Of a DNA stretch of 29,884 nucleotides, positions 1-29,884 are shown piece after piece (position 1 is the stretch's first letter; each line of letters starts with the position of its first letter). Origin of the DNA: a virus; the IMG/VR virus record IMGVR_UViG_3300010885_025275, positions 1 through 29,884 of that record. One strand, 5' to 3'. The notes under the pieces are model-generated. The model ran no database searches, was not told the DNA's origin, and saw only the letters and a list, made by a program, of their open reading frames with translations. The position numbers and the translations under genes are program-made.

Positions 1-1
1 C

Positions 2-418
2 GACTCCCAACAAAAAATACGTTATTGGATTTCCGGAAAAAAAAAAAACCCCCCCCCCCCCCCCCACATTTACTTCTGGACTACACCGACAGCACATATG
101 AGCAAAGAAACCAACGCACCAAGCGAACATACAAGAAACACGCCATCATTGACGGCTCAAGTAAATCAAAGACAAAAGTGGCCTACTCCACAAACCAGCG
201 ATTATCGAGATCGAGGATCGGCGGGAAGTGGGGCTGTACAGCGCAGGATAGAGAAAGGCAAGCAAGTTATGTTGAGTCAATCGGTAGACCAGAACAGTGG
301 GCAATTGAACCCAACGTGGGTAGAGTGGCTCATGGGGTGGCCGCTAGGATGGACAGACTTAAAGCCATTGGAAACGGACAAGTACCCCTTTGTGCAGCAA
401 CAGCATTCAGAATTCTAA
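2..418 (+). CDS. C-terminal part of a phage DNA cytosine methyltransferase-like protein (5' end outside window)
   Basis: This frame is open from the left edge to a TAA at 416-418, so the gene is cut by the window; the first internal ATG is at 98. The translation holds WTTPTAH, KWPTPQTSDYRDRG and, near the end, LNPTWVEWLMGWPLGWTDL. From memory, WPTP...D..G and LNPxWVEWLMGWPxGWTDL motifs are typical of C-terminal parts of phage cytosine methyltransferases and their satellite proteins. No catalytic PCQ motif lies in the window, so activity cannot be judged. The A12C17 tract at 37-65 encodes Lys/Asn then Pro residues in this frame and may be a slippage site or an artefact. A second, overlapping frame (1-438) carries a different methyltransferase-type motif. 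The next gene starts 12 nt after the stop. Confidence 0.5.
   Translation, partial: DSQQKIRYWISGKKKNPPPPPHIYFWTTPTAHMSKETNAPSEHTRNTPSLTAQVNQRQKWPTPQTSDYRDRGSAGSGAVQRRIEKGKQVMLSQSVDQNSGQLNPTWVEWLMGWPLGWTDLKPLETDKYPFVQQQHSEF
37..65 (+). repeat. A12-C17 homopolymer tract inside methyltransferase-like ORF
   Basis: Twelve A (37-48) are followed directly by seventeen C (49-65). Every frame stays open through it. Such a tract is prone to slippage in replication and is also a common assembly or sequencing artefact. It lies upstream of the region where two frames carry methyltransferase-type motifs. Confidence 0.9.
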
Positions 419-430
419 GTAGGGAATATT

Positions 431-721
431 ATGATTGAAAATAACTTTGATACTAATTCAGATGCGTCCATAGCGGAATTACGATTTCGTTTAATTGCAA
501 CGAATGTTTCACCAGATGAAATATCTAATGCCACAACCATTTCAGCAGCAACAATATATAGATTCTTAGCAGATGATAATGGCATTTCTATTCAGACTTT
601 TTTTAAATTAATAGATTTCTGCAAGCAGTATGAAAAACAAATAGCCAATGAATTATCGGAAAAGAAAAAAAACCGTGTAAAGAAACGAGGCGAATTAGTT
701 CAAGAAAGTGCGCCCGTTTAA
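431..721 (+). CDS. Small helix-turn-helix DNA-binding protein
   Basis: 96 aa, ATG at 431 with GGGA (422-425) a few bases upstream. Residues ~29-65 (SPDEISNATTISAATIYRFL and following) fit a helix-turn-helix of the Cro/CI or XRE type: a short helix, a turn around the paired Thr/Ser, and a recognition helix with the IYRFL core. The C-terminus is strongly basic (KKKNRVKKR). It probably acts as a transcription regulator of the early genes. It lies between the methyltransferase-like gene and the replication genes, where lambdoid phages keep their Cro/CII regulators. No specific family assignment is possible by eye. Its stop lies 22 nt before the next start. Confidence 0.6.
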   Translation: MIENNFDTNSDASIAELRFRLIATNVSPDEISNATTISAATIYRFLADDNGISIQTFFKLIDFCKQYEKQIANELSEKKKNRVKKRGELVQESAPV

Positions 722-743
722 TTTACTTTTAAGGAATACCAAA

Positions 744-1556
744 ATGCATTGGTATAAGAAAAACATTGGCGATTATGCCAAGAAAACACAGCGTTTAAAT
801 ATGCTTCAACATGGAGCATATAATCAATTAATGGATGCCTGTTATGACAGAGAAAAGTTTCCTACTTTAGAGGAAGCAATTGATTGGGTATGGGCTAGTT
901 CTGATGAAGAAATCGCGGCGGTCAAATACATTTTGAACCGATTTTTTGATCTTCATGATGGTGTTTATTTCCAAAGTAGGGTTGCCGAAGAGATTGAAGC
1001 CTATCACGCGAAAGCAGAGAAGAATAAGCGAATCGCAAACGAATCGTGGACGAAACGTAAAGAAAGCGATGCGAATCGTATACGAAACGTATCAGAAAAT
1101 GAAGGTGTCGTATGCGAACGTATACCAAACCAAGAACCAATAACCATTAACCATGAACCAATATCAATTACCCCCCCTACCCCCCCTGGGGGGAAGCGCA
1201 CACGCGCATCGCGTTTGCCTGATGACCTAACCCCAAACCAAACCGCGATTGATTTGGCAAAACAAATTAATGTTGATTTAGATTCAGAGTTTCTCGCATT
1301 TAAAGATCATGCATTGGCAAATGGAAAAACTTTTAGCGATTGGCAAGCAGCAATTAGGACTTGGCTTAACAATTCAGTTAAATTTAACAAAGTAAATGGA
1401 GCGGTATTAAATGGACGCGAACGAAAAAACAACGACTTCAGAAATACAGAAAAACTATTTGAGCGCACCAGAAATGCGAGACAGAGTGATCGAACCGTTG
1501 TTTGCGAGAATGAAGGTGTTATTCGGCTCGAAGATGAACTTGGAATATTCCGATGA
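744..1556 (+). CDS. DUF1376 (YdaU-like) phage replication protein, lambda O position
   Basis: 270 aa. I chose the ATG at 744 (MHWYKKNIGDYAKKTQRL) because AAGGA at 731-735 is well spaced and the DUF1376 domain begins exactly there; an upstream start at 708 lacks this. Residues ~1-95 match the DUF1376 pattern: MHWYKxxIGDY, LxxxQHGAYNxLMDxCYDRE, then an acidic helix and a FF/YFQSRV segment. A low-complexity linker (~100-150) with NQEPITI/NHEPISI heptads follows. The C-terminal domain (~165-225; FLAFKDHALANG, FSDWQAAIRTWL) is the usual tail of these phage replication proteins. It probably initiates phage replication or recruits host replisome parts, with the P-like protein just downstream. The last 146 nt overlap the next gene. 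Linker DNA carries iteron-like repeats. Confidence 0.7.
   Translation: MHWYKKNIGDYAKKTQRLNMLQHGAYNQLMDACYDREKFPTLEEAIDWVWASSDEEIAAVKYILNRFFDLHDGVYFQSRVAEEIEAYHAKAEKNKRIANESWTKRKESDANRIRNVSENEGVVCERIPNQEPITINHEPISITPPTPPGGKRTRASRLPDDLTPNQTAIDLAKQINVDLDSEFLAFKDHALANGKTFSDWQAAIRTWLNNSVKFNKVNGAVLNGRERKNNDFRNTEKLFERTRNARQSDRTVVCENEGVIRLEDELGIFR
1028..1193 (+). repeat. Iteron-like repeat cluster, candidate phage replication origin inside the replication gene
   Basis: Within the linker of the DUF1376 gene I see CGAATCG at 1029-1035, 1040-1046 and 1072-1078; ACGAAACGTA at 1050-1059 and 1082-1091; and CGTATAC at 1077-1083 and 1119-1125. Then come five tandem 7-mers of form AACCAWN at 1128-1162 (AACCAAG, AACCAAT, AACCATT, AACCATG, AACCAAT), a short AT-rich stretch (1162-1170), and C7-TA-C7-T-G6 at 1171-1193. 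Lambda keeps its origin iterons inside gene O upstream of P, and the gene order here is the same. The origin role is inferred, not shown. Confidence 0.5.
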
Positions 1557-2175
1557 CACGATGGAAGAGATATTTAATTTTTGGGCAAATGAACTATCTG
1601 AATTTGCGGTAGAAGATATTCGTGCAATCTATCCAAAAATAAAAGATCAGCAATATCCACCATCGTTGTCTGACGTAATTGCATGGTTGAAACCGAAATT
1701 AAACTATGAGCAATTATTCAAAGAAGCAGCCAATGGAACATTTTATCTACGTGCAGTTTATGAAGCGGTTCAGCAATATGGGCAATTTGATATACGCCGA
1801 GACAATTACGATAAAGCCAAGGTTAGATGGAAAGGATTACTTGATCAGTGTTTTTTAAATTATGGGAAAGACCCATACATCGCCCCGCCGCTGTTGCAAA
1901 TAAAAAAAGATGAACCATTGCCAATGGATAAAATACACGCTATTCGTCAAAAGATGGATGACATATTAGAAAACGCACAAAACAATCCAAACAAGGATTG
2001 GGCACATCGATTGAAAGCTAAATTTGATGCAGGTGAAAAATTAAGCCAATGTCAAATTGATTGTATGTGCGAAGCCCTAGAACTTGATCAGGTTGAATTA
2101 CGCAAAAAACATGCAAAACCAGCTAAAAATGCAACACAACCTGTTAGTCGCAAAGATCGAGTGCTTGTTGATTAA
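1411..2175 (+). CDS. Lambda P-like replication protein (putative DnaB helicase loader)
   Basis: 254 aa, ATG at 1411 preceded by GGAG at ~1397-1400. Residues ~22-110 resemble lambda P-type loaders: an IEPLFARMKVLFG segment, then a regularly spaced helical region ending in YPPSLSDVIAWLKPK, comparable to P's FLPSPGQFVAWC. Length is close to lambda P (233 aa). A second helical region (~95-150, YDKAKVRWKGLLDQC) and a charged C-terminus follow. The expected role is to bring the host replicative helicase to an initiator bound at the origin, here probably the DUF1376 protein upstream. The first 146 nt overlap that gene in another frame; later starts (1474, 1510) would shorten the overlap but lose N-terminal sequence. 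The assignment is from pattern and position, not from a search. Confidence 0.6.
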   Translation: MDANEKTTTSEIQKNYLSAPEMRDRVIEPLFARMKVLFGSKMNLEYSDDTMEEIFNFWANELSEFAVEDIRAIYPKIKDQQYPPSLSDVIAWLKPKLNYEQLFKEAANGTFYLRAVYEAVQQYGQFDIRRDNYDKAKVRWKGLLDQCFLNYGKDPYIAPPLLQIKKDEPLPMDKIHAIRQKMDDILENAQNNPNKDWAHRLKAKFDAGEKLSQCQIDCMCEALELDQVELRKKHAKPAKNATQPVSRKDRVLVD

Positions 2176-2273
2176 CCGCCATTAGCACCACGAACGCGCA
2201 GGATCGTTTTAAAGCAGCATGGATATATGAAGGTATCACCTAGTCACTTACAACCCAACCACCGAGGTCTAGC

Positions 2274-2444
2274 ATGGACGAACAAATTGATTTATTGAAA
2301 ACCAAAATTGATTTCATTGAACGCAACTTAGATACATTGAATAATCGAATAGATCATATTGTTGAAGAAATACAATCTGCACATAAAAATCTACAACGAT
2401 TGAAAGATGCGTTTTATAAAAAAAATGAGGATTGGGGAAAATGA
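2274..2444 (+). CDS. 56-aa coiled-coil protein
   Basis: ATG at 2274, GAGG at 2264-2267 just upstream, TGA at 2442-2444. The protein (MDEQIDLLKTKIDFIERNLD and on) is one long amphipathic helix with Leu/Ile at heptad positions to about residue 45, like SlyX-type small coiled coils. It has no membrane segment or catalytic motif. Its stop overlaps the ATG of the resolvase gene at 2441 (ATGA), so the two are probably translationally coupled. Function is unknown; a dimeric adaptor for the replication or recombination proteins around it is possible but unproven. The 98-nt gap before it holds the AACCACC motif discussed in the findings and no clear promoter. Confidence 0.65.
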   Translation: MDEQIDLLKTKIDFIERNLDTLNNRIDHIVEEIQSAHKNLQRLKDAFYKKNEDWGK

Positions 2445-2857
2445 TTCATTTTACAGTGCCAGGGGAACCAGTTGGAAAAGGTCGTGTTGCGGATATGGTG
2501 CGAAATGGAATCACAATGAAGGTCACACCAAAGAAAACACGCGATTATGAATCTATGGTTGCTCAATTAGCTAAAATTGAAATGGTAGGTTTGCCGTTAC
2601 TTGAAGGGCCAATCATTATGAGAATCTACGCGCATTATGGAATTGGGGCATCCTGGAGTAAAACAAAGAAAGAAGATGCCATCACCAGTAAAACAAGACC
2701 AACTAAAAAACCTGATCTATCCAATGTGATTAAAGCTATTGAAGATGCGTGCAATGGAATTGTTTACAAAGATGATTCTGCCATTGTGCATTTGATTGCG
2801 ACAAAGGCTTGGAGCAATGAACCAAGGGTTGAAGTGCAAATTGAGGTAATTGTATGA
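2441..2857 (+). CDS. rusA: RusA-family Holliday junction resolvase
   Basis: 138 aa from the ATG at 2441, which overlaps the preceding stop and has GAGG at 2427-2430; a TTG nine bases earlier is less likely. RusA hallmarks are clear: N-terminal FTVPGEPVGKGR (residues 4-15), then KPDLSNVIKAIEDACNG (90-106) and VYKDDSAIV, giving the acidic set Asp92, Asp102 and Asp111/112 that binds the metal ions. It acts as a dimer cutting four-way DNA junctions, resolving recombination or replication intermediates and branched DNA before packaging. Length (RusA of E. coli is 120 aa) and position beside replication genes fit. The last four bases overlap the methyltransferase start. Confidence 0.88.
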   Translation: MIHFTVPGEPVGKGRVADMVRNGITMKVTPKKTRDYESMVAQLAKIEMVGLPLLEGPIIMRIYAHYGIGASWSKTKKEDAITSKTRPTKKPDLSNVIKAIEDACNGIVYKDDSAIVHLIATKAWSNEPRVEVQIEVIV

Positions 2858-4149
2858 ATCAACTAGAAATTCAGTATCGCAGCATTGATGACTTGATCCC
2901 TTATGCGAAGAACAGCAGAACCCACTCTGCGGATCAGGTGAATCAAATTGCAGCATCTATTAAAGAGTTTGGTTTTACTAATCCTATATTGTTAGACAAG
3001 GAAGGCGGCATTATTGCTGGACACGGACGAGTTCAAGCAGCGCGTAAGTTAAAACTTACAGAAGTGCCAACCATTACGTTGGGCAACCTTACTGATGCAC
3101 AACGGCGAGCCTATGTTATTGCAGATAACAAACTGGCTTTGAATGCGGGATGGGATGAGGAAATGCTTGCCATCGAAATTGAACAGTTAATGAGTGAGGA
3201 TTACAACCTTGATTTGTTAGGTTTCAGCAAAGAAGAACTAGCAAATATTATGGGCACACCCATAGTAGAAGGTTTAACTGACGAAGATGCGGTGCCAGAA
3301 GTGCCTGATGAACCTATCACCGTGTTGGGCGATATATGGGTATTGGGAAAGCATCGATTGATGTGCGGGGATAGTACGAGCATAGATGCTGTAGATAAAT
3401 TAATGCAAAAGGATAAAGCGTCCTTAGTTGTTACCGATCCACCATGGAATGTGGCTTATGGAACAAATCTTGCAAATAATGCACAAGGTAATAAAAAACG
3501 TGAAATATTGAACGACAACTTTGAAACTGATGAGCAATGGGATGCATTCTTGATCGGAGTGATGAGTTGCATCGTTAGCGTGACTTTGCCTGGATGCCCA
3601 ATTTATTGCGTTATGGGCGCATCTGAATGGCCAGCAATAGACAAAGCTCTAAGAAACGCTGGATTTCATTGGTCAAGCACGATTATTTGGGCGAAAGATA
3701 CGTTAGTACTTTCAAGAAAAGACTATCACACGCAATATGAACCTATCTGGTATGGATGGAAAAGTGATGGCGCAAGAATATGGACTGTCAAAGATCGCAA
3801 ACAGTCCGATTTATGGGAATGTAAAAGGCCAAAACGCTCTGAATTACATCCAACAACTAAACCGGTTGAACTTATTGAACGCGCCATTTTAAATTCCTCA
3901 AACGAAAATGTGTTTGTCTTTGAGCCATTTGGCGGTTCCGGAAGCACTTTGATCGCATGTGAAAAGACAACAAGATTTAACAGATCAATGGAGCTTGACC
4001 CAAAATATTGCGATGTTATTGTGAAAAGATGGCAAGAATTCACGGGAAAACAAGCGGTTTTAGATAATGATGGGCGCACATTTGACGATATATCTAGCGA
4101 ACGAAAAGTGGCTATTATTCCGACTCCCATAATAGAATCAAAGGAATAA
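2854..4149 (+). CDS. ParB-like nuclease domain fused to a beta-class DNA methyltransferase
   Basis: 431 aa, ATG at 2854 overlapping the rusA stop. Residues ~1-110 are a ParB/sulfiredoxin-like domain: IxPYAKNSRTHS, QIAASIKEFGFTNPILLD, then GGIIAGHGR with the GHGR box at 56-59. Residues ~165-400 are an amino-methyltransferase with DPPW at 195-198 (motif IV) before FGGSGST at 359-365 (motif I, S-adenosylmethionine binding), plus HPTTKP just before it. That order is the beta class, which methylates the exocyclic amine of adenine or cytosine (N6-A or N4-C). Such fusions are common next to phage terminase genes and likely protect phage DNA from host restriction or mark it for packaging. Target site cannot be read. 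Confidence 0.87.
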   Translation: MNQLEIQYRSIDDLIPYAKNSRTHSADQVNQIAASIKEFGFTNPILLDKEGGIIAGHGRVQAARKLKLTEVPTITLGNLTDAQRRAYVIADNKLALNAGWDEEMLAIEIEQLMSEDYNLDLLGFSKEELANIMGTPIVEGLTDEDAVPEVPDEPITVLGDIWVLGKHRLMCGDSTSIDAVDKLMQKDKASLVVTDPPWNVAYGTNLANNAQGNKKREILNDNFETDEQWDAFLIGVMSCIVSVTLPGCPIYCVMGASEWPAIDKALRNAGFHWSSTIIWAKDTLVLSRKDYHTQYEPIWYGWKSDGARIWTVKDRKQSDLWECKRPKRSELHPTTKPVELIERAILNSSNENVFVFEPFGGSGSTLIACEKTTRFNRSMELDPKYCDVIVKRWQEFTGKQAVLDNDGRTFDDISSERKVAIIPTPIIESKE

Positions 4150-4159
4150 CGGAGTTTAT

Positions 4160-4522
4160 ATGGCTGGACGCAAACCTTTTGAACCATCCCAAGAGCAGCG
4201 CACGACAGTTGCAATCGCAGCAGCATGCGGTTTGCCGCACCCACACATTTGTGAACGAATCATCAATTATCAAACAGGCAAACCAATCGATGCCAAAACT
4301 CTTGTTAAAGTCTTTGAGTCTGAATTAAAAGAAGGGCGCAAATATGCTTGTGGATTGGTAAGGCAAAACTTATTTAAACAAGCGGTAAGCAATACGCCCC
4401 ATTCTGTTCGTGCAGCGCATTTGTGGTTGGCCCAATATGATGATGATTGGAAGTCAATGAAGTCTGAAGTAAGCGATAAAGACGTCACGATCACGGTGGT
4501 AAACGGTCTGCCACAAGACTAA
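4160..4522 (+). CDS. terS: Putative terminase small subunit
   Basis: 120 aa, ATG at 4160 with CGGAG at 4150-4154. The N-terminus MAGRKPFEPSQEQRTTVAIAA, followed by a helix-turn-helix-like stretch (CGLPHPHICERIIN, then KTLVKVFESELKEG), is the usual form of small terminase subunits. The mid-part (ACGLVRQNLFKQAV ... SVRAAHLWLAQY) is the helical oligomerisation region, and the acidic tail ends VVNGLPQD. It recognises the phage packaging site and hands DNA to the large subunit. TAATG overlap with the terL start at 4522 supports coupling. Length fits the family. No sequence-level proof of the recognition site is visible. Confidence 0.75.
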   Translation: MAGRKPFEPSQEQRTTVAIAAACGLPHPHICERIINYQTGKPIDAKTLVKVFESELKEGRKYACGLVRQNLFKQAVSNTPHSVRAAHLWLAQYDDDWKSMKSEVSDKDVTITVVNGLPQD

Positions 4523-5808
4523 TGGCAAACTTCGATATTGTTTTACCACCGCTGCACACCGGACAGCGATTTATATTTAATGAACGCGCTCGCAACAATG
4601 TGGTGTGTTGTGGGCGGCGTTTTGGCAAAACCACATTGATGGAAGTGTTAGCCGCAAGTGCTGCGGTTCATGGCAAATTAGTTGGACTATTTACACCCGA
4701 ACATAAGCAGTTAAACGAACCTTATGACTTTTTAAGATATGCATTGCAGCCTGCAACTCGAAGGGCCAGCAAAACAGAAGGCACTATCAAAACAACCAAA
4801 GGGGGTTGTGTTGATTTTTGGGCGTTAAACGATAATGAACTAGCTGGTCGTGGACGTGAATACGACATTGTTTGCATTGATGAGGCTGCATTTACTAAAA
4901 ATGATCAAATGCTTGAAATTTGGCGGCGATCAATTAAACCTACTATGCTTACCACTAGGGGAATAGCCTGGGTATTTAGCACGCCAAACGGCATCGATCC
5001 AGACAACTTCTTTTATCGCATCTGGCATGATCCAGAGCTAGGATTTAAACAACATCACGCTCCAACTTCCAAAAACCCATTCGTTCCAATTGATGAACTT
5101 GAAAACGAACGAACCAAAACGCATCCTTTGGTTTGGCAACAGGAATTCGAGGCGCAATTTATCAGTTGGGATAATGCAACATTCTTCAAACTGGATTATT
5201 TGCTCGATGCAAACAAACAACCAGTTGATTACCCTACAAAGTGTGATCTGGTGTTTGCAGTTATGGATTGTGCGGTCAAATCAGGCACAAATAATGATGC
5301 AACTGCTATTGTTTATTTTGCTTATAACAGGCACTTTGGTACGCCATTAACCATATTAGACTACGAATTGCATAGTATTGAGGCGGCAAGTTTGGTGTAT
5401 CTAATGCCACAAGTGCTTCAAACGGCAGAAAAATACGCCCAGCAATGCGGTACACGAATGGGTAGCCTTGGTTGTTTCGTTGAGGATGCCGCGGGAGGTA
5501 GTGTTCTATTGCAATATGCGCGGGCACAGGGATGGCCTGTGCGGGCAATAGATAGCAAATTAATGATGATGGGCAAGGATAACCGAGCCATGTTAGCGGG
5601 CGGGCCAGCACACGCAGGATTATGCAAAATAAGCAAATATTCACACGACAAACTGGTCGAATGGCGTGGACGCACGATGAATCACTTGTTGCACCAAGTA
5701 ACAACCTTTCGCGTGGGTGATAAAGATGCAGCCAAGCGTGCAGATGATGCGCTCGATTGTTTCACCTATGGAATTGCCATCGCATTGACCGAACATAAGG
5801 CTTTATAA
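4522..5808 (+). CDS. terL: Terminase large subunit (ATPase and nuclease)
   Basis: 428 aa, ATG at 4522 overlapping the terS stop. The ATPase half shows Walker A CGRRFGKTT (30-38), Walker B YDIVCIDEAAF (114-124) and a coupling motif STPNG (153-157). The nuclease half shows the RNase H-fold acidic residues: Asp249 in AVMDCA, Glu321-Asp322 in FVEDAAGG and Asp408-Asp409 in RADDALDC. It pumps DNA through the portal and makes the packaging cuts. The protein is near the short end of the usual range but complete. A 34-nt gap with an AACCACC motif and a ribosome binding site separates it from the portal gene. Confidence 0.95.
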   Translation: MANFDIVLPPLHTGQRFIFNERARNNVVCCGRRFGKTTLMEVLAASAAVHGKLVGLFTPEHKQLNEPYDFLRYALQPATRRASKTEGTIKTTKGGCVDFWALNDNELAGRGREYDIVCIDEAAFTKNDQMLEIWRRSIKPTMLTTRGIAWVFSTPNGIDPDNFFYRIWHDPELGFKQHHAPTSKNPFVPIDELENERTKTHPLVWQQEFEAQFISWDNATFFKLDYLLDANKQPVDYPTKCDLVFAVMDCAVKSGTNNDATAIVYFAYNRHFGTPLTILDYELHSIEAASLVYLMPQVLQTAEKYAQQCGTRMGSLGCFVEDAAGGSVLLQYARAQGWPVRAIDSKLMMMGKDNRAMLAGGPAHAGLCKISKYSHDKLVEWRGRTMNHLLHQVTTFRVGDKDAAKRADDALDCFTYGIAIALTEHKAL

Positions 5809-5842
5809 TGTAAACTTCCCCTAAACCACCTAAGGGCGAATT

Positions 5843-7261
5843 ATGAGCACGATTTCAGTCAACGGCACTACTCTCAACAATCAACTGCAAGCACTTCTTG
5901 AAGCCGATTCGATTGATTGGGGTACTAATGCAGGCTATCAATTAGCCAAAGACATTTTCTTGTATCACCCATTGGGTTTTCGGATCGCCGCAGGGCCGGT
6001 CAAACTTGCCATGTCGCGCCCGCGGGAGTTGGTCATCTCCACTGCCCGCGAAAAGATTGGGCCAGAAATGATGCTAACCGAAGCATTTGAGAAAGAATGG
6101 CACGATATTAAAGCCGATGAACATATCTTTGCCACGATGACCCAAGCGCGCGTTTATGGCGTTTCAGCAATGGTATGGGGTGCGCGTGGTCATCCAACTG
6201 ATAAGCCAATCGATCCCTGGATGTATCCAAACATTGATATGTTCATCCACACTTTTGATGCCTTAAATCTTGCAGGCTCAATGGTATTAAACCAAAACCC
6301 CAATGCAATTGATTTTCAGGGCAAAGCCGATGGCATTACGGGTGCTGGTCAGCCCTATGCGCGTGGTAACAGCTTGGTTGTATTAAATGAATTCCCAATT
6401 TATTTAGCCTTTAACTCTGCCGGCTATGGATTTAATGGGCGCTCAGTGTATCAACGTGGAATTTACCCATTGCGCTCCTATCTGCTTGTGATGCAGACCG
6501 ATGCAATGGTGGCGCGTAAAGCGGGATTGATTGTTGCCAAGATTAAACAAGCGGGTTCAATTGTTAGCAATATGATGGCAAAGGCCACCGGCTACAAACG
6601 CTCGATTTTGCAGCAGGGTGGTACTGAAAACGTGTTATCAATTGATCTGGATGAAGAAATTGCTGCTATTGATCTCAATAACGTCAACCAGGCATTGAGT
6701 GCTAGCCGCAAGAATATATTGGAAGATATTGCCGCCGCAGTAGATATGCCAGCGCGATACCTAACACAAGAAACCTACTCCACTGGCCTTGCTGATGGCA
6801 CGCAAGATGCAGCAGATTTAATGCGTTATATCAGTGACATACGGCAACAAATGGAACCACTTTATGATGAACTGACAAGGATATGTCAGCATCGCGCATG
6901 GAGTGAAGAGTTTTTTGAGGCAGTGCGTGCCGCATACCCTGATGAATATCGAGGCATGACCTATAAGCAGGCATTTTATAGTTGGACTGAAGGCTGCAAG
7001 TTTGAATGGCCTGATCTGAATGAAGAGCCAGAAAGCCAAAAAGCCAAGGCTGATGAAATTAAACTCAAAGGTTTAACTGAAATGCTTCGCACGATGTTGC
7101 CAGCCGTTGACCCACAAAACCGTGCGCGTGTATTGGAATGGGCGCAAGGCAATTTGAACCAGATGGAAAGTATGTTTAGCCAAGAATTGATCTTAGATAT
7201 TGAAGAAATTGCCAATTACGAGCCACCCGCCCCATTGGAAGAACCCAAAGCGCGGGATTAA
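5843..7261 (+). CDS. Portal protein (DUF1073 type)
   Basis: 472 aa, ATG at 5843 after AAGGG (5832-5836). The N-terminal part (AKDIFLYHPLGFRIAAGPVKLAMSRP), the central RKAGLIVAKIKQAG stem region, and IAAAVDMPARYLTQETYSTG with the following GLADGTQDAADLMRYI are typical of DUF1073-type portals. Twelve copies would form the ring at the packaging vertex through which terminase threads DNA and to which the neck binds. Position directly after terL and before the morphogenesis protein is the standard head order. Databases may label this family as anti-CBASS Acb1-like; nothing here supports nuclease activity, and length and context fit a portal. The C-terminus is acidic and proline-rich. Confidence 0.88.
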   Translation: MSTISVNGTTLNNQLQALLEADSIDWGTNAGYQLAKDIFLYHPLGFRIAAGPVKLAMSRPRELVISTAREKIGPEMMLTEAFEKEWHDIKADEHIFATMTQARVYGVSAMVWGARGHPTDKPIDPWMYPNIDMFIHTFDALNLAGSMVLNQNPNAIDFQGKADGITGAGQPYARGNSLVVLNEFPIYLAFNSAGYGFNGRSVYQRGIYPLRSYLLVMQTDAMVARKAGLIVAKIKQAGSIVSNMMAKATGYKRSILQQGGTENVLSIDLDEEIAAIDLNNVNQALSASRKNILEDIAAAVDMPARYLTQETYSTGLADGTQDAADLMRYISDIRQQMEPLYDELTRICQHRAWSEEFFEAVRAAYPDEYRGMTYKQAFYSWTEGCKFEWPDLNEEPESQKAKADEIKLKGLTEMLRTMLPAVDPQNRARVLEWAQGNLNQMESMFSQELILDIEEIANYEPPAPLEEPKARD

Positions 7262-7264
7262 CAC

Positions 7265-8083
7265 ATGGCAAAGCGCAAAAGCTATTTTGAATTATTGACC
7301 GAAGCGGTTAATCATTTCATTGATAACGGCTACACATCTCAGGCTGAATTAAAGAAGTGGATCAAAATACTCAAGCAATCCGCTGAATTAACGCTTGGCA
7401 ATCCTACCAAAACCGAACTGGATGTACGCCGAGCATTAACAACAACATTTAACAATCTAATCTCTAAGAGTGGCATTGCAAGATACCATCAAGGGATTAG
7501 CGTGTTTACTGTGAACAACCTTAAACCCGCATTACGCAGGGAATTAGATAAACGCATATTAGCCAGCGTCAATCTTATTAAACTTAACCGCGAAGAAACA
7601 ATTAGCACAACACTGCGCCGGTTTGAAGGCTGGGCTACGTCCATTCCTATGGGTGGAAGTAATGCGATTGACCGTGTTGCAGAAAAACAAAACATTCGTA
7701 AGCCATTGGCGCAAATGGATTTTAAAGAAAAGCGTGTCACCATTGACCAAACGCTTAAATTAAACGCATCCATAAACAATGTTATTGCCCAATCAGGTGG
7801 TGCGATTGCGGCAAAATGGCACAGTAATTGGCGTCAATCAGGCTACGATTACCGCGAAGATCACAAAGAGCGCGATGAGCACATTTATTTAATGCGTGAT
7901 TCATGGGCTAAAGAAAAAGGATTAGTTAAACCTGGGCCTGATGGTTACTTGGATGACATAACCAAGCCAGGGGAAGAAGTTTATTGCAGGTGTACAGCAG
8001 TTTATATTTACAGCCCATTTAACCTGCCCTCAGAAATGTTGACCGAAAAAGGGCGAGAATACATTGCACCAAAAGACAAATAA
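7265..8083 (+). CDS. Phage head morphogenesis protein (Mu gpF / SPP1 gp7-like)
   Basis: 272 aa, ATG at 7265, three bases after the portal stop; the GGGA at 7255-7258 can serve as its ribosome binding site. The C-terminal ~100 residues hold the family signature: KWHSNWRQSGYDYREDHKERDEHI, a LVKPGPDGYLDD stretch, then PGEEVYCRCTAVYI with the CRC pair. The N-terminus is helical and charged. Members are minor head proteins that bind the portal and sit inside the capsid; a few copies help portal incorporation and DNA ejection. Position immediately after the portal gene fits. A 37-nt gap without recognisable signal separates it from the next gene. Confidence 0.83.
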   Translation: MAKRKSYFELLTEAVNHFIDNGYTSQAELKKWIKILKQSAELTLGNPTKTELDVRRALTTTFNNLISKSGIARYHQGISVFTVNNLKPALRRELDKRILASVNLIKLNREETISTTLRRFEGWATSIPMGGSNAIDRVAEKQNIRKPLAQMDFKEKRVTIDQTLKLNASINNVIAQSGGAIAAKWHSNWRQSGYDYREDHKERDEHIYLMRDSWAKEKGLVKPGPDGYLDDITKPGEEVYCRCTAVYIYSPFNLPSEMLTEKGREYIAPKDK

Positions 8084-8120
8084 GGTGAAAATCGCTGCAT
8101 GATCCTGACCAAAAAACATC

Positions 8121-10505
8121 ATGCCTACTACTAGCCCTGCACAAGAGCGTTTGATGCAAGCCGCCTGTCATACACCAGGTGGGTTTGGTGGCGTTCCTAA
8201 AAGCGTGGGCTGTGAATTTATTGGCAAAAAAGACGGCATGAAAAAAATCACCGAAGAATTGGCAGGTGTTTATGCTGAATTGTCCAAGATTAAAGAAGAT
8301 TCTGAAGCCTGGACAAAAAAAGAAGGCAAGAACAAAAACGGTGGTTTAAATGAAAAAGGCCGTGAATCTTATAACAAAGAACATGGCGCACATTTAAAAG
8401 CACCTCAGCCCGAAGGTGGTGCGCGAAAGAAATCATTCTGCGCTCGCATGAAAGGCATGAAGGCCAAACTCACTTCATCCAAAACCGCACACGATCCTGA
8501 TAGTCGCATTAATAAATCATTGCGGAAATGGAAGTGTGATGATGAATCTATGTTAGATGCCGACCCCTGCTGGGAAGGCTATGAACAGTTTGGGATGAAG
8601 GAAAAGGGCGGCAAGCAGGTTCCCAATTGCGTTAAAAGTGATTTTGAACCAGAAGGCATTACGCATCCAACACCCTACCCTACTGATCCACAAGGCGGCC
8701 CCACCACTCGCGCAGCGGGCATTATGTTTGAAGCCGAAGATGGCACAATCTTAATGTTGCGCCGAGGAAATGGCGGTGACTTTCCATTTCATTTTGCAAT
8801 TCCAGGCGGGCATTTAAACGGTACTGAAACCGCTGAAGAAGCGGCCCGCCGTGAAGTGCATGAGGAAACTGGCTTTTTATACGAAGGTGATTTGATACCC
8901 GTTCATGATAACGGGCAATTTATCGCATTCTATGCTGCTGATCCAGTTCCTAAATTCACACCCAAACTAAACTACGAATCCGATGGGTTTGTATGGACAG
9001 AACCCGATAATCTGCCGATGCCCATTCACCCTGGTGACATTGATGCATTCAAAGTTGCAGCGGCAGATACCGAATTAGATGTGGCACGATTGATTGCTGA
9101 AGATATTTTGCCTAGCCCACAGCCCTTTGCAAATATGCATTTGTTGGCTATCCGCATAACCGGCACAGGATTGGCTTACCGTTCAGCCATTGAAGAACAT
9201 GTGTGGCGTGATCCATCGTTGTATATGAACGATGAATTCCTGCAACGCTGCTATGGTTTGACCGTCATTATGGATCATCCAGATGGCAGCATATTGGATA
9301 GCAAAGAATTCAAAGATCGCGCCATCGGCTCGATTCTGTTACCCTATTTCAAAGGCTCTGATGAAGTTTGGGGCATAGCAAAGATTTACGACTCGGCTGC
9401 GATGAAAGAAATCAACGAAGGCGATATTAGTACATCGCCATCAGTGGTTTTTGATGAACGGTCAGGTAATACAAATTTGATCACTGAAAGTGGCGATCCT
9501 TTACTTATTGAAGGAAAACCATTTTTGTTGGATCATATTGCAATTGTCACAAAGGCTCGCGGTAGTAAGGGCGTTTGGGATAAGGGCGGGCCTGCAACTG
9601 GTGTACTTCTCAACAATCCTGAGGTATCTGATATGAATGAAACAACTCAGCCGAAGGCAGATGCCGCAGGCGATAAACTTGATGCAATCCTAAACGCGAT
9701 CCAGAACATTTCTGCGCGTGTAGATGCAATGGAAAAAAACCTGCCCGCTGAGCCAATGACCCACATTGCTGCTGGCAAAAAAGATGACGATTCGCGCCGC
9801 AAAGATGACGATGAAGAAATGATGGCTGCTGACAAAAAACATCGTAAAGACGATGATGAAGAAATGATGGCGGCTGATCGCAAGAAAAAGCGCAAAGATG
9901 ACGATGATGACAGAATGCGTAAAGATGACGATGAAGAGGAAGAGGAAGAGAACGGTCATAAAATGATGGCCTCCGACAAAAAGCGCAAAGATGCAGTTGG
10001 TTCCAATCCTAAGGAACACGGCCCTGCTGGTGAAATCAAGCCAGATGATGACGATTGTTATAGCGATGATGACGATGATGATCGTGCTAAGAAGGCCGAT
10101 GAAGAAGAAGCAGAAAAAGCAGATGCACAAGCAGCAGCCGATTCTGTTTATTCAGCCTTTGGTAAAGCAGCAAGCCGTCCATTGCAAGGCGAAGGCCTGA
10201 TGGCTTACCGCAAGCGCCTGTTGCGTGGTTTGCAAGCGCATTCTGATGCGTATAAACAAATTGATTTGCGAATGATTAAAGATGCTGCTTTACTGGCTTT
10301 GGCTGAAAAACAAATCTTTGCTGATGCATTGACAGCAGCGCGTAATGACAACCAAGTGGGTGCAGGCCAATTGATCGAAATGGAACAACGTGATCGTTCA
10401 GGCCGCACAATTTCAACATTTAAAGGCGATGTGAATTCTTGGCTGGAAAGTTTTACCGTTCCTGCCCAGCGTGTTGTGGCCTTTAACACCCAAAACCGTA
10501 AATAA
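8121..10505 (+). CDS. Multi-domain prohead protease: DUF6321-like + Nudix + DUF2213-type protease + acidic repeats + putative scaffold
   Basis: 794 aa, far longer than a usual prohead protease. Order: residues 1-35 SPAQERLMQAACHTPGGFGG, a short motif of phage head proteins; ~60-140 AWTKKEG...GGLNEKGRESYN...KKSFCARM...SLRKWKC, like DUF6321; ~195-330 a Nudix hydrolase fold with an intact box (Gly230, Glu236, Arg244-Glu245, Glu248-Glu249); ~338-480 a DUF2213-type serine protease with MDHPDG (384-389), DISTSPSVVF (435-444) and LLDHIAIV (469-476); ~555-660 Lys/Asp/Glu-rich repeats; ~670-794 a helical domain. The protease should cleave scaffold and itself during head maturation; the acidic and C-terminal parts likely form the scaffold. 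The Nudix substrate is unknown. The start has only a weak ribosome binding site. GAGG then ATG at 9633 suggests a nested product. Confidence 0.85.
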   Translation: MPTTSPAQERLMQAACHTPGGFGGVPKSVGCEFIGKKDGMKKITEELAGVYAELSKIKEDSEAWTKKEGKNKNGGLNEKGRESYNKEHGAHLKAPQPEGGARKKSFCARMKGMKAKLTSSKTAHDPDSRINKSLRKWKCDDESMLDADPCWEGYEQFGMKEKGGKQVPNCVKSDFEPEGITHPTPYPTDPQGGPTTRAAGIMFEAEDGTILMLRRGNGGDFPFHFAIPGGHLNGTETAEEAARREVHEETGFLYEGDLIPVHDNGQFIAFYAADPVPKFTPKLNYESDGFVWTEPDNLPMPIHPGDIDAFKVAAADTELDVARLIAEDILPSPQPFANMHLLAIRITGTGLAYRSAIEEHVWRDPSLYMNDEFLQRCYGLTVIMDHPDGSILDSKEFKDRAIGSILLPYFKGSDEVWGIAKIYDSAAMKEINEGDISTSPSVVFDERSGNTNLITESGDPLLIEGKPFLLDHIAIVTKARGSKGVWDKGGPATGVLLNNPEVSDMNETTQPKADAAGDKLDAILNAIQNISARVDAMEKNLPAEPMTHIAAGKKDDDSRRKDDDEEMMAADKKHRKDDDEEMMAADRKKKRKDDDDDRMRKDDDEEEEEENGHKMMASDKKRKDAVGSNPKEHGPAGEIKPDDDDCYSDDDDDDRAKKADEEEAEKADAQAAADSVYSAFGKAASRPLQGEGLMAYRKRLLRGLQAHSDAYKQIDLRMIKDAALLALAEKQIFADALTAARNDNQVGAGQLIEMEQRDRSGRTISTFKGDVNSWLESFTVPAQRVVAFNTQNRK
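9633..10505 (+). CDS. Putative scaffold protein nested in-frame in the protease gene (internal start)
   Basis: An in-frame ATG at 9633 (residue 505, MNETTQPKADAAGDKL) lies 8 nt after a clean GAGG at 9621-9624, right where the protease domain ends. It would give a 290-aa protein: a short helix (AILNAIQNISARVDAMEKN), acidic/basic repeats, and the helical C-terminal domain ending at the same stop. Lambda uses this arrangement for protease C and scaffold Nu3, and no separate scaffold gene is present between portal and capsid genes here. Use of this start is inferred from the ribosome binding site, the domain border and the analogy. Confidence 0.5.
   Translation: MNETTQPKADAAGDKLDAILNAIQNISARVDAMEKNLPAEPMTHIAAGKKDDDSRRKDDDEEMMAADKKHRKDDDEEMMAADRKKKRKDDDDDRMRKDDDEEEEEENGHKMMASDKKRKDAVGSNPKEHGPAGEIKPDDDDCYSDDDDDDRAKKADEEEAEKADAQAAADSVYSAFGKAASRPLQGEGLMAYRKRLLRGLQAHSDAYKQIDLRMIKDAALLALAEKQIFADALTAARNDNQVGAGQLIEMEQRDRSGRTISTFKGDVNSWLESFTVPAQRVVAFNTQNRK
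9798..9983 (+). repeat. Degenerate tandem repeat encoding RKDDDEEMMAADKK units
   Basis: The protein repeats RKDDDEEMMAADKKH (residues 560-574) and RKDDDEEMMAADRKKK (575-590), then two degenerate copies beginning RKDDDDDRM (591) and RKDDDEEEEEE (600), the last including KMMASDKK. Unit length is about 15-16 aa (45-48 nt). Alternating acidic and basic blocks suggest an unstructured, highly charged linker, as in phage scaffolds. Confidence 0.85.
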
Positions 10506-10517
10506 GGAATTGTCATT

Positions 10518-11132
10518 ATGAGCGCATCTATTTCACTTCAGCCGATGGCAGTAACCAATGCTGCTGGGCTATTCCAAACCAACTCTAACGGTTTCACCCA
10601 GGGCGATGCCCAGGATGATCCAGCCGTTAAGTTTGCCTTATCTGGTGGCGTGTTATCCACTTCAGCAACTACCCCACTATGGGGCGGTGTGCCGATTTCT
10701 GAGGATATTCCCGCAGCTTCCACCGTGCCTGGTGCTGGTGTATTAGGCAGCACGATTATTCAGGCTACATCGGACGCGAACACCACCGGTATTTGCGTGT
10801 TTAATCAAGCGTTCGGTGGTATCACTACCCCTCAATCAGATGTGCCTTTGTTTAGCCCTGGAATGTCTGTTAATTTTTACCGCTTGGGTTCAGGCGCACG
10901 CATTCCTTTGCGTTGCAGTGCGAGTTTGGTATCACTCGATGGCGGTCTAATCACGCAGCAAGTAAGCTATGATTTTAGCGCTCAACAGTTGATTCCTTAC
11001 GACAGCAGCAATCCTTTCCCCGTGAAAGTATTGCGTGTTAGCGTTGCCAACAACCGCACTGTGTCTTACAACAGCGGTACAGGTAATGCTAATTGGGCAA
11101 CCAACGAATATGTGGCTTTGTGCCTCATTTAA
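10518..11132 (+). CDS. Putative capsid cement/decoration protein
   Basis: 204 aa, ATG at 10518 with AAGGA at 10503-10507. Located between the protease/scaffold gene and the major capsid gene, where cement proteins usually lie. The sequence is Gly/Ser/Thr/Ala-rich and beta-type. Segments AAGLFQTNSNGFTQGDAQDDPAVKFALSGGVL, PLWGGVPISEDI, TPQSDVPLFSPGMSVNFYRLGSGARIPL and VSYDFSAQQLIPY recall a family of phage structural proteins of unknown exact role that I know from similar head modules. No signal peptide or membrane segment. It probably coats the capsid surface in many copies; this comes from position and composition only. Confidence 0.55.
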   Translation: MSASISLQPMAVTNAAGLFQTNSNGFTQGDAQDDPAVKFALSGGVLSTSATTPLWGGVPISEDIPAASTVPGAGVLGSTIIQATSDANTTGICVFNQAFGGITTPQSDVPLFSPGMSVNFYRLGSGARIPLRCSASLVSLDGGLITQQVSYDFSAQQLIPYDSSNPFPVKVLRVSVANNRTVSYNSGTGNANWATNEYVALCLI

Positions 11133-11154
11133 TCTTTTAAAGGATACCTAAACC

Positions 11155-12186
11155 ATGAGCGCATTCGCCCCAAGTTTTATTACAGCTAACCCGCATTACA
11201 TGATGCCCGAATACATTATTCAGTATTCGCTGGCCTCTGGTGCATTCACCACTTTGGCAACTGAAAAACCCATGACCCGTTTGGGAACTGGTGATCTTTA
11301 TGTTTATGCCAAGAAAATGCAGCTAACCACCCAGGTTTCGGCTAACCAATCAACTGTGAACCAGTTGCCATCGGCTACCGTGATTCCTAACATGATTAGC
11401 ACCCCAACCTATCGTATTCAAACCCGTGCTCAGTATGACGGCTTTGATGAAACCGCAGCAGGACATTGGGGCTATTCACTTCCCCAGGCATTGCGCCTAG
11501 CAGCCCGTCAGGGTATTGCACAGCAAATGCGTAATGCACTGTTGTATGGTTTCAACAATGCAAACTCTGGTGAAGGTCTGTTGAATACCGCAGGTGCTAC
11601 CACCGTGACCTTGCCTGCTGATTCAAATGGCAACACCACCCTATCCACATGGGATTCTGGTCAACTTGCACAATTCTTCTTGAACCTGATCGGTTCATTG
11701 AAGGTTCGTACATTGCAGATTGGACAACCCTTGCGTTTGGTGTTCTTGGCTCCCCAGCGCGTAATCAGCCAATTATCTTATGGCGGTATCGTGCAGTTGA
11801 CCCAATTCCAACGTATTGGTGCAGGTGTTGAAACCGCAGCCGGTGTGATCGAAACTGTTGCACAATGGGCGGGCGGCGATGATGTGTCGTTTGCAGTGGA
11901 CGATACCTTGATTGGTCAAGGCGCAGGTGGCTCTGATGCTATTCTGTTGATTGCACCTGAAATCAAGATTCCCAAGGCTGACACTCAAATCAACACGAAC
12001 ATTTTTGCAACGCTCACGCCCAACACCACCGCAGTATCATTGATGTTGATTGACGTTGCTGCACCTACTGAAATCCCCACTCCCCTGCCTGATGCTGCGC
12101 TCACCGTGTTGTACACGATGCGTTCAACCTCTGGATGGGTATTGCGCCCTGAAGCACTGACTGTTCTATCAGCCTTCTACGCATAA
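11155..12186 (+). CDS. Major capsid protein (DUF2184-type, HK97 fold expected)
   Basis: 343 aa, ATG at 11155 after AAAGGA (11139-11144). The pattern fits DUF2184-type capsid proteins: YIIQYSLASGAFTTLATEKP early, a long helix with LRLAARQGIAQQMRNALLYG then FNNANSGEGLLNTAG, and late FAVDDTLIGQGAGGSDAILLIAPEI, which corresponds to the P-domain and A-loop region. Codon choice looks more uniform than in neighbours, as expected for a highly expressed gene. Hundreds of copies build the icosahedral shell with the protease and scaffold encoded upstream. A strong terminator follows directly. Family assignment is by pattern recall and context. Confidence 0.83.
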   Translation: MSAFAPSFITANPHYMMPEYIIQYSLASGAFTTLATEKPMTRLGTGDLYVYAKKMQLTTQVSANQSTVNQLPSATVIPNMISTPTYRIQTRAQYDGFDETAAGHWGYSLPQALRLAARQGIAQQMRNALLYGFNNANSGEGLLNTAGATTVTLPADSNGNTTLSTWDSGQLAQFFLNLIGSLKVRTLQIGQPLRLVFLAPQRVISQLSYGGIVQLTQFQRIGAGVETAAGVIETVAQWAGGDDVSFAVDDTLIGQGAGGSDAILLIAPEIKIPKADTQINTNIFATLTPNTTAVSLMLIDVAAPTEIPTPLPDAALTVLYTMRSTSGWVLRPEALTVLSAFYA

Positions 12187-12205
12187 GTAATACGCAATAA
12201 TGAAG

Positions 12206-12230
12206 AAGCCCCCATTTTGGGGGCTTTTTT
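12206..12230 (+). terminator. Rho-independent terminator after the major capsid gene
   Basis: An 8-bp stem AAGCCCCC (12206-12213) / GGGGGCTT (12219-12226), loop ATTTT, runs into a T tract ending at 12230. It is 20 nt after the capsid stop and would end or attenuate the head transcript. Confidence 0.92.
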
Positions 12231-12239
12231 ATTTGTACA

Positions 12240-12269
12240 TTGAAAAAGGTATTTATTCCCCCATTTAAT
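12240..12269 (+). promoter_or_regulatory. Candidate sigma70-type promoter
   Basis: TTGAAA at 12240-12245 and TTTAAT at 12264-12269, each one mismatch from consensus, with an 18-nt spacer. It lies directly after the capsid terminator and before the leader of the next gene. TCCCC/GGGGA around the -10 forms a small inverted repeat that could be an operator or part of the leader. Confidence 0.45.
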
Positions 12270-12290
12270 AATTGGGGATAAAATGGCGAA

Positions 12291-12356
12291 GGCCAATCAG
12301 CTTTTGACTGATCGGCCCTCTGACTATGGAGTGGGGAACCACCCCCCACACATAGT
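12291..12356 (+). promoter_or_regulatory. Two consecutive hairpins in the 5' leader of the 12396 gene
   Basis: Hairpin 1: GGCCAATCAG (12291-12300) pairs with CTGATCGGCC (12308-12317), one mismatch, 7-nt loop. Hairpin 2: ACTATG (12323-12328) pairs with CATAGT (12351-12356), and GTGGGG (12331-12336) with CCCCAC (12344-12349), loop AACCACC. Neither is followed by a T run, so they are not plain terminators. They fill most of the leader between the promoter candidate and the gene at 12396. Confidence 0.6.
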
Positions 12357-12395
12357 TGCCCAATTCTATCAAATCCAACCACCGGAGACACACTT

Positions 12396-12905
12396 ATGCC
12401 AAGTTTTTATATTGCAAACTGCACAAAACAAGAAAGAATGTTTTGCTATTCCCTACCTGAGAACATGCGCCCGTTTGTGCAAATGATTCGCGCAGGCGCT
12501 CAAGTCAAGATTGATATGCCTCAAGACCATATTGATTCCATCATAAGTCAACATGAACCTTATGGATTTGTTGAGGCAAAGAAGGTAAGCAAATCATTTG
12601 CTGGTTATTGCTACAGCATTAATAAACCTGTCAGCCTGGAAGCTATTGAGGCCGGTATCTTGCAGACCGAAAACGCTGCGGTAGATCGCGCAGCCGACAT
12701 GCGCGAAATTGGTGCAATTGTGACCGACAGCATGATTGCTAACAAAGCGCAGGAAATGGGCATGACACAAAAAGGGCTGACTGAAGTAGAAATTACTGAA
12801 CAGCCCAAAGGCCCGTCAGATAATCGTGAATTAATCTCAGAAACAATTGAAGTGCCAAAAGAAGGTATTGCACCTCGGCGTGGTAGACCTCGCAAAAGCA
12901 GCTAA
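12396..12905 (+). CDS. Phage structural-region protein of unknown function with C-terminal AT-hook-like motif
   Basis: 169 aa, ATG at 12396 after CGGAGA (12383-12388). The start FYIANCTKQERMFCYSLPEN, then a Gly/Ala loop and QDHIDSIISQHEPYGFVEA, and later FAGYCYSINKPVSLEAIEAG, recall a family I know from phage head-tail regions that has no assigned function. The second half is helical (AADMREIGAIVTDSMIANKAQEMG). The tail RRGRPRKSS contains a GRPRK core like an AT-hook that binds the DNA minor groove. The gene sits alone between two terminators and behind its own promoter candidate and structured leader, so it is probably expressed at a level different from the head genes. Confidence 0.65.
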   Translation: MPSFYIANCTKQERMFCYSLPENMRPFVQMIRAGAQVKIDMPQDHIDSIISQHEPYGFVEAKKVSKSFAGYCYSINKPVSLEAIEAGILQTENAAVDRAADMREIGAIVTDSMIANKAQEMGMTQKGLTEVEITEQPKGPSDNRELISETIEVPKEGIAPRRGRPRKSS

Positions 12906-12911
12906 CAAGAC

Positions 12912-12935
12912 CGCCCCTTTGGGGGCGTTTTTGTT
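12912..12935 (+). terminator. Rho-independent terminator
   Basis: Stem CGCCCC (12912-12917) / GGGGCG (12922-12927) with a TTTG loop, followed by a T-rich run to 12935 broken by one G. It begins six bases after the stop of the 12396 gene. Confidence 0.88.
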
Positions 12936-12968
12936 TACAATGGCTCATATTCTTGCGCGAGGCAGTTT

Positions 12969-13538
12969 ATGGCCCAAATGCCCTTCTATCCCCCCAGCCT
13001 CAACGGTTATGTTCAATTTCTATTGAACCAGGGATTCCCGCAAGCCGCTTTAATCAGTCAAGCACCTATTAACTTGGCAACGGGCGCAGGATGTTTTGAC
13101 ACAGGCCCATCTACGCCTTTGTTGGCACAAATGGATGTGTTGCTGATAGCCGAAATTGCACCAGATTGCTTGCCTACTGATTGGGTTCTTTGGAGTTACC
13201 AAAATGCCATCAACAATGTGTATTCATTAATTGGTGCGCTTGATCCTATTAATTACACGTTAGCTGTTTACAATTGGGGTGCTGATTGGTTGCTAAATTG
13301 GTCACCAGATCAAAACGGTCAAAACTTCTTTACTAACCAGCGCAAAGTCTGGAACCTGCTCACACCCAAAACAGGATTGGTTGAATCTGCATCGGATGAA
13401 TCCACTAGTAGCAGTTATGCAGTATCTGATGCAATGAGAAACATGACCATTGGATCGTTAAATCAATTCAATACACCTTATGGACGTGCCTACTTAGCGA
13501 TTGCTCAGAGCATGGGCACGCTTTGGGGGCTAACGTGA
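12969..13538 (+). CDS. Putative head-tail connector/structural protein
   Basis: 189 aa, ATG at 12969 with CGAGG at 12958-12962. Rich in Asn, Gln, Trp and Tyr (YNWGADWLLNWSPDQNGQNF, WNLLTPKTGLV), with DEST/SSSYAVSDAMRNMTIG and a C-terminus NQFNTPYGRAYLAIAQSMG. No family is recognised with certainty; in related phages a protein of this look sits between the capsid gene and the neck genes and is probably a connector or adaptor ring subunit. It starts the tail transcript after the 12912 terminator, though no clear promoter is visible in the 33-nt gap. Its stop overlaps the GTG of the next gene. Confidence 0.55.
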   Translation: MAQMPFYPPSLNGYVQFLLNQGFPQAALISQAPINLATGAGCFDTGPSTPLLAQMDVLLIAEIAPDCLPTDWVLWSYQNAINNVYSLIGALDPINYTLAVYNWGADWLLNWSPDQNGQNFFTNQRKVWNLLTPKTGLVESASDESTSSSYAVSDAMRNMTIGSLNQFNTPYGRAYLAIAQSMGTLWGLT

Positions 13539-13963
13539 AATTGCACTTGGGTGTGCGTGATGTGCCCCATGATCAATTGGGCACGGGAGATTTGGCTCAA
13601 ATATTGGAACAAGAATATGGTGTGTTTGCTGGCTATGTAGAATTGCATGGGCAAGACATTATGAAAAGTCTTTTAGGCGGGATCGACACCGCAATGAAAG
13701 AAATCGGTGCAGGCAATACCGCAGTGCTCACAGGTGAATTTGATATATTTGGTCAAGCCACATCTGAAATTGCCAAAGGTTTTCAAGAATATTTAAACCT
13801 AGAAGAAATTGCTCAATTGGGCCGCCCTGGTGTACCTACTAAAGCAGCATTGCAAGGTATTCGCAGTCACAAAAAGAATAAAGGTTCAGGTGAACGCCGT
13901 CCTAGCTTTATTGATACCGGCATTTATCAAAATAGTGCCGCAGCTTGGGTGGAATACGACTGA
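13535..13963 (+). CDS. Putative neck / virion-morphogenesis protein
   Basis: 142 aa from GTG at 13535, chosen because it overlaps the previous stop (GTGA) and has GGGGG (13525-13529) upstream; a TTG twelve bases earlier would add four residues. The sequence LGVRDVPHDQLGTGDLAQILEQ, YGVFAGYVELHGQDI, then GRPGVPTKAALQGIRS and RRPSFIDTGIYQNSAAAW matches a phage family placed between connector and tail terminator; the RPSFIDTGxY ending is the clearest part. It probably forms a neck or stopper ring joining head and tail. The TGATG overlap with the next gene implies coupling. Confidence 0.6.
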   Translation: MKLHLGVRDVPHDQLGTGDLAQILEQEYGVFAGYVELHGQDIMKSLLGGIDTAMKEIGAGNTAVLTGEFDIFGQATSEIAKGFQEYLNLEEIAQLGRPGVPTKAALQGIRSHKKNKGSGERRPSFIDTGIYQNSAAAWVEYD

Positions 13964-14928
13964 TGGCTTTAGTTGCCTCAAATGACCAATCGCAAATTGC
14001 ATCGGGCTTATTGTCTGGTGTTCAAGTTCTATCCGCACAAGGCAATGTCACCTTTACGCTTTATGTGGCTCAAGTATTGCCAGTAGATCAAACGCTATTT
14101 TGGGTATTGAGCACCGAAGTCAGCGGCCCCGCTTTAATGCAAATATTCAATGGTGTGATGCCGCCTACTACAATACAAGTCACACCTAGTAGCCTGCACC
14201 ATAGCATTGAGACAGAACAGCGGGAAGATGATACGTTTGGACGCACCTATGTGGTGCTGACAACTAATCAAGAAATCAAAGACTTAAACGAATTAGCACC
14301 CCAAGCATTGTATTTAGCTACCATTGCGGGCGTGCAATATTCATTTAGCCGTCAACGGCTATTCTATGACCAAGCGGGATTATTTCACTATACGGGTATT
14401 GCCGTTGAACCTGCTATGGCAAGTCAGATTATTAATAGTTCGGCAGATTTTAATCAGATGCAGGTGGTGAGTAATTCCCTACCTTTTTGGCTATCCATTG
14501 GCACAAATGTGCCGATGACATACACCAGCTATTTAGTGCCTGCCAATACTAAACCACCCTATGCAGTAATTCATATTGAACCGGATCGCACACAACCAAT
14601 ACAAGCATTGCCCGCAATTGATGTGGATGGCACGCCTTGGCAACTGGCTTATGATGACGTGCGAATCACCCTTTATGGGTTGCATAACAAAGAAGCCGTG
14701 ATTTATTTACAAGACATTTTAACGTGGATCACTAATAATGACGCAAACATGGGGTTAATGTCGATGCCGATCATTAAAGACATGAAACGCACACAGCGTG
14801 AATTAACTACATTAGCGCAGAAAAAAACCCTTGATTTTAGAGTATCCTATTATCAAACAGCAGCATTAGGAATTGCCCAAAAACTCATCGAACATGCGAC
14901 AATGACGTATCATGTGAATCCATTGTGA
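13963..14928 (+). CDS. Putative tail/neck terminator protein with extra N-terminal domain
   Basis: 321 aa; ATG at 13963 overlaps the previous TGA, while a TTG at 13945 is only an upstream extension. The last ~150 residues fit a tail-terminator pattern: VDGTPWQLAYDDVRITLYGL, then IYLQDILTWITNNDANMGLM and RTQRELTTLAQKKTLDFRVSY, ending ATMTYHVN. Such proteins cap the tail tube and sheath and join the tail to the neck. The first ~160 residues are beta-rich and not recognised, making this protein about twice the length of simple tail terminators. A 36-nt gap with AAGGAG precedes the next gene. Confidence 0.5.
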   Translation: MALVASNDQSQIASGLLSGVQVLSAQGNVTFTLYVAQVLPVDQTLFWVLSTEVSGPALMQIFNGVMPPTTIQVTPSSLHHSIETEQREDDTFGRTYVVLTTNQEIKDLNELAPQALYLATIAGVQYSFSRQRLFYDQAGLFHYTGIAVEPAMASQIINSSADFNQMQVVSNSLPFWLSIGTNVPMTYTSYLVPANTKPPYAVIHIEPDRTQPIQALPAIDVDGTPWQLAYDDVRITLYGLHNKEAVIYLQDILTWITNNDANMGLMSMPIIKDMKRTQRELTTLAQKKTLDFRVSYYQTAALGIAQKLIEHATMTYHVNPL

Positions 14929-14964
14929 TAAACTTGTAGTAGCCTTTATTAAGGAGAATTGGAC

Positions 14965-15324
14965 ATGGCTATTGGCCCATTATCAGCGGCAACACTAACA
15001 AACCCTTCTAGTTCGGTTGTGCTAGGTATTAGCGATGCCAATCGCGTTGCCATTACAAGCGGATCAACTTCACGCGCATTAAACATTTCTGCAACCACCG
15101 TTGTTAAAGCAGGCGCAGGCCGCATTGATAATGTTGCGGTGACTGTTGCTGGATCGGGCGCGGGTTCCATTCATGATTGCTTAACCACCGCACAAATTAG
15201 TGCTGCAAATACTGTTGCAGTCATACCTGCTGTTGTTGGCGTGATCTCTGTAGATTTCCCAATTTTAGCCGGTTTAACGGTAGTGCCAGGCACAGGTCAA
15301 ACCGTTGCCGTTTCATTCGTTTAA
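14965..15324 (+). CDS. Small Gly/Ala/Thr-rich structural protein of unknown function
   Basis: 119 aa from ATG at 14965 with AAGGAG (14951-14956); a TTG at 14959 would lie too close to it. Composition is Ala, Ser, Thr, Val, Gly with almost no charged residues: SRALNISATTVVKAGAGRID, VAVTVAGSGAG, VSVDFPILAGLTVVPGTGQTV. Alternating hydrophobic residues indicate an all-beta fold. It directly precedes the sheath gene. A role on the outside of the virion (decoration or neck fibre) is possible; no family recognised. Confidence 0.6.
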   Translation: MAIGPLSAATLTNPSSSVVLGISDANRVAITSGSTSRALNISATTVVKAGAGRIDNVAVTVAGSGAGSIHDCLTTAQISAANTVAVIPAVVGVISVDFPILAGLTVVPGTGQTVAVSFV

Positions 15325-15339
15325 TAAGGAATCACCGCC

Positions 15340-16644
15340 ATGTCTAACCAAATCGTCACAGTAGCGGTCACGAGCCAAGCGGCCTCTGCACCGTCAAATT
15401 ATCAGCAAAAAGGCTGCTTGGTTTCACAAGGCGGCACGACTTTAGCACAAGGTGCAAGCGTATTTTTAACGCAACTTTCAGATTTAACATCTATCCTAGC
15501 TGCTAACGCCACGATTGCCTCTTTGAGCTATGCATCAGGCACGGTAACAGTTACTTGCGATTCGACCTTAGGAGTGACCACAGGTCAGCAGTTTGGTGTT
15601 GTGATTTCTGGTTGCACCCCTCTTGGATACAACGGCACATTTACTGCAACTTGCACTGATACCACCACGTTTACTTATCCATTGGCTAGTAACCCTGGTG
15701 TTGCAACTGTATTCGGACTTGCTTCACTACTAGGTGAAGTTGAATTGGTTGCAATGGCTACGACTTGGTTTGCTCAGGGAAACAGCACAGGTGTGTATGT
15801 GTTGGAATTAGGCACAACCAGTTCAGCCACAGCAATCACTAACTTTTCCACTTATTTAACTGCTAATCCGCTTAAATATTATGTGTATGTCACACCTAGC
15901 GGGTGGGATACCATTTCAGCTTTTACCACACTGGTTAATCAATATACCAGCGACACCGCGCAAACTTATTTCTTTGCACCTGTTTCATTGGATACTTACA
16001 CTATTTACAAAGGCATTAAATCTGTCTTTGCATGGTATTTGAACAGCAGTGTTCCAAACACCGAATGGGATGGTGCAGCGATGGCTTGGCAAGTATCGAG
16101 TGCTAAGCCAAGTGCGGCTTCCCAAGTGCCACCATTTTCTTTCCGCTATTTGTTTGGCGTAATACCCGCTGTTTTAACCGGCGCACAGCAGTCTCAATTG
16201 AAAGCCGCTTATGTCAATTGGGTTGAAACTGCTGCTGAAGGTGGCATTTCTAACAAAATGCAAGTGTGGGGAACCGCTGGTGATGGCAACGATTTCTTGT
16301 ATTGGTACTCAGTGGATTGGGTGCAGATTAATGCTAATACCGTGATCAGCGCAACCGTGATCAATGGTAGCAACACCACCAACAATCCTTTGTACTACAA
16401 CCAGGCCGGTATCAACAGATTGCAGGCAGCAGCACAATCTGTAATGAACAGCGCCATTTCTTTTGGTTTGGCCTTGTCACCTATCAGCGTAAAAGCAACT
16501 GGATTCACCGCTTATGTCACTGCAAATCCTACCGATTATGCAGCCGGTGTTTACAATGGTTTGTCTGTCAGCTACACACCGACCACTGGATTTACTCAAA
16601 TTACGTTTAACGTCACTGTCAGCAACTTCCCGATTGGAGTTTAA
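15340..16644 (+). CDS. Contractile tail sheath protein with inserted beta module
   Basis: 434 aa, ATG at 15340 after AAGGA (15326-15330). The N-terminus (QIVTVAVTSQAASAPSNYQQKGCLVS) and the region after residue 130 (ELVAMATTWFAQG, VYVLELG, YYVYVTPSGWD, KGIKSVFAWYL) are typical of small-myovirus sheath proteins, as is the C-terminal domain with NNPLYYNQAGINRLQAAAQS and INxVxVxVSNFPIGV-type strand. Residues ~57-127 form an inserted module containing GYNGTFTATCTDTTTFTYPL. The sheath contracts and drives the tube through the envelope, so the virion is a myovirus. The tube gene follows five bases later. Confidence 0.82.
   Translation: MSNQIVTVAVTSQAASAPSNYQQKGCLVSQGGTTLAQGASVFLTQLSDLTSILAANATIASLSYASGTVTVTCDSTLGVTTGQQFGVVISGCTPLGYNGTFTATCTDTTTFTYPLASNPGVATVFGLASLLGEVELVAMATTWFAQGNSTGVYVLELGTTSSATAITNFSTYLTANPLKYYVYVTPSGWDTISAFTTLVNQYTSDTAQTYFFAPVSLDTYTIYKGIKSVFAWYLNSSVPNTEWDGAAMAWQVSSAKPSAASQVPPFSFRYLFGVIPAVLTGAQQSQLKAAYVNWVETAAEGGISNKMQVWGTAGDGNDFLYWYSVDWVQINANTVISATVINGSNTTNNPLYYNQAGINRLQAAAQSVMNSAISFGLALSPISVKATGFTAYVTANPTDYAAGVYNGLSVSYTPTTGFTQITFNVTVSNFPIGV
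15508..15720 (+). other. Inserted Ig-like/beta module within the sheath gene
   Basis: Encodes sheath residues ~57-127: LSYASGTVTVT, GVTTGQQFGVVISGC, TPLGYNGTFTATCTDTTTFT, then YPLASNPGVAT. The pattern 'P-x-GYNGTF-x-T-TTFTY-LASxPG' occurs, as I recall, as an insertion in several unrelated phage structural proteins, so it is probably a surface-exposed swappable domain. Confidence 0.6.
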
Positions 16645-16648
16645 TTAA

Positions 16649-17092
16649 ATGGCTAATCCTTTAACGCCGCAAGGCACTTTAAACCGGATACGGGCCTCGG
16701 TAATCATCACTGATTTCCCTGACCTGACTGTGACAAGCCCCTACATGGGAACTGATGGTGTTAGCCTATCGTTTACGGGTGAACAAACCAATCTGTTACC
16801 ATCATTGACAGGAAACGTATTGTCTCCAGCCCCTTATCAAACCGCAGTTTTGAAAATGCACTTGTTGCGTACTCAAAACCTATCGAGTTTGTATAAACTT
16901 CAAGTGGAAACTAATACGCTATTGGGTGACATAACAATCATTCCTGATAGTTCTGCATTGGCTAATTACATAGTTGGTAATTGTGCTTTGGTTGAAGTAG
17001 CTGAGTTGCCTTTCACGGGCCGTGATGCAGGTTTTATGGTCACGATCCAAGGCACTTACTACATCAACAATATTCTTTATCTCGGCGTTTAA
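16649..17092 (+). CDS. Tail tube protein
   Basis: 147 aa, ATG at 16649 with GGAG (16637-16640) at the end of the sheath gene. It contains NRIRASVIITDFPDLTVTS, LSFTGEQTNLLPSLTGNVLS, a VLKMHLLRTQNLSSLYKLQ stretch, and the ending VTIQGTYYINNILYLG. Length, beta content and position after the sheath fit the inner tube of a contractile tail, a stack of hexameric rings around the tape measure. The long LLRTQ-LS-LYK-QxExNTLLG segment is common in tube proteins of this type. Confidence 0.8.
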   Translation: MANPLTPQGTLNRIRASVIITDFPDLTVTSPYMGTDGVSLSFTGEQTNLLPSLTGNVLSPAPYQTAVLKMHLLRTQNLSSLYKLQVETNTLLGDITIIPDSSALANYIVGNCALVEVAELPFTGRDAGFMVTIQGTYYINNILYLGV

Positions 17093-17096
17093 TCTT

Positions 17097-17110
17097 TCCC
17101 CGCAAGGGGA
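17097..17110 (+). promoter_or_regulatory. GNRA-tetraloop hairpin before the tail chaperone gene
   Basis: T-CCCC (17097-17101), loop GCAA (17102-17105), GGGG-A (17106-17110). It has no T run. It sits five bases after the tube stop and 20 nt before the chaperone ATG, which has AGGGA at 17117-17121. It could protect the abundant tube message from 3' decay or tune chaperone translation. Confidence 0.5.
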
Positions 17111-17130
17111 TCACATAGGGAACCACCCCC

Positions 17131-17703
17131 ATGACTGATATTGCCATCACAGGCGAGTTTAATCTCGCCATTCCTGTTTTAGAGAATGACACACACGTTT
17201 TGTGGATACATTCTCGCCCTATTTCCAAAGAAATATTTAAAAAGTATTATTTGCCTTTATCCAAAGCATTTTCGCAATTGCATGCGGAAGGCATCAATGT
17301 TTTGGCTGGCCCCAAAGTGGCAACTTATTTGCTGGAAGATATTGGTGATCAGTTAGGGCAAGGCACATTAATCCGCGAAGGATTTATTAATGAGATTCGC
17401 AGGATTACCACTTGCTGCATCTTCAACGGTGCTAAGTGGGAAACGATGCCATTGGAAGTGGCGGCAAAGAAAAACAAGTTGTCTGATGACATTATTGAAG
17501 AGGCGGTAGCAGCAGCGATTTTTTTTACATTAAACTGGCACGGCCTACCGAGGCAGGCCAGGAAGATGATGATCCAGATGGCAGCCGATTTACACAATTG
17601 GCAATTGACATCGTTGCCTGCTACGGCGTGGGCCGATTCTTTGCCGATACCGATACCGGAAGAATCTACCCCGAAAGCGGAAATCTCATCACCACCGCAT
17701 TAA
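17131..17703 (+). CDS. Tail assembly chaperone, short form (gpG-like)
   Basis: 190 aa, ATG at 17131 with AGGGA at 17117-17121. The start EFNLAIPVLENDTHVLWIHSRPISKEIFKKYYLP, then LHAEGINVLAGPKVATYLLED and EGFINEIRRITTCCIFNGAKW, belongs to the gpG-type chaperone pattern of phages with such tube genes. Position between the tube and tape measure genes is diagnostic. It coats the tape measure before tube polymerisation and is absent from the mature virion. A run of eight T at 17519-17526 allows part of the ribosomes to slip -1 and make the longer form. The unshifted tail (FTLNWHGLPRQARKMMI ... SSPPH) ends at 17703. Confidence 0.8.
   Translation: MTDIAITGEFNLAIPVLENDTHVLWIHSRPISKEIFKKYYLPLSKAFSQLHAEGINVLAGPKVATYLLEDIGDQLGQGTLIREGFINEIRRITTCCIFNGAKWETMPLEVAAKKNKLSDDIIEEAVAAAIFFTLNWHGLPRQARKMMIQMAADLHNWQLTSLPATAWADSLPIPIPEESTPKAEISSPPH
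17520..17526 (+). other. -1 programmed ribosomal frameshift site (T TTT TTT)
   Basis: In the chaperone frame the bases read ATT TTT TTT ACA, giving a perfect X-XXY-YYZ heptamer of seven T. The -1 frame is open from 17499 to the TGA at 17823-17825. A GGCCT/AGGCC stem (17542-17546 / 17555-17559) lies downstream, with an alternative TGGC/GCCA pairing starting nine bases after the site. Confidence 0.85.
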
Positions 17704-17825
17704 CCTATTCAGCAGGCCCAGGTTTCACTGAAGTAATGAAAGCCTTGGGCTTAAAATTCGCAGATGCGTTAGAATTCCGACAGAGGTATATTCTTAGAGA
17801 TATTCGCGCAAGGGGCTTTCTGTGA
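17526..17825 (+). CDS. Frameshift extension of the tail assembly chaperone (gpGT-like), read as fusion from 17131
   Basis: The -1 frame continues from 17526 with YIKLARPTEAGQEDDDPDG, then RFTQLAIDIVACYGVGRFFA and a compact C-terminal domain ending RDIRARGFL. Together with the first 132 residues of the short form this gives a 231-aa protein. The extension has no ATG before EVMKAL and no ribosome binding site, so independent translation is unlikely. In lambda-like systems the T domain recruits the tape measure/tube complex. Its stop overlaps the GTG start of the tape measure gene, the usual arrangement. Confidence 0.8.
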   Translation, partial: YIKLARPTEAGQEDDDPDGSRFTQLAIDIVACYGVGRFFADTDTGRIYPESGNLITTALTYSAGPGFTEVMKALGLKFADALEFRQRYILRDIRARGFL

Positions 17826-19954
17826 CTGATTTACGCAGTGTCATAACGATTGATGTTCAAGCCGATACGTTTGCGGAATTCCAAGCCGCATTTAAGAAAT
17901 ATCGGAATGCGCTTAATGCCATGCCAGAACAATGGCGCAAGGTTATGGAAGGAGCGCAGAAAGCCAGCACTGCTAGTACATCCAACATAAAAAAAACCGC
18001 AGATCAAGTTGATAAAGCACGTCAAAATGCCAAAAAGACTGACGATGAATTTAATCGTTTAAACAAAACCACTGGCAGTATTAAAAACAATATTGGCGAT
18101 TCAACCCGCATGTTGGAAAGATGGGCGGGCTTGGGCCTGAGTATTGGATTATTAAGTTCAGCCTTTGGAGGCATGAAAGACTTAGCTTTAGGGGTGACTG
18201 AACAACGTAAGCAAGCGCGTGGTTTGGGAGTGAAAGCCGATGAATTAACTGCGCTTCAAAGCACAATTAGTCGATTTATTGATGTTGAAGGCGATCTGGA
18301 AAAGATCAATGCTGCACGTTATGACTTATCAAAACGCTATGCGTTTGGTGCGGTAGGCATCAAAGACTTTGAAAAGAAATCAAATCTACAAATATTGATG
18401 GATTTGATTCAAAAACAAAAAGAAATCGTTAAACAACCTGGCTTTACATTAGACCTTGCGCGTGCGCGTGGCTTTGGTGTATTGGGTTCAGAACAAGATT
18501 TGTTGCAATTACGCGGAACAGGTAAGCAAAAGGATGTTGAAGAAAACGTAAAACGCTTGGATGAATTAATTGGTGAATATCAAAAATTAAGAGATCAAGC
18601 ACCTGATACAGAGAAAGCGGGAAAAGCAGCGGAAGATTTTACAACAGCTTTGCAAGAAGCAGGTAACAAAGTAAGAAACTTTGTATTGACACAATTAGAA
18701 CCATTTTTTACAAAAATTGCCGAATTCATTAAAACATTAGACCCAATGCAAGCCACATTAATTGGTTTGGGTTTAGGTTTAAGTGGCTTGGCAGTTGGTG
18801 TGGCTGCATTACGAACATCATTAGGATTATTATTACCTAAAGGCGCAGTTCCCCCAGCAGCGGCCCCAGCAGCAGCCGCAGCAGAAAGTGCAGCAACTCG
18901 CACTGCAACAAGTGCCGCCGCAGGCGCAGGTGCGACAGCCGCATCAACCTCATTCTTTTCGCAGATGGGTAAATTTTTATTTGCGGGCGCACGATTAGGT
19001 TCATTGGCATCAGGATTATTGTATTCACCGGAAGCAGGAAAAGCCGATGAAGCCGCATTTATTGATGAAGAAAGAGAAAAACAAAAGAAAGCAAAGCGTG
19101 CGGAAGCAAAAGCGCAGGGATTAAAAGAAAGCACAGCCCCGCCTTCTCCTGATATTGATCTTTATAAACGATCCCTAGAAGGCGCACCACCAGAACTAAG
19201 CAAAGAAGAGAAAGCAGCAATTCTAAAAGGGCAAATTTTATATCCTGGGCAACCAGAAACAACAAAACCTGTACCGTTGCCACAAACCGTTCAGCCTATA
19301 TCGGCAGATAAAAAAGAAGATCAAAGCAAGATTGAAGATCGGCAAGCGCAAATTGAACGTGATTTAAAAGAAAAGCCAAAAGATGAAGCATCAAAACGAG
19401 CAAAAGAAATGGAGTTGTTTGCTGCTCTTGAAAAGCAAAACAATCTTCTTCCAGGCATGTTGGATGAAATCTACAAAATTGAATCTTCACGCGGCAAACA
19501 GCTATACAACATAGAATCAAAGGCTGCTGGGCCATTTCAAATTATTCCAAAAACAGCAAAAAGTTATGGTTTAAGTAAAGAAGAAACATACGATTTACCA
19601 AAATCCGCAAAAGTGGCTGCGGATATGTTTAATCAATTAATGACTAAATACAAAGGTGATTTGGATAAGGTGTTGGCTGGATACAACTATGGGCAAGGTA
19701 AGCTAGATAAATTATTGGAATCAGGTAAAACACTGCAAGATTTACCAAAAGAAACAAAAGAGTACATAAAAACATTTAGGGAAGAAATGCATCTTCCCCC
19801 TTCTTCAGCATTAGAACCACCTGCATCTAGGGCAGCACCGCAACCCACACAAGGTATGAATCAGCAGTTTAACCCCACAATCAACGTGCGTGTTTCAGCA
19901 CCCGCAGGCACATCGGTGGAAGTCAATACTGCACAAATGGCTAATTTCGCATGA
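17822..19954 (+). CDS. Tape measure protein with C-terminal lytic transglycosylase-like domain
   Basis: 710 aa from GTG at 17822 (GTGA overlap, AAGGGG upstream at 17809-17815). Residues ~10-95 and 230-285 are helical and charged; hydrophobic segments at ~103-128 and ~312-340 could cross a membrane. An Ala/Pro-rich stretch (~341-370) and a charged helix (~410-530) follow. Residues ~535-660 look like a soluble lytic transglycosylase: IYKIESSRG with candidate catalytic Glu554, GPFQI (570-574), TAKSYGL, AGYNYG (619-624) and LPKETKEY (641-648). The protein sets tail length (about 710 x 0.15 nm, near 105 nm if fully helical) and may open peptidoglycan during entry. Confidence 0.9.
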   Translation: MTDLRSVITIDVQADTFAEFQAAFKKYRNALNAMPEQWRKVMEGAQKASTASTSNIKKTADQVDKARQNAKKTDDEFNRLNKTTGSIKNNIGDSTRMLERWAGLGLSIGLLSSAFGGMKDLALGVTEQRKQARGLGVKADELTALQSTISRFIDVEGDLEKINAARYDLSKRYAFGAVGIKDFEKKSNLQILMDLIQKQKEIVKQPGFTLDLARARGFGVLGSEQDLLQLRGTGKQKDVEENVKRLDELIGEYQKLRDQAPDTEKAGKAAEDFTTALQEAGNKVRNFVLTQLEPFFTKIAEFIKTLDPMQATLIGLGLGLSGLAVGVAALRTSLGLLLPKGAVPPAAAPAAAAAESAATRTATSAAAGAGATAASTSFFSQMGKFLFAGARLGSLASGLLYSPEAGKADEAAFIDEEREKQKKAKRAEAKAQGLKESTAPPSPDIDLYKRSLEGAPPELSKEEKAAILKGQILYPGQPETTKPVPLPQTVQPISADKKEDQSKIEDRQAQIERDLKEKPKDEASKRAKEMELFAALEKQNNLLPGMLDEIYKIESSRGKQLYNIESKAAGPFQIIPKTAKSYGLSKEETYDLPKSAKVAADMFNQLMTKYKGDLDKVLAGYNYGQGKLDKLLESGKTLQDLPKETKEYIKTFREEMHLPPSSALEPPASRAAPQPTQGMNQQFNPTINVRVSAPAGTSVEVNTAQMANFA

Positions 19955-20652
19955 GTATTGTCACGAAAGTATTATTAAGTGTTTACCAACTGCAATATCA
20001 GATTGCGCCGATATTGTTTGTTAATGGAATAGCGAATGGTGTGGGCACAGGTGCTAACAGCAATCAATCGTTGCCAATCACGCATTTCACCGAAAACTTG
20101 CCAGTGCCATTAGGCATTACGCAAAATGGTGTAAACCTTTCTTTAGAAGATTTTTTTTGTCAGTTTAAACCTGCTGTTGGATCAACCTTACAAAATTGGC
20201 AAATTGCCAATTACCCATTTGCTAATAGCACTATTGCAGCCAACGCAACCATTGCTCAACCTTTGAATGTAAGTCTGATTATGTTATGCCCAGCGCGGGG
20301 ATTAAATACCCTACCCTTGCGGCAAGGAATTCTTACTCGATTAAAACAAGCGCTAGATGTGCATATTTTACAAGGCGGCACATTTACTGTTTTAACACCT
20401 GCTTATGTGTACACAAATTGCCTATTGGTATCTTTGCGCGATATTACCCCGCAGGATGACAAACAAGTTCAATCAGTTTACCAATGGGATTTTGTGCAGC
20501 CGTTATTGACACAACAATCAGCAGCGCAGGCATACAATGGTTTGATGGCTGCCTTAGAAGGGGGCAATGTATTGTCTGGAACCGCTACAAACAGTGGGCC
20601 ATTAACCACTGTTCCATTAACCGGTAACACGGGAACGGGGGCATTGCAATGA
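19951..20652 (+). CDS. Tail/baseplate protein of unknown function
   Basis: 233 aa, ATG at 19951 overlapping the tape measure stop. It opens VTKVLLSVYQLQYQIAPILFVNGIANG; the middle has THFTENLPVPLGITQ and LNVSLIMLCPARGL, then LKQALDVHILQGGTFTVLTP and VSLRDITPQDDKQVQSVYQWDFVQPLLT. The last pattern (a diagonal 'DxxPQDxxQVQxxWxxDFVxPL') is shared by phage proteins directly after the tape measure, probably the ring that starts the tube on the baseplate. No signal peptide. Low-complexity Gly/Thr tail. It overlaps the next start by four bases, so translation is coupled. Confidence 0.6.
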   Translation: MSIVTKVLLSVYQLQYQIAPILFVNGIANGVGTGANSNQSLPITHFTENLPVPLGITQNGVNLSLEDFFCQFKPAVGSTLQNWQIANYPFANSTIAANATIAQPLNVSLIMLCPARGLNTLPLRQGILTRLKQALDVHILQGGTFTVLTPAYVYTNCLLVSLRDITPQDDKQVQSVYQWDFVQPLLTQQSAAQAYNGLMAALEGGNVLSGTATNSGPLTTVPLTGNTGTGALQ

Positions 20653-20915
20653 GCGTAATTGTGCCTTTTAATCCTGTCAGTAATGCAAACTTCCAATTTG
20701 CACCGAGCTTGGATGGAGCAACCTACACTGCAATTATCACCTGGAACGCGTTTGGTTTACGTTATTACATTAACTTGTATAGCAATCAAAACAAGTTGAT
20801 ATTTTGTCAACCTTTAATTGGATCACCGCCTGACTACAATATTAATTTAGCTGAAGGCTATTTTAATACTCCGCTTATTTATCGCACGATGCCACAACAA
20901 TTTGAGATTGGCTGA
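20649..20915 (+). CDS. Baseplate plug-like small protein (Pam3 gp18 / DUF6983-like)
   Basis: 88 aa, ATG overlapping the previous stop. The pattern ANFQFAPSLDGATYTAIITW, then NAFGLRYYINLYSNQNKLIF, matches the small plug protein described in the simple baseplate of cyanophage Pam3 (the DUF6983 family, as I recall), in which a beta-strand pair with 'LDGxxYxxxxxWNxxGxRWY' is characteristic. It would close the tube at the baseplate hub until infection. Position between the tape-measure-adjacent protein and the hub gene agrees with that phage. The TGATG overlap links it to the hub gene. Confidence 0.65.
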   Translation: MSVIVPFNPVSNANFQFAPSLDGATYTAIITWNAFGLRYYINLYSNQNKLIFCQPLIGSPPDYNINLAEGYFNTPLIYRTMPQQFEIG

Positions 20916-21910
20916 TGCGGTATTACCAGATCAGAATTCTGGATGTAAACGGCTTACCCGTTAGAACTTGGTCATCATTGGATGATCAAGGTAATAATTT
21001 GGCGGGCGCATTGAATATTGAGATTGATGCACCTGTATTTAACTTTGCCAACCCTAATGGCAATAGTGCTGGTGGTAATGCAGCAGCGCACGTCACACTC
21101 TATGGAATCAGCCTGCAAGATATTGGAAGCGCTCAAAACTTTAATGATTTAACTTTTGAGCTAGAAGCGGGAATGACGCAAGGGCTACCATTGGCAAATC
21201 CACAGCAAAAAGGTGTAATTGTGTATGGATTGATCAACCAGGCTATTGGTAACTGGCAAGCAGCACTATTAACGCTTGATTTCTTTATTACTCCAGGTGC
21301 AGGTGGTACGGGTTCAATTAATTCTCCACGTAATATTTCATGGATATGGAAAGCGGGAAGCAGTTTAAAAAGTGCTATTGAAACAACATTGAGCGTGGCT
21401 TTTCCTGTTACCGATGGCTATAGCTATACGATTAACGTCAACCCTAACATTGTGTTGCCGCAAGAAGAAACAGGCTATTTTAGAACGCTGACAGAGTTTG
21501 CAATTTATTTAAAAACTACAAGTGCGGCAATCGTTGGTAATAATGGTTTAAGCGTTACAGTCAATCAAAAGAACATTATTGTGGTGGATAATACGCAGGC
21601 TTATTTAGCTAAAACCATTGATTATAAAGACTTAATAGGTCAGCCGTCATGGTTAAATATTGGCACGATTAGCTTTAAAACGGTGATGCGTGGGGATATA
21701 TCCGTCAACGATTATGTACAAATGCCCACCATATTATCTACAACTACAGCCAATAGTTATTCGCGCTACCGCGATACTTCAGCTATGCAAAACATATTCC
21801 AGATTACCCAAGTGCGTCATGTGGGGAATTTTAGGCAACCGGATGGCAATTCATGGTGTTCAGTCTTTAATGCCATAGCGGTGGGCACAGAGCAGGCTCC
21901 AGGCGCATGA
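20915..21910 (+). CDS. Baseplate hub protein
   Basis: 331 aa, ATG at 20915 overlapping the previous TGA. It starts MRYYQIRILDVNGLPVRTWS; after NIEIDAPVFNFA and AHVTLYGISLQDIGSAQNFND comes LTFELEAGMTQGLPLAN with KGVIVYGLINQAIGNWQ, then a second domain with LKSAIETTLSVAFP and a C-terminal beta domain (SWLNIGTISFKTVMRGDISV, IFQITQVRHVGNFRQPDG). This is the layout of small-phage hub proteins of the gp27/gpD type: two tube-like beta-barrels with a linker domain, forming a trimer that carries the spike. No enzymatic motif. Context within the coupled baseplate genes supports the call. Confidence 0.65.
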   Translation: MRYYQIRILDVNGLPVRTWSSLDDQGNNLAGALNIEIDAPVFNFANPNGNSAGGNAAAHVTLYGISLQDIGSAQNFNDLTFELEAGMTQGLPLANPQQKGVIVYGLINQAIGNWQAALLTLDFFITPGAGGTGSINSPRNISWIWKAGSSLKSAIETTLSVAFPVTDGYSYTINVNPNIVLPQEETGYFRTLTEFAIYLKTTSAAIVGNNGLSVTVNQKNIIVVDNTQAYLAKTIDYKDLIGQPSWLNIGTISFKTVMRGDISVNDYVQMPTILSTTTANSYSRYRDTSAMQNIFQITQVRHVGNFRQPDGNSWCSVFNAIAVGTEQAPGA

Positions 21911-22467
21911 GTGACTTAAACCTCAAACAACCAGTTTATGCATCGTTGAATTCATTCACCGAAAGCAAGATTTCTAGCAACAATCAACTTCAGGGTAAAT
22001 CTTTACCTTGTGTCGTGGTTGCCGCAGAAGGAAATTTTGTAACGGTATCGTTTCAAATAAGTGATCCAACATTTACATTGCCACAAGTGACCGTGCCAAT
22101 TGCCATGTCGCAATATGTAAGACTTCCAATAAATGTTGGAGATACAGGTATATGTGTTGCAGCAGATGTGCGATTGGGAGCGATCACAGGTGCAAATACG
22201 TTTGGATCAGGGCAAACGACATTAAATGCACCAGCAAATTTGTCTGCTTTAGTATTTGTACCTTTATCAAACAAATCTTGGTCAGCAATATACAACAGTA
22301 TTAATTACATTATGTCGTTAGTTGAAATAGAATTAGATGCACCATTGGTATCAGCAACCCAAAATTTAACAGTTGGTAATGGTATCAGCGGATCATTTGC
22401 AACAGGAACCGGATTAATTGTGACAGTAACCGGCGGCATCATTACTAACATTTATGGAGTACCATGA
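21907..22467 (+). CDS. Baseplate central spike (Gp138-type N-terminal domain)
   Basis: 186 aa, ATG overlapping the hub stop by four bases. SLPCVVVAAEGNFVTVSFQI, VTVPIAMSQYVRLPINVGD, then GICVAADVRLGAITGAN and NLSALVFVPLSNKSW form the OB-fold pattern of Gp138-type membrane-puncturing spikes; the GDxGxxxxADxxxG signature is clear. The rest (~130-186, LVSATQNLTVGNGISGSF and GTGLIVTVTGGIITNIYGV) is a repetitive beta stretch suited to a trimeric beta-helix tip. It pierces the outer membrane after sheath contraction, which is an argument for a Gram-negative host. I see no His-rich iron site at the tip. Confidence 0.75.
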   Translation: MSDLNLKQPVYASLNSFTESKISSNNQLQGKSLPCVVVAAEGNFVTVSFQISDPTFTLPQVTVPIAMSQYVRLPINVGDTGICVAADVRLGAITGANTFGSGQTTLNAPANLSALVFVPLSNKSWSAIYNSINYIMSLVEIELDAPLVSATQNLTVGNGISGSFATGTGLIVTVTGGIITNIYGVP

Positions 22468-22847
22468 TTCCTCAAAATCAAGGTGTTATCAATGACAGCT
22501 ATTTTAATAGCGTTATTGATCAAATAAATAATGCAACAAGTTGCAATCAATTGAAAGATATTGTGTCGCAGTTTTACACTTCAATTGCGGCAACGCAACA
22601 AGCATCATTACAACAGCAACAATTATTAGGTGGTATGCAAAGTTTATTGGAAGCCCCTACCACACCTGATGCGTGTGTGACATATTTAAGCAATTTCATT
22701 CAGTTATATTTGGGGCCAGCTTTGGCTCCTTATCAAACTTATCTACAACAAAATATTGCATTAACTGCAAAATTGGGTTCAGTTGCTAACGCAGTCAGCA
22801 ATGCAAGTAGTAAATTTCCAAATTGTAGTGTTACGATTCCAACATGA
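22464..22847 (+). CDS. Baseplate-region protein of unknown function
   Basis: 127 aa, ATG overlapping the spike stop. Mostly helical: DSYFNSVIDQINNATSCNQL, then VSQFYTSIAATQQASLQQQQ, and ALAPYQTYLQQNIALTAKLG. Gln- and Asn-rich with two pairs of Cys (Cys29, Cys71 region and Cys122 near the end) but no catalytic pattern. It lies between the spike and wedge genes and is coupled to both by ATGA overlaps, so it probably takes part in baseplate assembly or structure, perhaps as a wedge or chaperone. I do not recognise a family. Confidence 0.55.
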   Translation: MIPQNQGVINDSYFNSVIDQINNATSCNQLKDIVSQFYTSIAATQQASLQQQQLLGGMQSLLEAPTTPDACVTYLSNFIQLYLGPALAPYQTYLQQNIALTAKLGSVANAVSNASSKFPNCSVTIPT

Positions 22848-23179
22848 GAACTTATGGGCGGGATACAACAGGTGCTTGGCAAGTCATTCAAACCAATCCG
22901 GTTAATGGTGACAATTCAATGGTTTATGTCACAACCTTGATTCAGAACCTATTGTTAAATATTAACGAATCACCTTTTTATGCCAATAATGGTATTCCTG
23001 CACAAAGCGATGCCTTAACGCAGATGTATCCCGATTTAGCCGTTAGCCGGATACAGAGTCAATTTTCACAATATTTTGCTAGTTTATTGATCACCAAGCA
23101 GAACACAACATACCCAGCTTACAATGTGAACGTCATCACACTTTTAGGTGCTACAGTTAGTGCCACAATCTCTTATTGA
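22844..23179 (+). CDS. Baseplate wedge protein (gp25-like role)
   Basis: 111 aa, ATG overlapping the previous stop. The core VYVTTLIQNLLLNINESPFY, ANNGIPAQSDALTQMYPD and SQFSQYFASLLITKQN, ending YPAYNVNVITLLGA, is a pattern I know from small-myovirus baseplates: the LxQxLxLxxxESPFYxxxGIP part resembles the gp25/W wedge sequence in which the EPR-like motif is replaced by ESP. It would link hub and sheath initiation to the outer baseplate. The gene ends the chain of overlapping baseplate genes; 41 nt separate it from the next start. Confidence 0.62.
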   Translation: MRTYGRDTTGAWQVIQTNPVNGDNSMVYVTTLIQNLLLNINESPFYANNGIPAQSDALTQMYPDLAVSRIQSQFSQYFASLLITKQNTTYPAYNVNVITLLGATVSATISY

Positions 23180-23220
23180 TAGGCTACAATAACGGAAAAC
23201 CTCTCGCACAAGGATTCGTC

Positions 23221-23571
23221 ATGGCTGGATACCCAACAAACCCTGGTCAAGAAGTCATGGCAAACTCAATGCCGGTTGTGTGGGCATCGGATCAAACACC
23301 GGTTGCCAACCCAGCATTGATCTATAGTGGTCAACAAACGCTAAGCACATCTGCTGCGGCATTACCCAATCATGCATTAAAGCAAACGCTTACGATCACC
23401 GCAGGCAGCAGCAACACGGGCAAAGTATTTATTGGCCCATCTGGTGTGACTAGTTCAACAGGTTATGTCTTATCAGCCGGTGGCAGTGTTTCTTTGACTG
23501 TTTCAAACAGCAATGTGATTTATGTTCTAGGCGCGAATACTTCAGATACAATTTCTTGGATAGCTAACTAA
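23221..23571 (+). CDS. Small beta-rich tail accessory protein
   Basis: 116 aa from ATG at 23221 with AAGGA at 23210-23214; an in-frame TTG at 23176 would add residues lacking conservation. The N-terminus holds NSMPVVWASDQTPV, the 'SMPVVxASDQ' motif that is common in small phage tail proteins. The remainder (LKQTLTITAGSSNTGKVFIG, GYVLSAGGSVSLTVSNSNVI, YVLGANTSDTISWIAN) is an all-beta domain of the kind found at virion surfaces, with a short-strand pattern like a jelly roll. It probably attaches to the baseplate or fibre base. Exact role unknown. Confidence 0.65.
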   Translation: MAGYPTNPGQEVMANSMPVVWASDQTPVANPALIYSGQQTLSTSAAALPNHALKQTLTITAGSSNTGKVFIGPSGVTSSTGYVLSAGGSVSLTVSNSNVIYVLGANTSDTISWIAN

Positions 23572-23581
23572 GGGCTAAGAA

Positions 23582-24484
23582 ATGACGATCACAAACGCTT
23601 ACGTCAATCAGCTTACACCCGCCCCGACACCCCTTGCAGGTTCGTCATTGGTGGTTGTCACAACAGATGGTGAAAACCTTCTCCAGACTACGCTTGCTCA
23701 TTACTTTGATCCATTACTGATTCTTAGCAGAAACGGCTTTACCGGTTCTGTCTCGGTGGTATCTAACTCGCCGATGATTACTATTGGCACATCTGTAACG
23801 GGTGTGACCAAGGGATTAAATGGAGCATTGACGCAGGCTGTTGCAGGTGTGGATTATGTTGTGCCATCTGGATCAGTAGCGTTTGCTTCTAATTTAGTTG
23901 GGGGTGCTGCACTACAAGTGCCTTATCAAACTGCTACAAATACAACCGCATTTGTTGCAGCCCCCACAGTAACTAATTCATTTCTTTCTTATGATGGAAC
24001 GCAATTAACCTGGACGGTAGGCGGCCCAGGCGGTTCCTATTTTGCTGGCACGGGTTTAACGCTAACAGGTAGTACATTTAGTATTACTAACACGGGTGTG
24101 ACCGCTGGATCGTATGGTTCAGCATCATCAACCGTTACCCTTGCAGTCAATGCTCAAGGCCAAATTACGAGTGCATCAGCGCAGGATATTGCGATTAGTG
24201 CCTCTCAGATCACTTCGGGGGTTGTTTCTGTATCCCAAGGTGGAACCGGTTCAAGTTCTTTGACCGGATATGTAAAGGGAGCAGGAACATCGGCTCTGAC
24301 AGCGGTATCTCAAATTCCTTACACTGATGTATCTGGTTTGGGAACTATGGCAACACAAAACGCAGGCAGTTTAGATATTACTGGCGGCACAATCAACGGA
24401 ACTTCCATCGGGGTAACCACCACCGCTGCTGGATATTTCACTACTTTAAATGCAACGGGCGGGCTGTCCGGCGGGGCATTTTAA
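23582..24484 (+). CDS. Tail fibre protein 1
   Basis: 300 aa, ATG at 23582 after AAGGG (23571-23575). Residues 1-60 (NAYVNQLTPAPTPLAGSSLV, VVTTDGENLLQTTL) differ from the two fibres that follow and may attach to the baseplate. After that come repetitive beta modules: GSYFAGTGLTLTGSTFSITN, AVNAQGQITSASAQDIAIS, SVSQGGTGSSSLTGYVKGAG, and DVSGLGTMATQNAGSLDITG with GGTINGTSIG, a motif seen very often in phage fibres. It ends GGLSGGAF, similar to GGISGGTF in fibre 2. A homotrimeric fibre or its proximal segment is likely. No intramolecular chaperone is visible. Confidence 0.75.
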   Translation: MTITNAYVNQLTPAPTPLAGSSLVVVTTDGENLLQTTLAHYFDPLLILSRNGFTGSVSVVSNSPMITIGTSVTGVTKGLNGALTQAVAGVDYVVPSGSVAFASNLVGGAALQVPYQTATNTTAFVAAPTVTNSFLSYDGTQLTWTVGGPGGSYFAGTGLTLTGSTFSITNTGVTAGSYGSASSTVTLAVNAQGQITSASAQDIAISASQITSGVVSVSQGGTGSSSLTGYVKGAGTSALTAVSQIPYTDVSGLGTMATQNAGSLDITGGTINGTSIGVTTTAAGYFTTLNATGGLSGGAF

Positions 24485-24502
24485 TCTTTAGGAGATATTC
24501 TC

Positions 24503-26440
24503 ATGGCTGCAACAGGTTATACACCGATTCAACTGTTTTATAGCACGACAACGGGTAATTCGCCTTCAGCTGGGCAACTAGTCGCTGGTGAATTAGCAAT
24601 CAACATTGCCGATGGTATTCTGTATTACAAGGATTCCAATGGTGTTGTACAAATTATTGCTGAAAAAGGCGGCAATGGCGTTACGTCATTCTCTGCGGGT
24701 TCCACTGGATTAACCCCAGCAACAGGAAGTACCGGCGCAGTTACCTTGGGTGGCACGCTAAATATTGGTCATGGTGGTACAAACAGCACCGCAACCCCCA
24801 CTGCTGGTGGTGTGGCTTATGGTGATGGTTCTGCTTATCAATTCACCTCTGCTGGTACATCAGGTCAAGTTTTAGTCAGCAATGGTTCTGGTGCGCCTAC
24901 TTGGGCCGCAGCAACTAGCACCGCTGTTACTAGCTTGTCATTTGGCACAACTGGCTTGTTGCCCAATACGCCGACTCAAGGTGCAATTACCGTCACAGGT
25001 ACATTGGCAACTTCAAATGGTGGCACTGGTTTAACCGCATTCACCTCTGGTGGTGCAGTTTATGCAACTTCAACCAGCGCATTGACAACTGGCACATTGC
25101 CTATTGCATCTGGTGGTACGGGAACCACGACTGCAACCGGTTCTGGCAATTTGGTGTTGGCTAACAGCCCAGCACTGGTTACTCCTGACCTTGGAACTCC
25201 TACTGCAATTAGCTTAACTAATGCAACGAATGTTCCTGTCAACCAAGCAACCGGTACATTATCAGTATCACATGGTGGTACAGGCGCAACTAGCCTAACC
25301 GGTTATGTGTATGGCAATGGAACCTCTGCATTTACTGCATCTGCATCAATTCCTACCACCGATTTGTCTGGCACGATTAGCAATAGTCAATTAGCCAATT
25401 CTTCGGTCACGATTGGTACAACCCCAATTGCTTTAGGTTCTTCTTCACTAACATTGGATGGTTTGACCACTGTAACGGTTACTCAAGACCCAACCTCGGC
25501 ATTCCAATTAGCCACCAAAGGTTACGTTGATAGCGTTGCACAAGGTTTAAGCACCAAAGCGCCTGTTCTAGTTGCAACCACTGGCAACATCGCTTTAACT
25601 GGTGAGCAAACCATTGATGGCGTATTAACTTCTGCAAGCCGCGTTTTAGTTAAAAACCAATCTAATTCTGCACAGAATGGTATTTACGTTTCTGCATCGG
25701 GTGCATGGGCACGTTCTGCTGATGCAAATACTTGGGCAGAGTTGGTTTCTGCATTTGTGTTTGTTGAAGAAGGAACAACCCAAGCAGATACTGGCTGGGT
25801 ATCAACCGTTGATCCTGGAGGCACTCTTGGCACAACTCCTGTTACTTTTGTTCAATTCTCAGGTGCAGGTAGTTATCAAGCAGGTACTGGCTTAACCTTA
25901 TCCGGCAATGTCTTTAGCATCACTGACACTACTGTTACCGCTGGCCCCTACACTTACGCAAGTTTCACCGTAAATGCACAAGGTCAATTAACCGCAGCAT
26001 CAAGCAACAGCACCACCGGTTCTGGCAACATTGTTCTTTCAACCAGCCCCACTTTGGTAACCCCTGTATTGGGTACACCAACTTCGGTTGATTTGACCAA
26101 TGCATCGAACGTGCCTATGGGCCAAGCAATTGGCACATTAGATGTATCTAACGGTGGTACGGGTGCAACTACGCTATCTGGTGTTGTTTACGGTAATGGC
26201 ACATCCGCATTTAGTGCTGCAACCGGATCGCAGATTGCTACCGCAATTGGAACATCCGCTGTTACCAATGCTACCAATGCCGCTAATGTTGCAGTTGCAG
26301 CAGATACGACTGACACAACCACCTATATCGCTGTTGTAACCGGTACTTCGGGTAACAATGCCGTTAAGGTAAATGTTGGTCTGACCTTCAACGCAGCAAC
26401 AGGTGCGATCACTGGTGGTATTTCCGGCGGTACGTTTTGA
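24503..26440 (+). CDS. Tail fibre protein 2
   Basis: 645 aa, ATG at 24503 with AGGAGA (24489-24494). The N-terminal ~55 residues (TGYTPIQLFYSTTTGNSPSA ... GELAINIADGILYYKDSNG) recur in fibre 3 and are probably the attachment domain. Then follow GGTG-containing beta modules, GNLVLANSPALVTPDLGTPT and a near repeat GNIVLSTSPTLVTPVLGTPT, and a module of ~115 residues beginning ATKGYVDSVAQGLSTKAPVL with GEQTIDGVLTSASRVLVKNQ and WARSADANTWAEL, which is widespread in phage fibres. It ends TGAITGGISGGTF. Receptor binding is likely but the tip cannot be identified. Confidence 0.8.
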   Translation: MAATGYTPIQLFYSTTTGNSPSAGQLVAGELAINIADGILYYKDSNGVVQIIAEKGGNGVTSFSAGSTGLTPATGSTGAVTLGGTLNIGHGGTNSTATPTAGGVAYGDGSAYQFTSAGTSGQVLVSNGSGAPTWAAATSTAVTSLSFGTTGLLPNTPTQGAITVTGTLATSNGGTGLTAFTSGGAVYATSTSALTTGTLPIASGGTGTTTATGSGNLVLANSPALVTPDLGTPTAISLTNATNVPVNQATGTLSVSHGGTGATSLTGYVYGNGTSAFTASASIPTTDLSGTISNSQLANSSVTIGTTPIALGSSSLTLDGLTTVTVTQDPTSAFQLATKGYVDSVAQGLSTKAPVLVATTGNIALTGEQTIDGVLTSASRVLVKNQSNSAQNGIYVSASGAWARSADANTWAELVSAFVFVEEGTTQADTGWVSTVDPGGTLGTTPVTFVQFSGAGSYQAGTGLTLSGNVFSITDTTVTAGPYTYASFTVNAQGQLTAASSNSTTGSGNIVLSTSPTLVTPVLGTPTSVDLTNASNVPMGQAIGTLDVSNGGTGATTLSGVVYGNGTSAFSAATGSQIATAIGTSAVTNATNAANVAVAADTTDTTTYIAVVTGTSGNNAVKVNVGLTFNAATGAITGGISGGTF

Positions 26441-26471
26441 TTTAGTGGTTAGTTAATTAGGAAACAGCAAA

Positions 26472-29400
26472 ATGGCCCAAACCGGTTATAGTAGTATTCT
26501 GCTTTATGCAAGCGGAACCGCTGGCAATAAACCATCGGCTAGTAGATTAACGAACTCTTCGGCGGGAGCCGAGCTTGCGTTAAATTACGCCGATGGGATT
26601 TTGTATTACAAAACCAGTGGTGGAACCGTCACCGCAATTGCAAATGCTGTAACCGGTGGGGGCAGTTTGCCAGGGGGCGCTGCGGGCCAAATCCCGTATC
26701 AAAGCGCACCCAATACCACCGCTTTTACTGCCGCAGGAACTGTTGGGCAGATATTAGTCAGTGGTGGAACAGGCTCACCAACGTGGGCCTCCCTATCTTC
26801 AACTGTTGTGCAATCGTTTTCGGGCGGTACAACAGGTTTTACACCTTCCACACCCACGTCAGGTGCGATCACGCTTGGGGGAACATTAGCGACTTCCAAC
26901 GGTGGAACTGGTTTAACCGGATTCACTGCTGCAAATAACGCTTTATATTCAACAAGTTCCTCTGTTTTGGTAGCAGGCACGTTGCCTGTTGCAGCGGGTG
27001 GATCAGGTGTAACCACATCAAGTGGTGCAAACTCAATTGTGCTGCGTGATAGCAATGTCAATATTTCTGCAAACGCATTTTTAAATGGTTTTAATAGCAC
27101 CGCAGCGGGTGGATCAACGGTTGTATTAACCGCAGCATCAGCGCCCTACCAATTAATTACTGGATCAGGCAACCAAACATTTCAACTGCCTGATGCAACA
27201 ACATTATCGTTAGGCACAACATTTTCGTTTAACAATAATTCATCAAGCGGATCGGTGTCCATTAACAACAATTCAAGCACATTAGTGGCTTCAGTTGGTT
27301 CAGGTGGATACATTAATCTTGAATTAATTACAAACTCAAATGCTGCGGGTACTTGGGATAAGCACTACCAAACCCCTTCAAATGTATCATGGACAACCAA
27401 CTCATTAACCTATAGCGGAACCTATACCGGTGGCGGTACATGGAATGGCAATGCTATTGGTGTGGCGTATGGTGGCACAGGTTTAACCTCATTAACGGCG
27501 GGTTCATTGGTATATGGAAATGGCACAAGTGCCATGAATACCTTACCAATTGGAACTGCGGGCCAAGTATTAACTGTAAACCCTGGTGGCACAGCCCCTG
27601 TTTGGTCAAGCATTGGTAGTAGTGCAGTTACCACTTTTAGCGGTGGCACAACTGGATTGACGCCATCTACTCCATCTACAGGGGCAATTACTCTAGGTGG
27701 CACATTAGCAACGGCTAATGGCGGTACAGGTTTAACCACCTTTACATCTGGTGGCGCGGTTTACGCCTCATCATCTTCAGCATTGACCACTGGCATATTG
27801 CCAATTGCATCGGGTGGAACAAATAGCAGTGCAACTCCCACATTGGGCGGTGTGGCTTATGGCACTGGATCAGCAATTGCGGTGACCGCAGCAGGAACAA
27901 CAGGCCAAGTATTAGTTTCTAATGGTGGCAGTGCGCCATCATGGGGCAGTGTTGGAATTGCAAATGGCGGTACTGGAGCTTCAACTGCATCGGCTGCATT
28001 TAATGCTTTGTCACCCATCACTACTGCGGGCGATTTAATTTTAGGTACTGGAACCAATACTGCTGGGCGTTTAGCAATTGGTTCAAATGGTTATGTATTA
28101 ACCTCAAATGGCACAACCGCATCCTGGCAAGCATCAACGGGTGGTGTTACGCAAATTGTTGCTGGCACGAACGTCACCATTTCACCATCCGGCGGCACAG
28201 GTGTTGTGACCATTAATGCTGCTGGATTGAATGCAGCATATACGCGCACAAGTTTCACCGCTTCAGCAGGGCAAACCACATTCTCAGTGGTATATACCGT
28301 TGGATATTTGGAAGTATTCTTAAACGGTGTGTTCTTAAATGGCAGCGATTACACCGCAACCAATGGCACATCAATGCAATTGGCAGTGGGTTGTACTGCG
28401 GGCGATATAGTTGAAACCGTTGCGTACAATACGCAAACAGTTGTAAATACAAATGCCGATAATATTGTTGGTGGTGCTGCTGGTGAGCTTTTATACCAAA
28501 CAGGAGCCAATTCAACTGGCTTTACAGGTGTGGGTACATCAGGACAAGCATTGTTATCTGGTGGAACTGGTAGCCCAACCTGGGGCACGCTTGCGATTAC
28601 CGCAGGCGGTACAGGTGCTACCAGTAAGAGTGCGGGCTTTAACGCTTTATCACCGATCACTTCAACCGGTGACTTGATTCTTGGTAATGGCAGTAACAGT
28701 GCAACACGATTGGGTATTGGTTCAAGCGGTTACGTTTTGACCTCTGATGGCACGACAGCTTCTTGGCAGGCTGCTGCATCTGGTGGTGTAACGTCATTTA
28801 GCGCAGGAACTACTGGTTTCACCCCATCATCAGCAACGACCGGTGCATTGGTTTTAGGTGGCACTTTAAACATTTCCAATGGTGGTACGGGAGCAACAAC
28901 CAAAGCGGCAGCGTTTAATGCTTTAAACCCAATGACCACAGCGGGTGACATAATTTATGAAGCATCCGCAGGGGTTGCTGCGCGTTTAGCATTAGGAACC
29001 GCAGGCCAAGTTCTAACGGTTGTGGGCAGCATTCCTTCGTGGGCTGATGCAGTTCAAGGAACGGTAACCTCAGTTTCATTTTCAGGTGGTTTGATTTCTG
29101 TAGCAACACCAACCACAACACCTGCATTAACTGTTGCTGGAACCTCTGGTGGCGTGGTGTTCTTTTCATCATCGAATGCATGGGCATCGTCTGGTGTTCT
29201 AACGCAGTATGGTGTGATGTATGGTGGTGGTGCAGGATCAGCACCTCAGGCTACAACCACAGGAACCGCAGGACAAGCATTGCTATCTGGTGGTGCTAGT
29301 TCTTCGCCCCTCTATGGAACGCTTGGAATTGCAGCGGGTGGAACGGGTACTACAACGGCAACGGGAGCATTTAACGCTTTAAATCCCATGACCACTACTG

Positions 29401-29884
29401 GTGATTTGATTTACGAATCAGCCACCAATACTGCATCACGTTTACCTGTTGGAACCACAGGGCAGGTATTAACAGTTGTATCGGGCGTGCCTGCATGGGC
29501 AAATCCAACAGGTGCAGTTACTCAGATCATAGCGGGTACTAACATTACCGTTTCGCCTTCAGGTGGAACGGGTGCAGTCACGATTAATGCCACAGTACCT
29601 ACCGCAACGTATACACGAACGAGCTTTACGGCAACTTCAGGTCAAACCACTTTCACGGTTTCTTATACTGTTGGATATGTTGAAGTATTCCTAAACGGTG
29701 TATTTCTTAACGGTTCTGATTACACAGCAACCAATGGTACTTCGGTCGTATTGGCGGTAGGCGCTTCAACGGGTGACATTGTTGAAACGATTGCTTATAG
29801 CGCAATCACGATTAGCAGCACCAGTGCCAATAATTTAGTGGGTGGAACTGCCGGTGCAGTTGTATATCAATCTGCATCAGGAGC
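26472..29884 (+). CDS. Giant repeat-rich tail fibre protein 3 (3' end outside window)
   Basis: ATG at 26472 with AGGAAA at 26459-26464. The frame stays open for 1,137 codons to the right edge. Residues ~1-60 (MAQTGYSSILLYASGTAGNK ... AELALNYADGILYYKTSGG) match the N-terminus of fibre 2. Then come repeated blocks: GGTGLT, AGQVLTV, four copies of a FNALxPxTTxGDLI module (27966, 28605, 28881, 29337), and two copies of a ~69-aa module with EVFLNGVFLNGSDYTATNGT (28239-28445 and 29610-29816). Together these form a 1,371-bp period. One non-repeat domain lies at ~27110-27380. The protein is likely a long trimeric beta-fibre ending in a receptor-binding domain beyond the window. Confidence 0.85.
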   Translation, partial: MAQTGYSSILLYASGTAGNKPSASRLTNSSAGAELALNYADGILYYKTSGGTVTAIANAVTGGGSLPGGAAGQIPYQSAPNTTAFTAAGTVGQILVSGGTGSPTWASLSSTVVQSFSGGTTGFTPSTPTSGAITLGGTLATSNGGTGLTGFTAANNALYSTSSSVLVAGTLPVAAGGSGVTTSSGANSIVLRDSNVNISANAFLNGFNSTAAGGSTVVLTAASAPYQLITGSGNQTFQLPDATTLSLGTTFSFNNNSSSGSVSINNNSSTLVASVGSGGYINLELITNSNAAGTWDKHYQTPSNVSWTTNSLTYSGTYTGGGTWNGNAIGVAYGGTGLTSLTAGSLVYGNGTSAMNTLPIGTAGQVLTVNPGGTAPVWSSIGSSAVTTFSGGTTGLTPSTPSTGAITLGGTLATANGGTGLTTFTSGGAVYASSSSALTTGILPIASGGTNSSATPTLGGVAYGTGSAIAVTAAGTTGQVLVSNGGSAPSWGSVGIANGGTGASTASAAFNALSPITTAGDLILGTGTNTAGRLAIGSNGYVLTSNGTTASWQASTGGVTQIVAGTNVTISPSGGTGVVTINAAGLNAAYTRTSFTASAGQTTFSVVYTVGYLEVFLNGVFLNGSDYTATNGTSMQLAVGCTAGDIVETVAYNTQTVVNTNADNIVGGAAGELLYQTGANSTGFTGVGTSGQALLSGGTGSPTWGTLAITAGGTGATSKSAGFNALSPITSTGDLILGNGSNSATRLGIGSSGYVLTSDGTTASWQAAASGGVTSFSAGTTGFTPSSATTGALVLGGTLNISNGGTGATTKAAAFNALNPMTTAGDIIYEASAGVAARLALGTAGQVLTVVGSIPSWADAVQGTVTSVSFSGGLISVATPTTTPALTVAGTSGGVVFFSSSNAWASSGVLTQYGVMYGGGAGSAPQATTTGTAGQALLSGGASSSPLYGTLGIAAGGTGTTTATGAFNALNPMTTTGDLIYESATNTASRLPVGTTGQVLTVVSGVPAWANPTGAVTQIIAGTNITVSPSGGTGAVTINATVPTATYTRTSFTATSGQTTFTVSYTVGYVEVFLNGVFLNGSDYTATNGTSVVLAVGASTGDIVETIAYSAITISSTSANNLVGGTAGAVVYQSASG
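27966..29336 (+). repeat. First unit of a 1,371-bp long repeat inside fibre 3
   Basis: Starts at GGCGGTACTGGAGC (FNAL module) and contains, in order, the FNALSPITTAGDLI module, a GGVTQIVAGTNVTISPSGGT segment, the DYTATNG module, and two more FNAL modules at 28605 and 28881. The matching landmarks in the next unit lie exactly 1,371 bp later (27966 to 29337; 28239 to 29610). Confidence 0.75.
29337..29884 (+). repeat. Second, truncated unit of the 1,371-bp repeat (cut by window edge)
   Basis: FNALNPMTTTGDLI module at 29337, GAVTQIIAGTNITVSPSGGT from about 29511, and DYTATNG module at 29610-29816, then NNLVGGTAGAVVYQS matching DNIVGGAAGELLYQT of unit 1. Most base differences checked are synonymous. 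Confidence 0.75.

Follow-up and report, generated by a model that had tools for sequence, protein, structure and literature searches.

A Nudix domain fused to a phage prohead protease and scaffold: a candidate cargo position in capsid assembly

Why should a Nudix domain be embedded in the protein with which a phage assembles its capsid? The question is raised by a gene at 8121-10505 of the IMG/VR virus record IMGVR_UViG_3300010885_025275, all 29,884 nucleotides of which (29.9 kb, probably a fragment; hereafter the window) were analysed. The initial annotation had read this gene as a single frame joining a DUF6321-like domain, a Nudix domain, a protease, charged repeats and a scaffold, and had speculated that the protease might release a Nudix enzyme that enters the host with the virion and acts on signalling nucleotides. 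The architecture proved to be real. ORF calling and translation gave a 794-residue frame at exactly these positions; Pfam recognised DUF6321 (aa 69-137), NUDIX (aa 195-300) and DUF2213 (aa 360-481); and a single PHROG family, phrog_6216 (function not given), spans aa 196-790 (E=1.8e-147), thereby covering Nudix, protease and scaffold. The parts of the gene and its head-module neighbours are as follows.

5843..7261 (+): portal protein, neighbour (phrog_146, E=3.5e-35)
7265..8083 (+): MuF-like head morphogenesis protein, neighbour (phrog_324, E=1.2e-29)
8121..10505 (+): whole ORF, 794 aa, tag + DUF6321 + CWEGY module + Nudix + protease + charged repeats + scaffold (ORF, Pfam, PHROG, homologues)
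8121..8234 (+): N-terminal 'SPAQ' tag, MPTTSPAQERLMQAACHTPGGFGGVPKSVGCEFIG..., always at the extreme N-terminus
8325..8531 (+): DUF6321, aa 69-137 (Pfam PF19846, E=8e-21)
8547..8648 (+): short Cys-containing (CWEGY) module, CWEGYEQFGMKEKGGKQVPNC, conserved and position-shuffled in relatives
8703..9065 (+): Nudix domain, aa 195-315 (Pfam PF00293, E=5e-14; AF2 model; Foldseek)
8808..8876 (+): Nudix box G230-F252, GX5EX7REUXEEXGU (sequence; conservation in 147 domains)
9066..9584 (+): DUF2213-type prohead protease, aa 316-488 (Pfam, alignment, structural matches)
9621..9624 (+): Shine-Dalgarno-like GAGG, 8 nt before the internal ATG (sequence)
9633..10505 (+): predicted separately translated scaffold, internal start Met505, 290 aa (statistics of SD-preceded ATGs; split genes in relatives)
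9771..10100 (+): charged K/D/E repeats, aa 551-660, of the KDDDEEMMAADKK type (sequence; fast-evolving)
10101..10502 (+): conserved C-terminal scaffold domain, aa 661-794 (alignment; separate downstream gene in locus L006)
11155..12186 (+): major capsid protein, neighbour (phrog_264 major head protein, E=9.5e-11; PF09950 sub-threshold)

The window phage encodes a tail sheath, and the protease gene lies within a myovirus head module with the order terminase, portal, MuF-like gene, the gene at 8121-10505, one unknown protein and the major capsid gene. Upstream of the packaging genes we noted a ParB-N and DNA methylase fusion (2854-4149), a RusA resolvase (2432-2857) and a DUF1376 protein (708-1556). 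ORFs that are near-identical or about 90% identical to the 794-residue protein are encoded on four further contigs (L002-L005), which come from independent metagenomes, and thus the fusion is no assembly artefact, an explanation that is also ruled out by the recurrence of the same fusion in isolates and prophages.

The Nudix box reported at Gly230 to Phe252 is indeed intact, with GGHLNGTETAEEAARREVHEETGF fitting the pattern GX5EX7REUXEEXGU exactly. Beyond this box (aa 230-252), membership in the Nudix superfamily is indicated by a PF00293 match above the cut-off and by an AlphaFold2 model of the Nudix and protease regions (mean pLDDT 88.7), the fold of which matches Nudix structures; the best 50 Foldseek matches listed against the PDB are all Nudix proteins. 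A loss of catalytic glutamates in relatives, which the initial annotation had named as evidence against its proposal, is not observed. G230, E245 and E248 are present in every one of 147 non-redundant Nudix domains, R244 and E249 are each retained in 146, E236 in 142, and the downstream acidic position E286 is a glutamate in 145 and an aspartate in the remaining two, which rules out a degenerate Nudix domain. The sole domain of the 147 with a lysine at E249 is that of Erwinia sp. OLFS4 (L107; box REVQEK). Comparison of the window with its relative L003 gave a pN of 0.040 for the Nudix domain, with synonymous sites saturated, and of 0.069 for the protease. To judge from these substitution patterns the domain is under purifying selection, and its residues make it look active.

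The class to which this Nudix domain belongs is less sharply marked. It scored 20.2 bits with the bacterial NudE model (NF008736; cut-off 169) and, higher, 29.5 bits with the MutT model (cut-off 97.9), so that membership of this bacterial NudE group or of MutT was rejected on the curated cut-offs. Such Nudix domains are classed with T4 NudE by Iyer et al. 2022 (PMC9503650), whereas the window domain scores better with MutT than with NudE. The nearest proteins in PDB profile and Foldseek comparisons are MutT-like enzymes, plant NUDX1, NudI/NudG, BdRppH and Ap4A/Ap6A hydrolases, with identities all near 20-30%, and the domain is closer to enzymes of the MutT/NUDX1/NudI type than to any known NAD/ADP-ribose subfamily. 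The ADP-ribosyltransferase neighbours described below make an NAD/ADP-ribose substrate attractive, but the PBECR1 and topoisomerase neighbours do not. PADLOC returned no more than a weak generic Nudix match to PDC-S07.

The same fusion was found in other phages. Among 162 non-redundant protease ORFs, 128 carry a fused Nudix domain and 34 do not, with Pfam likewise counting 128; because these ORFs were collected through their similarity to three queries, the fraction is no population estimate. The expectation that Nudix enzymes are usually encoded separately hence fails for this family, though separate neighbouring genes exist too. Scans of viral contigs recovered at least 558-595 relatives per scan, numbers that exclude chance as an explanation, and 21 prophage or metagenome-assembled genome (MAG) loci also contain relatives. 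The 34 proteases lacking Nudix could be taken to mean that the fusion has no function under selection and is either a decaying remnant or an incidental chimera at the level of annotation. This has a negligible claim on the data: the 128 fused proteins come from independent phages and prophages, pN is low, the catalytic residues are invariant, and the observed conservation already refutes it.

Some of the fused proteins belong to isolated phages, among them the Pantoea Certevirus PdC23, Klebsiella phages Chronis and RothC/D, the Yersinia vB_YenM phages and Shewanella phage QDWS. The proteins of PdC23, Chronis, vB_YenM_30.14 and QDWS resemble that of the window in the order of Nudix, DUF2213 protease, charged region and scaffold, and their gene neighbourhoods match that of the window. 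They differ in lacking the DUF6321 and Cys-rich modules, which are extra in the window; QDWS has only the N-terminal tag before the Nudix domain, whereas PdC23, Chronis and vB_YenM_30.14 begin at the Nudix domain itself.

The Nudix subfamily is not confined to the protease. When the window Nudix and the portal Nudix of Burkholderia phage Bcep781 were used as queries against 50,697 phage records, they drew in almost solely head-module Nudix domains. The portals of Bcep781, Bcep43, Bcep1 and BcepNY3 end in a domain of the same subfamily. In Bcep781 the portal gp17 shares 40% identity with the window domain and has an intact box, and this phage's own head maturation protease gp14, unlike the window protease, has no Nudix. 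In phage Bm1 the Nudix has a gene of its own that lies between MuF and the protease. Separate Nudix genes stand immediately upstream of the protease in L230, L241 and L258, and others lie nearby in L259, L179 and L212, the last of which (316-1656) couples a Nudix to topoisomerase IB two genes upstream of the prohead protease. In Rac-SA53, pPE4 and p727A3-47K, which are without a fused Nudix, the protein begins where the protease module begins. On the protease tree the fused state requires about 14 changes, at least 6 of which are forced by well-supported branches. Given the 34 of 162 proteases without a fused Nudix and the standalone versions, neither the fusion nor the Nudix domain is essential.

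In close pairs (protease distance up to 12%) the median amino-acid distance is 0.18 for the Nudix domain against 0.076 for the protease, that is, about 2.4 times faster divergence. In 66 of 312 such pairs the Nudix distance is more than threefold the protease distance, and in some of them the synonymous distance is raised too, which suggests that replacement by recombination is responsible in part. Sequence divergence of the Nudix domain thus outpaces that of the protease, apparently in part through swapping. These data bear on a reading in which the Nudix fold would have a non-enzymatic role in head assembly, docking the protease at the portal or MuF, or holding it inactive until maturation. 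The domain directly precedes the protease, its subfamily also occurs on a portal, and T4 gp21 is kept inactive by its N-terminal region (PMC9958956). Nevertheless, the metal-binding glutamates are conserved in essentially all of the 147 domains despite the faster divergence, many relatives without Nudix keep the same protease, and the Nudix is a separate gene in several; we consider such a role improbable.

The region that follows the Nudix domain matches DUF2213 (PF09979; E=6e-6, 26.7 bits against a cut-off of 22). Its alignment revealed invariant H386, S437/T438/S439/P440 and D471 and a near-invariant H472, which make up HP, STSP and DH motifs, and viral structural matches to the AF2 model are to DUF2213 and prohead serine proteases. 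The Pfam match, the His/Ser motifs and the location in a head module between MuF and the major capsid gene place it among the DUF2213 prohead proteases, with proteolysis as its predicted activity. No cleavage site is recognisable in the sequence between the Nudix domain and the protease.

Downstream of the protease, nine relatives all share Met505 (ATG at 9633), and in the window a GAGG stands eight bases upstream of it. In 53 of 56 relatives an ATG preceded by a Shine-Dalgarno (SD)-like motif comes after the protease, as against 82 of 965 other in-frame ATGs, and in a larger set this holds for 137 of 160 as against 16.7% of control windows. In L080-L095 a one-base shift makes two overlapping genes at the point of the internal start, and L006 has a scaffold gene of its own that begins just downstream of this junction. 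In phage lambda, the protease C and the scaffold Nu3 share one frame, and an internal start gives free scaffold. The window protein likewise has both parts in a single frame, and an internal in-frame start with a ribosome-binding site precedes the scaffold part, although here the start is deduced from sequence; lambda C belongs to a different protease family and has no counterpart to the N-terminal Nudix or other cargo. Given the conserved SD-preceded ATG, translation very probably starts a second time at 9633. The scaffold is therefore likely to be made separately as well, and the window phage would probably produce a free scaffold in the manner of lambda C/Nu3. The counted SD motifs preceded the full-length starts of tagged proteins in only 6 of 50 cases, but this count covered few such motifs and many full-length starts have uncounted AGGG- or AGGT-like sequences, so that a claim of weaker full-length starts is soft.

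The N-terminal end of the protein varies in its domain content. Pfam searches recovered an ADP-ribosyltransferase (PF03496, E down to 3e-21) ahead of Nudix and protease in L140, L157 and L260, a PBECR1 nuclease domain that precedes Nudix and protease in the same frame (L237:2418-4853), and a rubrerythrin/EncFtn-like (ferritin-like) domain that replaces the Nudix and is fused N-terminal to the DUF2213 protease (L224:3204-4331). In the three ADP-ribosyltransferase proteins, each a single polypeptide, the LYRG, STS and E-x-E motifs are visible. The ferritin-like fusion is reminiscent of ferritin cargo in encapsulins, which have the HK97 capsid fold. Of 146 N-termini, Pfam recognised DUF6321 in 22, and relatives differ in whether it comes before or after the CWEGY module; its AF2 model is of low confidence (pLDDT 64). 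Synechococcus phage S-CAM4 has a standalone protein with the tag region and DUF6321 near the terminase small subunit gene (L122:3962-4387), and DUF6321, a domain to which no function has been assigned, is found widely among cyanophages. Among non-redundant proteins, 48 of the 128 with a fused Nudix and 13 of the 34 without one have the 'SPAQ' tag, and in L258 it is on the standalone Nudix and absent from the protease. The exchanged domains, the shuffled order and the distribution of the tag suggest a modular cargo position. Judged from domain content, the N-terminus would be a slot occupied in relatives by ADP-ribosyltransferase and Nudix, by PBECR1 RNase and Nudix, by a ferritin-like domain or by no cargo at all.

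ADP-ribosyltransferase and PBECR1 RNase domain types have already been proposed as virion-delivered effectors (PMC5512222, PMC9503650). The virion-packaged NAD/ADP-ribose-network proteins of Iyer et al. 2022 (PMC9503650) and the polyvalent proteins of 2017 (PMC5512222) include, as in the window, Nudix domains on a capsid-processing peptidase, portal or MuF, and for such fusions packaging and injection were predicted in 2022 (PMC9503650). The idea of the initial annotation is therefore not new, even though its observation of a Nudix with catalytic residues in a capsid assembly protein holds. The consulted text of these two papers (PMC9503650, PMC5512222) makes no mention of a nested scaffold start, shuffled tags, or replacement by ADP-ribosyltransferase, PBECR1 or ferritin-like domains. 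What the present analysis adds is a test of residue conservation, a scaffold start nested in the frame and an N-terminal slot with exchangeable cargo.

A precedent is offered by the T4 head, which holds about 55 copies of protease, about 580 of scaffold and about 40 of the ADP-ribosyltransferase Alt, trimmed by gp21 (PMC9958956). Alt and the T4 internal proteins are packed into the core of the head; the prohead protease trims them, and injection follows (PMC9958956). The T4 cargo consists of separate proteins with a targeting sequence, whereas the window cargo lies within the protease-scaffold chain. The literature searched yielded no virion proteomics for Nudix-bearing heads of any relative.

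The Nudix is encoded in, or fused to, head-morphogenesis genes, as expected of a virion-packaged effector. It could instead be an enzyme that acts late in the infected cell, cleaning the nucleotide pool or degrading a host signal, and that is fused for co-expression alone and discarded or degraded with the scaffold, undelivered. Catalytic conservation needs no delivery, separate Nudix genes in the same slot would serve equally, and the closest solved enzymes in sequence and fold include MutT-like house-cleaning enzymes. Against this, a low-copy assembly protein, or the portal in Bcep781, would be an odd carrier for a soluble late enzyme, and the ADP-ribosyltransferase and PBECR1 domains in the slot point to delivered effectors. 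A purely late function is thus unlikely, if less so than a structural one. Packaging and delivery are the best reading because the same Nudix subfamily occurs on Bcep781-type portals and because ADP-ribosyltransferase or PBECR1 domains occupy the same slot.

We accordingly favour, at a probability of roughly one half, the loading of an active Nudix into the procapsid via the protease-scaffold protein and its delivery at infection; that the scaffold is also made on its own and co-assembles is inferred, as are cleavage, persistence in the particle and delivery, the last three being the key steps. The prohead protease would have an N-terminal cargo slot, filled in the window by an active-looking Nudix after DUF6321, and a C-terminal scaffold domain. 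A second, stronger start at 9633 would supply free scaffold in excess, like Nu3 inside gene C of lambda, so that a minority of scaffold chains would carry protease and cargo. The scaffold domain would co-assemble inside the procapsid and bring in protease and Nudix; at maturation the protease would cut itself and the scaffold, leaving the Nudix in the head, from where it would enter the host with the DNA. There it would hydrolyse a nucleoside-diphosphate-linked substrate, be it a signal nucleotide, an NAD/ADP-ribose compound, an RNA 5' end or a damaged NTP. More tentatively, and with less confidence than delivery of the Nudix itself, the protein could be a general cargo loader in a large phage group, in which the low-copy protease brings exchangeable N-terminal effectors into the procapsid, the internal start sets the ratio of cargo to scaffold and maturation proteolysis frees the cargo. 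The Nudix would then be the default, with ADP-ribosyltransferase, PBECR RNase, ferritin-like and DUF6321 domains as alternatives or additions, and the 'SPAQ' tag might be a packaging or trimming signal.

If this is true, one gene both builds the head and arms it, with the dose set by the internal start, and head maturation would be linked with early counter-defence, two topics that are studied apart. It would also represent a natural route for loading foreign enzymes into phage heads. The survey yields a large set of head-associated Nudix domains. Given that culturable Klebsiella, Yersinia, Pantoea and Shewanella phages have the fusion and that Rac-SA53-type phages are without it, delivery and function are directly testable.

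The annotation of the isolated relatives varies between NUDIX hydrolase, hypothetical protein and glycosyl transferase. The label 'glycosyl transferase' on the Yersinia homologues (L011) looks like a misannotation, as does the label 'TolA protein', with the note 'nudix', on the Nudix-less protease-scaffold of Rac-SA53 (L012). The genomes of Shewanella phage vB_Sb_QDWS (OK094664.1) and Hujiaoplasma (Tenericutes) phage zrk29-1 (OP650936.1) have an equal length of 47,902 and equal match scores, so one of the two host assignments may be wrong. In Kluyvera genomosp. 3 YDC799 (L113:4989-5905) the Nudix-protease frame is split into two ORFs, probably in a decaying prophage.
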